NCBI GenBank assembly: GCA_036389795.1
Contig: DASVWD010000059.1
Coordinates: 1 to 62,421 of the forward strand
Reading direction: 5' to 3'
DNA: 62,421 nucleotides
From: Longimicrobium sp.
GTDB lineage: Bacteria > Gemmatimonadota > Gemmatimonadetes > Longimicrobiales > Longimicrobiaceae
The notes beneath the pieces were generated by a model. It did not search any database and was not told where the DNA came from. It worked only from the letters and a program-made list of their open reading frames with translations. The stretch's first letter is position 1, and every line of letters starts with the position of its first letter. The translations under genes and the position numbers were made by a program. Below, piece by piece: positions 1 to 62,421 of the stretch.

Positions 1-126
1 GCGCTCCGGGCCGGGCTGCGCGCGCGGTAGGGCACGATACGACTGTGCCCAACCGCGCCGGGCCACCGCCGCCACGATACCCCTGTGGCGGCGGCGTCCC
101 GGCCCTGTCGGGCGCGCATCCCTCAC
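1..126 (-). repeat. Family-1 dispersed repeat, copy i (cut by window edge)
   Basis: Read on the minus strand this matches the copies at 12131, 22019 and 29217: a start like GTGAGGGATGCGCGCCC, a GCCGCCAC/GTGGCGGC hairpin, then a nested stem GCGCGGT-GGGCAC/GTGCCC-ACCGCGC around GTCGTAT. The far end runs off the window. It lies in an intergenic region downstream of the minus-strand lipoprotein gene. No ORF with coding character was seen in 1-284. Confidence 0.85.
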
Positions 127-199
127 GCGAACGGCAGGAAAACAGGGAACAGCCGGCGAATCCGAGGGACAGGGCGCCTCAGGCGCCAGGGAGAAGGCC

Positions 200-241
200 A
201 AGCAAGACCCGCCCCCGCGCATGGTGCCGCGGGGGCGGGTC
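200..241 (-). terminator. Hairpin terminator after the QseG-like lipoprotein gene
   Basis: A perfect 14-bp GC stem (206-219 with 228-241) and an 8-base loop stand 44 bases past the stop codon of the minus-strand gene. The minus-strand continuation (TTGCTTGG) is only weakly T-rich, so termination efficiency is uncertain. Confidence 0.6.
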
Positions 242-284
242 CTCTCCTATGCTCGTCTGTGCTCGCCGGCTCCTGGTCCGCCGC

Positions 285-884
285 TCAGTCGTCGCGCGGG
301 GTGCGGGGGGCCAGCGTGTTGCGGATGCGCTGGAGCTCGGCCTTCAACTCGGCGATGCTGTCCTGCTGCGCCGCGATCCTCTGGCGCAGGCGGGCCGCCT
401 CCGCAGCCGTGATGCCGGCCGCCGGTTGGGGGGTGGTGGCGGTGGCCGGCTCGCTCGGCCGCGTCTCCACGCGCGTCACCGTCTGGCACCCCAGGGGAGG
501 GTTGCGCTGCTCGCAGGGAGTCAGCATCAGCCGCGTGAGCTGGAGCAGGCTCTCGGCCTCGCGGTGGTGGTAGCCGTAGAGCCGGTACTGGGGATCCTCG
601 GAGATGTACGTCCGCAGGTGCTCGTCGGCCGCGCGCAGGTCCACTCCGCCGCGCGGCTCCAGGTTCAGCACGCCCAGGTAGAAGTGCGCCTCGTGCCCCT
701 CGTGCGTGCGCGGGTGCTCCCGCGCCAGCCGTTGGAAGAACGCCTCCGCCACCCGGAACGAGTCGCGCGCCATGGCCTCGTGCGCCCACTCCCACAGCTC
801 CCTCCGGCCGCCACTCCCCCCGGTCCCCATGGTGGCGCAGGCGGCGAACAGCAGAACGGCAGCGACTCCGGCCAGAACTTTCAT
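285..884 (-). CDS. TPR-like lipoprotein, QseG-like partner of a histidine kinase
   Basis: A 199-aa protein with a lipoprotein signal (hydrophobic stretch ending LFAAC, lipidated Cys16). Residues about 25-110 are helical and TPR-like (AEAFFQRLAREHP, HFYLGVLNLEP); a CEQRNPPLGC segment follows near residue 125, then a Thr/Pro-rich linker and a C-terminal coiled coil (about 155-190). It starts 11 bases after the stop of the upstream kinase, so the two are co-transcribed. The enterobacterial glrK-qseG pair has the same arrangement of a kinase followed by an outer-membrane lipoprotein that modulates it; homology is inferred from architecture and the PP..C segment only. A response regulator gene would be expected beyond the window edge. 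Confidence 0.75.
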   Translation of the reverse strand: MKVLAGVAAVLLFAACATMGTGGSGGRRELWEWAHEAMARDSFRVAEAFFQRLAREHPRTHEGHEAHFYLGVLNLEPRGGVDLRAADEHLRTYISEDPQYRLYGYHHREAESLLQLTRLMLTPCEQRNPPLGCQTVTRVETRPSEPATATTPQPAAGITAAEAARLRQRIAAQQDSIAELKAELQRIRNTLAPRTPRDD

Positions 885-895
885 CTGCAATCCGG

Positions 896-2404
896 TCAGG
901 TGGTTCGCCCCGGCTGCACCGCCGCGTGCGCGGGCGGCCGCTCGGGAAGCACGACGCGGAACGTTGTCCCTTTGCCCACTTCGCTCGCAGCACCGATCGT
1001 GCCGCCATGGGCCTCCACGATCTCGCGCGCGATGGCCAGCCCCAGCCCCGAGCCCACCGAGCGCGGCTGCGCGTCGTTGTCCACCTGGTAGAACTTCTCG
1101 AAGATCTTCGGCAGCTTGCTCGGCGGGATCCCCACCCCCGTGTCGGCCACCTCCACCACCACCCCCGTCCCGTCGCGGGTGGCGTCCAGGCACACGCGCC
1201 CGCCGCTGGGGGTGAACTTGAACGCGTTGGAGAGCAGGTTGCCGAGCACCTCGTTCAGCCGGTCGGCGTCGCCCTCCAGGTTCACCGGGACGTCGTCGGC
1301 CACGTTCACCGTGAAGTCTACCTTGTTCTGGAACGCCAGGACGCGAAACCCGCCGGTCAGCTCCTCCAGGAAGTCGCGCACGTTGATGCGGCGCACCTCC
1401 AGCCGGCCGCCCCCCGCCTCGAAGCGGCTGATGTCGAGCAGGCGGTGCACCAGGCGGGTGAGGCGGTCCACCTGGTCGGAGATGGCCGCCAGGGTGCGGC
1501 GCTGCGTGTCGCTCACCGCGCCGTAGATCCCGTCGGCCAGGAGCGAGACGTACCCCTTGATCACGCTGAGCGGCGTCTTGATCTCGTGCGAGGCCACCGA
1601 AACGAACTCGGCCTTCAGCCGGTCCAGCTCGGCCAGCTGCGTGGTCATGGTGCGGAACGAGCGCGCCAGGTCGCCGATCTCGTCGGAGCGCTCGGTGGGG
1701 ATGTGCACCTCGGGCTCGAAGTCGCCCTCCGCCACCAGCGCCATCCCCCGCCGGAGCTCCTCGATCGGCCGGAGCATCGCCCGCGTCATCAGGAACCCCA
1801 CCAGCAGCGTGAGCGCCAGCGCCACGGCCAGCGCGACCAGCGCGAGCGAGGCGATCTGGCTCGCCACCTCCTGCGCCTGCTGCACCCGCGCCTCCCCCTC
1901 GCGCTGGAGGGCGTCGGAGATCGGCTCGATCGCGTCGTCCATCGTCGCGAAGGCGTTCCGCACCACGTTCTGGCGGAAGGTCCCGGCCGCATCCGTCTCG
2001 CCCCGCCCGATCAGCTCCTGCTCTTGGCGGACGGCTCCCGCCAGCCCCCGCCACTGCCGGCGCGCGGACGCCACGGCGCGGCGGTACTCGGGAGAGGGCT
2101 CCGTGCGCGCCGCCAGGCTGTCCAGCTCCACCCCGATCCGGCGCGCCGCGGCGTCGGCCTGGCCGCGCCAGAATACCGCGGTGTCGCCGGTCGCGATCAC
2201 CACGAAGTTGTCCTGCGCCGAGCGCAGCTCCTCGAGGTCGGTGCGGAGCTCGCCGAGGGTGGAGGCGGCCCGGGTGTCGCGCAGGCGCAGCTCCTGCGCG
2301 ATCCTCTGCAGCCGGAACAGCCCCGACAGGCCGATCGCCGCCGGGATCACCAGGATCGCCGTGATCAGCAGCAGCGTGAGGACGATGCGCTTGCGCAGGC
2401 TCAC
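896..2404 (-). CDS. Membrane sensor histidine kinase (HAMP-HisKA-HATPase)
   Basis: About 502 aa from the GTG at 2404. TM1 about 8-28, a periplasmic helical sensor of about 150 residues, TM2 about 183-206, HAMP to about 260, then HisKA with phospho-acceptor His273 in SHEIKTP and a full HATPase (NLLSNAFKFTP N-box, DTGVGIP, GSGLGLAI). It should autophosphorylate and pass phosphate to an unlinked or off-window regulator. The frame stays open to an ATG at 2548, but those 48 residues are Arg/Gly-rich and lack signal character, so the GTG just before the first TM was preferred. The downstream lipoprotein probably tunes its signalling, as QseG does for GlrK. Confidence 0.9.
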   Translation of the reverse strand: MSLRKRIVLTLLLITAILVIPAAIGLSGLFRLQRIAQELRLRDTRAASTLGELRTDLEELRSAQDNFVVIATGDTAVFWRGQADAAARRIGVELDSLAARTEPSPEYRRAVASARRQWRGLAGAVRQEQELIGRGETDAAGTFRQNVVRNAFATMDDAIEPISDALQREGEARVQQAQEVASQIASLALVALAVALALTLLVGFLMTRAMLRPIEELRRGMALVAEGDFEPEVHIPTERSDEIGDLARSFRTMTTQLAELDRLKAEFVSVASHEIKTPLSVIKGYVSLLADGIYGAVSDTQRRTLAAISDQVDRLTRLVHRLLDISRFEAGGGRLEVRRINVRDFLEELTGGFRVLAFQNKVDFTVNVADDVPVNLEGDADRLNEVLGNLLSNAFKFTPSGGRVCLDATRDGTGVVVEVADTGVGIPPSKLPKIFEKFYQVDNDAQPRSVGSGLGLAIAREIVEAHGGTIGAASEVGKGTTFRVVLPERPPAHAAVQPGRTT

Positions 2405-2573
2405 GCGCGCCCCCCGGCCGCGGCCCGCTTCCGACCTGACAGGCGAAGAAAGACCTTCATCCGTTTCGAGAACCTTCGATGTCCGGGGTTGCCCGCGGCA
2501 GCCGCCGCGGAAGGGGACGAAGGACGCCTTGCGGGGCGTTCTCGTCACTCCGCTCGGGCACGCAAGACGCGTG

Positions 2574-3404
2574 TCACCCCCCGCCCTCCGGCGGGGGGCC
2601 CGGCGCGCCCCCGCGCTCGACCCGCTTGACCTCGTCCCACAGCCGGTCCAGCTCCTGCAGCGTCGCCTCTCCCAGCACCACGCCGCGCTCGGCCGCCAGG
2701 CGCTCCAGGGCGCCGAAGCGGCGCGAGAACTTCTGGTTCGCGCGCGACAGCGCCGACGTGGGGTGCGCGCCCGCCAGCCGGGCCAGGTTCACCACCGCGA
2801 AGAGGAGGTCGCCCAGCTCCTCCTCCAGCTCCTCGTGGCGCCCCTCCTCCAGCTCGCGCCCCACTTCCTCCGTCTCCTCGCGCACCTTCTCCCACGCCCC
2901 GCGCGCCTCCGCCCAGTCGAACCCCACCCCCGCCACCCGCTCCTGGATGCGGTAGGCGCGCAGCAGCGGGTCCATCCCCGCCGCCAGGCCGTCCAGCACG
3001 CCCCCGCGGGGGCGCCGTGCGCGCTCGCGCGCCTTGACCTCCTCCCACGACTCGGGCTCGCCGTCGCCCCACAGGTGAGGGTGGCGTCGGCGCATCTTTT
3101 GCTCCAGCACCGCGACCACGTCGCCCCGCCCGAACCGGCCGGCCTCCTCCGCGATCACCACCTGGAACGCCAGGTTCAGCAGCAGGTCGCCCAGCTCGTC
3201 GCAGAGCGTCTCGGGGTCGCCGGAGGCGATCGCCTCGGCCACCTCGTGGGCCTCCTCGAGCAGGTGCGGCTGGAGCGAGAGGGAGGTCTGCGCCCGGTCC
3301 CAGGGGCAGCGCGCGCGGAGGAACTCGACCAGCGCCAGGGCGCGGTCCAGCACCCCGCCGGAGGGGGAAACAGATGACGGGAAGTCGGGTTGCGGGCCAG
3401 TCAC
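2574..3404 (-). CDS. mazG: MazG nucleoside triphosphate pyrophosphohydrolase
   Basis: A 276-aa protein with two tandem all-alpha MazG domains. The first carries EEAHEVAEAI and DELGDLLL (about residues 50-75); the second carries EETEEVGRE and EELGDLLF (about 170-205). These acidic EExxE/ExxD pairs bind Mg2+. The family hydrolyses NTPs and dNTPs to monophosphate plus pyrophosphate, cleaning damaged nucleotides and lowering (p)ppGpp in some bacteria. The start is a GTG placed only 9 bases after a TAGTAT -10 box, so its mRNA may be leaderless. It diverges from alr. Confidence 0.95.
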   Translation of the reverse strand: MTGPQPDFPSSVSPSGGVLDRALALVEFLRARCPWDRAQTSLSLQPHLLEEAHEVAEAIASGDPETLCDELGDLLLNLAFQVVIAEEAGRFGRGDVVAVLEQKMRRRHPHLWGDGEPESWEEVKARERARRPRGGVLDGLAAGMDPLLRAYRIQERVAGVGFDWAEARGAWEKVREETEEVGRELEEGRHEELEEELGDLLFAVVNLARLAGAHPTSALSRANQKFSRRFGALERLAAERGVVLGEATLQELDRLWDEVKRVERGGAPGPPPEGGG

Positions 3405-3418
3405 AAGGCGGCTATACT
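3390..3418 (+). promoter_or_regulatory. Promoter of alr, leaderless type
   Basis: TTGCGG (3390-3395), a 17-base spacer, then TATACT (3413-3418). The GTG start of alr begins 10 bases after the -10 box, about where transcription should start, so no leader or Shine-Dalgarno would be present. The -10 overlaps that of the opposing mazG promoter by five bases. Confidence 0.65.
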
Positions 3419-3442
3419 ACCGAGTTTGTGTCCGATCCGCAA
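3414..3442 (-). promoter_or_regulatory. Promoter of mazG, mirror image of the alr promoter
   Basis: On the minus strand: TTGCGG (3442-3437), 17-base spacer, TAGTAT (3419-3414), 9 bases, then the mazG GTG. The geometry is the same as on the other strand. Confidence 0.6.
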
Positions 3443-4585
3443 ACCGACCCGTCGCGCGCCTGGGTGGAGGTGGACCTCGCCGCCCTGCAGCGCAACCTGC
3501 TCCGCGTGCGGGCCGCCGCCCCCGGGGCGGGGCTCGTCCCCATGCTCAAGGCGAACGCCTACGGGCTGGGGACCGCCGCCGTGCTCGGCGCCGTCCGCGA
3601 GGCGCTGGCGCCCGACGGGCCGTGGGCGGTCGGCGTGGCGGCCGTGGCCGAGGGAGAGGCGCTCCGCGCGCTGGGGTGGGCGGGGCGCGTCGTCGTCTTC
3701 GCCCCCGCCCCCCCGGCCGAGTACCCCCGCGCCGCCCGCGCCGGCCTCGCCCTGGCCGTCTCCGAACTGGACGCGGCGGAGCGCTGGGCGGCGTGCGCGC
3801 GGGAGGCGGGGAAGCGGCTCGCCTTCCATGCCGAGATCGACACCGGGATGGGGCGCGCCGGCTTCCCCGCCGGGGCGGCCGCCGAGTGGGGGCCGCGCCT
3901 GGCCGCGCTCACCGGGGATCTTTTGGCCTGGGAAGGGTGTTTCACGCACTTCCATTCGGCCGACGAGCCCGACCTGGGGCCCACGGACGAGCAGGTGCGC
4001 CGCTTCCGGGCGGCGCTCGCGCTCCTGCCGCCCGAGCCGGAGGGAGCCCCGCGGCGGCTCCTCCACTGCGCCAACAGCGCGGCGGCGCTCAGGCGCGGGG
4101 GGTACGGGATGGACCTGGTGCGCCCGGGGATCTTCCTCTACGGCGGCGCCGCGGGGCCGGGCGTCGTTCCCGAGCCCGTGGCCGCGCTCCGCGCCCGGGT
4201 GGGGCTGGTGCGCCGGGTGCCGCCGGGGCACACGGTGGGGTACGGCGCCACCTACGCCGCCCGCCGGGCGGAAGTCTGGGCCACCCTGGCCGTCGGCTAC
4301 GGCGACGGCCTCCCGCGCGCCCTCGCGCCGGCCGGGGGGGAAGCCCTCCTGAACGGCAGGAGGGCGCCGCTGGTGGGTCGCATCTCCATGGACATGACCG
4401 TGGCGGACGTGACCGACGTCCCCGGCGTCCGCGCGGGCGACATCGCCACCCTCTTCGGCCGCGACGGGGCCGGGGAGATCGGCGTGGACGAGGTGGCGGC
4501 CCGCGTGGGTACCATCTCGTACGAGATCCTGACGGGCCTGACCGGCCGCCTGCCGCGCGTGTACGCGGGCGGCTCCAACCCATGA
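3428..4585 (+). CDS. alr: Alanine racemase
   Basis: A 385-aa PLP enzyme that interconverts L- and D-alanine for peptidoglycan. The PLP lysine lies in MLKANAYGLG near residue 40. Other family motifs are the barrel segment HAEIDTGMGRAGF, HCANSAA, the RPGIFLYGG strand, GYGDGLPRAL and the catalytic-Tyr-domain stretch GRISMDM. Length is typical. The GTG at 3428 precedes RAWVEVDLAAL directly, where alr proteins normally start; an upstream ATG at 3374 would lie inside the promoter and mazG. The stop overlaps the next start (ATGA), making alr the first gene of a four-gene coupled operon with envelope genes. Confidence 0.96.
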   Translation: MSDPQTDPSRAWVEVDLAALQRNLLRVRAAAPGAGLVPMLKANAYGLGTAAVLGAVREALAPDGPWAVGVAAVAEGEALRALGWAGRVVVFAPAPPAEYPRAARAGLALAVSELDAAERWAACAREAGKRLAFHAEIDTGMGRAGFPAGAAAEWGPRLAALTGDLLAWEGCFTHFHSADEPDLGPTDEQVRRFRAALALLPPEPEGAPRRLLHCANSAAALRRGGYGMDLVRPGIFLYGGAAGPGVVPEPVAALRARVGLVRRVPPGHTVGYGATYAARRAEVWATLAVGYGDGLPRALAPAGGEALLNGRRAPLVGRISMDMTVADVTDVPGVRAGDIATLFGRDGAGEIGVDEVAARVGTISYEILTGLTGRLPRVYAGGSNP

Positions 4586-5907
4586 ACCGATCACCGATGC
4601 TGCGCAGCCTCGCCCGCCCCCGGGCCTTCTTCCCCCTCGCGTTCCTGGCGGCGGCCCTGGCGGCCGCGGCGTGCCAGGACGAGTCGCCCACGCTCTCCGA
4701 CCCCGGGGAGTTCCCCGGCGGCGTGCCGGTCACCCTGGAGGTGATCGTCCCCGCCGCCGAGTTCCTGGACGTGCTGGGCGTGCACACCGGCTTCGCCTCG
4801 CGCAACGACTTCGCCTTCCAGCTCGCGGCCAACCAGTACGGCGGCAGCCTGAACGCGCGCACCCTCCTGCGCTTCGCCCTCCCCGACAGCATCACCTTCT
4901 CGCAGGACGGCACCACCCGCGTCCGCCCGTTCGCGATCCGCTCGGCGCGGCTGGTGATCCTGGCCGACTCGGCGGCCTCGGCGCCGGCGTCGGGGAGCAC
5001 GCTGCAGCTCTACGAGCTGGCCCAGTCGTTCCACCTGCCCACGGTGAGCTGGACGCTGGCCGCCGACACCGCGCCCGCGCCGGTCCCCTGGACCGAGCCC
5101 GGCGGCACGCGGGGGCCGCTTCTGGACCAGTTCGCGTACGTCCCCGGCGCCCTGGGCGACTCGGTGACCTTCCAGATCGACTCGGTGGAGGCGGCCCGCG
5201 TGCGCGCCGACGGGCACCCCGGCGTCCTGGTGGCCGCGGGCACCCCGGGCACGCGCGTGCAGTTCACCACCGCCGCGCTCGTCGTGCGCGCGCGCCCCGA
5301 CAGCGCGGCGCGAGACACCACGATCGAGCTGACGGTCGACCAGCTGCAGGTGCAGCGCACCTTCGTCTTCACCCCCGACCCGCCGCAGCCGGCGGGGACG
5401 CTGCAGGCGGGCGGCATCTTCGCGGCGCGCAGCGTGTTCACGGTGGACCTGGACCGCACGGTGCCGGGGTGCCCGCCGCCCCAGACGTGCGCGGCGCTCC
5501 CCCTGCGCGACGTGCTGCTCAACCGCGTGTCGCTCCTCTTCCGGCCGCTCCCCACCCCCGGCGGGTTCGAGCCGCTGGAGGCGGTGCCGCTCACCCTGTG
5601 GACGGTGCCCGACCCCGAGCTGGGGCGGCGGGCGCCGCTGGGCTTCCTGGCGCTGGACCCCGTGGAGGGGCTGGGGCAGCTGCGCGCCTTCGCGCCCGGC
5701 GACACCCTGGTGGAGCTGCCGATCACCACCTACAGCGCGGCGGCCGTGCGCAACGACAGCCTCACCACCACCTTCGCGCTCCTGGGCGAGGCGGTCCCGT
5801 CGTCCAGCTCGCCGGCCCCGCCGCGCACCTTCGGGCCGGCGCTCTTCGAGGCCGCGCCGCGGCTGCGCATCGTGTACACGCTGCCGACCCGTCCGAGGCT
5901 GCCATGA
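4582..5907 (+). CDS. Lipoprotein with DNRLRE-like beta repeats
   Basis: A 441-aa protein with a lipoprotein signal (about residues 10-31, ALAAAAC, lipidated Cys about 31). The body is beta-rich; segments such as ARTLLRFALP, SARLVILAD and LQLYELAQSF resemble DNRLRE-type adhesin/carbohydrate-associated modules, an assignment from pattern only. The start overlaps the alr stop by 4 bases and the stop overlaps the next start. Probably cell-surface or outer-membrane associated, acting with the barrel encoded next. Function unknown. Confidence 0.8.
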   Translation: MNRSPMLRSLARPRAFFPLAFLAAALAAAACQDESPTLSDPGEFPGGVPVTLEVIVPAAEFLDVLGVHTGFASRNDFAFQLAANQYGGSLNARTLLRFALPDSITFSQDGTTRVRPFAIRSARLVILADSAASAPASGSTLQLYELAQSFHLPTVSWTLAADTAPAPVPWTEPGGTRGPLLDQFAYVPGALGDSVTFQIDSVEAARVRADGHPGVLVAAGTPGTRVQFTTAALVVRARPDSAARDTTIELTVDQLQVQRTFVFTPDPPQPAGTLQAGGIFAARSVFTVDLDRTVPGCPPPQTCAALPLRDVLLNRVSLLFRPLPTPGGFEPLEAVPLTLWTVPDPELGRRAPLGFLALDPVEGLGQLRAFAPGDTLVELPITTYSAAAVRNDSLTTTFALLGEAVPSSSSPAPPRTFGPALFEAAPRLRIVYTLPTRPRLP

Positions 5908-7085
5908 GCCGCGTCTCCTTCCGCGCCGCCGGCCCCGCGCTGGCGGCGGCGCTCGTGCTCTCCGCCCTTCCCGCCGCCGCGCAGTCGGTGCTCTCCAGCC
6001 GCGGGCTGGGCTACCCGGTGGAGGCGCTGGACGCCCGCGCCCGCGGGATGGGCGGCGTCACGGTGGGGCTCGCCGAGCCGCACTTCTCGCTGATCAACCC
6101 CGCGGCCCCCGTGGGGCTGCCGGCGCCGGGGGTGTCGGTCACCTTCCAGCCCGACCGCTACGAGGCCAGCGGGCCGGGGGCCGAGACCAGCGGCACCACG
6201 GTGCGCTTCCCCCACCTGCAGGTGGCCTTCCCCGTGGGCGCCCGGCTGACCGGCTCGGTGGGGTACGGCGCCTTCCTGGACCAGCACTGGCGGGTGGAGG
6301 TGGCCGACTCGCTCGACCTGCCCAGCGGGCGGGTGGGGGTGAACGACCTCTTCATCTCGGCGGGCGCGCTGGCCCGCTTCCGCGCGAGCGTCGGGTGGCG
6401 CGCCAGCGACCGGCTGGCCCTGGGGCTGGCCGCCGACGTGGTCACCGGCGCGGTGCGCGACAGCGCGGTGCGCCGGGTGGGCGAGGGGCTCCTCGAGGCC
6501 CGGAGCGGCGTCACCTACCGCTACGGCGGGATCGGGGCCTCGGCCGGGGTGCGCTGGCGGCCGCTGGAGGCGCTCACCCTGGCCGGCTCCGTCACCGGCG
6601 GCGGCGAGATCACCGCCGAGAGCCAGGACACCACCGGCGAGGCGCTGGAGAAGAGCTACCCGCGCCCGCTGGAGGTGGATGCCGGCGCCAGCGCCCGCGT
6701 GTCGCAGAACACCGTGGTGGCCCTCTCGGGGCGCTGGGTGGGGTGGTCGGCGGCCGAGGACGAGCTGGCCGGCTCGGGCGGCGCCCAGGACGCGATGTCG
6801 GCCTCGCTGGGGGTGGAGTACGAGGGCTTCTCGCTGCTGGGGCGCACGGCGCCGCTGCGGCTGGGGGCGCGCTACGCCCGACTCCCCTTCCGCTGGGGGA
6901 GCGCGGCCGAGGGGAACGAGTTCCCGGTGGAGCGGGCGGTCTCGGCGGGGGCCGGGTTCCGGCTGGCTGGCGGGCTGGCGCGCCTCGACGCGGCCGCGGA
7001 GCGCGGCTCGCGCGGGGGCGGCTCGGCGGGGTTCGAGGAGCCGTTCTGGCGCTTCTCGTTCTCGCTCTCGGTCCTGGGGCGGTGA
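5904..7085 (+). CDS. Outer-membrane beta-barrel protein, FadL/PorV-like
   Basis: A 393-aa protein with a Sec signal peptide (cut near PAAAQS, residue about 26). The N-terminal stretch ARARGMGGVTVGLAEP...SLINPAAP is the pattern seen in FadL/OmpP1 and PorV-type barrels. Alternating hydrophobic strands run to a C-terminus rich in aromatic residues (FWRFSFSLSV). The ATG overlaps the upstream stop (ATGA), so it is co-translated with the lipoprotein; the two may form one surface complex. The substrate cannot be told from the sequence. Confidence 0.8.
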   Translation: MSRVSFRAAGPALAAALVLSALPAAAQSVLSSRGLGYPVEALDARARGMGGVTVGLAEPHFSLINPAAPVGLPAPGVSVTFQPDRYEASGPGAETSGTTVRFPHLQVAFPVGARLTGSVGYGAFLDQHWRVEVADSLDLPSGRVGVNDLFISAGALARFRASVGWRASDRLALGLAADVVTGAVRDSAVRRVGEGLLEARSGVTYRYGGIGASAGVRWRPLEALTLAGSVTGGGEITAESQDTTGEALEKSYPRPLEVDAGASARVSQNTVVALSGRWVGWSAAEDELAGSGGAQDAMSASLGVEYEGFSLLGRTAPLRLGARYARLPFRWGSAAEGNEFPVERAVSAGAGFRLAGGLARLDAAAERGSRGGGSAGFEEPFWRFSFSLSVLGR

Positions 7086-8218
7086 CCGCGCAGGGCGACG
7101 CTCCGCTCCTGCTCGTCGTCGACGACGACGCCGTCAACGTCGAGCTGCTCTGCGACCTCCTGGAGGCGCTGGGCTACCGCGTCCTGGGGGCGCACGGCGG
7201 CGAGGCCGCCCTGCACGCCGTCCGCGAGCGCCGGCCCGACCTGGTGCTGCTGGACGTGATGATGCCGGGGATGAACGGCTACGAGGTGTGCCGGCGGCTC
7301 AAGGCGGACCCCGCCACGGCCGCCGTCCCCGTCGTCTTCGTCACCGCCCTCTCCGACACCGACGACAAGGTCAAGGCCATCGAGGCCGGCGGCGACGACT
7401 TCCTCACCAAGCCGTTCAACCGCCCGGTGCTGGTGGCGCGCATCCGCTCGCTCCTGAAGCTCAAGACCGCCAGCGACGCCCTGGAGCGCTCGTACCGCAA
7501 GCTGCAGGAGCTGGAGCGGCTCAAGGACGACCTCACCCGCATGGTGGTGCACGACCTGAAGAGCCCGCTGGCCTCGGTGCTGGGGACGCTGGAGCTGGCG
7601 GTGGACGGCGACCTGGGCCCGCTCTCGGCCGAGCAGCGCCGCTTCCTCTGCGACGCCCGCGACCGCGGGGAAGACGCGCTCCGCATCATCGACAACCTGC
7701 TGGACCTCACCCGGCTGGAGGAGAGCCGCGTGCAGCTGGAGCCGCGCGACCTGGACGTCTCGCGGCTCCTGGCCGAGGTGGCCGGCGCCTGGACGGTGCG
7801 CGCCGAGCAGCTCGGCTCGCGCGTGGTGGCCGAGGGGCCGGCGGGGGTGGCGGCGCGCGCCGACGAGGGGCTCCTGCGCCGCGTGCTGGCCAACTTGGTG
7901 GGCAACGCGCTGCGCCACGCGGGGCGCGGGGTGACGGTGCGGCTCTCGGCGGTCCCCTCGGAGGGCGCCTCGGTGCAGTTCACCGTGGCCGACGACGGGG
8001 TGGGGATCGCGCCGGAGCACCACGAGGCGATCTTCCGCAAGTGGGAGAGCCTGAAGGTCCCCGGCGTGGGCGAGGACTCGTCGGGGCTGGGGCTCACCTT
8101 CTGCAAGCTGGCCGTGGAGGCGCACGGCGGCCGCATCTGGGTGCAGAGCCGCCCCGGCGAGGGGTCGGCGTTCCACTTCCTGGTTCCCGCGCGGGTGCCG
8201 GAGCCGGCGGGGGTGTGA
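7082..8218 (+). CDS. Response regulator-histidine kinase hybrid, soluble
   Basis: A 378-aa protein. Receiver domain 1-125 with acidic pocket DDD (14-16), phospho-acceptor Asp58 in LLDVMMPG and Lys110; then a short coiled coil and HisKA with His157 in VVHDLKSP; HATPase with NLVGNALRHA, DDGVGI and GLGLTF. No membrane segment. This receiver-first, kinase-second order is seen in chemosensory and phosphorelay hybrids. The GTG start overlaps the barrel stop (GTGA), an unusual place for a signalling protein and a sign that it senses or controls the envelope genes ahead of it. A run of tandem repeats follows directly. Confidence 0.9.
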   Translation: MTAQGDAPLLLVVDDDAVNVELLCDLLEALGYRVLGAHGGEAALHAVRERRPDLVLLDVMMPGMNGYEVCRRLKADPATAAVPVVFVTALSDTDDKVKAIEAGGDDFLTKPFNRPVLVARIRSLLKLKTASDALERSYRKLQELERLKDDLTRMVVHDLKSPLASVLGTLELAVDGDLGPLSAEQRRFLCDARDRGEDALRIIDNLLDLTRLEESRVQLEPRDLDVSRLLAEVAGAWTVRAEQLGSRVVAEGPAGVAARADEGLLRRVLANLVGNALRHAGRGVTVRLSAVPSEGASVQFTVADDGVGIAPEHHEAIFRKWESLKVPGVGEDSSGLGLTFCKLAVEAHGGRIWVQSRPGEGSAFHFLVPARVPEPAGV

Positions 8219-8221
8219 CGG

Positions 8222-8271
8222 CGAGTGCGAAGTGCGAAGTGTGAAAGTACGGAAGTACGGAAGTACGACGG
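8222..8271. repeat. Family-4 tandem short repeats (GTGCGAA / GTACGGAA)
   Basis: Units change from GTGCGAA (7-mer) to GTACGGAA (8-mer) along the array, starting four bases after the stop of the hybrid kinase gene. Confidence 0.85.
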
Positions 8272-8314
8272 ACTTGGGACTCGGGGACTCAGGATCGCGC
8301 GCGGGCCCGTAAAG

Positions 8315-8372
8315 TACCCTCTCCCGGGGTTGGGAGAGGGTGGCGACGCGGTAGCGGCGCCGGGTGAGGGCC
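8315..8372 (+). repeat. Family-3 hairpin repeat
   Basis: CCCTCTCCC and GGGAGAGGG arms with a short loop, followed by GGCGACGCGGTAGCGGCGCC and GGTGAGGGCC. The same composite appears inverted at 47105-47160, and its hairpin part at 12023-12050. The remainder of the 359-base gap (8219-8577) shows no gene or clear promoter. Confidence 0.8.
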
Positions 8373-8577
8373 TACCCCCCGCGCGCGCTCGTGCGTATCA
8401 TCTACGCAGCAACCGGTATCCGCTGATCCGGCGCGGCGCACCGGCCCGTTCCTTGCCGGTCGCGAGAAGTGCCCGGAGGGATCAGAAACTTTTGCGGGAA
8501 GCGGGTTTATCAAGCGGCCGCGCTCCGCACCGTGGTCTGTGCGCGGAGCCCCAGCTGATGAGAAATTCGGAGGCCGA

Positions 8578-10209
8578 ATGAGACTGAAGCGTACCGTGGT
8601 GGCGCCCGCGCTGGTGGCCGGCGTCGCCCTGGTGTCGGGCGGCTGGCTCCTGCAGCGGGGCGTCGGCGGCCAGGAGAGCGTCTTCCAGCGCGCGCGGATC
8701 TTCGACGAGGTGCTGCACTTCGTCGAGAGCCGCTACGTCGACGAGCACTCCGAGAGCGACCTGTACCAGAAGGCGATCGAGGGGATGCTGCAGGAGCTGG
8801 GCGACCCGCACACCGTCTTCATGACGGCCGACGAGTACGCGCAGCTGCACCTGCAGACCTCGGGCGAGTACGGCGGGCTGGGGATCCAGATCTCCAGCCA
8901 CGAGGGGTACATCACCGCGGTGGGCGTCCTCCCCGGCACCCCGGCCGAGAAGGCGGGGATCCGCGTGGGCGACCAGCTGCTGGAGATCGACGGCAAGGAC
9001 GCCAAGGGGTGGACCGACGACTTCGCGGTGAAGGTGCTGCGCGGGCCGAAGGGGACGCCGGTGCAGCTCAAGGTGCGCCGCGTGGGCGTCGACCAGCCGA
9101 TGCAGTTCACCATCGTGCGCGACGAGATCCACGTGCAGTCCGTCCCCTACGCCTACATGGTGGCGCCGGGGATCGGCTACCTGAGCCTGAGCGTCTTCGC
9201 CGAGAGCTCCACCGACGAGATGCGCGCGGCGATCGAGCGGCTGAAGGGGCAGGGGGCGCGCAAGCTGATCCTGGACCTGCGCACCAACCCGGGCGGGCTG
9301 CTGGACCAGGGCGTGTCGGTGTCGGACCTGTTCCTGCGCCCCGGGCAGTCGATCGTGGAGACGCGCTCGCGCAACCCGGGCGAGAGCGAGACGTACCGCG
9401 CCACCACGCAGGAGACCTACGGCGACCTGCCGCTGGTGGTGCTGGTGGACGCCTACAGCGCCAGCGCCGCCGAGATCGTGGCGGGGGCGCTGCAGGACCA
9501 CGACCGCGCGCTGGTGGTGGGCGCCACCACCTTCGGCAAGGGGTCGGTGCAGTCGCTCTTCCGGCTCTCGGGGGGCAACTTCCTGAAGATGACCACGGGG
9601 AAGTGGTACACGCCCGTGGGCCGCTCCATCCAGAAGCCGTTCCGCGAGAACGGCGCCGCGGCGGACGACGGCGGGGAGGGGACCATCACCCCGCAGGGGC
9701 AGGCGGTGCCCGAGGACAGCACGCGCCGGCAGCCGTACCGCACCGACGGCGGGCGCACGGTGTTCGGCGGCGGCGGGATCGTCCCCGACGTGACCGTGAA
9801 GCCCGACACGGCCAGCGCGGCGGAGAAGGCGTTCTACGCGGCGGTCTCGAAGCAGGCCAGCAAGTTCAACGACGTGATGCTGCGCTACGCGGTGGAGTAC
9901 GAGCGCAGGACGCCGAACCTGAGCCGCGACTTCCAGGTCACGCCCGAGATGCGGCGCGAGCTGTTCAACCGGCTGCGCGCGGCGGGGCTGGAGATCACCT
10001 TCGAGCAGATGGAGGGCGCCCGGCGCCTGATCGACGCCCGGCTGGTGGACGAGATCGCCCGGTCGAAGTTCGGGCCGTCGGTGGCGGCCATGCGCAACGA
10101 CGTGAACGACCGCGCGCTGCAGGAGGCCGTGCGCCTGCTCCAGCGCTCCACCGACCAGGCGTCGCTCTTCCGCGCCGCCCAGCAGCAGGTGGCGACGCAG
10201 CCGCGCTGA
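8578..10209 (+). CDS. S41 C-terminal processing peptidase (CtpA-like)
   Basis: A 543-aa envelope protease. N-terminal signal anchor (about 7-25), then a helical region, a PDZ domain (about 90-175, with GLGIQI and GTPAEKAGIRVGD) and the S41 fold. Catalytic Ser lies in AYSASAAEIVAGAL and catalytic Lys in TTFGKGSVQ, the Ser/Lys dyad of tail-specific proteases. A C-terminal helical extension of about 150 residues follows. The ATG at 8578 has a GGAGG 6 bases upstream; an upstream in-frame ATG (8539) lacks one. Degrades or trims periplasmic proteins at their C-termini. A strong terminator follows. Confidence 0.94.
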   Translation: MRLKRTVVAPALVAGVALVSGGWLLQRGVGGQESVFQRARIFDEVLHFVESRYVDEHSESDLYQKAIEGMLQELGDPHTVFMTADEYAQLHLQTSGEYGGLGIQISSHEGYITAVGVLPGTPAEKAGIRVGDQLLEIDGKDAKGWTDDFAVKVLRGPKGTPVQLKVRRVGVDQPMQFTIVRDEIHVQSVPYAYMVAPGIGYLSLSVFAESSTDEMRAAIERLKGQGARKLILDLRTNPGGLLDQGVSVSDLFLRPGQSIVETRSRNPGESETYRATTQETYGDLPLVVLVDAYSASAAEIVAGALQDHDRALVVGATTFGKGSVQSLFRLSGGNFLKMTTGKWYTPVGRSIQKPFRENGAAADDGGEGTITPQGQAVPEDSTRRQPYRTDGGRTVFGGGGIVPDVTVKPDTASAAEKAFYAAVSKQASKFNDVMLRYAVEYERRTPNLSRDFQVTPEMRRELFNRLRAAGLEITFEQMEGARRLIDARLVDEIARSKFGPSVAAMRNDVNDRALQEAVRLLQRSTDQASLFRAAQQQVATQPR

Positions 10210-10236
10210 TGCCGGCGGCCGGGTCGTGACGGCGGA

Positions 10237-10281
10237 CGGAGGAGGGGTGCCGGGAGGCGCCCTTCCTCCGTTTTGCGTTTT
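10237..10281 (+). terminator. Rho-independent terminator after the S41 protease gene
   Basis: An 11-bp stem (10237-10247 with 10260-10270, one G-T pair) is followed by TTTTGCGTTTT. It ends the protease transcript. Confidence 0.85.
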
Positions 10282-10282
10282 C

Positions 10283-10394
10283 AGTACGAGAGTACGAAAG
10301 TACGGAACTGCGGAGGTCTGGCGCGGCGGCTGACGTACTCCCGTACTCGTGTATTTTCCGTACTTCCGTACTCTCGTACTTCCGTACTTGAGCG
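10283..10394. repeat. Family-4 repeats in inverted arrangement
   Basis: AGTACGAAAGTACGG-type units face CCGTACTTCCGTACTCTCGTACTT units across about 45 bases, so the two halves could pair as a long hairpin. It fills nearly all of the space between the terminator and the asparaginase start. No Shine-Dalgarno is evident before that gene. Confidence 0.8.
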
Positions 10395-10398
10395 ATAG

Positions 10399-11409
10399 AT
10401 GACCGAAGCGGACTGCGTGGTGGAGGTGGCGCGCGGGGGCGTGCCGGAGTCGCGGCACCGCGTGCACGTGGCGGTGGTGGACGCCGAGGGGCGGCTGCGC
10501 GCCTGCGCGGGCGACCCCGACCTGGTGAGCTTCTTCCGCTCCTCCGCCAAGCCGATCCAGGCGCTGCCGCTGGTGGAGGACGGCGCCTTCGAGCGCTACG
10601 GGCTCTCGCTGGGCGAGCTGGCGCTCTGCTGCGGCTCGCACTCGGGGAGCGCGGAGCACACGCGCACGGCCGAGGCGATCCTGGCCAAGGCGGGGGTCGC
10701 GGCCGACGCGCTGGCGTGCGGGCCGCACCCGCCCTTCGACGACGAGGCGCGGCGCGCGCTGCAGGAGGCGGGGCTCGAGCCCGGGCGGCTGCACAACAAC
10801 TGCTCGGGGAAGCACGCGGGGATGATCATGCTGGCCCGCGCCCACGGCTGGGACCCGGCCGAGTACCAGCGCCCCGAGCACCCGGTGCAGGGCCGCATCC
10901 TGGCCGAGGTCTCGCGCTGGACGCGGGTGCCGCTGGAGGCGATCGCGCTGGGGAACGACGGGTGCGGGGTGGTGTGCTTCGCGCTCCCGCTCCGGCACAT
11001 GGCGCTGGCTTTCGCCGGCCTCGCCGCGGCGGTGCGGCAGGGCGAGCGCGCGCCGGCCACCGTGGTGGAGGCGATGACGTCGTTCCCCGAGATGGTGGCG
11101 GGGACGGGCCGCGTCTGCACCGACCTGATGCGGCAGGCGGGGGGGCGGCTCTTCGCCAAGGTGGGGGCCGAGGGGATGTACTGCGTGGGCGTCCCCGGCG
11201 CGGAGCTGGGGATCGCGCTCAAGGTGGAGGACGGGGCGGCGCGAGCGGTGGCGCCGGCGATCCTGGCGGTGCTGCGCGAGCTGGACCTGATCTCGGAGGA
11301 CGACTTCGGGGCGCTGCACCACCACGTCTTCCCCGACGTGCTCAACACGCGCGGCGAGGTGGTGGGGCAGATCCGCCCGCGGGTGCGCCTGCGGGTGCCC
11401 GATGCCTGA
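10399..11409 (+). CDS. L-asparaginase II family (Rhizobium etli type)
   Basis: A 336-aa protein of the AnsA/asparaginase II family (PF06089), unrelated to the E. coli enzymes: it hydrolyses asparagine to aspartate and ammonia through a beta-lactamase-like fold. Family landmarks are SSAKPIQALPLVE with the Ser-x-x-Lys pair, CCGSHSG, LHNNCSGKHAGM with the zinc-site Cys, and GNDGCGVV. Length is typical. It overlaps the next gene by 8 bases. Confidence 0.9.
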   Translation: MTEADCVVEVARGGVPESRHRVHVAVVDAEGRLRACAGDPDLVSFFRSSAKPIQALPLVEDGAFERYGLSLGELALCCGSHSGSAEHTRTAEAILAKAGVAADALACGPHPPFDDEARRALQEAGLEPGRLHNNCSGKHAGMIMLARAHGWDPAEYQRPEHPVQGRILAEVSRWTRVPLEAIALGNDGCGVVCFALPLRHMALAFAGLAAAVRQGERAPATVVEAMTSFPEMVAGTGRVCTDLMRQAGGRLFAKVGAEGMYCVGVPGAELGIALKVEDGAARAVAPAILAVLRELDLISEDDFGALHHHVFPDVLNTRGEVVGQIRPRVRLRVPDA

Positions 11410-12016
11410 GGCGCGCCGCGCGCTCCTGCGTCTCGCCGCCGCACTGGGCACGCGCGACGAGCCGTCGATTCGCGCGGCGATGGAGGAGGCGGCTCGGGCG
11501 GTGGAGCCCGGCGCGGTGGACGAGGTGATCCTCCAGTCGCACCTGTTCGTCGGCTTTCCCGACGCGCTGAACGCGCTGGGGCTCTGGCGGGAGGTGAGCG
11601 GGACGCCGGCCCCCGCCTCGCCCGGGGAGGACCCGGCGGGGTGGGAGGCGCGCGGCGAGCGGGTGTGCGCGGCGGTCTACGGGGCGAACTACGCCCGGTT
11701 GCGCGAGAACGTGCGCGCGCTGCACCCCGACGTGGACGGGTGGATGGTGGCGGGCGGCTACGGCCGGGTGATCGGCCGCCCGGGGCTGGACCTGGCCACG
11801 CGCGAGCTGTGCATCGCTGCATTGCTGGCGGTCTGGAACGTGCCTCGCCAGCTGCACTCGCACCTGCGCGGGGCGCTGAACGCGGGCGCGTCGGCGGCCG
11901 AGGTGGACGAGGCGGTGGAGGCCGCCTGCGGCTACATGGGCGAGGCGGCGGCGGGGCGGGTGCGGGCGCTCTGGGGCGAGATCCGCGCGAAGGCGGGCCC
12001 TCACCCGCCGCCTTAG
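11402..12016 (+). CDS. Carboxymuconolactone decarboxylase-like protein
   Basis: A 204-aa all-alpha protein. The C-terminal half (LATRELCIAALLAVWNVPRQLHSHLRGALNAGASAAEV) matches the carboxymuconolactone decarboxylase/AhpD fold; the catalytic CxxC of AhpD is absent, leaving one Cys near the first helix and an HSH motif, so a peroxidase role is unlikely. The N-terminal half carries a second helical copy (EVILQSHLFVGFPDALNAL), suggesting a tandem-domain protein. Its ATG lies inside the end of the asparaginase gene, indicating coupled translation. Substrate unknown. Confidence 0.85.
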   Translation: MPEARRALLRLAAALGTRDEPSIRAAMEEAARAVEPGAVDEVILQSHLFVGFPDALNALGLWREVSGTPAPASPGEDPAGWEARGERVCAAVYGANYARLRENVRALHPDVDGWMVAGGYGRVIGRPGLDLATRELCIAALLAVWNVPRQLHSHLRGALNAGASAAEVDEAVEAACGYMGEAAAGRVRALWGEIRAKAGPHPPP

Positions 12017-12022
12017 AGCGGC

Positions 12023-12050
12023 AACCCTCTCCCAACTTCGGGAGAGGGTG
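12023..12050 (+). repeat. Family-3 hairpin repeat
   Basis: ACCCTCTCCC-AACTTC-GGGAGAGGGT, a 10-bp perfect stem 7 bases after the stop of the preceding gene. It may act as a transcript end although no T-run follows. Confidence 0.8.
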
Positions 12051-12130
12051 GACCTTACGAGGCAGTGTGGGAGTGAGGGTCGGTTGCTGGCTGTCCCCTG
12101 TAACCTGTCCCCTGTTCCCTGAAGTTTGCA

Positions 12131-12263
12131 TGAGGGATGCGCGCCCGGAGGGCCGGGACGCGGGCGCCACGGGGGTTGGTGGCGACCGCGGCCCGGCGCG
12201 GTTGGGCACAGTCGTATCGTGCCCTACCGCGCGCGCAGCCCGGCCCCGCGCCAGCGGGGACAT
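12131..12263 (+). repeat. Family-1 dispersed repeat, copy ii
   Basis: Begins TGAGGGATGCGCGCCC. Nested stem GCGCGGT-T-GGGCAC / GTGCCC-T-ACCGCGC spans 12196-12232. It fills most of the gap before obgE and ends about 50 bases upstream of its start codon. Confidence 0.88.
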
Positions 12264-12315
12264 GCCCAAGCCCTGCTGTTGCCGTTGTTTCGATAAACGA
12301 AGACCGGGAGCGGAC

Positions 12316-13341
12316 GTGTTCCTCGACCAGGCGACCATCCAGGTGAAGGCGGGCGACGGGGGGCCCGGGGCGTCGAGCTTCCGGCGTGAGAAGTTCGTGC
12401 CCCGCGGCGGGCCCGACGGGGGCGACGGGGGGAACGGGGCCGACGTGGTGCTGGTCGGCGACCCGCAGCTCTCCACGCTGATGGACTTCCGCTACCAGCA
12501 GCACTACCGCGCCGAGAACGGGGGGAAGGGCTCCGGCTCCACCTCCACCGGCCGGAGCGGCGAGCCCCTCGTCCTTCGCGTCCCCCTCGGCACCGTGGTG
12601 CGCGACGAGGAGTCGGGCGAGGTGATCGGCGAGGTGCTGGAGCGGGGCCAGGAGCTCGTCGTCGCGCGCGGCGGGCGCGGCGGGTGGGGGAACGCGCGCT
12701 TCGCCACCGCCACCAACCAGGCGCCCCGCCGCGCCGACCCCGGCCAGCCGGGCGAGGAGCGCCGCATCGCGCTGGAGCTCAAGCTGATCGCCGACGTGGG
12801 ACTGGTGGGCGAGCCGAACGCGGGGAAGAGCACCTTCCTGGCGGCGGTCTCGGCGGCGACGCCCAAGGTGGCCGACTACCCGTTCACCACGCTGGCGCCC
12901 AACCTGGGCGTGGTGGGGCTCTCGGACAGCCGCTCGTTCGTGGTGGCCGACATCCCCGGGATCATCGAGGGGGCGCACGAGGGGAAGGGGCTGGGGCTGC
13001 AGTTCCTCCGCCACATCGAGCGCACCCGCACGCTGGCGGTGATGATCCCGGCGGACGCGCTGGAGGTGCAGGCGGAGTACGCGAAGCTGCGCGCGGAGCT
13101 GGAGGCGTACTCGGCGGAGCTGGCGGCCAAGCCGCACTGCGTGGTGTTCACCAAGGCCGACCTGCTCCCGCCGGACTGGCCGGAGCCGCGCGTGGACGCG
13201 CCGGAGGCCTGGGGGCAGTTCACCATCTCGTCGGTCTCGCGGCGGGGGCTGGACCCGCTGCTGGAAGGGCTTTGGGCGCACGCGACGCGCGAGGCGGAGC
13301 GCGAGCAGCCCGAGGAAGCGCCGCAGCCTTGGACGCCCTGA
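12316..13341 (+). CDS. obgE: Obg-family GTPase
   Basis: A 341-aa essential GTPase linked to 50S ribosome assembly and stress control. Glycine-rich Obg domain 1-158 (GDGGPGASSFRREKFVPRGG, GGRGGWGNARF), then the G domain: G1 GEPNAGKST, G2 DYPFTTLAP, G3 DIPGIIEGA, G4 FTKAD, G5 SSVS. The C-terminal OCT domain of longer homologues is absent. The GTG at 12316 starts at VFLDQATIQVKAGDGG, the normal N-terminus, with GGGAGCGG just ahead; an in-frame ATG at 12262 would add a Cys-rich stretch inside the repeat element. Two bases separate it from dprA. Confidence 0.96.
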   Translation: MFLDQATIQVKAGDGGPGASSFRREKFVPRGGPDGGDGGNGADVVLVGDPQLSTLMDFRYQQHYRAENGGKGSGSTSTGRSGEPLVLRVPLGTVVRDEESGEVIGEVLERGQELVVARGGRGGWGNARFATATNQAPRRADPGQPGEERRIALELKLIADVGLVGEPNAGKSTFLAAVSAATPKVADYPFTTLAPNLGVVGLSDSRSFVVADIPGIIEGAHEGKGLGLQFLRHIERTRTLAVMIPADALEVQAEYAKLRAELEAYSAELAAKPHCVVFTKADLLPPDWPEPRVDAPEAWGQFTISSVSRRGLDPLLEGLWAHATREAEREQPEEAPQPWTP

Positions 13342-13343
13342 CG

Positions 13344-14489
13344 ATGCCGCTCGCCGCTTCCGCGCTGGAGCCGCTCCTGCGCCTGGCCGTGGTCCCCGGG
13401 ATCGGCCCGGCGCGCCTCTCGGCCCTCCTCGCCCGCTTCGGCTCGGCGGAGCGCGTGCTCTCGGCCTCGCCGGACGAGGTGGCGGCGCTCCCCGGCTTCG
13501 GGCCGGAGTTCGTGCGTCGCGTGCTCTCCGCCGGCTCGGACGAGGGGCGGGAGCGCGCCCGGGTGGCGCTGGAGTCGCTCGGCCGCGTCGGCGCCGGCGC
13601 CGTCACGCCGGACGACCTGGCGTATCCCGAGGCGTTCCGCTCGCTCCCCGATCCTCCCTACCTGCTCTTCGCCGCCGGCGACCTGGACCTGCTGGGCGCG
13701 CCGGGGATCGGCGTGGTCGGCACGCGCGACCCGACGGACTACGGGGCGCGCGCGGCGGCCGCGCTGGCGGGCGACCTGGCGCGCGCGGGCTACGCGATCG
13801 TCAGCGGGATGGCGAAGGGGATCGACGCGGCGGCGCACGCGGCGGCGCTGGACGCGGGCGGCGCCACTCTGGGCGTGCTCGGCCACGGGATCGACCGCGT
13901 GTACCCGCCCGAGAACCGGCGCCTGTTCGAGCGGGTGCGCGAGCGCGGGCTGCTGGTGACGGAGCTGGCGCCGGGCGAGGACCCTGCCGCGGGGAACTTC
14001 CCCCGCCGCAACCGGCTGATCGCGGCGCTCAGCCTGGGCGTGCTGGTCGTCGAGATGGGCGAGAAGAGCGGCGCGCAGCACACGGTGACCTACGCGCTGG
14101 AGCAGGGGAAGGAGGTCTTCGCCGTCCCCGGCCCGATCGGCTCGCCGCAGAGCGCGGGGACCAACCAGCTGCTGAAGGAGGGCGCGCGCCTGGTCACCTC
14201 CGCGCACGACATCCTGGAGGAGCTGCAGGGGGTCGGCCTCCCGCGCCCGCTGGCGCCGGTCCAGCACGCTGGCCTCCCCGAGTCTCCCGACGTGCCTCCG
14301 CCCCCGCCGCCGGAGCTGGCGCCCGAGGAGGCGGCGGTCTTCGCCGCGCTCGGCCGCGACCCCCGCCACGTGGACGATCTCGCGGCCGAGACGAACCTGG
14401 CCCCCAGCAACGTGCTCGCGGCGCTCCTCGGCCTGGAGCTGAAGGAGCTGGCGGAGTCGCTGCCGGGGAAGCAGTTCCGCAGGAGGTAG
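13344..14489 (+). CDS. dprA: DNA-processing protein DprA
   Basis: A 381-aa protein that loads RecA on incoming single-stranded DNA during transformation. It has an N-terminal helix-hairpin-helix-like SAM domain (LAVVPGIGPARLSALLARFG), then the Rossmann-like DprA core (GVVGTRDPTDYG, SGMAKGIDAAAHAAAL, GHGIDRVYPPENR, NFPRRNRLIAALS, EMGEKSGAQHT, FAVPGPI). A Pro-rich linker leads to a C-terminal winged helix (about 325-380), common outside Firmicutes. Coupled to obgE with a 2-base gap. Confidence 0.95.
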   Translation: MPLAASALEPLLRLAVVPGIGPARLSALLARFGSAERVLSASPDEVAALPGFGPEFVRRVLSAGSDEGRERARVALESLGRVGAGAVTPDDLAYPEAFRSLPDPPYLLFAAGDLDLLGAPGIGVVGTRDPTDYGARAAAALAGDLARAGYAIVSGMAKGIDAAAHAAALDAGGATLGVLGHGIDRVYPPENRRLFERVRERGLLVTELAPGEDPAAGNFPRRNRLIAALSLGVLVVEMGEKSGAQHTVTYALEQGKEVFAVPGPIGSPQSAGTNQLLKEGARLVTSAHDILEELQGVGLPRPLAPVQHAGLPESPDVPPPPPPELAPEEAAVFAALGRDPRHVDDLAAETNLAPSNVLAALLGLELKELAESLPGKQFRRR

Positions 14490-14520
14490 TCGGCCGGTTC
14501 ACCGCGAGTTAAGGACAGCG

Positions 14521-14709
14521 ATGGAGAAGAATCGCGAATTGAGGCGCCTGCTCCAGGCGGTATTCCGAGACGAAGCCGCCGCACGGACCTGGCTTCATTC
14601 GAGCGTGCCGATGCTGGGCGGGCAAACCCCCGCTTCGCTCGTGAAAGCGGGTCAGGCTGACGAGGTGATTGCGGTTCTCGCCGGTCTCGCGTCGGGAGCC
14701 CATATCTGA
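14521..14709 (+). CDS. Orphan ParS/MbcA/Xre-type antitoxin (DUF2384)
   Basis: A 62-aa protein whose second half, ARTWLHSSVPMLGG then QTPASLVKAGQADEVIAVL, follows the toxin-binding domain of MbcA/ParS/Xre antitoxins (WL...LGG.TP...L..G....V...L). The usual N-terminal HTH is missing, leaving a single helix. It has AAGGACAG ahead of the ATG. These antitoxins normally sit next to a RES-domain toxin that degrades NAD+; none is found on either side. It may be a remnant, a solitary antitoxin, or a partner of a distant toxin. Confidence 0.75.
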   Translation: MEKNRELRRLLQAVFRDEAAARTWLHSSVPMLGGQTPASLVKAGQADEVIAVLAGLASGAHI

Positions 14710-14907
14710 GCCATCCCGAAGCCGATCACCAGCGCCTTCTCATCGCCAGGTTAGGTGGTTGTGCGCTTGCCCTTCTGAACATCTCCCTCCGAAACCGACG
14801 CCCCTGGGACCTCGTAAACTCTTCCGCCCGTTGAGGAAGCGCTTCGAATCCCGGGTCCGGGGCACTCCCGGGCCGGCACCCGTCACCCTCTTCGGCGGAC
14901 CTCCTCC

Positions 14908-15303
14908 ATGCGCATCCCGATCCGCATCCCCCGTCTTCCGCTGCTCCTCACCGCGCTGGCCGTCGGCCTGGCGGGGTGCCAGGACTTCGTGGACCTGACG
15001 AGCCTCTCGGCGGCGCTCAACAAGGAGTTCGACAGCACCCAGCTGGAGGTGCACCTCAACGACCGCACGCACATGGCGGTCGTGGTGGAGGACTCGCCGC
15101 TCGGCAGGCAGGCGGACTCGAAGCGCAGGGCCACCGCGCGCAAGCTCGCCGGGTTCGTGCGCGACCACTACGCGAAGTACGACGTGCTGGAGGACGTGAG
15201 CGTCGTCTTCGCCACCAGCGACGCGAGCCTGGCGACGGGCTACCGGGAAGACGCCGTCTACACCTTCACGCCCGCCGAGCTGGGGCCGGGCCCGAAGCGG
15301 TAA
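14908..15303 (+). CDS. Small lipoprotein of unknown function
   Basis: A 131-aa protein with a lipoprotein signal (LAVGLAGC, lipidated Cys24). The mature part has an alpha/beta look (STQLEVHLNDRTHMAVVVEDSPL; KLAGFVRDHYAKYDVLEDVSVVF), resembling small ligand-binding or adhesion folds, but no family was recognised. No Shine-Dalgarno is visible. The 198 bases upstream hold no other ORF. Confidence 0.75.
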   Translation: MRIPIRIPRLPLLLTALAVGLAGCQDFVDLTSLSAALNKEFDSTQLEVHLNDRTHMAVVVEDSPLGRQADSKRRATARKLAGFVRDHYAKYDVLEDVSVVFATSDASLATGYREDAVYTFTPAELGPGPKR

Positions 15304-15451
15304 CTCTCGATGACGCCGGTGATGACTCGACGCTTCGTCCCCGGCCGGACGCTTCTCCTGGCCGCGCTCCCGCCGGCCGGACGCGGGAAGGAGACACGGG
15401 AGTGAGCTCCACGATCTGGCGGAGCCGGGCAACGGGTTAGAGGAGACCCCC

Positions 15452-17155
15452 TCACCGGGGGGCCTGCCGCACCCGCTCGAAGCGGACCCGCCGCGCCCGG
15501 TCGGTGGTGAGCTCGAGCGCCCGCACCTCGCCGCGCGGACCCCGGATGAAGGTCAGGCTCACGCCGCGCTCCCCGAAGCTGTCCCGGAAGCGGGGAGGAT
15601 AGGTGACGCTGAACTCTTCGGGGCCCAGCCCTTCGATCCGCCAGTGGAGCTGCCCGTCCAGGACGCCGATCCGGTAGGTCGCCTGGAGCTCCTCGCTGTA
15701 GTAGAGGCCGCCGTACTCGGCCAGCCCCGCGGGAAGGCCGCGAGCGGTGTCCACGGGCAGGTAGCGGCTGGGCCGCGCGCCGGGGACGAGAACGTGCATT
15801 TCGGGGCGGCCGCCGCCCCGCGCCGGAACGAAGCGGACCTCGACGCCGCTCTCCGGACCGAGCAGGAAGCGGTCCGGGGCGAGCGGGACGAGGCGGGTGG
15901 AGTCGCCGGGGCGCCGCGCGTAGAACAGGGTGTCGGCGTGCCTGAGGATCCGCCGCACCAGGTCGTTGGACACGCCGTGGTAGACGCCCGTGTAGCTCGC
16001 CAGCCGGGCGGGGTCCACGCGCACCGCCACGGCGGGCGCTCTCGCCGGCGCGGCAGCGGCGATTTCGCCGGCCAGCAGGGTGTCGGCCACGGCGTACGCC
16101 TCCGCGATCGGGTCCGCGGCGCGGCCGCTGCACAGCGCCGCCACGGTGAGGCCCTGGTCGGGGAACCGGAGCAGCTCGGCCAGGTAGCCCGGGTCCGCCC
16201 CGTTGTGCTCCTCGGTGCGCAGCCCGCGGTGCGCCGCCAGCTGGAGCCCCCCTCCGTAGCCCGCCGTGGAGCCGTCCGCGAGCCGCGCCGGGGTGCGCAT
16301 CTGCGCGAGCACGCCGGGACCGCCCACCTCGCCCGTGTAGAAGTTGCGGTCCCACGCCGCCAGGTCTTCCACCGTGCTGAGCAGCCCGGTCGACCCCGCC
16401 ACGTCGTTGGCGGGCGCCGTCACCAGCGTTCCGCCCCGCCCGCGCGCGTAGCCGTAGGCGCGGCGCGGGACCACCTCGTGCCGGGTCTCCACGAACCGGG
16501 TGTTCCTCATCCCCAGGGGGCCGAAGATCCTCGCCTGCGCGAAGGCCGGAAGCGACATCCCGCTCGCGCGCTTCACGACGATGCCGAGGAGGAGGTAGCC
16601 CGTGTTGTTGTAGAGGTGCTCCGTGCCGGGCTCGAAGTTCAGGGCCCGCTGGCGCGAGAGGAACTGGAGCACGTCGTGCTGGGTGACCACGTCGTCGGTG
16701 CGCTCGCCGGAGAAGCCCCGCAGGTCCCAGTAGTCCCGCAGCCCGCTGGTGTGGTGCAGGAGATGGCGGAGCGTGACCCTGTGGCCGAAGTCCGGCACCT
16801 CGGGGACGAAGCGGCGCACGTCGTCGTCGAGGGAGAGCTTCCCCTCCTGCGCAAGCAGGAGCACGGCGAAGGCAGTGAACTGCTTCGTGATGGACAGGAG
16901 CGGGAACCGGGTCTCGGCGGTGACCGGCGCGCGGTGCTCGAGGTTCGCGCTCCCGTAGGCGCGCTGCGTGACCAGCCGTCCCCGGCGGATCACGGCGGCC
17001 TGGCACCCCGGGGAGTCCGCCGCGGCAGCGGCCGCGAAGCGGGTGTCGAGGAGCGAGTCGATGCGGGCCGCGGCGAGGTCCTGCGCCTCCGCGCCGCCGG
17101 GGTGCGGCAGGGTGAGCAGGAGCCCGCCGAGCAGGAGCAGAACAGGCCTGGTCAT
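15452..17155 (-). CDS. Class-C beta-lactamase-like serine hydrolase
   Basis: A 567-aa secreted protein (signal cut near GGAEAQ, about 25). The beta-lactamase/PBP4*-type domain (about 30-370) has intact motifs: Ser88-x-x-Lys91 in SITK, Tyr-Asn-Asn in LYNNTGY, and HNG near residue 345. The C-terminal 190 residues form a beta-rich, lipocalin-like domain (YTGVYHG, YGGLYYSEEL) typical of esterase/DD-peptidase relatives. A palindrome identical in its conserved bases to one before blaI stands 39 bases upstream, so BlaI repression is likely. It may hydrolyse beta-lactams, D-amino-acid peptides or esters; sequence alone does not decide. Confidence 0.9.
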   Translation of the reverse strand: MTRPVLLLLGGLLLTLPHPGGAEAQDLAAARIDSLLDTRFAAAAAADSPGCQAAVIRRGRLVTQRAYGSANLEHRAPVTAETRFPLLSITKQFTAFAVLLLAQEGKLSLDDDVRRFVPEVPDFGHRVTLRHLLHHTSGLRDYWDLRGFSGERTDDVVTQHDVLQFLSRQRALNFEPGTEHLYNNTGYLLLGIVVKRASGMSLPAFAQARIFGPLGMRNTRFVETRHEVVPRRAYGYARGRGGTLVTAPANDVAGSTGLLSTVEDLAAWDRNFYTGEVGGPGVLAQMRTPARLADGSTAGYGGGLQLAAHRGLRTEEHNGADPGYLAELLRFPDQGLTVAALCSGRAADPIAEAYAVADTLLAGEIAAAAPARAPAVAVRVDPARLASYTGVYHGVSNDLVRRILRHADTLFYARRPGDSTRLVPLAPDRFLLGPESGVEVRFVPARGGGRPEMHVLVPGARPSRYLPVDTARGLPAGLAEYGGLYYSEELQATYRIGVLDGQLHWRIEGLGPEEFSVTYPPRFRDSFGERGVSLTFIRGPRGEVRALELTTDRARRVRFERVRQAPR

Positions 17156-17193
17156 GGATCTCGCACTCCGGGTGGAGGTGGAGCGCCTCCGTG

Positions 17194-17209
17194 TCCTACT
17201 CTTGTAGGA
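17194..17209 (-). promoter_or_regulatory. BlaI operator in front of the serine hydrolase
   Basis: TCCTAC-TCTT-GTAGGA, a 6-4-6 palindrome. The same arms and spacing occur at 19181-19196 before blaI. Its distance from the start codon suits repressor binding over the promoter. Confidence 0.7.
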
Positions 17210-17252
17210 GACAGGGGCGCGGCATTTCCCCGGCGCGCGCGGGTGCAGCCTG

Positions 17253-18788
17253 CTACCGCGCGCGCGTCGAGGCCGCGGCCAGCCCGGCCGGCAAGGGGGG
17301 GAGGAGGCCCGGCGGCGCCGCGGTTCCCCACGGCTCCCGCCCGGCGATCTCCGCCCGGATCACGGACACGGCCACCGCGCCGGCCGCGGCGTTGATGCGG
17401 CCCTCCCCCGGGAGCCGCACGACGTAGTGCTCTCCGGGTCCGATGTCGGAGGTGTCGTGCACGACCGCCGTGGCGCGTCCCGCGACGACGAACGCGAGGG
17501 CGAAGGCGGAGACGGTCTCTCGCGAGCGGTTGCGGAGGCGAACGACGGGGCGCCCGATCTGGTCCGCCCCTGCCGCGGCCGCGCTCGCCTCGACCACCTC
17601 GAGGGGGGTGCCCGGCAGGTTGACGAAGCGCAGCGGCTGGCGGGCCGGCCCTGCCTCCGGCGGGGTCCGCGGCGACGCGGGAGAAGCAAGCGCGGGCGCG
17701 GCCGCCGCGGCGCGGGGAAGGGCACGCGGCGCGGCGGCCCGGCTGCGCGGACCCGGAGGAGCCGGGCCCGGACGAGGGCCGGCCGGTGCGGACGGAGGCA
17801 GTGCCGCGGCGGTCCCCGCCCAGAGCAGGAGCGCGGCGGGACCGAGCACGGCGAGCCTCCAGCCCGTCCGCTCGGCGGGAACGAAGAGCCGCCGGATGCG
17901 CCGCTCCAGGTCGGCGGCGGCGTACGACGAGCAGGCGGCCGCGCGCACGGAAGGAGGGGCGCGGCGGGCGACCCGCAGCAGCGTCTCGGCGTAGCGCGCC
18001 GCCTCCCGCTCGCCCCCCGGGCCCGCGCCGGCACGGTCGGCCGCGACCTCCCGCTCGATCCGGGCGAGCCCGGCCAGGTACCACACGTGCGGCCACGGCC
18101 ACAGGACGGCGCAGGCCAGGCGCACGACCGCGTTGACGAGCGGATCGCGCCAGCGTACGTGCTCCAGCTCGTGGCGCAACACGGCGGCGGCCGCATCTGG
18201 AGGAAGCCAGTCGGGGAGGACGACGCGCGGGCGGAGGAGACCGACCGCGAGCGGCCCGTCGTGCGGGCTGAGGAACACCGGGGTACGACGAAGGCCGGCT
18301 GGAAGCGCCTCCGGCGCGACGGAGGCGAGGCGCCACCCGCGGCGCCGCTGCCGGAACCAGCGGTGGGCCAGCGCCTCGCGACCGAGCAGGACGAGCGCGC
18401 CCGCGGCCCACAGGGCCAGGATCCAGGGTGCGACCCGGGGCGACGCCGCGGCCCGGAGGATCGCCTCCCAGCCGGGCACGGCGCCGATCGCCGGAGGAGC
18501 GGCGGGGGCGCCCCCGGTCGCGGGCGCGGGAGCGGCTTCGAGCCGGAGCCGGACGGGCACCACCACCACGCCCCGCGCCGCCCGCGAGGCGGCTCCGGAG
18601 CTCCCGGCCGCGGCTCGCAGCAGGGGAGCGGCGATGGTGAGCGCCAGCGCGCCGAGCACGAACACGTAGCGCGCCCGGGGTGCCGCGCGCGGCGCCGCCC
18701 GGAGCACGAGGGCGACCAGGAGCGCGACCAGGACGCCGCCGGCCAGTCCCGAGAGGAGCACCCCCACGAGGGCGGGGGCCGCGCTCAT
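17253..18788 (-). CDS. BlaR1/MecR1-type M56 metallopeptidase sensor
   Basis: A 511-aa membrane protein. Helices near 8-30, 41-62 and 118-140, then the cytoplasmic zinc protease with HELEH (about 207) and downstream acidic EREVAADR, then another helix (about 310-330). Classical BlaR1 ends in a penicillin-binding sensor; here the outer part is an Ala/Pro linker plus a beta domain of about 100 residues (VVRLRNRSRETVSAFALAF...), with no SxxK. The signal it reads is therefore unlikely to be a covalent beta-lactam. Its start overlaps the blaI stop (ATGA). On sensing it should cleave BlaI. Confidence 0.88.
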   Translation of the reverse strand: MSAAPALVGVLLSGLAGGVLVALLVALVLRAAPRAAPRARYVFVLGALALTIAAPLLRAAAGSSGAASRAARGVVVVPVRLRLEAAPAPATGGAPAAPPAIGAVPGWEAILRAAASPRVAPWILALWAAGALVLLGREALAHRWFRQRRRGWRLASVAPEALPAGLRRTPVFLSPHDGPLAVGLLRPRVVLPDWLPPDAAAAVLRHELEHVRWRDPLVNAVVRLACAVLWPWPHVWYLAGLARIEREVAADRAGAGPGGEREAARYAETLLRVARRAPPSVRAAACSSYAAADLERRIRRLFVPAERTGWRLAVLGPAALLLWAGTAAALPPSAPAGPRPGPAPPGPRSRAAAPRALPRAAAAAPALASPASPRTPPEAGPARQPLRFVNLPGTPLEVVEASAAAAGADQIGRPVVRLRNRSRETVSAFALAFVVAGRATAVVHDTSDIGPGEHYVVRLPGEGRINAAAGAVAVSVIRAEIAGREPWGTAAPPGLLPPLPAGLAAASTRAR

Positions 18789-19174
18789 CTCCCCCTCCGC
18801 GCGCGCTCGGCGGCGATGAGGGCCTGCAGCCGGTCGAGCTCCTCCACCGACAGCTCCGACTCCAGGAGATGGGTCGCCAGCCGTTCGACGCTGCCCTTGA
18901 AGAAGCGGTCCGCGAGGCGCTCGAGCAGCGACCCGACCACCTTCGGCTCGGGAGCCAGGGCGTGGTAGACGTGCGCGCGGTCGGCGACCGAGCGCCCGAC
19001 CATCCCCTTGGCTTCCAGCCGGTTCAGCATCGTCTGCACCGACGTGTAGGCCAAGCGGGTGCCCCCGGCGGCGAGGCTCTGCTGCACCTCGGCCACCGTC
19101 GCCTCCCCGCGCCGCCAGAGCACCTGCATCAGGTCGAGCTCGCGGTCGCCGAGCGCGGCAGGATCAGACGTCAC
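18785..19174 (-). CDS. BlaI/MecI-family repressor
   Basis: About 129 aa from the GTG at 19174, which has AGGAGG 5 bases ahead. Winged-helix N-terminal domain (ELDLMQVLWRRGEATVAEVQQSL; TSVQTMLNRLEAKGMVGRS) and a C-terminal dimerisation helix pair (SLLERLADRFF, SVEELDRLQALI). The longer ATG (19234) would place coding sequence over the operator and -35 box. It should repress its own operon with blaR1 and, through the second palindrome, the downstream serine hydrolase. Confidence 0.92.
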   Translation of the reverse strand: MTSDPAALGDRELDLMQVLWRRGEATVAEVQQSLAAGGTRLAYTSVQTMLNRLEAKGMVGRSVADRAHVYHALAPEPKVVGSLLERLADRFFKGSVERLATHLLESELSVEELDRLQALIAAERARRGR

Positions 19175-19180
19175 GTTTCC

Positions 19181-19196
19181 TCCTACTGGAGTAGGA
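19181..19196 (-). promoter_or_regulatory. BlaI auto-operator
   Basis: TCCTAC-TGGA-GTAGGA, a perfect palindrome with a 4-base centre, located between the predicted -10 box and the ribosome-binding site of blaI, that is, over the transcription start. Confidence 0.75.
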
Positions 19197-19204
19197 CATG
19201 CCAC

Positions 19205-19234
19205 ATAGTGCTCGCTCGCGGTCGGGTTTGTCAA
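19205..19234 (-). promoter_or_regulatory. Promoter of blaI-blaR1
   Basis: On the minus strand TTGACA (19234-19229), 18-base spacer, CACTAT (19210-19205). The -35 is a perfect consensus. The operator lies just downstream. Confidence 0.55.
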
Positions 19235-19392
19235 TACCGGCGATGCGGAAGGGCCGGCGGTCCGGGGAGGAGTCTCGCACGGGGTCGGGAGGCGTCACGA
19301 AAGACCGCGAGCCGCGCGGCGGAGCGGGAACCGTCTCCACTCTGCGGTGTCGTGTACGCGTCGATGCGCGAACGAGCTGGAGGACGAGCGGC

Positions 19393-20589
19393 GTGATCCA
19401 TCCAGGGCAGGACGGCGGGCGGGCGAACGGGGCGGGGCCGGACGAGCGGCCCCGCTCTCTGTACGTGCACGTGCCGTTCTGCGTGCGGCGCTGCTCGTAC
19501 TGCGACTTCGCCGTGCAGGCCACCCGCGAGGCGCCCACGGACGAGTGGCTGGACGCGGTCGCGGCGGAGATGCGGCTCCTCGCCGGGGAGCGCGGCTGGG
19601 CGCTGCCGCTCGCGCTCGACACCGTGTACCTGGGCGGCGGCACGCCGTCGATGCTGGCGCCCGGAGCGATGGCCGAGCTGCGCCGGCGCCTGGAGCCGTA
19701 CGCGGTGTGGAACGCGTCCGCCGAGTGGACGTGCGAGGCCAACCCGGAGAGCTTCACGCCCGAGGTGGCGCGCGCCTGGGCGGCGGCGGGGGTGAACCGC
19801 GTCTCGCTGGGCGCGCAGACCTTCCACGAGCCGGCGCTCAGGTGGATGGGCCGCCTGCACGGCGTGGACGGCCCCGCGCGGGCGGTGGAGGCGGCGCGCG
19901 CGGCGGGGATCGGCAACGTGAGCGTGGACCTGATCTTCGGGCTCCCCGCGCGGCTGGGGCGCGACTGGGGGGCGGACCTCCACCACGCGCTGCTGCTGGA
20001 GCCCGAGCACGTCTCGCTCTACGGCCTCACCGCCGAGGCGGGGGCGCCGCTGGGGCGCTGGGTGCAGGAGGGCCGCGAGACGCTGGCCGACGAGGACCGC
20101 TACGCCGACGAGTTCCTGCTGGCCCACGAGCGGCTCACGGCGGCCGGGTTCGAGCACTACGAGGTTTCCAACTTCGGCCTCCCCGGCCGGCGCTCGCGCC
20201 ACAACTTCGTCTACTGGACGGGGCTGCCGTACGCGGCGCTGGGGCCCGGCGCGCACGCCTTCCATCCCCCGCTGCGGCGCTGGAACACGCGCAGCTGGGA
20301 CGCCTACCAGGGCGCCCTGCGCGCCGGCCGCCTGCCGACGGGCGGCGAGGAGCGGGTGGACGAGGAGACGGCGGCGCTGGAGCACGCCTGGCTGGGGCTG
20401 CGCACCGACCTGGGCCACCGGATGACGTCGGACGCGGAAAGGCGTCTATCGGAGGTCTGGGTGCGCCAGGGGTGGGCGCGCGCCGAGGGCGACACGGTCC
20501 GGCTGACGGCGGAGGGGTGGCTCCTCCTCGACCGGCTGGCGGTGGAGATGGCCGCGGCGCGCGAGGGGGAGCCGGCCCTGCACGGATGA
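19393..20589 (+). CDS. hemW: HemW-like radical SAM protein
   Basis: A 398-aa protein of the HemN/HemW family. The radical SAM cluster motif CVRRCSYCDF (CxxxCxxC) comes straight after LYVHVPF; GGGTPSM, the EANPES segment, GAQTF, DLIFGLP and FGxGAHAF-like features follow, with a C-terminal HemN domain (ERVDEETAALEHAWLGLRT). The lack of the extra N-terminal region and Cys of true HemN favours HemW, a heme chaperone, over coproporphyrinogen dehydrogenase. The GTG at 19393 has GGAGG about 10 bases ahead; longer in-frame starts back to 19198 are Arg-rich and overlap the blaI control region. Confidence 0.92.
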   Translation: MIHPGQDGGRANGAGPDERPRSLYVHVPFCVRRCSYCDFAVQATREAPTDEWLDAVAAEMRLLAGERGWALPLALDTVYLGGGTPSMLAPGAMAELRRRLEPYAVWNASAEWTCEANPESFTPEVARAWAAAGVNRVSLGAQTFHEPALRWMGRLHGVDGPARAVEAARAAGIGNVSVDLIFGLPARLGRDWGADLHHALLLEPEHVSLYGLTAEAGAPLGRWVQEGRETLADEDRYADEFLLAHERLTAAGFEHYEVSNFGLPGRRSRHNFVYWTGLPYAALGPGAHAFHPPLRRWNTRSWDAYQGALRAGRLPTGGEERVDEETAALEHAWLGLRTDLGHRMTSDAERRLSEVWVRQGWARAEGDTVRLTAEGWLLLDRLAVEMAAAREGEPALHG

Positions 20590-20799
20590 CAGCCAGGCTG
20601 CCCGGAAGACCCGTCCCCGCCGCCACCTTCGGCCAGGGCGGCGCACCCCGCGGCCCCGGAACTTGCGGGTGGGCGCCGGCGGCGGAGACGGAGTCCCCGG
20701 AGCCGGGGGTGGGGTCCGGAAGGGGCGGAGGGGCGGGGAGTCCGTCCGGGCGGCGGCGCCAAGTGTCGAAGCGGCAACGGGGAAAGCACGTTTCCGGCA

Positions 20800-20828
20800 T
20801 TGACGCGGGAGTCCGGCGGCGGCAAATT
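20800..20828 (+). promoter_or_regulatory. Possible promoter of hrcA
   Basis: TTGACG, 17-base spacer, CAAATT. The -10 is weak. No CIRCE inverted repeat (TTAGCACTC-N9-GAGTGCTAA) is visible in the 278 bases before hrcA. The rest of 20590-20799 is featureless GC-rich sequence. Confidence 0.35.
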
Positions 20829-20867
20829 CCACGAGTTTATGCCCGATCTTTCGCCACCCGCGAGACC

Positions 20868-21920
20868 ATGGCCGAGGCACCCCTCAACGAGCGCGAGCAC
20901 GCCATCCTCGAGGCGGTGATCCGCACGTACGTCGAGACCGCCGAGCCCGCCGGGAGCCGCACCGTGGCCCGGCGCTTCCGGCTGGGCATCTCGCCGGCCA
21001 CCGTGCGCAACACCATGAGCGACCTGGAGGAGAAGGGGTACCTCTACCACCCCCACACCTCGGCCGGGCGCGTGCCCACGGACCTGGCGTACCGCCTGTA
21101 CGTGGACTCGCTGATGCGCAAGGAGGAGCTGACGCCCGCCGAGCGCACCGCCATCCGCCGCGAGCTGGAGCAGCGCGGCGAGGGCGCGGCGGTGGAGCAC
21201 CTGCTGCGCCGCGCGGCGCAGACGCTGGGGCTGCTCACGCAGGAGCTGGGGCTGGCGATCGGGCCGCGGCTGGACGAGGCCGCCCTGGAGCGGCTGGACC
21301 TGGCCCCGGTGGGCGAGGCGCGGGTGCTGCTGGTGATGACGCTCCGGGCGGCGGGGGTGCGCACGATCTACGTGGACGTGACGGGGGCGATCCCCCCCAG
21401 CACGCTGGCGGCGGTGGCGCGCATCCTGAACGAGCGGCTGGGGGGGCTCACGCTGCGCGAGATCCGCCAGACGATCCCCGAGCGCCTGCGCGACTCGGCC
21501 TCGCCCGACGAGCCGGGGGCGGCGGAGCTGCTGAACGTCTTCGTCCAGTCGGCCGAGGAGCTGTTCGTGCCCCCCGCGGCGCCGGAGGAGGAGCTGCACC
21601 TGGGGCGCGCCTCGGTGCTGGCCGAGCAGCCCGAGTTCGCCAGCGGCGAGCGGCTGCGCTCGCTGATCGAGCTGACCGAGCGGCGCGACCTGCTCAAGCG
21701 CGCGCTGGACCGGCGCCCGGGGCGCGAGGGGCTGAACGTGACCATCGGGGTGGAGCACGGCGACCCGGCGCTCTCCGACTTCACGCTGGTGACCTCGGAG
21801 TACCGCTCGGGCTCGCTCAAGGGGGTGATCGGGGTGATCGGCCCCACGCGCATGCCGTACGAGCGGGTGATCTCGCTGGTGGAGAGCACGTCGCACCTGA
21901 TCTCGGAGTTCCTGGCCTGA
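20868..21920 (+). CDS. hrcA: Heat-inducible transcriptional repressor HrcA
   Basis: A 350-aa repressor of class-I heat-shock genes. N-terminal winged helix (REHAILEAVIRTYVETAEPAGSRTVARRF; SPATVRNTMSDLEEKGYL; HTSAGRVPTDLAYRLYVDSL), then the GAF-like dimer domain ending in GVIGVIGPTRMPYERVISLVE. Normal length. It is followed by dnaJ and prmA, but grpE and dnaK, often between them, are not here. A family-1 repeat separates it from dnaJ. Confidence 0.96.
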   Translation: MAEAPLNEREHAILEAVIRTYVETAEPAGSRTVARRFRLGISPATVRNTMSDLEEKGYLYHPHTSAGRVPTDLAYRLYVDSLMRKEELTPAERTAIRRELEQRGEGAAVEHLLRRAAQTLGLLTQELGLAIGPRLDEAALERLDLAPVGEARVLLVMTLRAAGVRTIYVDVTGAIPPSTLAAVARILNERLGGLTLREIRQTIPERLRDSASPDEPGAAELLNVFVQSAEELFVPPAAPEEELHLGRASVLAEQPEFASGERLRSLIELTERRDLLKRALDRRPGREGLNVTIGVEHGDPALSDFTLVTSEYRSGSLKGVIGVIGPTRMPYERVISLVESTSHLISEFLA

Positions 21921-22018
21921 GGGGTGGGGCGGCGAGGTCCGGGCGGTCGAAGCCGCCCGCTGGAGCCACGGGAAGCCTCGCAGCCCCCGCGAGGCTTCGA
22001 CCGCGACGGCACGACCGC

Positions 22019-22156
22019 GTGAGGGATGCGCGCCCGGAGGGCCGGGACGGCGCCGCCACACGGGGTTTCGTGGCGGCGGTGGCCCGGCGCCGTTGGGCAC
22101 GGTCGTATCGTGCCCTACGGCGCGCGCAGCCCGGCCCCCGCCAGGGGGACACGCCC
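22019..22156 (+). repeat. Family-1 dispersed repeat, copy iii
   Basis: GTGAGGGATGCGCGCCC start; hairpin GCCGCCAC/GTGGCGGC; nested stem GCGCCGT-T-GGGCACG / CGTGCCC-T-ACGGCGC at 22087-22123. It ends about 60 bases before the dnaJ start. Confidence 0.9.
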
Positions 22157-22218
22157 GAACGAGCAGTTGATCGGTTGAAGTTCGCGGTTCGTGGGGTTCA
22201 TCCACGGCGACGAAGGAC

Positions 22219-23373
22219 ATGAGAGACTACTACGAGATCCTGGGCGTGGGGCGCGACGCCGACGCCGAGAGCGTGAAGAAGGCGTACCGCAAGCTCGCCC
22301 TCCAGTACCACCCCGACCGCAACGGCGGCGACAAGGAGGCCGAGGAGCGCTTCAAGGAGGCCACCGAGGCCTACGAGGTGCTCCGCGACCCCGACAAGCG
22401 CGCGGCGTACGACCGCTTCGGCCACGCGGGGGTCAAGCGCGGCATGGGGGCGGGCGCGGGCGGGTTCGGCGGCGGCTTCGGGTTCGAGGACGCGCTGAAC
22501 ATCTTCATGCGCGACTTCGGCGGCTTCGGCGGGTTCGAGGACCTGTTCGGGGGCGGGGCGCGCCGGCGCGGCGGAGTGCAGCGCGGCAAGGACCTGCAGG
22601 TGCGGCTGCGCATCACGCTGGCGGAAGTGGCCGCCGGGGTGCGCAAGACGCTCAAGGTGCGCGCGCTGGACCCCTGCTCCACCTGCAAGGGCACCGGCTC
22701 GGCCGACGCGGCGGGCCCCGTCAACTGCGAGCAGTGCCAGGGCACCGGGCAGATCCGCCGGGTGCAGCGCAGCGTGTTCGGGCAGTTCGTGAGCGCCACC
22801 GTCTGCCCGGCGTGCGGCGGCGAGGGGAAGGTGATCAAGAGCCCCTGCAAGGCCTGCCACGGCGACGGGCGGGAGCGCGGCGAGCGGGTGCTGGAGGTGG
22901 AGATCCCCGCCGGGGTGAGCTCCGACAACTACCTGACGCTGCGCGGCCAGGGCAACGCCGGCCCGCGCGGCGGCCCCCGCGGCGACGTGATCGTGGTGAT
23001 CGAGGTGGAGGAGGACGCGCGCTTCGTGCGCGACGGCTCGGACCTGATCTACGAATTGCCGGTCTCCTTCAGCCAGGCGGCGCTGGGGCAGGAGGTGGAG
23101 ATCCCCACCGTGCACGGCGAGGAGAAGGTGCGCATCCCCCCCGGGGTGCAGAGCGGCGACGTGTTGACGCTGCGCGGCAAGGGGCTGCCGCACCTGGGCG
23201 GCGGCGGCCGCGGCGACCAGCACGTGCGGGTGCACGTGTGGACGCCCACGGAGCTCAGCCCGGAGCAGGCGGAGCTGTTCCGCAAGCTCTCGGAGATCGA
23301 GGGGCCCGCGCCCGGCGGCGGCAAGCAGCGCACGGGGTTCTGGGACCGCGTGAAGGGCGCGTTCGCGGCGTGA
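22219..23373 (+). CDS. dnaJ: Chaperone DnaJ
   Basis: A 384-aa Hsp40. J domain 1-70 with the HPD motif (YHPDRN), Gly/Phe-rich region to about 115 ([21 protein letters not shown]), four zinc-finger motifs ([32 protein letters not shown]) and the two substrate-binding barrels. Stimulates DnaK ATPase. AAGGAC precedes the ATG. The stop overlaps the prmA GTG (GTGA). Confidence 0.98.
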
Positions 23374-24254
23374 TCGACCCGGCGCGGTGGCTGGTGCTGA
23401 CGGTGGAGGCCCCTTCTCCCGAGTTCGCGGGGCTCGTGGCGGAGGGGCTTCTCGCGCTGGGGGGCGCCGCGGTCGAGGAGCGCGGGGCGTCGCTCGTCAC
23501 CTACCTCCTCCCGCCGGACGACCCGGAGGCGCTCGCCCGCGAGGCGCGCGAGCGGCTGGCGGAGTGGCTCCCGGACGGGGCGCGGGTCGCGGTCTCCTGG
23601 CGCTGGCAGGAGGACGAGGACTGGGCGGCGGAGTGGAAGCGCGGCCTGGGTCCGCGGCAGGTGACCGACCGCCTCGTCGTCAAGCCGACCTGGACGGAGT
23701 GGGAGGCGGCGCCGGGGCAGGTGGTGGTGGACGTGGACCCGCAGATGGCGTTCGGCACGGGCGAGCACGCCACCACGCGCGGCTGCCTGCGCCTGCTGGA
23801 CGCCGTGGTCCGCGCGGGCGACCGGGTGCTGGACGTGGGCTCGGGCTCGGCGATCCTCTCCATCGCCGCCGCGCGGCTGAGGGCGCGCGAGGCGGTCGCC
23901 GTGGAGTACGACCCCGACGCCAACCTCAACGCCCGCGAGAACCTGGAGCGCAACGGCGTGGCGGACCGCGTCCGCATCGTCGAGGCGCTGGCGGACGAGG
24001 CGCTGCTGGAGGGGCTGGGCCGCTTCGACCTGGTGCTCGCCAACATCCTGAGCGGGGTGATCCGCCCGCTGCTGCCCGCCTTCCGCCGCGCGCTGGGCGG
24101 CTCGCCCGCCGGGCGGCTGGTCGTCTCCGGCATCCTCCAGCCCGAGTCTCCCGACGTGGTGTGCGACGCGGAGGCGGCCGGCTTCCGCGTGGAGCGGGTG
24201 GACGAGGAGGAGGAGTGGTGGAGCGCGCTGCTGCGGCCGGTGGGGAGTGCGTGA
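23370..24254 (+). CDS. prmA: Ribosomal protein L11 methyltransferase
   Basis: A 294-aa SAM-dependent enzyme that trimethylates L11. The N-terminal L11-recognition domain is followed by [30 protein letters not shown] motif [19 protein letters not shown], acidic VAVEYDP and the NPPY-equivalent LVLANIL. The GTG overlaps the dnaJ stop, a common dnaJ-prmA arrangement. The last codons and stop (VGSA-stop) are made of family-4 repeat sequence, so the natural C-terminus may have been altered by repeat growth. Confidence 0.95.
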
Positions 24255-24274
24255 GTGCGTGAGTGCGTGAGTGG
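24248..24274 (+). repeat. Family-4 tandem octamer GTGCGTGA
   Basis: Three consecutive AGTGCGTG units that include the prmA stop codon, immediately before the terminator stem. Confidence 0.85.
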
Positions 24275-24305
24275 CCGGCGCGGGAATCTCCGCGCCGGCC
24301 TTTTT
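24273..24305 (+). terminator. Rho-independent terminator of hrcA/dnaJ-prmA
   Basis: An 11-bp GC stem (24273-24283 with 24290-24300), six-base loop GAATCT, then TTTTT. Confidence 0.93.
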
Positions 24306-24381
24306 GATTCTGGGGGACTTCGAATCGGGCGCGAACGATGCAGGCCTTTTTCGGACGGACCCTCGAACCCGGGAGGTGACC

Positions 24382-24684
24382 ATGGCCACTGTTCGCGACC
24401 CCGTCTGCGGGAGGGAGGTGGATACGGCGACCGCGCTCAAGCTGGAGCACGGCAGCCACACGCACTACTTCTGCTCGGAGGCGTGCCTGCGGCAGTTCCA
24501 GGCCGACCCGGCGAAGTACGGCGACCACCACGCGCAGGACGACTACGGCTACGAGAAACACGAGCCGCCGCACACCACCACGGGGCGGATGACCGCGCCC
24601 AAGTTCGGCTCGGCCGGGAGCGGCGGGCTGGAGTACGAGCCCGGCCCCGAGCGGCACGGCCCCGGCGATGGGCACAAGCACTAG
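24382..24684 (+). CDS. YHS-domain metal-binding protein with His-rich tail
   Basis: A 100-aa protein from the ATG at 24382, which has GGGAGGTGA five bases ahead. The YHS domain fills 1-47 (VRDPVCGREVD; THYFCSEACLRQFQADPAKY), with three Cys arranged as in TRASH/YHS modules of copper and other metal handling proteins. The tail is acidic and His-rich (DHHAQDDYGYEKHEPPHTTTG, GDGHKH). Such single-domain proteins usually accompany metal efflux or oxidase genes; none is adjacent. Probably a soluble metal buffer. Confidence 0.88.
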   Translation: MATVRDPVCGREVDTATALKLEHGSHTHYFCSEACLRQFQADPAKYGDHHAQDDYGYEKHEPPHTTTGRMTAPKFGSAGSGGLEYEPGPERHGPGDGHKH

Positions 24685-24695
24685 CCGCGTCCGTT

Positions 24696-24729
24696 CCGCC
24701 CGCGCGCCGGGGCTTGTGCGCGCGGGCGG
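24696..24729. terminator. Hairpin after the YHS gene
   Basis: A 12-bp perfect GC stem (24696-24707 with 24718-24729) 11 bases past the stop codon; no T-run follows. Confidence 0.5.
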
Positions 24730-24783
24730 CCCTCCGCACTTTCCGCCGTCTCACCAGGCATCCACCCGAGCCGCGGGGACGGC

Positions 24784-25131
24784 ATGGACAGCTGCATCTT
24801 CTGCAAGATCGTCGCGGGCGAGATCCCCTCGCACCGCGTGCTGGAGACCGCCGACTTCATCGCCATTGAAGACAAATACCCTGCCGCGAAGGTGCACGTG
24901 CTGCTCATCCCTCGCAAGCACGTGGAATCCGTGGCGCACCTGGCCGACGACGACGCGGAGCTGGCGGGGAGGCTGCTGCTGGGCGCGCGCGACGTGGCCC
25001 GGCAGGAGGGGGTGGACAAGACCGGCTACCGCGTGGTGATCAACACGGGGCCGGATGGCAACCAATCGGTGCCCCACCTGCACGTGCACGTCATGGGCGG
25101 CGAGCCGCTCACCGGCCACGGGACGGCGTAG
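24784..25131 (+). CDS. HIT-family nucleotide hydrolase (HinT-like)
   Basis: A 115-aa protein with the full HinT layout: CIFCKIVAGEIP near the N-terminus, LLIPRKHVESV, GYRVVINTG and the histidine triad HLHVHVMGG near residue 100. Family members hydrolyse purine nucleoside phosphoramidates. A GC hairpin terminator follows 24 bases after the stop. Confidence 0.95.
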   Translation: MDSCIFCKIVAGEIPSHRVLETADFIAIEDKYPAAKVHVLLIPRKHVESVAHLADDDAELAGRLLLGARDVARQEGVDKTGYRVVINTGPDGNQSVPHLHVHVMGGEPLTGHGTA

Positions 25132-25155
25132 GCGGCCGGGGCGCTACGGCGGACG

Positions 25156-25191
25156 GACGAGGGGCCCCGGATGCGTCCGGGGCCCCTCGTC
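25156..25191. terminator. Terminator hairpin between HIT gene and hicA
   Basis: A 16-bp perfect stem (25156-25171 with 25176-25191) and TGCG tetraloop between two convergent genes. No T-run on either side, so it may serve both by structure alone. Confidence 0.7.
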
Positions 25192-25221
25192 GTGTCGGGC
25201 TGCAATCGTGGCGGATGCCGC

Positions 25222-25446
25222 CTACAGCAGGTCGATCAGCTCGTCGCGGGTGATCTGCACGTCGGAGAGGATCTTGTTCAGCAGGCCGGGGCCGAGGGTG
25301 TCGCCCGCGTGGACGGGGACCACCGTAGCCCGGCCGTCCTCGTGCTGGACGAAGTGATGGCTCCCCTTCACGCGCAGAACCTCGAACCCGATTCTCTTCA
25401 GCGCCGCGAGCAACTCCTTTCCGGTGATGCGCGGCAGCCGCGTCAT
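25222..25446 (-). CDS. hicA: HicA-type mRNA interferase toxin
   Basis: A 74-aa dsRBD-like protein: LPRITGKELLAALKRIGFEVLRVKGSHHFV with the catalytic His in GSHH, then TVVPVHAGDTLGPGLLNKIL. This is the YcfA/HicA fold that cleaves mRNA. Its ATG overlaps the stop of the upstream antitoxin (ATGA), so toxin synthesis is coupled to antitoxin translation. Confidence 0.93.
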   Translation of the reverse strand: MTRLPRITGKELLAALKRIGFEVLRVKGSHHFVQHEDGRATVVPVHAGDTLGPGLLNKILSDVQITRDELIDLL

Positions 25447-25838
25447 GCCGTTACCGAGACGCGGCGGATGCCGACGAACCCGGTTTCCGAGGGGCGGCCG
25501 CCCGAGACCTCCAGACACAGCTCCACCGCCTCGCGCACGCGCTCCATGAGCTGCTCGACCGAGCGCGCCTGCGTGTGACACCCCTGCAGCGCCGGCACCG
25601 AGCCCACGTACCACCCCTCGGCGTCGCGCTCGACGATCACGTCGAAGTCGTAGCTCACCCCCGCCTCCTCCCGTGGTTGTTCGGGCTCCTCGCCGTACGG
25701 CGCCCTCAGCTCGCGCACCACGCCCGGCCGCCGCATCCCCTCGGTGGGCCCGCGCGACACGGCGCGGAAGACGTCGTCCCAGGTGCAGTTCTCGGGCAGG
25801 CTGCCGATCAGGCGCAGCGCCTGGTCCTTGATGCTCAC
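25443..25838 (-). CDS. hicB: HicB-type antitoxin with unusual N-terminal extension
   Basis: A 131-aa protein. Residues about 60-131 are a HicB domain (YDFDVIVERDAEGWYVGSVPALQGCHTQARSVEQLMERVREAVEL) without the C-terminal ribbon-helix-helix or HTH of larger HicB proteins. Residues 1-30 (IKDQALRLIGSLPENCTWDD) look like the N-terminal helices of small antitoxins found beside RelE-type toxins. A second start is possible: GTG at 25658 has GGGAGGAGG ahead and would yield a bare 72-aa HicB. Both products may be made. Confidence 0.85.
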   Translation of the reverse strand: MSIKDQALRLIGSLPENCTWDDVFRAVSRGPTEGMRRPGVVRELRAPYGEEPEQPREEAGVSYDFDVIVERDAEGWYVGSVPALQGCHTQARSVEQLMERVREAVELCLEVSGGRPSETGFVGIRRVSVTA

Positions 25839-25867
25839 GTGCGGTCCTCCGCTCCGAAGACGAGCCG

Positions 25868-25896
25868 AAAGTACACAGAGTGGACCCCTGTGTCAA
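25868..25896 (-). promoter_or_regulatory. Promoter and operator of hicBA
   Basis: On the minus strand TTGACA (25896-25891), 17-base spacer, TACTTT (25873-25868). Between and overlapping the boxes lies an inverted repeat ACACAG-N9-CTGTGT (25873-25893), well placed for autorepression by the antitoxin. Confidence 0.7.
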
Positions 25897-25936
25897 GACG
25901 TTAGTGCGCGAAGTGCGCGCCGTGGCGCGAGGGGTG

Positions 25937-25969
25937 CGAAAACGCCGGCCCCATGGGCGGGGCCGGCGT
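25937..25969 (-). terminator. Terminator of the aconitase-family gene
   Basis: An 11-bp stem (25942-25952 with 25959-25969) followed on the minus strand by CGTTTT. It lies 19 bases past the stop of the aconitase-family gene. Confidence 0.85.
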
Positions 25970-25987
25970 GGAGTGCACCGGGTCACG

Positions 25988-28204
25988 TCAGACGCCCGCC
26001 AGCTCGGCCTGCGGCTCCCAGGCCACGATGCGGCCCGCCATCGCCGAGGCGGCGACGGTGTAGGGGGAGGCCAGGTAGAGCTGGCCGGGGCCGCTGCGGC
26101 CGGGGAAGTTGCGGTTGATGGCGCTGATGGTGACGTCCGTGGGCTTGCGGCTGACGCCCGGACCCGCGTTGATGCAGGCGCCGCAGCTCGGCTCGATGAA
26201 GGTGGCGCCCACCGCGTCGAACACGCGGTCGTACCCCTGCTCCTGGCAGTAGCGGTAGACCTCCTGCGAGCCGCACTGGATGTAGAACTGCACGTGGTCG
26301 GGCTTGCGCTCGCCGCGCTCGGCGTGCTCGCGCAGCACGCGCGCGTACATGTCCATGTCCTCCTTCTTCCCCGCCGTGCAGCTCCCCGCGTAGGCGATGT
26401 CGATGCGGACCTCGTCGTCCAGCTCGTCCACGTGCATCCCGTTGCCGGGGTCGCCGGGGAGCGCGATCATCGGGCGCAGGGTGGAGGCGTCGATCTCGAT
26501 CACCTTCACGTACTCGGCGCCCTCGTCGGAGAAGAGCCCGTCGCAGAGCGCCTCGGCCTCCTCGCGCGGCATCCCGCGCTGCTCCACCAGGTAGTCGACC
26601 GTCTTGGCGTCGGGCGCCACGATCCCGGTGAAGGCGCCCACCTCGGCGGCCATGTTGGTCATGGTGGCGCGCTCGTCGACCGAGAGCGCCTCCACGGCGG
26701 GGCCGGCGTACTCGATGATCTGCCCGATGGCGTGGCCGTCCTTGATGTACGGGTGGCGCAGGATCTCGAGCATGAAGTCCTTGGCCGAGACGTTGGCGGG
26801 CTTCTCGCCGCGGACCACCACCCTGAACGACCTGGGCACCTCCACCCGCACGTCCCTGGTGATCCACGAGTTGAAGATGGCCGTGGTGCCCACGCCGAAC
26901 GCCACGCACCCCACGGCGCCGGCGTGCGGGGTGTGCGAGTCGCTGCCGATGATCACGTGGCCGGGCAGGGCGTAGCTCTCCAGGATCTTGGAGTGGCAGA
27001 TGGCCTCGGAGCCGTGCTTGCCGTGCCCCAGCTCGCCGTAGAGGCGCACCCCCTGCTTCTCGGCGAACTGGCGCTGCTTGACCTCCAGCTGGTTGGCCAC
27101 GTCGAGCAGGCCGAGCTGCACCCGCTCGGGCGACATGGCGTCCTTGAGGAAGGTGAGGTGGTCGCGGAAGAAGAGGATCGACTCGGGCTCCAGCACCTTC
27201 TCGTCGGGGCCGACCAGCTGCTCGAAGAAGATGGCCGACATGGGGGTGACGTACTCGTGGCTGAAGCGGATGTCGGTCTTCACGAACCCCGCGTCGCCGG
27301 GCTGCACCCACGGCACGCCCACCGCGTCCTTCGACAGGTCGGTGACCCAGTGGCGGGCGAAGATCTTCTCGGCGAGGGTCATCGGCCGCGCCCCGCCGGG
27401 GTGGCGGCGGCCGGCGGGGGCGCCCAGTGCGTCGGCGCGGACGTTCGACGTCGAAGTGGCGACGAACTGCGCGGCGGCGCCGCCCGCGCCGGTGTCGGGG
27501 CCGGGCTGGTCGTACTCGCCGCTGCCGCGCAGCATGCGCACGTCCTGCGCGTCCAGGTCGTCCGTGGTCTCGCCCGCGCCGTGGCAGGAGATCGGCGGGG
27601 TCTGCACCAGCCCCTGCAGGCGGGCGACGTTGTAGTTGAAGAGCCCGCCGTGCTCGATGATGCCGCGGGTGATCTCGTCGGCGCCCTCGGTGAACTCGGA
27701 GAGGGGGATGGTCCCGCCGCGGCGGATGCGCTCGACCAGCTCGAAGTTCGTCGACGTGAGCACGCCCAGGTTCTGGCAGTTCTCGCGGTAGATGCGCTCG
27801 ATGTTCTCGGCGATCACCAGCCGGATCCCCGCCATCATCTCGGCGTACGGGCTCTGCTCGCGGGAGGAGCCCTTGCCGCGGCGCTTCCCCGAGACGGAGG
27901 CCACGAAGCCGCCCTGCTTCACGCTCCCCTGCTTGATGGGGAACTCGCTCCCGGCCTTCAGGCCCAGGTAGGGGAATTCGCCCAGCGTCTCGTCGTAGTA
28001 GTAGCAGATGTACGCGGGGGTGATCTCGTCGGTGGAGATGTTGTCGCGCAGCCGGCCGCGGACCTCGTCCGTCAGCTCGAGGTCCTCGCCGTCGAGCTGG
28101 CGGCGGACGAGCTCGGGGTCGTCCACCAGGAACAGGATGCGGCCCTCCAGGCGGACCTCGGGCGGGAGCTTCTCGACCTTGCGCGTCAGCAGCGAGCGGA
28201 TCAT
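25988..28204 (-). CDS. Aconitase-superfamily dehydratase, swivel domain first
   Basis: A 738-aa single-chain enzyme. Residues about 1-240 are a LeuD/aconitase swivel domain (DNISTDEITPAY, GSSREQSPYAEMM, NLGVLTSTNF); after a disordered Gly/Ala linker (about 245-280) comes the large 4Fe-4S domain. Cluster Cys are visible in AYAGSCTAGK and SCGAC; IGSDSHTPHAGA is the family DSHT motif. AcnB also carries its swivel ahead of the Fe-S domain, but it has an additional HEAT-like domain that is absent here, and the sequence is not close to AcnB. Citrate/isocitrate, isopropylmalate or homoaconitate are all possible substrates. An in-frame ATG at 28411 adds a low-complexity Arg/Pro leader and was not used. 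Confidence 0.88.
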   Translation of the reverse strand: MIRSLLTRKVEKLPPEVRLEGRILFLVDDPELVRRQLDGEDLELTDEVRGRLRDNISTDEITPAYICYYYDETLGEFPYLGLKAGSEFPIKQGSVKQGGFVASVSGKRRGKGSSREQSPYAEMMAGIRLVIAENIERIYRENCQNLGVLTSTNFELVERIRRGGTIPLSEFTEGADEITRGIIEHGGLFNYNVARLQGLVQTPPISCHGAGETTDDLDAQDVRMLRGSGEYDQPGPDTGAGGAAAQFVATSTSNVRADALGAPAGRRHPGGARPMTLAEKIFARHWVTDLSKDAVGVPWVQPGDAGFVKTDIRFSHEYVTPMSAIFFEQLVGPDEKVLEPESILFFRDHLTFLKDAMSPERVQLGLLDVANQLEVKQRQFAEKQGVRLYGELGHGKHGSEAICHSKILESYALPGHVIIGSDSHTPHAGAVGCVAFGVGTTAIFNSWITRDVRVEVPRSFRVVVRGEKPANVSAKDFMLEILRHPYIKDGHAIGQIIEYAGPAVEALSVDERATMTNMAAEVGAFTGIVAPDAKTVDYLVEQRGMPREEAEALCDGLFSDEGAEYVKVIEIDASTLRPMIALPGDPGNGMHVDELDDEVRIDIAYAGSCTAGKKEDMDMYARVLREHAERGERKPDHVQFYIQCGSQEVYRYCQEQGYDRVFDAVGATFIEPSCGACINAGPGVSRKPTDVTISAINRNFPGRSGPGQLYLASPYTVAASAMAGRIVAWEPQAELAGV

Positions 28205-28557
28205 CGGCGTATGCGAGCGATAAGAGGAGCGCGCGGGCGGGCCGCGCGCGTCGGCGTTCCGGGATTCGGGAGACGCAAAAATGGGGCGGGCGCGCGCTCC
28301 GGGCAACCCGTGCCCGCGCATGGGGATAGCGCGGGCGCGGGGCCGCGCGGGCGAATGCGCGGTGTGATACCACTTCTTTGAAAATCCGTTCAGACCTTGA
28401 GTACGAATCATCTTACGGAGAGCAGCAGCGCAAGCAGGGAACGATGCGCTTCGCCCGGCGCTCGGTTCGGCGTCTCTCCGCCACGTTGTCGTCGCCGAGA
28501 TGCGCGGTTAGCTTTCCGGAGCCTCCCGACGCTCCTCTTTCCGCGCTTTCCGCCACG

Positions 28558-29088
28558 ATGCCACGCTTCCGCGCGTTCGTCTTCTTCACCGTGCCGATCA
28601 CGGGCGCCGTGCTCCTCGCGGGTGCCGCGGCGGGCGCGCGGCCGGCGGCGGCGCTCTCGCTCCAGGCCGGCGAGACGCTGACGTTCGCGACGGGGGACCA
28701 GGTGAGCGTGGCGAGCTGGCCGATGGGGGCGAGCGGCGTGGAGGTGTGCGCGGCGATCACGCAGCGCATCCGCCCGGGGAAGACGCTCTACGTGCAAAGC
28801 GACCAGGGCTCGGGGATGCCGACGATCCAGCGCTTCCCGATCTCGGGGGTGACCCCCTACTGCACCCGCCTCACGCAGACGGCGGGCGACTCGGTGACGG
28901 TGACGTTCACCAAGCAGGTGCGCGACCGGGTGGGGCGCATCGCGCGGCTCACCGTTGGCTCGCACCGGATGGCGGTGGACCCGCTCTGGCGGCGGCGCGT
29001 CACCTTCCGCTGGTTGCGCGAGGGCGCCGACACCGTCCCCGCCGCGCCGACGGTGGAGGAGGTGTTCGGGACGGGGCGGAGGCCGTAA
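28558..29088 (+). CDS. Secreted protein of unknown function
   Basis: A 176-aa protein from the ATG at 28558, with a Sec signal (AFVFFTVPITGAVLLAGAAAGARPAAA). The mature part is small and beta-rich with two Cys (EVCAAITQRI and PYCTRLTQT) that could form one disulfide. An in-frame start at 28378 would put 60 non-hydrophobic residues ahead of the signal and is less likely. No family recognised. It is convergent with the S9 peptidase. Confidence 0.65.
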   Translation: MPRFRAFVFFTVPITGAVLLAGAAAGARPAAALSLQAGETLTFATGDQVSVASWPMGASGVEVCAAITQRIRPGKTLYVQSDQGSGMPTIQRFPISGVTPYCTRLTQTAGDSVTVTFTKQVRDRVGRIARLTVGSHRMAVDPLWRRRVTFRWLREGADTVPAAPTVEEVFGTGRRP

Positions 29089-29133
29089 GGGCGGAGGCGC
29101 GAGCCCTTCTCGTCTCATCCGGAAAACTGCAAG

Positions 29134-29198
29134 CCTCACGCAGAGTCAGCAGAGTCAGCAGAGAAATTCTCCACTGACTCTGCTGGCTTCGTGTGAGG
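29134..29198. repeat. Family-2 long hairpin, unit TCAGCAGAG
   Basis: Left arm CCTCACGCAGAG plus two TCAGCAGAG units, short AAATT loop, right arm the imperfect complement ending GTGTGAGG. It lies 45 bases past the secreted-protein gene and may act as a terminator. Confidence 0.85.
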
Positions 29199-29216
29199 TT
29201 TTCCTGTTGTAGTTGC

Positions 29217-29359
29217 GTGAGGGATGCGCGCCCGGAGGGCCGGGACGCCGCCGCCACAGGGGGTATCGTGGCGGCGGTGGCCCGGCGCCGTTGGCCTGCG
29301 TTGTTTGCAGGCCTACGGCGCGCGCAGCCCGGCCCGGAGCGCAGCGGAGGGACACGCCC
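29217..29359 (+). repeat. Family-1 dispersed repeat, copy iv (divergent stem)
   Basis: Same frame as copy iii, but the inner stem is GGCCTGC-GTTGTTT-GCAGGCC instead of GGGCACG-GTCGTAT-CGTGCCC; the outer GCGCCGT/ACGGCGC pair is kept. Together with the hairpin at 29134 it fills the 302-base gap between two convergent genes. Confidence 0.9.
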
Positions 29360-29390
29360 ACACCCGCAGTTGCAGTTCCTCCGCTCGACC

Positions 29391-31559
29391 TCACCGCGTC
29401 GGGGTCGGGGCGGCGGGGGAGCGCACCTCGGGGCGGATGTGGCGCTCGAACCACTCGACGATGCGCAGCATGTGGTCCACGCGGTGGGCTGGCTCGCCGG
29501 AGCGGGTGAGCTCGTGGCCTTCGCGCGGGTAGCGCACGAACTCGACGTCGCGGCCCAGCGTCTTGAGCGCGCGGTAGAACGCCTCGGCGCCCGCGATGGT
29601 GGTGCGGTAGTCGGCCTCGCCGTGCAGCATCAGCAGCGGGGTGCGCACGTTGGCCACCCAGGTGAGCGGCGACTGCTCGCGGGCGATCTCGGCCTGCTCC
29701 CACGGCCGGCCCCCGAACTCGCCCTCGAAGAGCCGCCAGGTGTTCGACGCGCCCCACCAGATCGACAGGTCGTAGACGCCGCGCTGCGCCACAGCGGCCC
29801 GGAAGCGCTCGGGCGCCTCCTTGGCGATCAGCCACGCCACCATGTAGCCGGCGTAGCTGCCGCCGGTGACGGCCTGCCGGGCGGGGTCGGCCAGGCCGCG
29901 CGCCAGCACGCTGTCGGCGCCGATCAGGATGTCGCGCGCGGGCGGGGTGCCCCAGTTGCGGTGGATGCTCTGCAGCCCTTCCTCGCCGTAGCCGCCGGAG
30001 CCGCGCGGGTTGCTGAAGAAGACGGTGTAGCCGGCGCCGGCCAGCGACTGGTACTCGAGCCACATGCTGGCCTCGCCCGGGCCCCACATGGCGTGCGGGC
30101 CGCCGTGGATCTCCACCGCCAGCGGCGGCCGGTCGCCCGCGCGGTAGCCGATCGGGCGCAGGATCCACCCCTGCACGCGGCGGCCGTCGAAGGAGGGGTA
30201 CCACATCTCCTCGTAGTCGGCCACGTACACGCGCGCCAGGAGCGAGTCGTTCAGCGTGGTGAGCCGCCGCTCGCCCCGCCCGTCTCCTCCCGCGGCGTAG
30301 ACGTCGCTCGGGCGGCGGGGGTTCATCTCGGCCCAGGCGATCGTCCGGCCGGCCACGTCGAAGGCGAGCACGCCGCGCGGGCCGTCGACCACCTTCTGCG
30401 GGGCGCCGCCGTCCACGCGGACGCGGTAGAGGGGGACGGCGCCCTCGGACGAGACGGTGAAGTAGAGCCAGCCGTCTTCCGTGAACTCGAAGTCGTCCAC
30501 CGAGCGGTCGAGCCCCGCGGTGACGCTCCGGCGGCCGCTGCCGTCGGCGCGCGCCAGCACCAGCTCGCGGTTGACGGCGGTGCGGAACCCGGTCTCCACG
30601 TGCTGCCGCGCGTAGGCGATCCACCGCCCGTCGGGCGACCAGCGCGGGGCGCTCTCGGAGTAGCCGGGCTCGGCGATCCGCCGCGCCGCGCCGCCGCCGG
30701 CGGGGACCACCACCAGGTCCGACTCCAGCTCTTCGTCGGGGTGGCGGCCGGCGCGGGGCTCGCCGGAGGAGAAGACGAGCGAGCGCCCGTCGGGCGACCA
30801 CGAGGGGGCGGAGGAGTTCCACGGGTTCGCGGTCACGCGGACGGGCTTCGCGTCGGGCCGCGCGTCGACCACGTAGACCTGGCGCCAGCGCTCGCCCTCG
30901 ATCGAGGTCTCGCCCATGAAGGCGAGCCGGGTGACGCGGCGGGGGTCGTCGTCCTCTTCCTCCAGACGGAGCTTGGTGCGGATGGCGGCCAGCGCGGCGG
31001 CGCGGTCGCGGTCGATGCGGCGGATGGCGGCGGCGTCGACCCTGGCCTTCGTGGTGTCGCGCGCGGTGTCGAGCTCGGTGGGCGGCAGCGCGGAGGTGAA
31101 GGCGACGCGGTCGCCCTGCGGCGACCAGACGGGGCCGGCGGCGCCGCTCCGGAGGTCGGTGAGCGGCCAGGCCTCGCCGCCGTCGGCCAGCGGGAGGATC
31201 CACACCTGCGGCCGGGCCCCCTCCCCGCGCGAGCTCACGAAGGCCAGGCGCGTCCCGTCGGGCGAGAAGGCGGGGGAGCCCACGGAGGGCGAGTTCGTCC
31301 ACGTCAGCCGCCTCGGGGGCCCGCTGCCGTCGGTGCGGGCGATCCACAGGTCGCGGCGGTACCTGTTCGTCGCCGAGTCGGCCTGCGTGACCACGTAGAC
31401 CACGCTCCGCCCGTCGGGCGAGAGCGCCACGTCGGAGGCGGCGCGCAGGTGGTAGAGGTCGAGCGGCGTGAGCGGCCGGCGCTCCTGCGCGGCCAGCGGC
31501 GACGCGGCGGCGGCGAGCGCCGCCAGGACGGCGAGGGCGATGCTGCGGGTGCGGTGCAT
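29391..31559 (-). CDS. Secreted S9 prolyl-oligopeptidase-family peptidase
   Basis: A 722-aa exported protein (signal to about ASPLAAQ, residue 25). A WD40/TolB-like propeller (repeated SPDG, WSPDGR and WSPQGD segments) covers about 30-430; the alpha/beta hydrolase domain follows with nucleophile in GGSYAGY, acid in HGEADYRT and His in REGHELTR. Cleaves oligopeptides, probably in the periplasm, in the manner of acylaminoacyl or dipeptidyl peptidases. A promoter of the local type (TTGCCG-N17-TAGCCT) stands about 40 bases before the start. Confidence 0.95.
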   Translation of the reverse strand: MHRTRSIALAVLAALAAAASPLAAQERRPLTPLDLYHLRAASDVALSPDGRSVVYVVTQADSATNRYRRDLWIARTDGSGPPRRLTWTNSPSVGSPAFSPDGTRLAFVSSRGEGARPQVWILPLADGGEAWPLTDLRSGAAGPVWSPQGDRVAFTSALPPTELDTARDTTKARVDAAAIRRIDRDRAAALAAIRTKLRLEEEDDDPRRVTRLAFMGETSIEGERWRQVYVVDARPDAKPVRVTANPWNSSAPSWSPDGRSLVFSSGEPRAGRHPDEELESDLVVVPAGGGAARRIAEPGYSESAPRWSPDGRWIAYARQHVETGFRTAVNRELVLARADGSGRRSVTAGLDRSVDDFEFTEDGWLYFTVSSEGAVPLYRVRVDGGAPQKVVDGPRGVLAFDVAGRTIAWAEMNPRRPSDVYAAGGDGRGERRLTTLNDSLLARVYVADYEEMWYPSFDGRRVQGWILRPIGYRAGDRPPLAVEIHGGPHAMWGPGEASMWLEYQSLAGAGYTVFFSNPRGSGGYGEEGLQSIHRNWGTPPARDILIGADSVLARGLADPARQAVTGGSYAGYMVAWLIAKEAPERFRAAVAQRGVYDLSIWWGASNTWRLFEGEFGGRPWEQAEIAREQSPLTWVANVRTPLLMLHGEADYRTTIAGAEAFYRALKTLGRDVEFVRYPREGHELTRSGEPAHRVDHMLRIVEWFERHIRPEVRSPAAPTPTR

Positions 31560-31598
31560 GGAAGCCTCGGGGTCAGGACATTCTGGGGTGACCGCCCA

Positions 31599-31627
31599 AG
31601 GCTACGTCGCCGCGCCGCCCGCGGCAA
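31599..31627 (-). promoter_or_regulatory. Probable promoter of the S9 peptidase gene
   Basis: Minus strand TTGCCG (31627-31622), 17-base spacer, TAGCCT (31604-31599). The same -10 hexamer occurs in the duplicated leader at 53831. Confidence 0.45.
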
Positions 31628-31668
31628 CCCGGCGCGGGTGGGGAAGACGCGCGAAAGGCGCGGACGAC

Positions 31669-31697
31669 TTGAGTTCGCGCCAGATGTTGGTTAGATT
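31669..31697 (+). promoter_or_regulatory. Promoter of the tRNA-Ala gene
   Basis: TTGAGT (31669-31674), 17-base spacer, TAGATT (31692-31697), ending 11 bases before the first tRNA base. Confidence 0.75.
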
Positions 31698-31708
31698 CAG
31701 CCCCGTTC

Positions 31709-31781
31709 GGGGCCTTAGCTCAGCTGGGAGAGCGCCTGCTTTGCAAGCAGGAGGTCACCGGTTCGATCCCGGTAGGCTCCA
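31709..31781 (+). tRNA. tRNA-Ala (anticodon UGC)
   Basis: A 73-nt cloverleaf. Acceptor GGGGCCU pairs with AGGCUCC and includes the G3-U70 wobble that marks tRNA-Ala. D arm GCUC...GAGC, anticodon stem CCTGC/GCAGG with loop TTTGCAA (anticodon TGC at 31742-31744), T arm CCGGTTCGATCCCGG. The CCA end is not encoded (bases TTC follow A73). Confidence 0.98.
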
Positions 31782-31934
31782 TTCACCCGCAGGCAGTGCA
31801 ACACGGTATTCGAACGCAACGCGCCCGGACCGCGTGGTCTCGGGCGCGTCGATGCGTTCAGGATCGAAATCCGGGCTGCGGGGCCACCAGCCGTCATGTG
31901 TCGGCGGGGTGGTCTTCGTCCGGGCGGAGGCGTG

Positions 31935-32420
31935 TCATTGCCGCTCGAAGAACGGCGGCGGCTCGATGCCGAGGGCGCGCAGGTAGACGTAGCCCTGCCC
32001 GCGGTGGTGGATCTCGTTGTCGATCACGTAGAGCAGCAGGTCGTGGGCGACGCCCGGGTACTGCCCGAACGCGGTCATGGACTCCTGGAACCTGCCCGGC
32101 GGGATCTGCGTCCAGAGGGCGTCGATCTGCTCCGTGGCCTCGTCCCAGAGCCGCAGGATCTCCTCCTTCGGCCGGGCGTCACGGTTCCAGGAACTGCTCC
32201 ACTCGCCCGTCGCCACGCCGCGCACCATCGGCGCGCCCATGCTGAGCATCTCCATCGCCAGTGCGCCGAACGGGCGCATTCCGCCGACCGAGAAGGTGAA
32301 GAGCTGGTCGTCGGGGAAGGCTTCGATCACGCGCCGGGTCAGCCGGCGGTGGCCCTGCCAGTGCGCGAGCAGCGCCGCGGGGGTGATGAAGGCGGACGGG
32401 ACGGGTGCGGTGGTCGACAC
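31935..32420 (-). CDS. DinB-family protein
   Basis: A 161-aa four-helix-bundle protein of the DinB/YfiT superfamily. Potential metal His lie in LAHWQGHRRL (first helix) and NEIHHRGQGYVYLR (fourth helix). Members act as thiol-dependent S-transferases or are of unknown role. The GTG at 32420 has GAGGAG seven bases upstream; the longer ATG start (32510) lies in the promoter. Confidence 0.9.
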   Translation of the reverse strand: MSTTAPVPSAFITPAALLAHWQGHRRLTRRVIEAFPDDQLFTFSVGGMRPFGALAMEMLSMGAPMVRGVATGEWSSSWNRDARPKEEILRLWDEATEQIDALWTQIPPGRFQESMTAFGQYPGVAHDLLLYVIDNEIHHRGQGYVYLRALGIEPPPFFERQ

Positions 32421-32482
32421 GGCGGGTCTCCTCGGCGGGTGGGGAGCGGAGGCCGATCCGGATGGCCCGGAGGCGGTCCGGA

Positions 32483-32510
32483 ATTCTAGCCGCGCCGGCT
32501 CGTCCCGCAA
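32483..32510 (-). promoter_or_regulatory. Promoter of the DinB gene
   Basis: Minus strand TTGCGG (32510-32505), 16-base spacer, TAGAAT (32488-32483), about 60 bases before the GTG start. Confidence 0.6.
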
Positions 32511-32774
32511 TGACGCCGCGGCGCGGCCGTGTCGCGGGCCGGCCTCATTTTGTCCTCCGTGTTCGTCCGTGCGTCACGGCCGTCGGCGCTGCCGCGTTCT
32601 ATCGCACCCGCCGGGGTGCAGCCGCCTCCGGTCTGTCGGCGGCATCGGCGCGCCTACCTCCGCCACGCATAGCGCGAGAAGACGATGCTTCGTCCGTCGA
32701 CCCCGCGGCGTCGCGCCCGCCAGTAGAGCCCGGCAACCCGCCGTCACCGCGAATCCCTCCTACACCAAGCGAAG

Positions 32775-33293
32775 ATGCGTCGTACCCTTCTCGTCCTCGT
32801 GGTCCTGATCCTGTCCGCCCACCGGGCACCCGCGCAGCAGCACATCCCCGGCGGCGCCGCGCGGGACCTGGGCGGCGAGCGCAACGCCTATCGAGCCCGG
32901 GTGCGGGCCGAGCTCACCCAGCTGATGACGCAGTGGGCCGATGCGTGGAACGCGGACGACGCGGCGGGACTCAGCCGTCTCGTCGCGCGCAATGCCACGC
33001 TCGCGGTCGAGGGTCTTCCACTGATCCGTGGACCGCAGGCCCTCTCGGATTCGCTTCCGGCCGTGCTCGCCCGCGAGGAAGAGATGCAGTGGCGGATCAC
33101 GGACTTCGAGACCAGCGGCGACCTGGCGTACGCGATCTGTGATCTCGCGTGGGGGCCCGGAGGCGCGGGCGGGGAGGGAGCCTTGCGCGGCCGCATGTCG
33201 TTCGTCGCCACCCGGGTGTCCAACAGCGAGTGGCGCGTCCGCAGCGTCACGATCTCGCGGGCTCCGGCCCCGCCTGCCCCGGACGCGCTGTGA
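32775..33293 (+). CDS. Secreted NTF2/SnoaL-like protein
   Basis: A 172-aa protein with a Sec signal (LLVLVVLILSAHRAPAQ). The mature part has the NTF2-like cone: helix QLMTQWADAWNADDAAGLSRLV, then strands TLAVEGLPLIRGPQAL, EMQWRITDFETSGDLAYAICDLAW and WRVRSVTISRA. These domains often bind small ligands or act as accessory enzymes. No catalytic residue set was recognised. Confidence 0.82.
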   Translation: MRRTLLVLVVLILSAHRAPAQQHIPGGAARDLGGERNAYRARVRAELTQLMTQWADAWNADDAAGLSRLVARNATLAVEGLPLIRGPQALSDSLPAVLAREEEMQWRITDFETSGDLAYAICDLAWGPGGAGGEGALRGRMSFVATRVSNSEWRVRSVTISRAPAPPAPDAL

Positions 33294-33536
33294 GCGTGGC
33301 CGCCGCGCGGAGGCTCCGGCCCGACCGAGACGTCGCCCGTGGATGAGCGGCCTGGTGGACTCGGCGCGCACCGGGAGAGCACCGTCGCCGCGCCCGCACG
33401 GCCTGGGAACGACACGGGCCCGCGTTCCTGCTTCCCGCGGCCTGGCTCCCGTTCCGCCGGACTTCGGCGCGAGGCCTCCCGTCGACCTCCGCCACCCGGC
33501 CGTGGTCCCGGTTCCACCTGCTCTCCTGGAGGTCGC

Positions 33537-34868
33537 ATGAGCGCGCGGACCCTCGTGCTGCTGCTGGGCGCCACCCTCGCCGCGTGCTCGGGCGCCGAGC
33601 CGATCACCGAGCCGTCGGGAACGGAGGTCCCGCGCGAGGCGACGGCGTGGCTGCAGGCGAACGCCATCCCGTTCACCGCCTCGCGGGCGGGCGGCCCCTA
33701 CCAGGACCTGCTCCCGCTGAAGCCGATCGTGGGCGGCGCCCGCATCGTGGCGCTCGGCGAGGCCACGCACGGCACGCGCGAGTTCTTCGAGATGAAGCAC
33801 CGCCTGCTGGAGTTCCTGGTGCGGGAGATGGGGTTCACCACGTTCGCCATCGAGTCGGAGTGGGCCGAGGCGACCCGGATCGACGAGTACGTCCGCACCG
33901 GCAGCGGCAACGCGCACGCGCGGCTCACCGGGCTCTACTTCTGGACCTGGCGGACGCAGGAGGTGCTCGACCTGATCGAGTGGATGCGCGCCTGGAACGC
34001 GAACCCCGCCAACGCCCGCAAGGTGGGCTTCGTGGGGGTCGACGCCCAGTTCCCCACCCTGGCGATGGACACCGTGGTGGCCTTCCTGCGGCGGGCGGAC
34101 CCCGCGGGCGCCGCGCTGGCCACGGACCGCTTCTCCTGCCTGCGCCCCTACTCGAACGACGCGCGGGGGGGCTCGCGGGCCAGCTACTCGAGCGTTCCCA
34201 ACGTGCTGAGGGAGGATTGCCGCGCGCAGGTGGCGCAGGTGCACGAGTACCTGGCCGCGAACCGCGCCAGGCTGGAGGCGGCCGCCTCGCCGGCGGAGTT
34301 CTCGTTCACGCTCCAGGCGGCGCGGCTGGCCGTGCAGGGCGAGGACGTGCTCTCGCAGCGCGACGGCTCGGCGCGCGACCGCTACATGGCCGAGAACGCC
34401 GCGTGGTGGCTGGACCGCGAGGGAGCGGGAGCGAAGATGGTGATCTGGGCCCACAACGCGCACGTCAGCACCGCGCCGGGGTGGATGGGCAGCCACCTGC
34501 GCGCCCGGTTCGGGCAGGAGATGCGGGTGATGGGCTTCAGCTTCTACCAGGGGTCGTTCACCGCCGTGAACCTCGACGGGGGCCCGTTCGGCACCTACAG
34601 CTTCGGGGCGGCGCCCGACGGGAGCTACGAGCACTACTTCCACAGCGCCGGGCTGCCCCGGTTCATCCTCGACCTGCGGGTCTCGTTCGGATCGCCCGCC
34701 ACCCGCTGGCTCGCCGGCCCGCGCGCGGTGCGCGAGATCGGGTGCTGCCACCGGCCCAGCATCCCCGGGTGGGGGATCCGGCTGGTGTCGCTGCCGTCGC
34801 TCTACGACGCGATCATCCACTTCGAGACCACCACCGCCTCGCAGCTGCTCCCGCCGCGGTGGGAGTAG
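33537..34868 (+). CDS. Erythromycin-esterase-family lipoprotein
   Basis: A 443-aa protein from the ATG at 33537 (CTGGAGGTCGC ahead). Lipoprotein signal with LAAC (lipidated Cys17). The Ere-type fold follows: [22 protein letters not shown] near residue 77, then [11 protein letters not shown] and the catalytic-His segment IWAHNAHVS near residue 302. EreA/EreB hydrolyse macrolide lactones; most family members in environmental bacteria have unknown substrates, so a resistance role is not implied. The final Cys-rich loop ([10 protein letters not shown]) is conserved in the family. Confidence 0.92.
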
Positions 34869-34909
34869 CGAGCCTCGCGGCCGCGCCCAGGCCTCGGGGC
34901 GGATTGGAT

Positions 34910-34985
34910 TCACGCGGAGACACAGAGACGCAGAGACGCAGAGAAACCCTCGGGTCTTCTCTGTGTCTCTGCGTCTCTGCGTGAG
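34910..34985. repeat. Family-2 long hairpin, unit GCAGAGAC / ACAGAGAC
   Basis: Left arm TCACGCGGAGAC then ACAGAGAC, GCAGAGAC units; right arm the complement ending CTCTGCGTGAG. It lies 42 bases after the Ere-like gene, directly upstream of the DUF4157 remnant. Confidence 0.88.
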
Positions 34986-35097
34986 ACCTTTTCCGGAACT
35001 GCCGCGAGCCGTCGGCCGCCGCCGGCAACCAACCGTTTGCTTGCCAGGGTGCCGCCGCGACCCGCAGATTCCCCGCGTCCGCGGAGGGTGGACTCCC

Positions 35098-35370
35098 CTC
35101 CGCGCGCGGCTGAGCCCGGCGTTGGACGCGCGCGCCTTCACCATCGGGCGCGACGTCTTCTTCCGCGCGGACGAGTACCGCCCCGATTCCGCCGGTGGGC
35201 GGGCCCTCCTCGCGCACGAGCGGGCGCACGTCGTTCAGCAGCGCGCCTCGTCACCCTCCGGGCCGGCGGCAGTGGGGCCCGCGGACGACGCGCGCGAGCG
35301 GGAGGCGGACCGCGTGGCCCGCCGTGTGGCGGAGGTGGACGACCGGGCTGTGGATTCGCACGCAGGACCT
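35098..35370 (+). pseudogene. DUF4157 domain remnant
   Basis: In one frame the sequence reads [23 protein letters not shown], then [16 protein letters not shown] and [14 protein letters not shown]: the core of DUF4157, a metallopeptidase-like domain (HExxH-type, here HERAH) of large proteins linked to extracellular contractile injection systems and toxins. The N-terminal part is missing and the frame then turns Arg/Gly-rich and runs into the next gene; a +1 shift near 35345 gives a more protein-like tail. There is no clear start codon with a ribosome site. Best read as a decayed or truncated gene; sequencing error is an alternative. Confidence 0.7.
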
Positions 35371-35534
35371 GGACGCCGGCGCACCGGCCCGCGCCGCAGC
35401 ACGGGCGCGTTTCGCTACACGAGAGGCCGACCGCAAGAAGTCGCACGCGGAGGACGATGCGGGGCTGCAGGTCCGGGCCGCGGCTGCGCCGGCGACGCGG
35501 CACTCGCTCACCCGAACCCCCGTCAGGAGGCATT

Positions 35535-36308
35535 ATGCCGACCGAGATCGAGACTTTCCGGCTCGACATCGAGTTCGCAGGGATGTGCCTGTTGGTGCGC
35601 GACCCCGGCCACCAGCAGATGCACGTGCTCCTGCCCCCGGTAACCGGACATCGGGCACGTCTCTTTTACGCGCCGGAGCACGGTTCCGCCCCGCCGTGCG
35701 AAGGGGACACGTGCTGGCCGTGCGAACCACTGGACGGCCTCGCGCTCGACCTCACCGGGCTCAAGAGTGGTGCCTCGAGTGGGCAGCCGGTGGATTTCCA
35801 GGTCGTCGACCTCTCGACGACCCTCGGGGACAAGAGGGTGCCCCGGAGGCACCTCGACGATCCTCCGCCGACCGACCCCGTGCTCTGCCGGGTGACGCTG
35901 GACGACGGGGGCCGGGATTCGCTGAAGCCGGGGATCAGGTGGAAGTTCGGCTCGAACCGCCGCCCAATGGCGATCTCGCTCACGTGGAGGGTCTTCGGTG
36001 TCGAGTCGCCACTCAGGCTGACCCTCGGAAGCAAGACCCTGGAGCTTCGCCCCCACCACCAGCAGATGAATCTGGCGATCTTCAACGCGCCTCCCGACGA
36101 GTTCCCGGATTCGACGACACCGTTTCCGGGCCCCACCGACCCGGCGCACCACTTCATCAAGTACTATGACTTCTTCGACGGGGTCGATCCCGACAAGAAG
36201 CATGTCCCGGAGGAGCCGGACAGGGAAATCTCCAGGCCCCTCATCGACCTGCACAAAGGGAGGCGGTTCACCTGCATGCTGGCCCAGGCCGAGTCTGCGC
36301 CTGAGTGA
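35535..36308 (+). CDS. Protein of unknown function, 257 aa
   Basis: Starts at an ATG with TCAGGAGG six bases ahead. No signal peptide or membrane helix. Predicted beta-rich; notable are the [21 protein letters not shown]-terminal strand pair, a [11 protein letters not shown] cluster near residue 55 (three Cys, possible metal site) and a second [14 protein letters not shown] segment near residue 175 that echoes the first [10 protein letters not shown], hinting at an internal duplication. Polar, Pro-rich C-terminus. Its position next to a DUF4157 fragment suggests an accessory or cargo locus. No family recognised. Confidence 0.75.
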
Positions 36309-36640
36309 TTCGCGCAAGCGGTGGTCGCCTACCCTGCGGAGCCGGCTTCGAGCCACGCCCGGTACCCGGCGGAATTGCGTTTCGGAGGAACGTCGGGGAG
36401 GCGCGAGACCTGTCCGCGCGGCGGGAGCCGGAGTGATCCACGGAGGCAATGGAGTTTTCTCACCTGGCTCCATCGCCCTCTCACGTCCCCCTTTCGGGCG
36501 CGTCGCTGCGTTGAGGCCGGGATTGCACCCGGGTCCGGCGACCCTGCGACCCCGCTGTTCGTCGGCGCGGATCCTCGCGGGAAGCCATCGAGCCGTTCTC
36601 GGCGGCGATTTCCGACGAAATTCCGGCCCGAAGCAGGTCA
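36309..36640. other. Intergenic stretch without a clear gene
   Basis: Base composition is less GC-skewed than neighbouring genes. The only short ORF with a good ribosome site is 36449-36514 (21 codons, CGGAGGCA before ATG, product MEFSHLAPSPSHVPLSGASLR minus its last base context); nothing supports its expression. No repeat family member was found. Confidence 0.4.
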
Positions 36641-36669
36641 TTGTCCCGGCTGCCGGTGCGGATTAGCTT
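36641..36669 (+). promoter_or_regulatory. Probable promoter of the M48/zinc-ribbon cluster
   Basis: TTGTCC (36641-36646), 17-base spacer, TAGCTT (36664-36669), about 100 bases before the M48 gene. The -10 is identical to that in front of the NTF2-like gene at 48621. Confidence 0.45.
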
Positions 36670-36771
36670 GCGGCCGGGACGCCGTGCGTTCCCGTCCGTT
36701 CCGCGAGGCTTCTCCCCGCCCGCCCCACCCGCCGGTCCAGGCTCGTCCACCCGTTGACGCGGAGCTCGGCG

Positions 36772-37902
36772 ATGCGTGTGAACGCCCGTGACTTCATCCA
36801 TCCGGAAGACGCCGCCGCCCAGGAGCAGCTCCGCGCCATCCCGATGTTCGACCAGTTCGTCAAGACGTTCCTCAAGGTCTTCCAGGAGCAGCTCTTCCTC
36901 AACCAGTACCTCTCGCAGGCGGTGCGCCTGGGGCCCAACCAGCTCCCCCGCATCCACCGCCACCTGGTGGAGTGCTGCCAGGTGCTGGACGTGGAGGTGC
37001 CGGAGATGTACCTGCACGCCACCGGCGACGTGAACGCCTTCTCGCTGGGCGACACGCGCCGCTTCGTGGTGGTGACGGCGGACCTGGTGGACGCGTGCGA
37101 CGAGGAGGAGCTGCGCGCCGTGATCGCCCACGAGGTGGGGCACCTGGTCTGCCGGCACACGCTGTACAAGACCATGGCCTGGGTGCTCTTCAACGGCGGG
37201 GCGTCGATCCTGGGCCCGCTCTCCATCGCGGTGAAGCCGATCGAGATCGCGCTGGCGTACTGGTCGCGGCGCTCGGAGTTCTCGGCCGACCGGGCCGCGG
37301 CGGTGGTGCTGGGCGGCCCGCAGCAGGTGGTGGAGACCATGATCCGCCTGGCCGGCGGCCCCAAGTCCATCACCGCGGACGTGAACGTCGAGGAGTACCT
37401 CCGGCAGGCCGAGGACTTCGACAAGCTGGCCGAGAACGCGTGGAGCAGGGTGCTCCAGCTGATGAGCGTGATGGAGGCCACCCACCCGTTCAGCGCGCTC
37501 CGGGCGCGGGAGATCGTGCGCTGGTGCGAGGGCGAGCAGTACCGGCGCCTCACGGAGGCGCTGCGCTCGATCGGCCCGGGCGCGGCGTGCCCGGCGTGCG
37601 GGGCGTCGGTGGCGGGCGACTGGAAGTTCTGCCGGGCCTGCGGCGGCGCGCTGCTCGAGCCCCAGGCCGCGGCCCCGGCCGAAGCCGCGGCCGCCGCGCC
37701 GGGCGACGGGGCCGCGGGCGCGGCATCCGCCGAAGGCGCCGCGGAGCCCGCCTGCCCGTCGTGCGCCGCGCAGGTGGGGAGCGACTGGAAGTTCTGCCGG
37801 AGCTGCGGCGCCGTGCTGCTCGCGGTCCCGGTCGCGACCCCGGCCGAAGGCGTGGTGGAGGAGTCCGCCGCCGCGGAAGGTCCCGCCGCGGAGCAGCCGT
37901 AG
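36772..37902 (+). CDS. M48 metallopeptidase with two C-terminal zinc ribbons
   Basis: A 376-aa protein. The M48 domain (about 40-260) has HEVGH with flanking VIAHEVGHLVCRH and the downstream RSEFSADRAA helix giving the third zinc ligand. After it come two double-Cys ribbons, CPACGAS...FCRACGG (about 275-297) and CPSCAAQ...FCRSCGA (about 330-352), separated by Ala/Pro/Glu linkers. There is no signal peptide and only weak hydrophobic segments, so it is probably cytoplasmic or peripherally attached. The ATG at 36772 has GGAG upstream. The next gene encodes another C-terminal zinc ribbon, so the cluster forms a functional group; substrate unknown. Confidence 0.9.
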   Translation: MRVNARDFIHPEDAAAQEQLRAIPMFDQFVKTFLKVFQEQLFLNQYLSQAVRLGPNQLPRIHRHLVECCQVLDVEVPEMYLHATGDVNAFSLGDTRRFVVVTADLVDACDEEELRAVIAHEVGHLVCRHTLYKTMAWVLFNGGASILGPLSIAVKPIEIALAYWSRRSEFSADRAAAVVLGGPQQVVETMIRLAGGPKSITADVNVEEYLRQAEDFDKLAENAWSRVLQLMSVMEATHPFSALRAREIVRWCEGEQYRRLTEALRSIGPGAACPACGASVAGDWKFCRACGGALLEPQAAAPAEAAAAAPGDGAAGAASAEGAAEPACPSCAAQVGSDWKFCRSCGAVLLAVPVATPAEGVVEESAAAEGPAAEQP

Positions 37903-37960
37903 CCGGGCGGCGGGCGGAGGGGATCACCAGGTCGTATCGAATGAGGAACCGGAGGCATCC

Positions 37961-38620
37961 ATGGGCACCTTCCAGTCGAGCCGCTTCTTCCCCATCTCTC
38001 CCCCGGACCTGAAGCCGGTGGGCGGCGACGTGCTGCGCGAGTTCCGCGGGCGCGGCTTCGAGGTGAAGGGGGAGCAGGGGCTTACGGGCGGCTGGTTCAT
38101 CAGCATCCACAAGGGCGGGACGTTCAAGGCCGTGGTGGGGATGAAGACGGCGCTGAACATCAAGATCGAGCCCGTGGACGGCGGCACGCAGGTCGACGCG
38201 GGGATCGGCATCTTCGGCCAGCAGGCGATCCCGACGCTGATCACCAGCCTGGTGTTCTGGCCGGTGCTGATCACGCAGATTGCCGGGATGGTGCAGAGCG
38301 CCAAGCTCGACGACGAGGCGATCCAGATCGTCGAGGCGGCGCTGATCCGCCACTCCGGAGGCGCGCAGGCCGCGGCCGCTCCCCTGTACGCCACGCCGAC
38401 ACCGGCGCCGCCAGTCGTGGCCGTCCCCCAGGCCGCCGCGCCCGGCGCCCCGGGGCCCGCGGTCGAGACTCCCCGGGCAGGCGCGCCCGCTCCGCAGCCC
38501 GCCGCAGCCGAGCAGCCGCGGGAGGCGGGGGGCGGCTTCTGCTCGGAGTGCGGCACCCGGCTGCCGGCGGGGGCGAAGTTCTGCAACGAGTGCGGCACCC
38601 GGGTGACGGTGCCGGCCTGA
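37961..38620 (+). CDS. Zinc-ribbon protein with membrane-inserted beta domain
   Basis: A 219-aa protein. Residues 1-90 form a beta domain (FFPISPPDLKPVGGDVLREFRGRGFEVK; KGGTFKAVVGMKTALNIKIEPVDGGTQVDAGIGIFGQQ); 95-118 are hydrophobic (IPTLITSLVFWPVLITQIAG); a Pro/Ala linker leads to a C-terminal ribbon CSECGTRLPAGAKFCNECGTR. GGAGG precedes the ATG. The ribbon resembles those of the M48 protein 58 bases upstream, suggesting that both bind a common partner. Confidence 0.85.
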   Translation: MGTFQSSRFFPISPPDLKPVGGDVLREFRGRGFEVKGEQGLTGGWFISIHKGGTFKAVVGMKTALNIKIEPVDGGTQVDAGIGIFGQQAIPTLITSLVFWPVLITQIAGMVQSAKLDDEAIQIVEAALIRHSGGAQAAAAPLYATPTPAPPVVAVPQAAAPGAPGPAVETPRAGAPAPQPAAAEQPREAGGGFCSECGTRLPAGAKFCNECGTRVTVPA

Positions 38621-38665
38621 CGCCGGCGCTCCATCGTCCCGTCCACACGAATCCGGAGGCTCCCG

Positions 38666-38872
38666 ATGCACGAGGCCAGCCGGCGGATCATCGCGCAGAT
38701 CCTCTCACCCTCCGGCCCCGTGCCTGGCGCCGGGGCGGCCCCGGGGCCCGAGGCGCGCCCGTTCACCATCGCGCAGATCATCGATCCCAGGGGCCCGAGC
38801 GAGCTCGCCGCCGAGGTGGTCGTACGCGTGGACACCGTCTCCATCCTCCCGCCCGCGCCCGAGCCGGTGTGA
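38666..38872 (+). CDS. 68-aa small protein with duplicated IAQI motif
   Basis: Starts at an ATG with CCGGAGG seven bases upstream, 45 bases after the zinc-ribbon gene, and ends before a terminator. Two imperfect copies of I-A-Q-I-[LI]-x-P-x-G-P occur at residues 9-18 and 35-44, joined by a Gly/Pro/Ala linker; a beta-like VVVRVDTVSIL tail follows. No Cys, no signal peptide. Not recognised. It could be an adaptor or a precursor peptide with two repeat cores. Confidence 0.65.
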   Translation: MHEASRRIIAQILSPSGPVPGAGAAPGPEARPFTIAQIIDPRGPSELAAEVVVRVDTVSILPPAPEPV

Positions 38873-38915
38873 GGAGTTGGCTGCTCCGTCCGTTCCACTG
38901 ATCGGGTAAAGCGAA

Positions 38916-38950
38916 AGGCCCCCGCGGCGAGCTCCGTCGGGGGCCTCTTT
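38916..38950 (+). terminator. Terminator of the zinc-ribbon cluster
   Basis: A 9-bp stem AGGCCCCCG/CGGGGGCCT (38916-38924 with 38938-38946) followed by CTTT. Confidence 0.75.
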
Positions 38951-39158
38951 GCTTCGCTGATCCGCCGTGGCTGCCCCGATCGGCCCGCATCGCGACGAGC
39001 TGACGCCGAGCGGGCTTCGTGCGTGTGCTCCGCTGATCGCGCGGTATCGTGCACTTCGTGCCGTGGCGTGGCTCGTGCGTCGTCCCGCCCGATGCGAGCG
39101 GCTCGCCTGCCGCCGAGCCGGCCCTCCGCGACTCACCCCCCGCAGACAGGAGGTCCCC

Positions 39159-39344
39159 ATGCGCAAGCTCACGCTGTCGCTCGACGCCCTGCACGTCGAT
39201 TCGTTCGACACCGGCACCGTTCCGGGGCCGGGCGGCACGGTTCGCGGCCACGACTCGCGCATCACCGAGTTCTGCAACACGCGCAGCTGCCTGCCGTGCC
39301 AGATCGTGGTCCTCGCCGACGACCCGGAGAAGCCGGCCGAGTAG
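39159..39344 (+). CDS. Orphan pinensin-like (class I lanthipeptide-type) precursor
   Basis: A 61-aa peptide with a strong ribosome site (ACAGGAGGT four bases before ATG). The first 19 residues, MRKLTLSLDALHVDSFDTG, follow the L-x-L-D-x-L-x-V-[ED]-S-F-x-T leader of pinensin-type lanthipeptides from Bacteroidota and relatives. After a GTV-rGH linker the core holds Cys39, Cys44 and Cys47 with Thr36, Thr41 and Ser43 as possible dehydration sites; the tail VVLADDPEKPAE is polar. No LanB, LanC, protease or transporter gene lies within the window, so it must be modified in trans, if at all. It has its own terminator. Confidence 0.78.
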   Translation: MRKLTLSLDALHVDSFDTGTVPGPGGTVRGHDSRITEFCNTRSCLPCQIVVLADDPEKPAE

Positions 39345-39372
39345 GTCCGGGCGTCGGAATCATCGGGAGATG

Positions 39373-39420
39373 AAAAGCGCGTGGACGCCGCCGGTCGCGT
39401 CCACGCGCACTGCTTTTCTT
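39373..39420. terminator. Bidirectional terminator
   Basis: A 12-bp stem (39377-39388 with 39397-39408) with AAAA to the left and TTTTCTT to the right, between the convergent peptide and dehydrogenase genes. Confidence 0.85.
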
Positions 39421-39447
39421 CCGCTCACCCGCTTCGTCTGAATCGGC

Positions 39448-40560
39448 CTACTCCACGTCCTCGCGCTCGACGCCTTCCAGCTCCAGCACCCAGTCGGGGC
39501 CGTAGGCGAGGGAGGGGGTCTGGAAGCCGGGAGGGGCCTGGCCGGCTAGCACCTTCCGCACGATCTCCACGCTGGTCATGGCGGTGAGGGTGTAGCCCTC
39601 GGGGGTGCGCATGCGCGAGACGGCGCGGCGCGCTTCCGCGTCCTCCACCTCGCCCCAGAGCAGGCTCCCGCCGCTCGCGCGCTCGGCCTCGGTGGGCCCC
39701 GGCTTCCCCTTGCGGATGCGGCCCTTGAGGAAGCGCTGCACCGGGCCCGAGCCCAGCAGCCACCCCAGGCGCCGGCTGGCCACCATCAGCCGCCGCTGGG
39801 ACGCCGGCACCCGCGTGTACACCTCGATGTCGGGGATGCCGGTGCTGTGGTACGCCGTCGACACGTCGCCCCAGGGGATGGTGGTGACGCTCACCGGGCC
39901 GCGCCCGAAGTCGACCGTGCGCGCCTTCCACGCCGCCGGCACGGGGGTGATGCGCCCGCCCCGGCGCACGGCCCCGCCGCGCTGCACGTTCTCCACCATG
40001 GTGGTCGCCGTGCCGCGCGAGAGCCCGCCGCCCAGCGCCCGGAAGGCCAGGCGGAGGCGGACGGCCGAGGGGAGGCGCCGCTTGAGGTGCGCCGCCAGGC
40101 AGTCCGACGGCACCACGTCGAACCCCGCGCCGGGAAGGAGCATCACCCCCGCGGCCCGCGCCCGCTCGCCGAGCGCGGCCATGGCCTCGAAGACGGCGAT
40201 CTCGCCCGTGATGTCCAGGTAGTGCGTGCCCGTGCGCAGGCAGGCCTCGGCCATCGGCGCGGCGGTGTGCGCGAAGGGGCCGGCGGAGTGGAGCACCACC
40301 GGCACCTCGCCGAGCGCCGCGTCCAGCGCCGCCCGGTCGTCGAGCGCGAAGGCCCGGTGCTGGAGTCCCAGCTCGGCGGCGTGCGCGGCCACCTGATCGC
40401 GGTCGCGCCCCGCCAGCAGCGGCCGCAGCCCCGCGTCCACGGCGCGCCGGGCGATCAGGCGGCCCGTGTAGCCGTAGGAGCCGTAGAGGAGGAAGTCGGC
40501 GCCCCCGCGCGCTTCCGGGCCGGCGGGTGCGGCCGGGGCGGGGTCTCTGGCGTCGGACAC
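39448..40560 (-). CDS. Saccharopine dehydrogenase-like oxidoreductase
   Basis: A 370-aa protein with an N-terminal Rossmann fold (FLLYGSYGYTGRLIARRA) and the conserved GPFAHTAAPMAEACLRTGTHYLDITGE stretch of the saccharopine dehydrogenase-like/trans-acting enoyl reductase family. GTG start at 40560 preceded by AAGGAG. Family members reduce lipid or polyketide intermediates or are of unknown role. It follows the small lipoprotein gene by 20 bases on the other side (40581), so the two may share a transcript. Confidence 0.9.
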   Translation of the reverse strand: MSDARDPAPAAPAGPEARGGADFLLYGSYGYTGRLIARRAVDAGLRPLLAGRDRDQVAAHAAELGLQHRAFALDDRAALDAALGEVPVVLHSAGPFAHTAAPMAEACLRTGTHYLDITGEIAVFEAMAALGERARAAGVMLLPGAGFDVVPSDCLAAHLKRRLPSAVRLRLAFRALGGGLSRGTATTMVENVQRGGAVRRGGRITPVPAAWKARTVDFGRGPVSVTTIPWGDVSTAYHSTGIPDIEVYTRVPASQRRLMVASRRLGWLLGSGPVQRFLKGRIRKGKPGPTEAERASGGSLLWGEVEDAEARRAVSRMRTPEGYTLTAMTSVEIVRKVLAGQAPPGFQTPSLAYGPDWVLELEGVEREDVE

Positions 40561-40580
40561 GGGCGCTCCTTGCGATGGGC

Positions 40581-41564
40581 TCAGGGGCCGCGGAAGCGGG
40601 CGAGGGCGGCGGCGGGATCGGCGGCGTCGACGCGGCTCCAGCCGGACTCGGCCAGGGGCGGCGCGGCGCGCCAGTAGCGGCGCACCGCCTCGGGCGCCCG
40701 CGTCCACGCCGCGAGCCGCCCGGGGACGCGGGAGGCCGGGACGATCTCGGAGCGGCTGTAGCTGCTGGAGTGCCCGTCGCTGCACGCGTAGCACGCCCCG
40801 GCGGTGAACTGGTAGGCCACCTCCAGCTCGCCGGCGGGCGTCCAGCGGGCCTCCACCTCGGTGAGGTCCACCGCGTCGGCGGGGCTGTCGCGCATCTCCT
40901 CCGCCCGGTTCAGCCGCGCGCGGGCCGCCTCGCCCTCGCGCGCCAGCGCCGCGGCGGCCTCGGCGCTGTCCAGGAGCGCCACCCGCGCGCCGCTCGCCAG
41001 GTCGTAGACGGCGGCTTCGACGCCCAGGGAGCCGTGCGCGCCACACGCGAAGACGTCGGTGCGCGTCTCCACGAACAGGTACGGGCCGGCGCCCGCGAGC
41101 GGTGTGGCCCACTGCTCCGGCGGCGCGATCTCCAGGCTGTCGGCGTTGGGCGCGTCCAGCACCCGCACGCGCCGCCCGCCGAGGAGGTCGACCAGGTCCA
41201 CGGTGGCCACCTCGGCCCGGGCGGGGCACTGCGCGCCCTCGGCGTACTCCTTCTCGCGCAGGCACTCGCAGTCGAGCCCCGTCGTCATCTGCTTCCCTTC
41301 CGTCCACCTCCACACCCCGCCGCCCCCGGCCACGAAGACGCCCGGCCGCCGCGCCACCACCCGCCCCTCGCCGTCGATCCAGGCGGTCTCGGCCGCGTGC
41401 GCGCTGTCGGCGGACCAGACGAGGTACGCCTCGGAAGACGCGCGGGCGGCGTCGCCGGGAGACTGGAACGCGGAGGCGGCGCCGGGCGCCGCGCCGTCGG
41501 AAGCCTGCTCGGAGGTGCAGGCGGCGCAGGCCAGCAGGAGCGCCGGGGCGAGGCGACGGAGCAT
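40581..41564 (-). CDS. Lipoprotein paralogue A
   Basis: A 327-aa lipoprotein (ALLLACAAC, lipidated Cys in the first 20 residues). About half its residues match paralogue B (44003-45016): shared blocks are GAASAFQ, EAYLVWSADSA, WIDGEGR, VDLVDLLGGRRVRVLD, VEARWTPAGELEVAYQFT, GACYAC and the C-terminal AALARFR. Conserved Cys pairs (CECL, CYAC, FACGAHG) suggest disulfides. Beta-propeller-like strand pattern; no enzyme motif. The two copies flank the penicillin-acylase gene. Starts were chosen at the Met before the lipobox. Confidence 0.8.
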   Translation of the reverse strand: MLRRLAPALLLACAACTSEQASDGAAPGAASAFQSPGDAARASSEAYLVWSADSAHAAETAWIDGEGRVVARRPGVFVAGGGGVWRWTEGKQMTTGLDCECLREKEYAEGAQCPARAEVATVDLVDLLGGRRVRVLDAPNADSLEIAPPEQWATPLAGAGPYLFVETRTDVFACGAHGSLGVEAAVYDLASGARVALLDSAEAAAALAREGEAARARLNRAEEMRDSPADAVDLTEVEARWTPAGELEVAYQFTAGACYACSDGHSSSYSRSEIVPASRVPGRLAAWTRAPEAVRRYWRAAPPLAESGWSRVDAADPAAALARFRGP

Positions 41565-41609
41565 GCAGGTGCGACGGGTGGAGGAGGACCGGAAGGCGGC
41601 GACGCGGGC

Positions 41610-41638
41610 AATGTAGGCGCGACGCCGCGCGGGCTCAA
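41610..41638 (-). promoter_or_regulatory. Promoter of lipoprotein paralogue A
   Basis: Minus strand TTGAGC (41638-41633), 17-base spacer, TACATT (41615-41610). Same -10 and spacing as paralogue B. Confidence 0.65.
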
Positions 41639-41640
41639 TG

Positions 41641-41714
41641 TCTCGCGCAGGATCGGCAGAGGCAGCAGAGGAACCCCTGAAGTCCTCTGCTACCTCTGCT
41701 TCCTCTGCGTGAGG
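41641..41714. repeat. Family-2 long hairpin, unit GCAGCAGAG / GGTAGCAGAGG
   Basis: Right arm reads, on the minus strand, CCTCACGCAGAGG then AGCAGAGG and TAGCAGAGG; the left arm is an imperfect complement. It separates the acylase gene from the promoter of paralogue A and may end the acylase transcript. Confidence 0.82.
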
Positions 41715-41721
41715 CTTTGTT

Positions 41722-41745
41722 GTTTCGCACTTCGCACTTCGCACC
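41722..41745 (-). repeat. Family-4 short repeats next to the acylase stop
   Basis: TTCGCAC heptamers (GTGCGAA on the minus strand) repeated three times, directly after the acylase stop codon. Confidence 0.8.
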
Positions 41746-43848
41746 TTATGGCCCCCGCCGGATCGGCGTCGCCTCCTCCAGGTTCGCCTCCACCTCGGCG
41801 CGGGTGCGCCAGACGGGGCGCATCTCCCGGGCGGCGATCAGGCGGAGCTGGTCGCCGGCGTGCTTCGAGCCCGGCTGCGAGGCGTTGCCGTAGCTCAGCA
41901 CGGCGCGGGCGCGGGGGCCGGCCGGGGTGAACTCGACCGCGGCCACGTAGGTGTCGCCGGCGGCGGCGCGGAAGGGGCCCTGCTGCGTCTGCGCGTAGCC
42001 GATCACGTGGAAGACGCCCAGCGGGTCGCCGGGGGCGCCGTTGCCGGGGATGCCCTCGGCCAGGACGTTGGCCTCGCCCCAGGGCACGTCCAGCGCGCCG
42101 AAGCGGGCCTGCACCATCCCCGCCACGCGCTCCAGCGCGGCGACGGCCGCCCTGGGGTCGGCCAGGCCGTCGGGCGTGGCGACGGGCCGGTAGGCGCTCC
42201 AGGGGACGGCGAACCCGCGTGGGTCGTCGGGGATCTGGTTGAACGAAGTGAGCGCCCAGATGGCGAAGAGCACCCCGCCGCGGCTGCCGGCGTCGGCCGT
42301 GCGGTCCCAGCGCTCCAGCACGTCGGCGGCCTGCGCCGCCAGCGGCCGGCCCGAGGAGCGCGCGGCGGGGATCAGGTCGTCGAGGAGGCGGTCGGCCAGC
42401 TCCATCCGGTTGGAGTGGCGCATCGCCAGCAGCTCGTCGAAGGTGATGCTCGAGTCGGCCAGCAGCATCCTGAGGCCCCGCTGCTCGCGGAAGTTGACGA
42501 ACCGCGGCGCCAGCCACGCCGGGAAGCGCCCCGGGTCCAGCGGCGACGGGACGGTGGCGAACCAGGGCGGGCTGTTGGAGTTCTGCACGAAGCCGCTGGG
42601 AGGATCGACGATGCGGGGCAGGCGGTCGTAGGGAAGGATGTGCCGCCAGAGCAGCGCCGAGGTGTCGCCGCGGACGGCCTTCTGCCAGAAGGCGAAGTCG
42701 CCGGAGGGGCGCACGGGGACGCGGCCGTTGAAGAGGTAGAGCACGTGCCCGTCGCGGTCGGCGTAGACCACGTTGAACATCGACAGCTGCAGCCGCCGCA
42801 GCGCCTCCTCGAACTCGGCCAGCGAGCGGGCGCGGCCCATGTCCCACCACTGCCGCAGCACGCCGCCCTGCCCCAGCTCGGGGGTGGCCACCGCCAGCGC
42901 CGTGCCGTCGTCCATCCGCACCACGGGGCCGTGCTCCGAGCGGCGGATCACGAGCGGCTCCTCGCGCACGGTGCCGTCGGGCTGGCGCACCTTGAGCGAC
43001 TGCCGCTCGGTCTCGAAGGCGCGCACACGGCCGTCGAAGCGGTAGCCATCCCCGGAGAGGGTGAGGCGGTAGACGTCGAACGCGTCGATGGTGTTGACGG
43101 TGTGCGACCACCCCAGCCGGTCGTTGAAGCCGATGGCGATCACGGGGATCCCGATCAGCGTGGCGCCGGTGACGTCGACCCCCGGCGCGGAGAGCTGCGC
43201 CTCGTAGAAGCGCATCAGGTCCAGCGTCCACGGCAGGTGCGGGTTGGCCAGCAGCATGGCGTGCCCGCTCGCCGAGCGGCGCGGCGAGATCGCCCACGCG
43301 TTCGACCCGGGGGCGGCGCGGGGCGGGCTCCCGTCGAACCCCATCACCATCGGCTCTCCGCCGGTGACGGAGAGGAAGGTCAGCAGCACGCGGTGGCTGT
43401 GCGCCAGCAGGTCGGCCGCGGTGACGGGGAGCACGGCCTCGACCGAGTCGGCGATGCGCTCGGGGTGCGCCCGCGCGTAGGCGTTCGCTCCCGCGGCGAA
43501 GGCCTCCAGGTAGCGCCGGAACTCGGCCGGCTGCTCGGCCAGCTCGGCGCGCGCCGCGTCGGGGATCTTCATCGTCCGCACGAAGCGGTCGGACTCCAGC
43601 CAGCGCGCGCCCCAGTACTCGGCGGCCCGGCCGCGCGCCTGGCCGTAGAGGCGCAGCACCGCGTCGCCGTGGCTGTGCATCTGCGCCCAGCCGAAGCCCC
43701 ACCCCAGGTCCTCCACGCTGCTCGCGAAGACGTGCGGGACGCCCCAGGTGTCCCAGAGGACGCGGGATTCCTCCCGTCCCTGCGCGGAGGCGGAGGTCGT
43801 GCAGACGAAGGCGAGCGCGGCGGCCGCGGCGGTGAGGAGGCGTCGCAT
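41746..43848 (-). CDS. Penicillin/acyl-homoserine-lactone acylase family protein
   Basis: A 700-aa exported Ntn-hydrolase precursor (signal to about TTSASAQG, residue 22). The autocatalytic site is GSNAWAI, in which the Ser becomes the N-terminal nucleophile of the beta chain; upstream residues form the alpha chain and spacer. ANPHLPW, SHTVNTID and FVQNSNSPPWF match PvdQ/QuiP and penicillin G acylases. Substrates may be N-acyl-homoserine lactones, cyclic lipopeptides or beta-lactams. A longer start (43887) lacks signal character before MRRLLT. Confidence 0.92.
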   Translation of the reverse strand: MRRLLTAAAAALAFVCTTSASAQGREESRVLWDTWGVPHVFASSVEDLGWGFGWAQMHSHGDAVLRLYGQARGRAAEYWGARWLESDRFVRTMKIPDAARAELAEQPAEFRRYLEAFAAGANAYARAHPERIADSVEAVLPVTAADLLAHSHRVLLTFLSVTGGEPMVMGFDGSPPRAAPGSNAWAISPRRSASGHAMLLANPHLPWTLDLMRFYEAQLSAPGVDVTGATLIGIPVIAIGFNDRLGWSHTVNTIDAFDVYRLTLSGDGYRFDGRVRAFETERQSLKVRQPDGTVREEPLVIRRSEHGPVVRMDDGTALAVATPELGQGGVLRQWWDMGRARSLAEFEEALRRLQLSMFNVVYADRDGHVLYLFNGRVPVRPSGDFAFWQKAVRGDTSALLWRHILPYDRLPRIVDPPSGFVQNSNSPPWFATVPSPLDPGRFPAWLAPRFVNFREQRGLRMLLADSSITFDELLAMRHSNRMELADRLLDDLIPAARSSGRPLAAQAADVLERWDRTADAGSRGGVLFAIWALTSFNQIPDDPRGFAVPWSAYRPVATPDGLADPRAAVAALERVAGMVQARFGALDVPWGEANVLAEGIPGNGAPGDPLGVFHVIGYAQTQQGPFRAAAGDTYVAAVEFTPAGPRARAVLSYGNASQPGSKHAGDQLRLIAAREMRPVWRTRAEVEANLEEATPIRRGP

Positions 43849-43890
43849 GAGACCGGGTCGGATCAGGTCGGTGAAGGACAGGCCCACAAG

Positions 43891-43930
43891 ACAAAGAGCC
43901 CGCCGTCTCCGGTTCTCCGGAGACGGCGGG
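43891..43930 (-). terminator. Terminator of lipoprotein paralogue B
   Basis: A 14-bp perfect stem (43899-43912 with 43917-43930), TTCT loop, then on the minus strand CTCTTTGTCT. It separates paralogue B from the acylase gene. Confidence 0.85.
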
Positions 43931-44002
43931 ACGCAATCTAGGCGGCCGCTCGCGCTTCCTGCAAACGCCTGGATCGACGCCGCGGTGGGAGACGACCGGC
44001 CG

Positions 44003-45016
44003 CTACGGCGCCCGGAAGCGCGCCAGGGCGGCGGCGCGGTCGGGGGCGTCCACGCGGCTCCAGCCGGAGCGGGCGCCGGGCGGGGCGCTCTGCCAGTAGC
44101 GGCGCACCGCCTCGGGCGCGGTGGTCCACTCGGCCAGGCGCTTCGGGAGGACCTTCGCGGGGATCACGGCGGAGCGGGTGTAGCTGCCGGCGAGCCCGTC
44201 GCCGCAGGCGTAGCAGGCGCCGGTGGTGAACTGGTACGCCACCTCCAGCTTCCCGGCCGGCGTCCAGCGCGCCTCCACCTCGGTGAGGTCCACCACCTCC
44301 ACGGGGCGCGGGTCCTCCAGGTCGGCGTCCTCCTCGATCATCCGGCGGATGGCGTCGGCGCCCTCGCGCGCGGTGGCTGCTTCGGCCTCCACGCTGTCCA
44401 TCATCTCCACCCGGGCGCCGAGGAGCAGGTCGTACACCTCCGCGTCGACGCCGTGGAAGCCGTGGGCGCCGCACGAATAGGTATAGGAGTCGCTCTCGGT
44501 GAACAGGAAGGGGCCCACGCCCGCCAGCGGCGCCGAGGACTGCTCCGGCGGCTCGATGCCCAGGGTGTCGGCGCCCGACATGGTGTCCAGCACCCGCACG
44601 CGCCGCCCGCCCAGCAGGTCCACCAGGTCCACCACGGCCACGTCGGCCTCCCTGGTGCAGCGCCGGTAGCTCGCCTGCTCGTCGTCCGTGAACTCCGTCT
44701 CGCGCAGGCAGTCGCAGTCGATCCCCTTCGTGCGCTCCTTCTCCTCGCGCCACGCCCACAGCCCGCCGCCCGCGGCCACCAGCACGCCCGGGCGGCGCGC
44801 CACCTCCCGGCCCTCGCCGTCGATCCAGACGGTGGTGGCGGGGGCACCGGCCGAGTCGGCGGACCAGACCAGGTAGGCCTCGCCGGTCGCGGAAGCGGCG
44901 GCCGCGTCGGAGGGCTGGAAAGCGGACGCGGCGCCGGGCGCGGCGCGCTCCGGCGGCTGCTCGGAGACGCAGGCGGCCGAAGCCAGGAGCAGGGCGGGGA
45001 AGAGGCGGCGGATCAT
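44003..45016 (-). CDS. Lipoprotein paralogue B
   Basis: A 337-aa lipoprotein (ALLLASAAC). Paralogue of 40581-41564 with the same order of blocks; extra acidic insert near residue 240 (EEDADLEDPRP) and an additional CxC near DCDCLRE. It has its own promoter and terminator, so it is not simply co-transcribed with the acylase. Role unknown; possibly a periplasmic or outer-membrane partner of the acylase. Confidence 0.8.
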   Translation of the reverse strand: MIRRLFPALLLASAACVSEQPPERAAPGAASAFQPSDAAAASATGEAYLVWSADSAGAPATTVWIDGEGREVARRPGVLVAAGGGLWAWREEKERTKGIDCDCLRETEFTDDEQASYRRCTREADVAVVDLVDLLGGRRVRVLDTMSGADTLGIEPPEQSSAPLAGVGPFLFTESDSYTYSCGAHGFHGVDAEVYDLLLGARVEMMDSVEAEAATAREGADAIRRMIEEDADLEDPRPVEVVDLTEVEARWTPAGKLEVAYQFTTGACYACGDGLAGSYTRSAVIPAKVLPKRLAEWTTAPEAVRRYWQSAPPGARSGWSRVDAPDRAAALARFRAP

Positions 45017-45072
45017 GGGTCGCGCGGGTGGTAGGGAGGGGGAGGAGCGGCGGCGGACGGGCTGGAGGGACA

Positions 45073-45101
45073 AATGTAGCCGGAAGCGCGCGCCGCTTCA
45101 A
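45073..45101 (-). promoter_or_regulatory. Promoter of lipoprotein paralogue B
   Basis: Minus strand TTGAAG (45101-45096), 17-base spacer, TACATT (45078-45073), about 55 bases before the ATG. Confidence 0.65.
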
Positions 45102-45202
45102 TGCTTACGTCCCCGGCGAAACAAAAGTCTTGCCTCGGGTGCGTTCGCTCCGCATCTTCCGTCCATGTGCTGAAATTTCAACACTTCGTCCCCGGACCTC
45201 CC

Positions 45203-47086
45203 ATGCGACTCGTCTCCCGGCTCCTCCCGGCCGCCGCGGCCCTCCTGCTGGTCCCCCTCGCGATCCGTCCCGCGCCGGCGCAGGACGTCGACTCGCTCTG
45301 GACGCGCGAGCACTACGTCAAGCGCGAGGTGCGCATCCCCATGCGCGACGGGGTGCACCTGTTCACGGCCGTCTACCTGCCGAAGGACTCGTCCACGCGC
45401 CACCCGATCGTCCTCCGGCGCACGCCGTACCGGGTGCCGCCCTACGGCGAGGAGCGCTTCGTCACGCCGGGCGGGGCGCTGCTGCAGTTCATGCGCACCA
45501 ACTGGATCGTGGTGTTCCAGGACGTGCGCGGGCGGGGGATGTCGGAGGGGACGTGGGAGAACGTGCGGCCGCAGCTCACGGGGACGCCGGGCCCGCGCGA
45601 CATCGACGAGAGCACCGACACCTGGGACACCGTCGACTGGCTGGTGAAGAACCTCCCCGGCAACAACGGGCGGGTGGGGATGTACGGCGTCTCCTACCCC
45701 GGCTTCTACACGGCGCTGGGCGGGGTGAACCACCACCCGGCGCTCCGCGCGATCTCGCCGCAGGCGCCGGTGGCGGACTGGTTCCTCGGCGACGACTTCC
45801 ACCACAACGGGGCGCTGTACCTGGCGCACGCCTTCCACTACTTCTCGGGCTTCGGCCGGCCGCGCCCGGCGCCCAGCCCGAATCCCCGGCCGGGAATCGA
45901 CATCGGGACGCCCGACGGCTACCGCTTCTTCCTGGAGCTGGGGCCGCTGCCGAACGTGAAGGCGCGCTTCTTCGGCGACTCCATCGACTTCTGGGACCGC
46001 ATGACCGAGCACCCCAGCTACGACGACTGGTGGAAGGCGCGCAGCATCCTCCCCCACCTGCGCCGGATGCCGCCGGCGGTGCTCACCGTGGGCGGGTGGT
46101 TCGACGCGGAGGACCTGTACGGCCCGCTCAAGGTCTACGAGCACACCGAGCGGCAGAACCCGGGGATCGCCAACCACCTGCTGATGGGCCCCTGGTGGCA
46201 CGGCGGGTGGGGCGCGGAGGTGGAGGCGATCGGAGCGGTGCGCTTCGGGGCGACCACGCCGTTCTACGAGGACAGCATGATGGTCCCCTTCTTCCGCCAC
46301 CACCTGGACGGCGGGCCCGACCCGCGCCTGGCCGAGGCCACGGTGTTCGAGACGGGGACCAACGTCTGGCGGCGCTACGACGCCTGGCCGCCGTCGGGCC
46401 GCCGGCCGCGCGCGCTCTACCTCCACGCGGGCGGGCGGCTGGGCTGGGACGCGCCTCGCGCCGCGGCGGGCGCGGCCGCCTACGACGAGTACGTGAGCGA
46501 CCCGGCCCACCCGGTCCCCTACACCGGCACCATCGCGCCGGGGATGACCATCGAGCACATGGTCGACGACCAGCGCTTCGCGGCGACCCGGCCCGACGTG
46601 CTGGTCTACCGGACGCCCGTGCTGACCGAGGACGTGACCGTGGCCGGGCCGATCACGGTGACGCTGCACGTCTCCACCTCGGGGACCGACTCGGACTGGG
46701 TGGTGAAGCTGATCGACGTCTACCCCGACAGCACGTCGGACCCGGACCCGAACCCGACGGGCGTGCGGCTGGGCGGCTACCAGCAGCTCGTGCGCGGCGA
46801 GCCGTTCCGGGGCCGCTTCCGCAACTCCTTCGAGCGCCCGGAGCCGTTCGTCCCGGGGCGCCCGGCGAAGGTGGAGTTCGTGATGCCGGACGTGAACCAC
46901 GCCTTCCGGCGCGGGCACCGCATCATGGTGCAGGTGCAGAGCTCGTGGTTCCCCTTGGTGGACCGCAACCCGCAGACGTTCGTGGACATCTACCACGCCC
47001 GCGAGTCCGACTTCCGCAAGGCCACGCAGCGGGTCTACCACTCCGCGGCCATGCCGTCGCGGGTGACGCTGGGGGTGATGAACTGA
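45203..47086 (+). CDS. CocE/NonD-family hydrolase (alpha-amino acid ester hydrolase-like)
   Basis: A 627-aa exported protein (signal to about RPAPAQ, residue 26). The X-Pro dipeptidyl-peptidase-type hydrolase domain has nucleophile Ser in GVSYPGF, preceded by DVRGRGMSEG, with acid/His in the FDAEDLYGP and HGGW regions; a jelly-roll domain (about 430-620, MFRRGHRIMVQV-like VNHAFRRGHRIMV) ends the chain. Family enzymes cleave cocaine, cephalosporin side chains or glutaryl-7-ACA. Start taken at the ATG before the signal peptide; the frame is open to 45101. Confidence 0.93.
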   Translation: MRLVSRLLPAAAALLLVPLAIRPAPAQDVDSLWTREHYVKREVRIPMRDGVHLFTAVYLPKDSSTRHPIVLRRTPYRVPPYGEERFVTPGGALLQFMRTNWIVVFQDVRGRGMSEGTWENVRPQLTGTPGPRDIDESTDTWDTVDWLVKNLPGNNGRVGMYGVSYPGFYTALGGVNHHPALRAISPQAPVADWFLGDDFHHNGALYLAHAFHYFSGFGRPRPAPSPNPRPGIDIGTPDGYRFFLELGPLPNVKARFFGDSIDFWDRMTEHPSYDDWWKARSILPHLRRMPPAVLTVGGWFDAEDLYGPLKVYEHTERQNPGIANHLLMGPWWHGGWGAEVEAIGAVRFGATTPFYEDSMMVPFFRHHLDGGPDPRLAEATVFETGTNVWRRYDAWPPSGRRPRALYLHAGGRLGWDAPRAAAGAAAYDEYVSDPAHPVPYTGTIAPGMTIEHMVDDQRFAATRPDVLVYRTPVLTEDVTVAGPITVTLHVSTSGTDSDWVVKLIDVYPDSTSDPDPNPTGVRLGGYQQLVRGEPFRGRFRNSFERPEPFVPGRPAKVEFVMPDVNHAFRRGHRIMVQVQSSWFPLVDRNPQTFVDIYHARESDFRKATQRVYHSAAMPSRVTLGVMN

Positions 47087-47160
47087 GAGTGCGAGGTGCG
47101 GGGGGCCCTCACCCGGCGCCGCTACCGCGTCGCCACCCTCACCCAACTTCGGGAGAGGGT
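47087..47160 (-). repeat. Family-4 fragment plus family-3 repeat
   Basis: GAGTGCGAGGTGCGG right after the CocE-like stop, then the inverted family-3 composite CCCTCACCCGGCGCCGCTACC...GGGAGAGGGT. The 298-base gap to the SDR gene also holds a CCCTCCCACCGCGCAGCGGGGGGAGGG hairpin near 47210. Confidence 0.75.
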
Positions 47161-47384
47161 ACTCGACGGATCTGGTGCGGTAAGGCAGGTCCCGCGCTTT
47201 GTTCTCCCTCCCACCGCGCAGCGGGGGGAGGGCCGGGAGGGGGGCTCCCCGCCGCTGCACCGAAGCCGGTCGAAGCGCGCCGAGCAGTGGTGTTCCAATC
47301 AGACCCTGAGCGATAATCTCCTGGGGCTCGTGGGCGACCACGGGCCTCGGGTGCGTTTGGTGAACGGCGGATCACGGGAGAGCG

Positions 47385-48158
47385 ATGACGGGGGAAGAGC
47401 GCTGGAGCCTGCGCGGGCGGGCGGCGGTGGTGACGGGGGGGACGGAGGGGATCGGGCGCGCCGTGGCGGAGGAGATGCTGCGGCTGGGCGCCTCGGTGCT
47501 GGCCGTCGCGCGGAACGCGGAGCGGCTGGACGAGCGGGTGGAGGCGTGGCGGGCGGAGGGGCTGGACGCCTTCGGGCTCCCCCTGGACCTGGCGGAGCCC
47601 GGGGCGGGCGCGGTGCTGGCGGAGCACGCGGAGGGGCGCTTCGGGCGGCTGGACGCGCTGGTGAACAACGTGGGGACCAACATCCGCAAGCGGACGGTGG
47701 AGTACACGCCCGAGGAGTACGACCTGCTGCTGCGGACCAACCTCACCTCGGCGTTCGGGCTGTGCCGCGCGGCGTACCCGCTGCTGAAGCGCTCAGCGGA
47801 CGCCAGCGTCGTCAACGTGGCCTCCGTGGCGGCGCTCACCAGCGTGGGAACGGGGGCGCCGTACGCCATGACCAAGGCGGCGCTGGTGCAGCTGACGCGC
47901 TACCTGGCCGTGGAGTGGGCGCCCGATCGCGTCCGCGTGAACGCCGTGGCCCCGTGGTACATCCGCACCCCGCTGGCCGCGCCGGTGCTGGCCGACGAGG
48001 CGCGCCTGGCGAAGATCCTGGCGCGCACGCCGATGCAGCGCGTCGGCGAGCCCGAGGAGGTGTCGGCGCTGGTGGCGTTCCTCTGCATGCCCGGCGCGTC
48101 GTACGTCACCGGGCAGTGCATCGCCGTGGACGGCGGCTTCACCTCCTACGGGCTGTGA
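47385..48158 (+). CDS. Short-chain dehydrogenase/reductase (tropinone-reductase-like)
   Basis: A 257-aa SDR: cofactor loop [21 protein letters not shown], catalytic Ser in NVASVAA and YAMTK pair, then APWYIRTPL and a C-terminal [15 protein letters not shown] typical of classical SDRs. The Arg in VARNAERL favours NADPH. GGGAGAG before the ATG. Substrate not predictable. Confidence 0.95.
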
Positions 48159-48177
48159 CGCTCCCGCCGCTGCCGGA

Positions 48178-48621
48178 TCAGCCCGCCGGCCGCGGCTTGA
48201 GCTCCCAGAGCACGTTGACGATCACCCAGCGGCCGTTGTAGCGGGCCAGGTGCAGGTAGTCCACCCAGCCGCTCATCATCACGCGGGCGCTGGCCGCGTT
48301 CTCGAAGACGTCGAGGATGCGCACGTCCGCCTGGCGCTCGCCGGCGGGGGTGTCGCTGCCGCCGCCGCTCCTGGTGCCCAGCACCAGCGTCATGGCGCCC
48401 ATCTGGTCCAGCCGGCTGCGCCCCTGGTCGTTGGTCCTCACGATGCGCTTGGCCAGCTCGGGGTGCACCGCCCGCTCCATGCGCGCGGCGTCGGCCGCGT
48501 ACCACCCTTCGGCGTAGTCGAGCGCCGCCTGCCGGATCGCCGCCGAGTCGGCCGCCGTCTGGGCCGCCGCGCACACCGGCGCCGCCAACACCATCACGGC
48601 GGCGAAGAGAATCTTCCTCAC
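48178..48621 (-). CDS. Secreted NTF2-like protein (putative lumazine-binding family)
   Basis: About 147 aa from the GTG at 48621 (AGGAG seven bases ahead), Sec signal to about VCAAAQT. The pattern ALDYAEGWYAADAARMERAVHPELAKR ... WVDYLHLARYNGRWVIVNVLWELKP fits the NTF2-like putative lumazine-binding family, proteins often secreted by soil bacteria. Its 140-base leader exists in a second copy at 53797 without a gene behind it. Confidence 0.87.
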   Translation of the reverse strand: MRKILFAAVMVLAAPVCAAAQTAADSAAIRQAALDYAEGWYAADAARMERAVHPELAKRIVRTNDQGRSRLDQMGAMTLVLGTRSGGGSDTPAGERQADVRILDVFENAASARVMMSGWVDYLHLARYNGRWVIVNVLWELKPRPAG

Positions 48622-48765
48622 GGGTGTCTCCTGGTTCGAGTGGGTCTGCAACCGGAGACGAAGCTACGCGTCGGCGAGGGAGCGTCCAACCGCGGGGGGA
48701 CGATTTCGCCGGGAGTGAGGACGGCTGCGCGCGGCCGGGGGATGGGGATCGGAAGATTTCAATCG
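48622..48765 (-). repeat. Leader repeat L1 with promoter
   Basis: The upstream region of the NTF2-like gene; about 135 bases match 53797-53935 with scattered changes. It contains TTGGAC-N17-TAGCTT (48689-48661), the ribosome site ACCAGGAGAC and the GTG codon, all conserved in the second copy. Confidence 0.85.
48661..48689 (-). promoter_or_regulatory. Promoter of the NTF2-like gene
   Basis: Minus strand TTGGAC (48689-48684), 17-base spacer, TAGCTT (48666-48661); both boxes and the spacing are kept in copy L2. Confidence 0.65.
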
Positions 48766-48944
48766 ACATCAGTGGCCGTGAACGTAGCTGCGGCCGCAGG
48801 CGACGCGGCGCCCGACCGGGCCGCGCCCCCGACGCGCCGGGTCGACGAGCTTCGCCTGCCTGTCCGGCGCGCGGGCGGCGGCGGAGCGTCGGCCCCCCCC
48901 GACGTCGCCGCCGGGTCCGCGGCCGGGCCGGCGGCGCAGCCCGC

Positions 48945-50894
48945 CTACCGGCCTGCCGCACCGTAGAGCGCCTCGAGCTCCGCCATCCGGCCCTCGATGA
49001 CACGCCGGGCGCCCTGCACCAGCGCCGGGTCCCTCAGGTCCATGCCGACGTATTCGCGCAGGAGCGCCGACGGCGGCGCGCCGTATCCGCGCCCGAGGAG
49101 CGAAAGGTACCGCGGGACGAAGCGCTCCGGGTCCCTGGTGTACGCGTCGAAGTACGCGAGGGCGAGCAACATCGAGTACAGGTAGTTGACGCGGTACAAC
49201 GGCCACGTGAAGTACTGTCTCGAGTTGACCCACTCCATCGTCTGCTCCCCCCCGGGGTGGAACCAGGTGGAGTAGCGCGATCCGACCGCCTGCATGAGCG
49301 CCTCGATCTCGCGAGCGCTCGTGAGGCGCCCGGCCGGGATGCTGTCGTACAGGGCGTCCTCCACGTCGGCTTCGCGGGCCGTCTTGAAGATCCCCGTGGC
49401 CTGGTCCAGGAAGCGCTGGAGGTAGTACGTGCGATGCGCGCGGTCGGTCGCGGTGCGGTAGAGGTAGTCGAGCAGCAGCAGCTCGTTGAATCCCGCGAAC
49501 GATTCCGTGAAGTAGCTGGGACCCCAGGCATAGAACGCCGGCACGCGGTTGCGCGTCATCAGCATGTTCTGGACGGCGTGGCCCCCCTCGTGGACGAGGA
49601 TGACGACGTCGTCCACGTATCCGTCGTAGCGCCCCTGGAAGAACATGCTCGGATAGCCCACCAGGCCCGTCGAGAAGCCGGGCCGCTGGGCCCGGCCCGG
49701 CCGCGGCACCAGGTCGAGGCGCCCGTTGGCCGGGTCGAGCAGCGCGTCGAGCTCGGCGGCGTAGGTGGGTCCCAGGGGCGCCAGCGCGCGGCGCGCCACC
49801 TCCCGCGCTTCGGCGAAGGTGAACCGGGGCACCGGCATGCCGGGCTCCGGGATGAGCAGGTCCCAGGTGTGCGCCGTATCGACCCCGGCGACCACCTTCG
49901 CGTGCTCCGCGCGCAGCCTCTCGTACCGCCGGTTCGTCTCGGCGATGCTCGCGACCTGCGCCAGGGTCGCCCGCACGTCGCCGGGTGACAGACCGCGCTC
50001 CCCGTAGGAATCCTCGCGATAGTCCGCGAAGCCCCGCAGCCGGGACAGCGCGTTGTAGGACTGCACGGTGGAGCGGAGCACGAGGGCGTACGTCTCCTGG
50101 TGCCGCGCGAGGCCGGCCTTGCCGAGGCGGAATCCCGCCTCGCGGACGGCGCGGTCCGGGTGCTGGGCGATGGTCAGCCACTGCGTGCCCACGGAGAGCG
50201 GCCCGGTGGGGGTGGAGACCGTGCCGAAGTCGGTCTCGCTCGACAGGCGCGCGAAGAGCGGCGCCTGCCAGCCGACCAGTGCCGGCGCCACCTGGCTCTC
50301 GGCAAGGCGCCGGTCGACCTCCGCGTTCCGGCGGGTGTCGCGGGCCAGCCGGCGCGCGGCCTCGGCGCGCAGGAACTCCCAGCGCCGGAGCGACGGGTGC
50401 GCGGCGGCGAGGCGCCGGAACGCCGGGTCGCCGACCGACATGAGCCGGTCGCCGACCGCGCGCAGGGCGATCCCCAGCGTGTCCGACAGCACCCGCGCCG
50501 CGTTGCCGTCGGTCGGCAGGCCGAGGTTCTCGCGCAGGGCGGCGTAGGCGGCGTGCTTGTTCGCCGAGCCCATGAGCGAGTCCGCGTCGGCCAGGAGCCG
50601 GTCGAGCGCCGCCGCGTCCCACGGGCCGCCCTCCGCCGCGCGGCGCGCGAGGGCTGCGAGGGCCGACGCCAGCCGGCGCCGATCCGCCTCTTCCGCTTCG
50701 GGAGACGGGTAGAAGTTGCGCGCGAGATCGAACTGGTAGCGCGCCGGGTCGTCTCCCCCGAGCGGATCGAAGGCGGGCTGCGACTGGGCCGCTGCGACGG
50801 AGGCGCACAGGAGCGCGAGCGGGACGCCCCAGCGGGGCGCGCGCCTTCCGCCGCGCGCCCCGCGACCGGCGATCCACGATGGCTGCTTCACCAT
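48945..50894 (-). CDS. Secreted M3-family oligopeptidase
   Basis: A 649-aa exported peptidase of the thimet/oligoendopeptidase F class. Zinc motif VHEGGHAVQ (HExxH) near residue 435, preceded by FFQGRYDGYVDD, with the third Glu in the ESFAGFNE helix; LLTRNRVPAF-like helices follow. Signal peptide MVKQPSWIAGRGARGG then RRAPRWGVPLAL, shared almost exactly with the next gene upstream although the mature proteins are unrelated. ATG at 50894 with GGAGGG nine bases ahead. M3 enzymes are usually cytoplasmic; an exported one is less common but typical of this group of bacteria. Confidence 0.9.
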   Translation of the reverse strand: MVKQPSWIAGRGARGGRRAPRWGVPLALLCASVAAAQSQPAFDPLGGDDPARYQFDLARNFYPSPEAEEADRRRLASALAALARRAAEGGPWDAAALDRLLADADSLMGSANKHAAYAALRENLGLPTDGNAARVLSDTLGIALRAVGDRLMSVGDPAFRRLAAAHPSLRRWEFLRAEAARRLARDTRRNAEVDRRLAESQVAPALVGWQAPLFARLSSETDFGTVSTPTGPLSVGTQWLTIAQHPDRAVREAGFRLGKAGLARHQETYALVLRSTVQSYNALSRLRGFADYREDSYGERGLSPGDVRATLAQVASIAETNRRYERLRAEHAKVVAGVDTAHTWDLLIPEPGMPVPRFTFAEAREVARRALAPLGPTYAAELDALLDPANGRLDLVPRPGRAQRPGFSTGLVGYPSMFFQGRYDGYVDDVVILVHEGGHAVQNMLMTRNRVPAFYAWGPSYFTESFAGFNELLLLDYLYRTATDRAHRTYYLQRFLDQATGIFKTAREADVEDALYDSIPAGRLTSAREIEALMQAVGSRYSTWFHPGGEQTMEWVNSRQYFTWPLYRVNYLYSMLLALAYFDAYTRDPERFVPRYLSLLGRGYGAPPSALLREYVGMDLRDPALVQGARRVIEGRMAELEALYGAAGR

Positions 50895-51026
50895 TCGGGA
50901 AACCCTCCGAGGAATGCCAGGCCGTCCGTCGACACCGATGTGGGCACCTTCAACGCACCGGCGCACTTCGCACTCTCAGTCCAGCAGCGCCCGGAACCCC
51001 TCCCCGTGCACGGCCGCCGTATTCAT
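50818..51026 (-). repeat. Cassette D1: LytTR-tail fragment + leader + signal-peptide codons
   Basis: Matches 53559-53790 (D2) almost base for base: from right to left it holds a piece of the LytTR regulator 3' end (HGEGFRALLD in place of HGESFRALMD), a GTGCGAA-type unit, the gene leader with GGAGG, and the first 28 codons of the signal peptide. The repeat stops inside the signal peptide. Confidence 0.88.
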
Positions 51027-51043
51027 CGACGCCGCGCGGCAGG

Positions 51044-53632
51044 CTAGGGGCGGCTCGGCGCGCCGCCTTCCTGCGGCACGCTGAGCGTGATGTTGCGAAA
51101 CTCGATCGGATTCTCCTCGCCCTGCAGCATGATCGGTCCCGGGGCGGCTTCGTCGCCGTCGATCGCGCTCCCGGTGATCCCCGGGACGATCTGGTCGGAG
51201 ATGACCGTCCTGCCGTTGACCACCACCGTGATGCGGCGCCCCACCATCGTGATGTCGATCGACTGCCAGACGCCGACGCCGAGCCCCGCGTTCTCGCTCG
51301 GCACCAGGAACTTGTGCACGGCGCCCGTGGTGTTCCTGGCGGGCATCCGGGTGTCCTGTGTCGTCCGCAGGATCACCCAGTAGCGGCCGCGCGGAAAGAT
51401 CCCGCTGGCGCCCGGACCCGGGTGCCGGAACTCGGCGTGCAGCTTGAAATCCTGGAATCGCTGCACGGTCATGAGGTTCGCCCCCTCGTTCGCGGTGTTG
51501 ACGAGGATGCCGTCGCGCACGACCCAGAAGCTCGGGAGCGAGCGGGCGGTCGGCGCGATCGTCCACCCGGACAGGTCCTTCCCGTTGAACAGTGCGACCG
51601 GCTCCGTCCACGCCTTCGGCGCGTCGCGAAGCAGGCCCGGTGCGCGCCTGCCCACGAATGCCCGCATGACTCCCGCGGGGTACACGAGCGTGCCGATGAG
51701 CGAGTCGCCGGCTGGACGCACCTCGAAGCGGAGATCGCGCGAAGGCACCTCCCACGACGCCGGGATCAGCTCCCACTCCATGGGAATGCTGAAGCGAGCG
51801 ACCCCCTCCGTCCGGCTCCAGTCGATCCTCCCGATCGGCCGCGCGCCTCCGATCAGGCCGACGTACCGTCCCACGAGGCCCTCGAACCCCGACCGCTCGA
51901 TCTCGAGCCACGACGACGAGACGTCGTTGGGTCCCGTGGGGCCCAGCAGCTGGAGGTTCCATCTCCCGAAGGCAGAGTCGGCGAGGAGGGCCTCGACGCC
52001 AGCCAGGTCGGGACGCGGAGCCGCCGCGACGGAGGCGCCGGCGCCGGCCTCCCGTGCCATGAACTGGTCGCGACCGATGACGGTCGACAGCGCGAGGGCC
52101 GAGTCGCCGCTCGTGGCGAAGACCACGTGTGCGCCGAAGGTCTCGCGCATGGATGGATCGCGCCACTGCACGTAGAACGCGTCGTTGCCGTGAGACTCGA
52201 GATCCGCGAGCCGACCCTGGCCCATCTGGAGGGTCAGCGCCGATCCGGCGACCCGGACGTGGACGGGGCCGAACAGCGGGTGGTCGTAGCGCCCCGCGTA
52301 CGCGGCGAGCGGGAGACGCGGCGGCGCGCTCGCGCGCATCGCCCGCATGGCACGCTCGTTGACCTCGCGCAGGCTGTCGGCGTTCGGTCTGCGCGCGAAC
52401 GCTTCGCCCGCCCAATCGCGCGGCTCGTAGCCGAGGTAGGTGTCGGCGATGCGGTTCACGAGGGCGAACGGAACCTGCGTCGCGCCCGCCGACGACGTGT
52501 TCACGAGCACCACGACGCCCAGCCGATCCTCGGGAAAGAGCGCCATGTACGCGGCCTGGCCGCTGGCCGCGCCGCCGTGCCAGAGTATGCGGTGGCCGCG
52601 GTAGTCCGAGATCTGCCAGCCCATCCCGAAGGCGAACACGGTGTCCTGCATCAGCCGCGCGGTGCGAAAGGCCGGCGAGGTCCGCAGGTTCACCTGGACC
52701 CGGTGCATCTCGCGCATCGTGGAATCGCTCACGTAGCGCGTGCCGTCGAGCACTCCGTCGTTCAGGTGCAGGCGCATCCAGCGCGTCAGGTCGGCCGCGC
52801 CGGACTGGACGGCGTCGGCCGGCGCGGTGGCGCCGCGCCGCGAATCGCGCGGCATCTCCTGCTGCCGGCCCGCGAGCGTCGCGTGGGGCGCGGCGATGTT
52901 CGACATCGTCGCCGCCTGCTCGTACGTCCAGGTCGTGCGCGGCAACTGCAGCCGCCGGACGACGAGATCGCGCAGGACCGACTCGAACGGCATTCGCGCG
53001 GCTGCCGCGGCGGCCTCACCCGCGACCGTATAGCCGATCGCCGAGGGCACGGCCGTCTGCCGGAAGGGCGCGACGACCCGCAGGTGCCGCATGCGGCGCA
53101 GCAGGTCGTCTCGATCGGCCGCCGCGAGCACGGCCATGACGGGCGCGGGGTCCAGGCCGGTGCGATGCGACAGGAAGTCCCGCACCGTCGCCTGGCGGGT
53201 GAGGGAGTCCGTGGGCAGCACCAGCGTCGGCAGATGGCGGCGAACGGGATCGTCCCACCGGAGGGCGCCGCGGTCCACGAGCATCGCCGCCGCCGTCGCC
53301 GTGAACGAGCTCGTGAGCCCCGCGATGTCGAAGACGGTGCGCTCGTCGACCGGGTCCGGGCTTCCGAGCCGGCGTACGCCGTAGCCTTTCGCTACCAGCG
53401 TCGAGTCGTTGCGCACGACCGCGATCGCGAGCCCCGGGATCCGCCATTGCTCGAGCACGTCGGCGACGTAGCGGTCGAGCTCCGCCGGAAATGGAGCGGC
53501 CGGCGGCCGGCGCTCCTGTGCGTCGAGGCTCGGCGCCACCGCCGCCGCCAATGCCAGCGCGACGCCCCATCGGGGTGCGCGCCTTCCGCCGCGTGCCGCG
53601 CGATCAGCGATCCACGATAGCTGCTTCACCAT
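51044..53632 (-). CDS. Serine-hydrolase-like domain fused to DUF1080, active site lost
   Basis: An 862-aa exported protein. Residues about 45-420 form a beta-lactamase/PBP-like domain, but the SxxK site reads G105-L-T-S108 (in DIAGLTSSFTA) and the YxN site reads P196-S-A198; only the HGG motif (ILWHGGAASG) remains. A lipocalin-like middle part (about 430-620) follows. The C-terminal 240 residues are a DUF1080/3-keto-disaccharide-hydrolase jelly roll (VALFNGKDLSGWT, GIFPRGRYWVIL, NPIEFRNITLSV). The first domain is probably a binding module rather than an enzyme. ATG at 53632 with GGAGG eight bases ahead. Confidence 0.9.
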   Translation of the reverse strand: MVKQLSWIADRAARGGRRAPRWGVALALAAAVAPSLDAQERRPPAAPFPAELDRYVADVLEQWRIPGLAIAVVRNDSTLVAKGYGVRRLGSPDPVDERTVFDIAGLTSSFTATAAAMLVDRGALRWDDPVRRHLPTLVLPTDSLTRQATVRDFLSHRTGLDPAPVMAVLAAADRDDLLRRMRHLRVVAPFRQTAVPSAIGYTVAGEAAAAAARMPFESVLRDLVVRRLQLPRTTWTYEQAATMSNIAAPHATLAGRQQEMPRDSRRGATAPADAVQSGAADLTRWMRLHLNDGVLDGTRYVSDSTMREMHRVQVNLRTSPAFRTARLMQDTVFAFGMGWQISDYRGHRILWHGGAASGQAAYMALFPEDRLGVVVLVNTSSAGATQVPFALVNRIADTYLGYEPRDWAGEAFARRPNADSLREVNERAMRAMRASAPPRLPLAAYAGRYDHPLFGPVHVRVAGSALTLQMGQGRLADLESHGNDAFYVQWRDPSMRETFGAHVVFATSGDSALALSTVIGRDQFMAREAGAGASVAAAPRPDLAGVEALLADSAFGRWNLQLLGPTGPNDVSSSWLEIERSGFEGLVGRYVGLIGGARPIGRIDWSRTEGVARFSIPMEWELIPASWEVPSRDLRFEVRPAGDSLIGTLVYPAGVMRAFVGRRAPGLLRDAPKAWTEPVALFNGKDLSGWTIAPTARSLPSFWVVRDGILVNTANEGANLMTVQRFQDFKLHAEFRHPGPGASGIFPRGRYWVILRTTQDTRMPARNTTGAVHKFLVPSENAGLGVGVWQSIDITMVGRRITVVVNGRTVISDQIVPGITGSAIDGDEAAPGPIMLQGEENPIEFRNITLSVPQEGGAPSRP

Positions 53633-53790
53633 TCGGAAACCTCCGAAGAATGCCAGGCTATCCCTCAACACCGAGATCGGCGCCTGCAACGCACTGACGC
53701 ACTTCCTTCGCGCTTCGCACCTCGCACTCTCAGTTCATCAACGCCCGGAACGCCTTCCCGTGAGCACGGCTGGACGTCAGGCGGGCCTCA
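53559..53790 (-). repeat. Cassette D2: LytTR-tail fragment + leader + signal-peptide codons
   Basis: The partner of D1. The LytTR tail here reads RLTSSRAHGKAFRALMN with its stop codon, against RLTSSRAHGESFRALMD in the intact gene at 54144. Signal-peptide codons differ from D1 at only four of 28 residues. Confidence 0.9.
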
Positions 53791-53796
53791 CGGTTG

Positions 53797-53935
53797 GTCT
53801 CCTGGTTCGATGTGGCTGCAACCAGGCACAAGGCTAGGCGGCGGCGAGGAAGCGCCCAATCGCGCGGGGACGAACCCGCCGGGATGGAGGACGGCTGTGC
53901 AGGATCGGAGGATGGGGATCGGCAGGCCAGATCGA
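53797..53935 (-). repeat. Leader repeat L2 with promoter, no gene behind it
   Basis: Second copy of the NTF2-like leader. Promoter TTGGGC-N17-TAGCCT (53859-53831), ribosome site ACCAGGAGAC and GTG-AGG codons are intact, but the reading frame stops at the fifth codon because the sequence switches to the LytTR tail of D2. Confidence 0.82.
53831..53859 (-). promoter_or_regulatory. Orphan promoter in L2
   Basis: Minus strand TTGGGC, 17-base spacer, TAGCCT; it would drive transcription into D2 and the serine-hydrolase/DUF1080 gene. Confidence 0.5.
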
Positions 53936-53953
53936 AGAACAACAACTGCATGT

Positions 53954-54031
53954 CTCACGCAGAGGAAGCAGAGTCAGCAGAGTCAACAGAGGGATTGTAG
54001 TTCTCTGCTGACTCTGCTGACTCTGCGTGAG
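53954..54031. repeat. Family-2 long hairpin, unit TCAGCAGAG
   Basis: Left arm CTCACGCAGAG plus three 9-mer units, right arm the complement with two units, so the left arm is one unit longer. It lies about 110 bases past the LytTR gene. Confidence 0.88.
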
Positions 54032-54063
54032 TCCAGGTTGTTCATCAGATACGCGATACGCAC

Positions 54064-54143
54064 CTTCTATGCACTAACGCACTAACGCACTCCACTTCGC
54101 ACTTCGCACCCCGCACTTCGCACCCCGCACTTCGCACTCCAGT
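54064..54143 (-). repeat. Family-4 repeats after the LytTR gene
   Basis: On the minus strand AGTGCGAAGTGCGGGGTGCGAAG and AGTGCGTTAGTGCG units in an array directly after the LytTR stop codon. Confidence 0.85.
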
Positions 54144-54902
54144 TCAGTCCATCAACGCCCGGAACGACTCCCCGTGCGCCCGGCTGGACGTCAGGCGCGC
54201 GCCGTCGCGCAGGATCAGCACGTACTCGCCGCGGAACCACGGCTCCACGCGCTCCACCGCGTCCAGGTTCACGATCGCCGAGCGGCTCACCCGCACGAAG
54301 CGCTCGGGGTCGAGCCGCGCCTCCACCTCCTTGAGCGGCTCGCGGATCAGGTGGGCGGCGCCGCCCTTCGCGTGCAGCCGCACGTAGTTGCGCTCGGCCT
54401 CGATCCACTCCACCTGCTCGGCCGGGAGGAAGAAGGCCGCGCCCTGGTCGCGCACCACGAAGCGGCTGGCGTAGCGGCGGCGCCGCTCCAGCCCCTCCAG
54501 CAGCGCCACCACCCGCTCGTCGGCCCGCCCCGGCGCGCGCAGGCGGACCCGCTCGGCCGCGCGCTCCAGCGCCGTCGCCAGCCGCTCGGGGTCCACCGGC
54601 TTCAGCAGGTAGTCGAGCGCGTTCACCTCGAAGGCGCGGATGGCGTAGGCGTCGTACGCGGTCACGAACACCACCGCCGGCATCTCCGCCGGGCCCACCT
54701 CCTCCAGCACGCCGAAGCCGTCCAGCTCGGGCATCTGCACGTCCAGGAACACCAGGTCGGGCCGCAGCTCGCGGATGGCGCGCACCGCCTGGCGCCCGTC
54801 GGCGCACTCGCCCACCACCGCCACGTCGGAGCGGCCGGCCAGCAGCATCGCCACGCGCTCGCGCCCGTGCGGCTCGTCGTCCACCACCAGCGCGCGGATC
54901 AA
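54144..54902 (-). CDS. LytTR-family response regulator
   Basis: A 252-aa regulator. Receiver 1-120 with acidic pair DDE (8-10), phospho-acceptor Asp54 in FLDVQMPE and Lys in LLKPVD; LytTR DNA-binding domain about 145-250 (VEWIEAERNYVRLH, FVRVSRSAIVNLDAVERVEPWF, GEYVLILRDGARLTSSR). The TTG start overlaps the stop of the kinase gene (TTGA) and has GAGGAGG ahead. Its 3' end is duplicated in D1 and D2. Confidence 0.92.
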   Translation of the reverse strand: MIRALVVDDEPHGRERVAMLLAGRSDVAVVGECADGRQAVRAIRELRPDLVFLDVQMPELDGFGVLEEVGPAEMPAVVFVTAYDAYAIRAFEVNALDYLLKPVDPERLATALERAAERVRLRAPGRADERVVALLEGLERRRRYASRFVVRDQGAAFFLPAEQVEWIEAERNYVRLHAKGGAAHLIREPLKEVEARLDPERFVRVSRSAIVNLDAVERVEPWFRGEYVLILRDGARLTSSRAHGESFRALMD

Positions 54903-56047
54903 CGCGCCTCCTCGGGCTGGGGCGCGGCGGCCCACTCCGTGGTGTGGAACGGGAGCAGCACGGTGACCACCGCCCCGCGGCCGGGCGCGTTCGCCAGCGT
55001 CAGCTCGTGCTCGGGACCGTAGAGCTGCGCCAGCCGGAGCCGTGTGTTGCGCAGCCCCACCCCCTCGCGCGGCGCGCCGTCGTCGAGCCCCGGGCCGTCG
55101 TCGCGCACCTCCAGCAGCAGCGCGTCGTCGTCGCGGCGGGCGCGGATCGCCAGCTCGCCCGCGTCGGAGAGGCGCCCGATCCCGTGGCGCAGCGCGTTCT
55201 CCACCAGCGGCTGCAGCAGCAGGTTGGGGACGAGCGCCGCGCGCGCCTCCCGGTCGGCCTCCACCGACACGCGCAGGCGCTCTCCCAGGCGGATCTGCAT
55301 GATGTCCAGGTAGCGCGCCACGTAGCCGAGCTCCTCCTCCAGCGTCACCTCCTGCGGGGCCGCGCGGTCCAGCGTGTGGCGGAGCAGCTCGCTGAGCCGC
55401 AGCACCATGCGGTCGGCCGCCGCCACGTCGCGGTGCATGAGCGTGGAGAGCGCGCTCAGGGCGTTGAAGAGGAAGTGCGGGTGGAGCTGCGCCTTGAGCG
55501 CGTCGAGCTGCACGCGCGACAGGCGCGCCTCCAGCTGGCTGGCGCGCAGCTGCCGCTCGTGCAGCTCCCGGTAGTAGCGGATCCCGTGCGCCAGCGCCGC
55601 CACGATCCAGTAGGTGAGCAGGAGCGGGAAGAACTCGGCGTACACGAAGTCCAGCAGCGTGCCCCTCTCCACCCAGCCGAGCGCGCGCGCCAGGGGCAGG
55701 AAGAGCGCCAGCTTGAGCGGCACGAAGAGCGCGCTCGCCAGCGCGTGCACCGGTAGCGCCCGCCGCCAGCCGCCGCGCTCCAGCGGGAAGCGGCCCGCCA
55801 GCCACACGATGGCCGGGGTGAAGACGGCGCACGTGTACCAGTCGAGCAGCGTGTAGCCCAGCACGCGCTCCCAGTCCACCGCGCCATCGCCGAAGCGCAT
55901 GCGGCTGACCGCGTGCTGGCTGGCCGAGAGCAGCGCCAGCACCGTCCACACCGCGAAGCCGCCCGCCCACAGCCACCCGCGGGGGAAGCCGTGCAGCGGG
56001 AGCGTCCGCGCGGGCGCGGCGGCCGTCCGGTGAGCGATGGTGGACAT
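54899..56047 (-). CDS. LytS-type sensor histidine kinase
   Basis: A 382-aa membrane kinase. Four helices near 25-42, 62-84, 98-118 and 131-153, then the His_kinase domain with QLHPHFLFNALSALSTL (phospho-acceptor His191) and an HATPase (LVENALRHGI, DDGPGLD, GVGLRNTRLRL). It pairs with the overlapping LytTR regulator. The signal is unknown; the short loops suggest sensing within the membrane. Confidence 0.92.
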   Translation of the reverse strand: MSTIAHRTAAAPARTLPLHGFPRGWLWAGGFAVWTVLALLSASQHAVSRMRFGDGAVDWERVLGYTLLDWYTCAVFTPAIVWLAGRFPLERGGWRRALPVHALASALFVPLKLALFLPLARALGWVERGTLLDFVYAEFFPLLLTYWIVAALAHGIRYYRELHERQLRASQLEARLSRVQLDALKAQLHPHFLFNALSALSTLMHRDVAAADRMVLRLSELLRHTLDRAAPQEVTLEEELGYVARYLDIMQIRLGERLRVSVEADREARAALVPNLLLQPLVENALRHGIGRLSDAGELAIRARRDDDALLLEVRDDGPGLDDGAPREGVGLRNTRLRLAQLYGPEHELTLANAPGRGAVVTVLLPFHTTEWAAAPQPEEAR

Positions 56048-56210
56048 TCCGTCAGGTGGCAGGTTGGCTTATGGGGTCGAATGCTTCCGCTGGCTCCAAG
56101 ATATCACCCTCCTCCCGCTGCCCTACCCCACCCGGGACGGTACCGCCTTCCGTCCGGACCACCCTCCCCCGTCGCGGGACGATTCCGCTCCACCGCGCGA
56201 CGACGCGACT

Positions 56211-56777
56211 TCAGCTGATGGGGAGAAATCGCACCGTCTTCTTCAGCCCCGCCTTGATGAACATTTCCCGGTACCTGGCCGGCGAAAGAGGCGGCCGCGT
56301 CAGTCCCCGTCGATGGCTGTCGAGCACCGCCAGAGCATCGTCGCGGTTCGCGGAGATCAGGCCGCCGACGAATGCGTCGGGATGGATCGGCGTGATCCCG
56401 AACGGGGCGAGGGTATCGAGCGGGAAGTGCCGCAGATTGAAGGTCACGATACGCTGCGCGCCGGCTGCGATCGCCGCGGCGGCGACGTGCCGGTCTTTCG
56501 GATCGATGCCGGCTACCGACTTCTCGTGGCGCCGGTAGCCGAGAACGCGTGCGTCGGGGAACGCCTCCTCCATCGCTCTCCCGGTCCGGTGGATCCGATC
56601 CGGTGGGAAGTCCGGGATGTTCACGAGAAGGTTCCGCATCCACTCCTGCTGGATTTCGTCGGTCCAGCGCGGCAAAAAGAGCTCGGCGTCCGCCAGCCGC
56701 AGCAGCACGTCGCGCAGGAATTGGCCGTAGAGCACGTTCGCGTCGAGGACGGCGACGAGCGGCTCCCGGGAGCTCAC
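56211..56777 (-). CDS. PIN-domain toxin
   Basis: A 188-aa PIN-fold ribonuclease: AVLDANVLYGQFLRDVLLRLA with the first acidic residue, ELFLPRWTDEIQQEW, then DPKDRHVAAAAIAAGAQRIVTFNLRHFP with the central acidic residues. Longer than classical VapC because of a C-terminal helical tail (DALAVLDSHRRGLTRPPLSPARY). Its ATG overlaps the stop of the upstream HTH gene (ATGA), as expected of a toxin-antitoxin pair. Confidence 0.9.
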   Translation of the reverse strand: MSSREPLVAVLDANVLYGQFLRDVLLRLADAELFLPRWTDEIQQEWMRNLLVNIPDFPPDRIHRTGRAMEEAFPDARVLGYRRHEKSVAGIDPKDRHVAAAAIAAGAQRIVTFNLRHFPLDTLAPFGITPIHPDAFVGGLISANRDDALAVLDSHRRGLTRPPLSPARYREMFIKAGLKKTVRFLPIS

Positions 56778-57256
56778 GTCTCCTGCTGCGGCATGGTGGC
56801 CTCGTACAGGTCCTGGGTGAGCTCCGTGATCTCGTCCAGCAACTCCTGGCGGCGCTCCCGCTCGCGCTGGAAGGCGAGCACGTCGGCCAGGCGGATGCGG
56901 CGGTGCTTGTTGGCCCGGCGGCCGGGGAGGATGCCCGCGTCCACCAGGTTCGCCACGTGGGTGCGGGAGAAGCCGAGCATCCGCGCCGCGACGCCGGTGG
57001 ACACCTCTTCGGCCGTGGTCACCACCGCCACGGTGTGCCCCTCGGCCAGCTCGCGCAGGATGGTGGCGACCATGCGCGCGAGCGGCGACGACACCTTCAC
57101 CGGCTTCTGGCCGGGCGCCGAGAACGTGAGCCCCTCCTCGGACGACGCCTGCTCGAGCGCGGCGGCGCTCCGCGCCGCGGCGGCCGTGCTCACCTTCGCC
57201 GCGGCCAGGTCGAGCACGTCGACCACGGTCACCTGGTCCTTCAGCGTCATTGTCAT
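56774..57256 (-). CDS. Helix-turn-helix antitoxin (excisionase/MerR-like)
   Basis: About 160 aa from the ATG at 57256 (GGAGAGG ahead). The centre has an excisionase-type HTH: EEVSTGVAARMLGFSRTHVANLVDAGILPGRRANKHRRIRLADVLAF. The C-terminal helix (ERRQELLDEITELTQDLYEATM) probably wraps the PIN toxin. N-terminal residues are Ala-rich. A longer start (57331) lies across the promoter. Confidence 0.88.
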   Translation of the reverse strand: MTMTLKDQVTVVDVLDLAAAKVSTAAAARSAAALEQASSEEGLTFSAPGQKPVKVSSPLARMVATILRELAEGHTVAVVTTAEEVSTGVAARMLGFSRTHVANLVDAGILPGRRANKHRRIRLADVLAFQRERERRQELLDEITELTQDLYEATMPQQET

Positions 57257-57293
57257 CGTCGCCTCTCCGCGCGGCGGTTCCCGTCGAGCGAAG

Positions 57294-57322
57294 AGTATAG
57301 CCGGTCCTCCTTCAAAACGCAA
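57294..57322 (-). promoter_or_regulatory. Promoter of the HTH/PIN toxin-antitoxin operon
   Basis: Minus strand TTGCGT (57322-57317), 17-base spacer, TATACT (57299-57294), 37 bases before the antitoxin ATG. Confidence 0.75.
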
Positions 57323-57462
57323 CAAACACAACTGCGCGAGACGGCGGGAGCCACAGCACGCCGGCGCGATCGCGTGGGAACCAGGGTACGAAACGAGAGC
57401 ACCGACCCGGTACGGTCGGGTCGGTGCGCCGTGGAGGCCTGCTGAGCTCGTCGCGCCGCGGA

Positions 57463-59103
57463 TCAGGCCGGCTCGCTCGCCGGGAGCGCGAGGGTGAAGG
57501 TGCTCCCGCGGCCGGGGGTGCTCTCCAGGCGCAGCTCGCCGCCCAGCATCTCGGCCAGGCCGCGCGCCACGGCGAGGCCCAGCCCGGTGCCCCCCACCTC
57601 GCGGCGGTTCGACTGCTCCACCTGCCAGAACGGCTCGAACACCCGCTCCCGGTTCTCCGGCGCGATCCCCACCCCGCTGTCGGCCACGCGCACCAGGTGG
57701 CGCGCCCCCTCGCGCGCGCCCTCGATCACCACCCGGCCGTGGTCGGTGAACTTCACCGCGTTGGTCACCAGGTTGCGCAGCACCTGCCGCACCTTCACCG
57801 GGTCGGTCTCCACCCGCGCCGGCTCCTCCTGCAGGCGCACCTCGAAGCCCAGCCCCTTCTCGCGCGCCAGCGGCTCCAGCAGGAGCGCCGTCTCGCGCAC
57901 CATCTCACGCAGGTCCACCGCCTCCAGGTGCGCCCGCTCGTGGCCCGCCTCCATCCGCGAGAAGGTGAGGATCTCCTCGATCACCCCCACCAGGTGGCGC
58001 GCGCTGGCCACGATGCGGTCGAGCTGCTCGCGCTGCCGGGAGTTCAGCGGCCCGGCGAGCCCCGCCTGCAGCAGGTCGGCGTAGCCGGTGATGGCGTTCA
58101 GCGGCGTGCGCAGCTCGTGGCTCATGACGGCCAGGAACTCGCTCTTGGCGCGGCTGGCCTCCTGCGCCGCCTCGTAGAGCCGCGCGTTGCTCACCGACAT
58201 GGCCGCGCGCTGGGCGAAGTCCTCGGCCAGCGCCAGGTCGGTCTTGCGGTAGACCCGCTCGCCGCAGACGAAGGTGATGGCGCCCAGCACCTCGCCGCGC
58301 GCCACCAGCGGCACCGCCATCAGCGAGCGGGCGCCCAGCGCGCGGATCAGCCGGGCGTGCCCGGGCCCCTGCGACACGGAATTGACGTACCCCGCGCTCA
58401 GCCGGCGGTGGAAGACGGGCCGCCCCGTGCGCAGCGCCTCCGCGCCGGGGAGCGACGAGCCGGCCTGGAGGGGGAACCGCTCGCGCAACTCGGCCAGGAG
58501 CGGCTCCTTCTCCGGGTCGGCGTGCGCCACGGCGATGCGGGCCAGGCGCCCGTCGGCCTCCAGCACGTCGATCACGCACCACTCGGCCAGGTGGGGGACG
58601 GCCAGCCGGGCCAGCGTCTCCAGCGTCTCGTGGTAGTCCAGCGAGCCGGCCAGCGCCTGGCTCACGTCGGAGAGGAAGCGGGCCCGCTCGGCCTCGGCCT
58701 CCGCCTGCTCGCGCCCCGCGCGCTCGCGCTCGAGCTGCAGGCGCCGCTCCTCGGCCTCGCGCCGGTCGGTGACGTCGCGCAGGGAGACCAGGAGGGCGGG
58801 GCGGCCCTCCCACTCGATGTGCACCACCAGCAGCTCGGCCGCCACCACCTGCCCGCCGGGGCGCACCACGTCGAGCTCGGCGGTCTCGCCGGCCACCACG
58901 GGGAAGCCGAACTGCTCCCCCACCAGCTCGCGCGCATGGCGGCCGAAGAGCCGCTCGGCCGCGGGGTTGGCGAAGCGCACCAGCCCGTCGTCCCCCACGA
59001 TCACGATGCCGTCGGGGAGGCGCTCGATGATGAGCCGGAGCCGCTCCTCCGCGTCGGGGCGGGCGTGGCGCGGGGGAGCCGCGCCGGGTGCCGCGGTGCT
59101 CAT
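57463..59103 (-). CDS. PAS-GAF histidine kinase in the kai operon
   Basis: A 546-aa soluble kinase. PAS about 20-112 (IIERLPDGIVIVGDDGLVRFANPAAERLFG), coiled coil 115-145, GAF about 150-310, HisKA with His329 in VMSHELRTPLN, HATPase with NLVTNAVKFT, DSGVGI and GTGLGLAV. No KaiB-like N-terminal domain as in SasA, so if it reads KaiC it does so through PAS or GAF, more as CikA does. Its ATG overlaps the kaiC stop region (59103/59105), placing it as the third gene of the operon. Confidence 0.92.
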   Translation of the reverse strand: MSTAAPGAAPPRHARPDAEERLRLIIERLPDGIVIVGDDGLVRFANPAAERLFGRHARELVGEQFGFPVVAGETAELDVVRPGGQVVAAELLVVHIEWEGRPALLVSLRDVTDRREAEERRLQLERERAGREQAEAEAERARFLSDVSQALAGSLDYHETLETLARLAVPHLAEWCVIDVLEADGRLARIAVAHADPEKEPLLAELRERFPLQAGSSLPGAEALRTGRPVFHRRLSAGYVNSVSQGPGHARLIRALGARSLMAVPLVARGEVLGAITFVCGERVYRKTDLALAEDFAQRAAMSVSNARLYEAAQEASRAKSEFLAVMSHELRTPLNAITGYADLLQAGLAGPLNSRQREQLDRIVASARHLVGVIEEILTFSRMEAGHERAHLEAVDLREMVRETALLLEPLAREKGLGFEVRLQEEPARVETDPVKVRQVLRNLVTNAVKFTDHGRVVIEGAREGARHLVRVADSGVGIAPENRERVFEPFWQVEQSNRREVGGTGLGLAVARGLAEMLGGELRLESTPGRGSTFTLALPASEPA

Positions 59104-59104
59104 C

Positions 59105-60625
59105 TCACCCTGCGCGCTCGCGCTCCCCCCGCTCGCCGGGCGTCTCGCCGCCGTCCTCCGGCGACAGGAAGGTGACGCTCCCGGAGAGGATCCCGCTCAG
59201 GTCCGTGAACCTGCCCTGCACGTGCATCCCGGTGCCGTCGATGGTGAACTCCCGGATGTCGTGGTCGTGCGCCGACCCACGCATCTTCAGTACCGTAAGC
59301 GCGCGCCGCATCACGCCGTAGCCCTCCACGTAGCGCAGCAGGACGATGCTGTCGGTGAGGGTGGAGATGTGCTTCTCGGTCACCGACGTCCCCCCCAGCA
59401 GCGACGCGGTGGTGGAGGTGAAGAGCCCCGCCGTCTCCTTCTGCTTGAGGAACGAGGTGAGCGAGATCACGAACTCGCGGAAGCTCCTCACGCTGGTCAC
59501 CCGCTCCAGCGCCGAGAGGGAGTCGACGGCCACGCGCTGCGGCCTGAACTCGGCGATGCGATCGCGCATCTGCACCAGGTGGTCCTCCATGGCCATGGCG
59601 TGCGGGTAGGTGTTGACCACCCTGAGCTTGCCGTCCGCCTCCATCCCCGCGAAGTCGAACCCCCAGGCGGCGGCGTTGCGGTAGAGCTGGTCGCGGCTCT
59701 CCTCGAAGGCGAAGAGCAGGCTGCGCTCGCCCGCCGCGAAGCCCGCGGCCAGGAACTGCGTGGTCAGGAGCGTCTTCCCCGTCCCGGTGGCGCCGGAGAG
59801 GAGGATGATGGAGTCGCGGAAGAAGCCCCCGCCGCACATCTCGTCCAGCTCCCGGTTCCCCGAGCCGATGCGCACGGTGGACGAGCTCTGGGTGAGGGTG
59901 ATCCCCGACAGCGGGAGCACGATCAGCCCGCGCGGGGTGATGGTGAAGGGGAACTCGCCGCGCTGGTGGGGGGCGCCGCGCACCTTGAGCAGCTCCATGG
60001 TGCGCCGCCGCCGCTCGTCGACCAGCAGGTTGCGCAGGATCACCACGTTGTCGGCCACGAACTCCTCGACGCCGTGGCGGCTGATCTCGCCGTACTCCTC
60101 GGTGCGCTCGCCGGTGAACACCAGGGTGACGCCCAGGCGCTTGAGCGAGCTGGCGATGCGGAACATCTCGGCGCGTAGGAGCGCGTGGTCCTTGAACTGG
60201 ACGAAGAGGGCGTTCAGCGAGTCGAGCGAGACGCGGGTGGCGCCCACCTTCCGCACCGCGTGCTCGATGCGCGCCAGCAGCGCCCCCAGGTCGAAGTCGC
60301 CCACCACCGTCACCGGCGCTTCGGGGTCGGGCGAGGCGTCCACGAACGCCCACAGGCCGGCGCGCTCCCAGCCGGCGATGTCCCACCCGAAGCTCGACAT
60401 GTTGCGGCGGATATCGTCCACCCGGTCCTCGAAGGTGACGAACACCCCGGGCTCGCCGCGCTCGACGCCGGCGGCCAGGAAGTGCGCGGCGAACACCGTC
60501 TTGGCGCTCCCGGCCGTCCCGGCGATCAGGGTGGCGCGGGTGCGGGGGAGCCCGCCCTGGGCGATGTGGTCGAACCCGGGGATGCCGGTCTCCAGCTTCT
60601 CGACGGCCGGTTGCGTGTCGCTCAT
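59105..60625 (-). CDS. kaiC: Circadian clock-type ATPase KaiC
   Basis: A 506-aa double RecA-like ATPase. CI domain: Walker A GTAGSAKT (36-43) with Glu66-Asp67 in FVTFED; CII: Walker A GATGTGKT (278-285) with Glu308-Glu309 in FAFEES. The CII phosphorylation region is intact: Thr416, Ser421 and Thr422 in TEKHIST, matching Thr426/Ser431/Thr432 of Synechococcus KaiC. The C-terminal tail is short and acidic (SPEDGGETPGERGERER), with no clear KaiA-binding A-loop peptide. Autokinase activity is therefore expected, a KaiA-driven rhythm is not. The ATG overlaps the kaiB stop. Confidence 0.96.
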   Translation of the reverse strand: MSDTQPAVEKLETGIPGFDHIAQGGLPRTRATLIAGTAGSAKTVFAAHFLAAGVERGEPGVFVTFEDRVDDIRRNMSSFGWDIAGWERAGLWAFVDASPDPEAPVTVVGDFDLGALLARIEHAVRKVGATRVSLDSLNALFVQFKDHALLRAEMFRIASSLKRLGVTLVFTGERTEEYGEISRHGVEEFVADNVVILRNLLVDERRRRTMELLKVRGAPHQRGEFPFTITPRGLIVLPLSGITLTQSSSTVRIGSGNRELDEMCGGGFFRDSIILLSGATGTGKTLLTTQFLAAGFAAGERSLLFAFEESRDQLYRNAAAWGFDFAGMEADGKLRVVNTYPHAMAMEDHLVQMRDRIAEFRPQRVAVDSLSALERVTSVRSFREFVISLTSFLKQKETAGLFTSTTASLLGGTSVTEKHISTLTDSIVLLRYVEGYGVMRRALTVLKMRGSAHDHDIREFTIDGTGMHVQGRFTDLSGILSGSVTFLSPEDGGETPGERGERERAG

Positions 60626-60927
60626 GGGGTGCTGCCGGGGTGCACGGACGGCCAGCCGGGGAGGAGCCCCAGGCCGGCCAGGACCTTCTCGGAGTCGGAG
60701 AGGTCGCCGGTGATCCGCCGCGGCGGGGCCGGCTCTTCCTTGACGACGGTGGGGGTGGTGAGGATCCGCTTCTCTTCGGCCGCGCCCGGCTCGCTGACCA
60801 CGTCCACCACGTCGATGGCGAAGTCGCCGCGGAGCCGCTCCTCGCAGATGCGCCGCAGGTCGGCGTACGCCTGCTGCGAGCGCGCCGTGTCGCCAGCCAC
60901 GTACAGGGTGAAGCGGAAGCGGCCCAT
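60622..60927 (-). CDS. kaiB: Clock-type protein KaiB
   Basis: About 101 aa from the ATG at 60927. Thioredoxin-like KaiB fold: FTLYVAGDTARSQQAYADLRRICEERL, DVVDVV, ILTTPTVVKEEPAPPRRITGDLSDSEKVL, matching the conserved T-P-T-L-x-K and R-R-I-I-G-D-L-S region that switches fold when it binds KaiC. The C-terminus extends a little past normal (GWPSVHPGSTP). A longer frame to 61020 adds an Arg-rich lead without a ribosome site. kaiB and kaiC overlap by 4 bases. Confidence 0.94.
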   Translation of the reverse strand: MGRFRFTLYVAGDTARSQQAYADLRRICEERLRGDFAIDVVDVVSEPGAAEEKRILTTPTVVKEEPAPPRRITGDLSDSEKVLAGLGLLPGWPSVHPGSTP

Positions 60928-61494
60928 CGCCAGTCGGTGGGGTGAAGTCGCGCGCCCCCGCGCGGGGGGCTTCCGGCCGAGCCGAAAAGGAAGAGTCGCA
61001 GGTGCGGAGGGGCGCCGCAAGGCAAACGGATGGATTTCTTCCGATCTCGTTCAAAGTTTGCATCGGGCGCGGGCCTTTTTCTCCGCGGAACCCTCCGGCG
61101 GCTGCGGGCGGTGGGGGACCGGGCGTTCGGGAATGATTTCGTGATTTCGATCACATGCTGGCGCCGCGCGGAGGCCCCCTCCCTGGCACCTGAGGCGCCT
61201 GTCCCTCCCCCGCTGCGCGGGAGAGGGACTTCCTCGCTGCGCTCGTGACGGGCGGAACGAGATCTCGCAGGGGCGAGGCATGCCTCGACCGGGCTGGCTC
61301 TGTGCGGGGCCTCGCCTTACGCGCGGATGGTCCTGGTGCAGTCCGCGCAGGCGGACCCTGTGTCGTGATAGCCCCCGGTTTCAACCGGTGGCGCGCGTGA
61401 GGCGCCACCGCTCGCGCGCTGAGCAGGGCTCAGTTATCTTGCGCCGTCCCCCTTCCCGCCAGCCGGTCCTCCCCAAACCCGACGAGGTATCCGC
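60928..61494. other. Intergenic region between kaiB and the nuclease gene
   Basis: A 567-base gap between divergent genes. It holds the CRP-like palindrome at 61140 and, at 61187-61250, a family-3-like hairpin (GTCCCTCCCCCGCTGCGCGGGAGAGGGAC). No TTGnnn-N17-TAnnnT promoter was found for kaiB; the stretch 61260-61440 shows no feature. Confidence 0.6.
61140..61155. promoter_or_regulatory. CRP/FNR-like palindrome upstream of kaiBC
   Basis: CGTGA-TTTCGA-TCACA, one mismatch from the TGTGA-N6-TCACA consensus of CRP-family regulators. It is 213 bases upstream of kaiB and 340 from the nuclease gene, far for a class I/II site. Confidence 0.35.
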
Positions 61495-62361
61495 ATGCCG
61501 TTCCCCCGCACGTGGGCGCGCGCGCGCCTGTCCCTGGCCGCGCTGGCGGCCACCCTGCCCGCCGCCTGCTCGCCCCTGCTGGCGCCCGACGCAGGGCTGG
61601 AAGCTCCCACCGAGCCGTCGCTCTACACCTACCCGAGCGCCATCTACCACAGTCACGTGGAGTTCGGCACGCCGAGGGACGCCAACACCGCGGACGACCT
61701 GCTGCTCAGCAAGCGCACGCACTACGTCTCGTACAACTGCGCGAGGGGGCGGCCGAACTGGGTGAGCTGGAACCTGAACAAGACGCACTACGGCGACGCG
61801 CCGCGCTCGACCAGCTTCTACTCGGACGCGACGCTACCGAGCGGGTGCTACCGCGTGGTCAGCTCGGACTACACGAACTCGGGGTACGACCGCGGCCACA
61901 TGGTGCGCAGCGAGGAGCGCACCTGGTCGATCGACGACAACAAGCAGACCTTCCTGATGACCAACATCGTCCCGCAGTACCACGACCTGAACGGGGGGCC
62001 GTGGGCCAGGTTCGAGCAGTACCTGCAGGACCTGGCGCAGAACCAGAACAAGGAGATCTACGTGATCGCCGGCGCCACGGGGAACCGGGGGACGCTGAAC
62101 GGGGCGGGGAAGGTGCAGATCCCCACCTACACGTACAAGATCGCGCTGATCATGCCCTACGGTCAGGGGCTGGCGAACGTCACCTCCACCAGCAGCATCA
62201 CCGTGATCGCGGTCGACATGCCGAACAACACCGGCATCCTCTCCGCGCCGTGGACCAGCTACACGACCACGGTGGACGACCTGGAGTTCTACAGCGGCTA
62301 CAACTTCCTGGACAAGCTGCCGGATTCGATCGAGAGCTACTGGGAGGCGAGGGTGTTCTGA
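61495..62361 (+). CDS. Secreted DNA/RNA non-specific endonuclease
   Basis: A 288-aa protein with a lipoprotein-like signal (LAATLPAACS, lipidated Cys25). The beta-beta-alpha-metal nuclease domain has the catalytic motif YDRGHMV (DRGH) near residue 132, then EERTWSIDDNKQTFLMTNIVPQ with the metal-binding Asn of the NUC1/Serratia nuclease family, and a C-terminal DDLEFYSGYNFL segment. Probably degrades extracellular nucleic acids for nutrition or defence. No -10/-35 pair of the local type is visible. Confidence 0.93.
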   Translation: MPFPRTWARARLSLAALAATLPAACSPLLAPDAGLEAPTEPSLYTYPSAIYHSHVEFGTPRDANTADDLLLSKRTHYVSYNCARGRPNWVSWNLNKTHYGDAPRSTSFYSDATLPSGCYRVVSSDYTNSGYDRGHMVRSEERTWSIDDNKQTFLMTNIVPQYHDLNGGPWARFEQYLQDLAQNQNKEIYVIAGATGNRGTLNGAGKVQIPTYTYKIALIMPYGQGLANVTSTSSITVIAVDMPNNTGILSAPWTSYTTTVDDLEFYSGYNFLDKLPDSIESYWEARVF

Positions 62362-62421
62362 AGTGCGTGAGTGCGTGAGTGCGTGAGTGCGAAAGTGCGT
62401 GAGTGCGAAAGTGCGAAAGTG
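62362..62421 (+). repeat. Family-4 tandem repeats at the window end
   Basis: Alternating GTGCGTGA octamers and GTGCGAAA units begin directly at the nuclease stop codon and continue past the window edge. Confidence 0.88.

Follow-up and report, generated by a model that had tools for sequence, protein, structure and literature searches.

The 53 bp at the junction of the divergent genes mazG and alr in a Longimicrobium sp. very likely constitute one sigma-70-type bidirectional promoter from which both mRNAs would begin leaderless or nearly so. The window, meaning the whole stretch of DNA analysed, is a complete contig of 62,421 nucleotides (DASVWD010000059.1) from an assembly of 7.5 Mb. Named Gemmatimonadota, including Longimicrobiales, are the relatives recovered with the Alr protein of the window as the query, and the divergent order of the two genes is retained in most of the loci examined in the phylum. 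The profile matches lie well above their cut-offs for both alr (TIGR00492, 254 bits against 168) and mazG (NF007113, 266 bits against 208, with a further match to Pfam MazG). The literature search found nothing relevant on a mazG/alr promoter or on a start-site map of Gemmatimonas.

Bidirectional promoters are common, and the general question is whether two-way activity is selected or a mere consequence of the symmetry of the -10 element. The junction makes this question testable: it can be traced through many genomes, some of which carry naturally one-sided forms, and the seventh base of its core reports the second direction. It is also a compact case, in which two genes have their promoter and start-codon DNA in common.

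Anatomy of the junction

On renewed reading, the sequence agrees to the base with the original prediction in its promoter boxes, spacings, five-base overlap of the -10 elements and GTG starts (Table 1). On the forward strand, TTGCGG (3390-3395) is followed after 17 bp by TATACT (3413-3418) and after a further 9 nt by the GTG of alr (3428-3430). The reverse strand carries TTGCGG (3442-3437), 17 bp, TAGTAT (3419-3414), 9 nt and the GTG of mazG (3404-3402), with positions 3414-3418 common to both -10 boxes. The predicted mirror symmetry, TTGCGG-N17 on both sides, stands for the window but is local: apart from G015, in which the identity of the hexamers is nearly kept, the mazG side of the other family copies mostly reads TTGACG with an 18-bp spacer.

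Table 1. Coordinates of the genes and putative promoter elements at the mazG/alr junction
Feature	Position	Strand	Basis
mazG, nucleoside triphosphate pyrophosphohydrolase	2574..3404	-	GTG start, 276 aa; NF007113 and Pfam MazG
-35-like box of alr, TTGCGG	3390..3395	+	Sequence; family conservation; inside mazG codons 4-5
Predicted mazG transcription start zone	3404..3408	-	Inferred; 7-bp rule gives 3407, 18 bp from 3425
Pseudo-symmetric core TANNNTA (TATACTA)	3413..3419	both -10 boxes	Sequence and conservation
-10 box of alr, TATACT	3413..3418	+	Sequence; T1, A2 and T6 invariant in 19/19 copies
-10 box of mazG, TAGTAT	3414..3419	-	Sequence; A at 3419 invariant in 19/19 copies
Predicted alr transcription start zone	3424..3428	+	Inferred from -10 position; 7-bp rule gives 3425
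alr, alanine racemase	3428..4585	+	GTG start, 385 aa; TIGR00492 and Pfam; start fixed by relatives
-35-like box of mazG, TTGCGG, 17-bp spacer	3437..3442	-	Sequence; conserved block 3438-3444
Alternative mazG -35 register, TTTGCG, 18-bp spacer	3443-3438	-	Register of the TTGACG of relatives

The proposed mechanism starts from the core TANNNTA, which would be read as TANNNT on either strand; base pair 3414 would then serve as the -11A of alr and the -7T of mazG, and base pair 3418 as the reverse. Each direction would have its own -35 element, located within the initial codons of the gene on the other side. RNA polymerase would bind in one of the two orientations and start transcription at sites about 18 bp apart, 0 to 5 nt before each GTG, which would leave both mRNAs leaderless or nearly so. 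Basal firing would be low and free of strong mutual interference, a regime that is predicted in the same way as the activity itself and the exact start sites. With the optimal distance of 7 bp between the -10 element and the start (PMC12825309), the predicted starts fall at 3425 and 3407, and their separation of 18 bp is the commonest start-to-start distance of bidirectional promoters in Escherichia coli (PMC12825309). Distances of about 10, 18 or 23 bp between divergent starts characterize promoters of this kind.

Background frequencies were obtained from about 0.7 Mb of the same genome and 0.8 Mb of G009. In the sampled genome, the frequency of TANNNTA is about 1e-4 per position, and 3e-4 outside called open reading frames, giving an expectation of about 0.2 to 0.5% per 23-bp gap. 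Boxes of the TTGC/TTGA type at 16 to 18 bp on both sides accompany one of the 71 TANNNTA sites in 0.71 Mb. Among 53 and 59 sampled divergent gene pairs of the two genomes, respectively, the short-gap arrangement occurs only at mazG/alr. The junction arrangement is not a product of chance, and the case for it rests above all on its conservation. The bare pattern CAY-N8-TANNNTA-N8-RTG was rejected as a genome-wide signature; it is too weak alone, with 3 matches across 7.5 Mb compared to control counts of 2 for each strand, and its match on C139 lies inside a called gene. Another two-sided match, TTGTACG..GGTATACTACG or TTGTACG..GGTATGTTACG, recurs in three genomes of the genus (G000:C87:1299-1352, G008:C54:88455 and G002:C28:76059).

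Start codons and leader length

Both GTG codons are very probably the real starts, because in-frame stops close the upstream frames and, in several relatives, each GTG is the sole possible start on its side (L008, L010, L013 and L018). In the window and in relatives with the core TATACTA, the mazG frame is closed by the TAG of TAGTAT, 15 bases before its GTG. In relatives with TAGAATA, the alr frame likewise contains a TAG 15 bases before its GTG; in the closest relatives (L002-L005), this stop belongs to the -10 element TAGAAT itself. A start of alr at the upstream ATG 3374, with GGAGGGGG before it, is excluded by the close relatives that carry an in-frame TAG before the GTG.

The distance between the two GTG codons is 24 bp throughout the family; G019 and G011 alone differ, with extra sequence between alr and the junction. 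In G019 (L016), the GTG at the conserved position (9 nt) is out of frame with alr, and a second, in-frame GTG follows 19 nt downstream; the separation of promoter and start may have arisen by insertion or duplication, or may be an assembly error. In G011 (L015), the conserved GTG is followed by tandem repeats of about 36 bp and reads into TGA, and alr must start further down.

No Shine-Dalgarno sequence is found at the alr start (0/19 family copies) or at the mazG start (0/19), in agreement with the earlier claim that both are lacking one. The gap of 9 bp between the -10 box and GTG on either side (15 bp from the first T) is compatible with leaders of 0 to 5 nt, since it exceeds the 6 to 7 bp that separate the -10 element from the start codon in leaderless genes of Deinococcus (PMC12340547). 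The first T of TANNNT is expected about 12 bp before the start codon of a leaderless gene. Transcription is likely to start 0 to 5 nt before each GTG.

The usual start mode of the genome was assessed only on genes with a unique possible start, since the simple gene caller places starts poorly; at the junction, its own choices are 3464 and 3353. A TANNNT element 11 to 16 bp upstream was found in 0 of 78 such genes of the same genome and in 2 of 79 of G009, without a peak. Shine-Dalgarno cores precede 50% of the unique-start genes of the same genome and 34% of those of G009, compared to 15% and 10%, respectively, inside genes. Widespread leaderless translation in the genome is rejected on the missing TANNNT peak and the enrichment of Shine-Dalgarno cores. 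Since leaderless genes do not form a recognizable class in the sampled genome, the junction as predicted is an exception to the usual start mode, and a doubly leaderless junction would be unusual there.

Conservation within the family

The families are labelled f1 to f5, f1 being that of the window. Its alignment comprises 19 alignable copies from 17 genomes; G011, which shows the same core and boxes, was left out. TTGC, both start codons and the core bases T1, A2, T6 and A7 are the fixed positions in all 19 copies. The core itself varies (TATACTA, TAGAATA, TATGTTA, TATGCTA, TACAATA and TATCATA), and each variant retains T1, A2, T6 and A7, which is what two overlapping -10 boxes, as predicted here, require. 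Overlapping -10 elements on both strands (TANNNTA at 3413-3419 in the window) are accordingly present in 19/19 copies. The original prediction expected the overlap and the 9-nt spacing to persist in related genomes; within the family, both are kept, and both -35 blocks are nearly constant.

The TTGC of the -35 element of alr is found in 19/19 copies and TTGCG in 18/19, despite their position in codons 4 and 5 of mazG. The far-side block CCG(T/C)(C/A)AAC is present in nearly all 19 copies, and the intervening bases are variable; the -35 block of mazG is the more variable of the two. Within the alr -35 element, mazG uses the Gln codon CAA in every copy, compared to a share of CAA among Gln codons of about 2% in two sampled genomes and 3.5 to 10% in codons 2 to 11. 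Because CAA is universal here and rare genome-wide, the pattern points to a constraint on the DNA rather than on the protein. In G002, the mazG/alr junction occurs three times in one assembly (contigs C82, C109 and C116), two of the three at contig ends, which may reflect mixed strains or a duplication.

Instead of promoter boxes, the conserved blocks could form an operator through which a regulator controls both genes, and conservation does extend to the GGCC adjoining the core, but this is very improbable given spacings of 17 and 16 to 18 bp around TANNNT, which form a promoter pattern, and half sites that differ (TTGCG versus TTGACG) in most species.

Distribution beyond the family

Searched across the phylum, the pattern TTGC-N19-TANNNTA-N15-19-GTCAAY is present in 61 of 395 genomes, against few matches in the control. 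Of 30 loci retrieved, 26 have the match where it would be expected, at alr and/or mazG. Two further samples of 30 alr loci each were chosen by protein alone, ignoring the promoter, and comprise the top-scoring protein hits of an f4 query rather than a random draw; in these, both directions (core TANNNTA and both -35 boxes) are present at mazG/alr in 24/30 loci of f4 and 12/30 of f5. Family f3 mostly keeps the gene order, with a one-sided core, CATCTTT, 8 to 9 bp before ATG. Where the symmetry is absent, a -10-like box of alr is still there (TATACT/C, TATCTT or TAGCTT). The original prediction expected the boxes to persist in relatives with the same gene order; they do so in the family of the window, but many relatives that retain the order lack the mazG side.

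The junction has been retained in many genera of the Gemmatimonadota. Judged from these sequences, the bidirectional arrangement appears to be ancient in the class, the alr direction being its constant part. We infer repeated loss of the mazG side rather than gain, based on the distribution and not on a rooted species tree.

In f4 (e.g., L294 and L308), mazG probably starts at an ATG inside TTGCAT, the -35 element of alr, and in many species GGAGG is located just upstream of this probable ATG on its strand. Relative to f4, the mazG start in the family of the window appears to have moved towards the core, with the Shine-Dalgarno sequence absent. The f3 signal at alr is a strongly conserved, one-sided start signal: among 154 genomes of the order, 42 carry CATCTTT-N8-ATGNNNAC at the start of alr, one copy each (e.g., L029, L206, L208 and L210).

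Selection on the mazG direction

Core base A7 is used only by the -10 box of mazG. A -35-like box of mazG is present in 57 of 64 loci with A7, compared to 4 of 20 without it (Fisher P 1e-8, uncorrected for kinship). Conversely, 57 of the 61 loci that have the mazG box carry A7, compared to 7 of the 23 that lack it, the box being defined by the authors' own criterion. Both -35 blocks are conserved, and A7 and the mazG -35 element are kept together. The case for selection on the mazG direction, drawn from these sequence comparisons, is good but not final.

The most serious alternative, although unlikely, is that only alr uses the promoter: mazG would be transcribed from elsewhere, and its boxes would be a by-product of the -10 symmetry and of the N-terminal codons of alr (RTG-TCA-AC). 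The alr side is indeed better kept, since a -10-like box lies near the alr start without symmetry in f3 (CATCTTT), f5 (TATCTT) and f2 (TATACTC). TCAAC is conserved in f3 as well, where the mirror is absent, which indicates that a different constraint acts on part of the mazG -35 block. However, A7 is useless to alr and yet is present in 19/19 family copies and tracks the mazG -35 element in wider relatives. The GTG of mazG in the family also stays 24 bp from that of alr without a Shine-Dalgarno sequence, and the block containing CAA stays 16 to 18 bp from the -10 box, whereas its distance to the alr start varies between families. A promoter serving both genes remains the preferred reading.

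Coupling of the two directions

The original prediction held that polymerase can fire in only one direction at a time. This part is sound: because the -10 element is shared, two polymerases cannot occupy it together. It went on to suggest that mazG is wired against alr, i.e., that exclusion couples the expression of the two genes inversely and trades nucleotide-pool cleaning off against cell-wall precursor synthesis. Such an antagonistic switch, which would add to the bidirectional promoter rather than replace it, is quite improbable. In its favour, a shared -10 element makes steric exclusion inevitable, and activated bidirectional promoters of E. coli can repress the opposite RNA (PMC12825309). 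At basal activity, however, 5/5 E. coli bidirectional promoters show no competition, which arises only on strong activation (PMC12825309). The junction boxes are of moderate quality, the analysis found no activator site, and many relatives with the same gene order lack the mazG side; the weak-looking boxes and the E. coli results leave the wiring claim unsupported. Because the two promoters match 8/12 and 7/12 consensus positions (own count, E. coli consensus), the junction should lie in the weak regime, by analogy with E. coli results carried to another phylum; neither promoter passes a scan for 9/12 matches to the E. coli consensus. Antagonism of mazG and alr under activation is possible by the same analogy.

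A wider proposal is that the shared polymerase site has been selected across the class because coupling of the outputs, through exclusion or noise reduction, is useful, the start codons of the family having moved towards the core until all elements lie within 53 bp. This is speculative and rather unlikely.

Relation to known promoters

By anatomy and conservation, the junction is very probably a compact form of a known kind of promoter and not a new kind of switch. It resembles the leaderless genes with TANNNT (Zheng 2011, PMC3160421; Deinococcus-Thermus, PMC12340547) in the -10 element directly upstream of the start codon and in the missing Shine-Dalgarno sequence. It differs from them in a gap of 9 bp instead of 6 to 7 bp and in its doubling head to head, and the pattern is not common in the genome of the window. 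It also resembles the bidirectional promoters based on -10 symmetry (Warman et al. 2021 Nat Microbiol, as cited in PMC12825309; Warman et al. 2026 NAR, PMC12825309), with a shared pseudo-symmetric -10 element that admits one polymerase at a time, the starts being predicted here at a distance of 18 bp. Compared with those promoters as described there, the junction also has a -35 element in both directions, encloses both start codons within the promoter footprint and keeps its arrangement across families of one class, with promoter activity predicted in this case.
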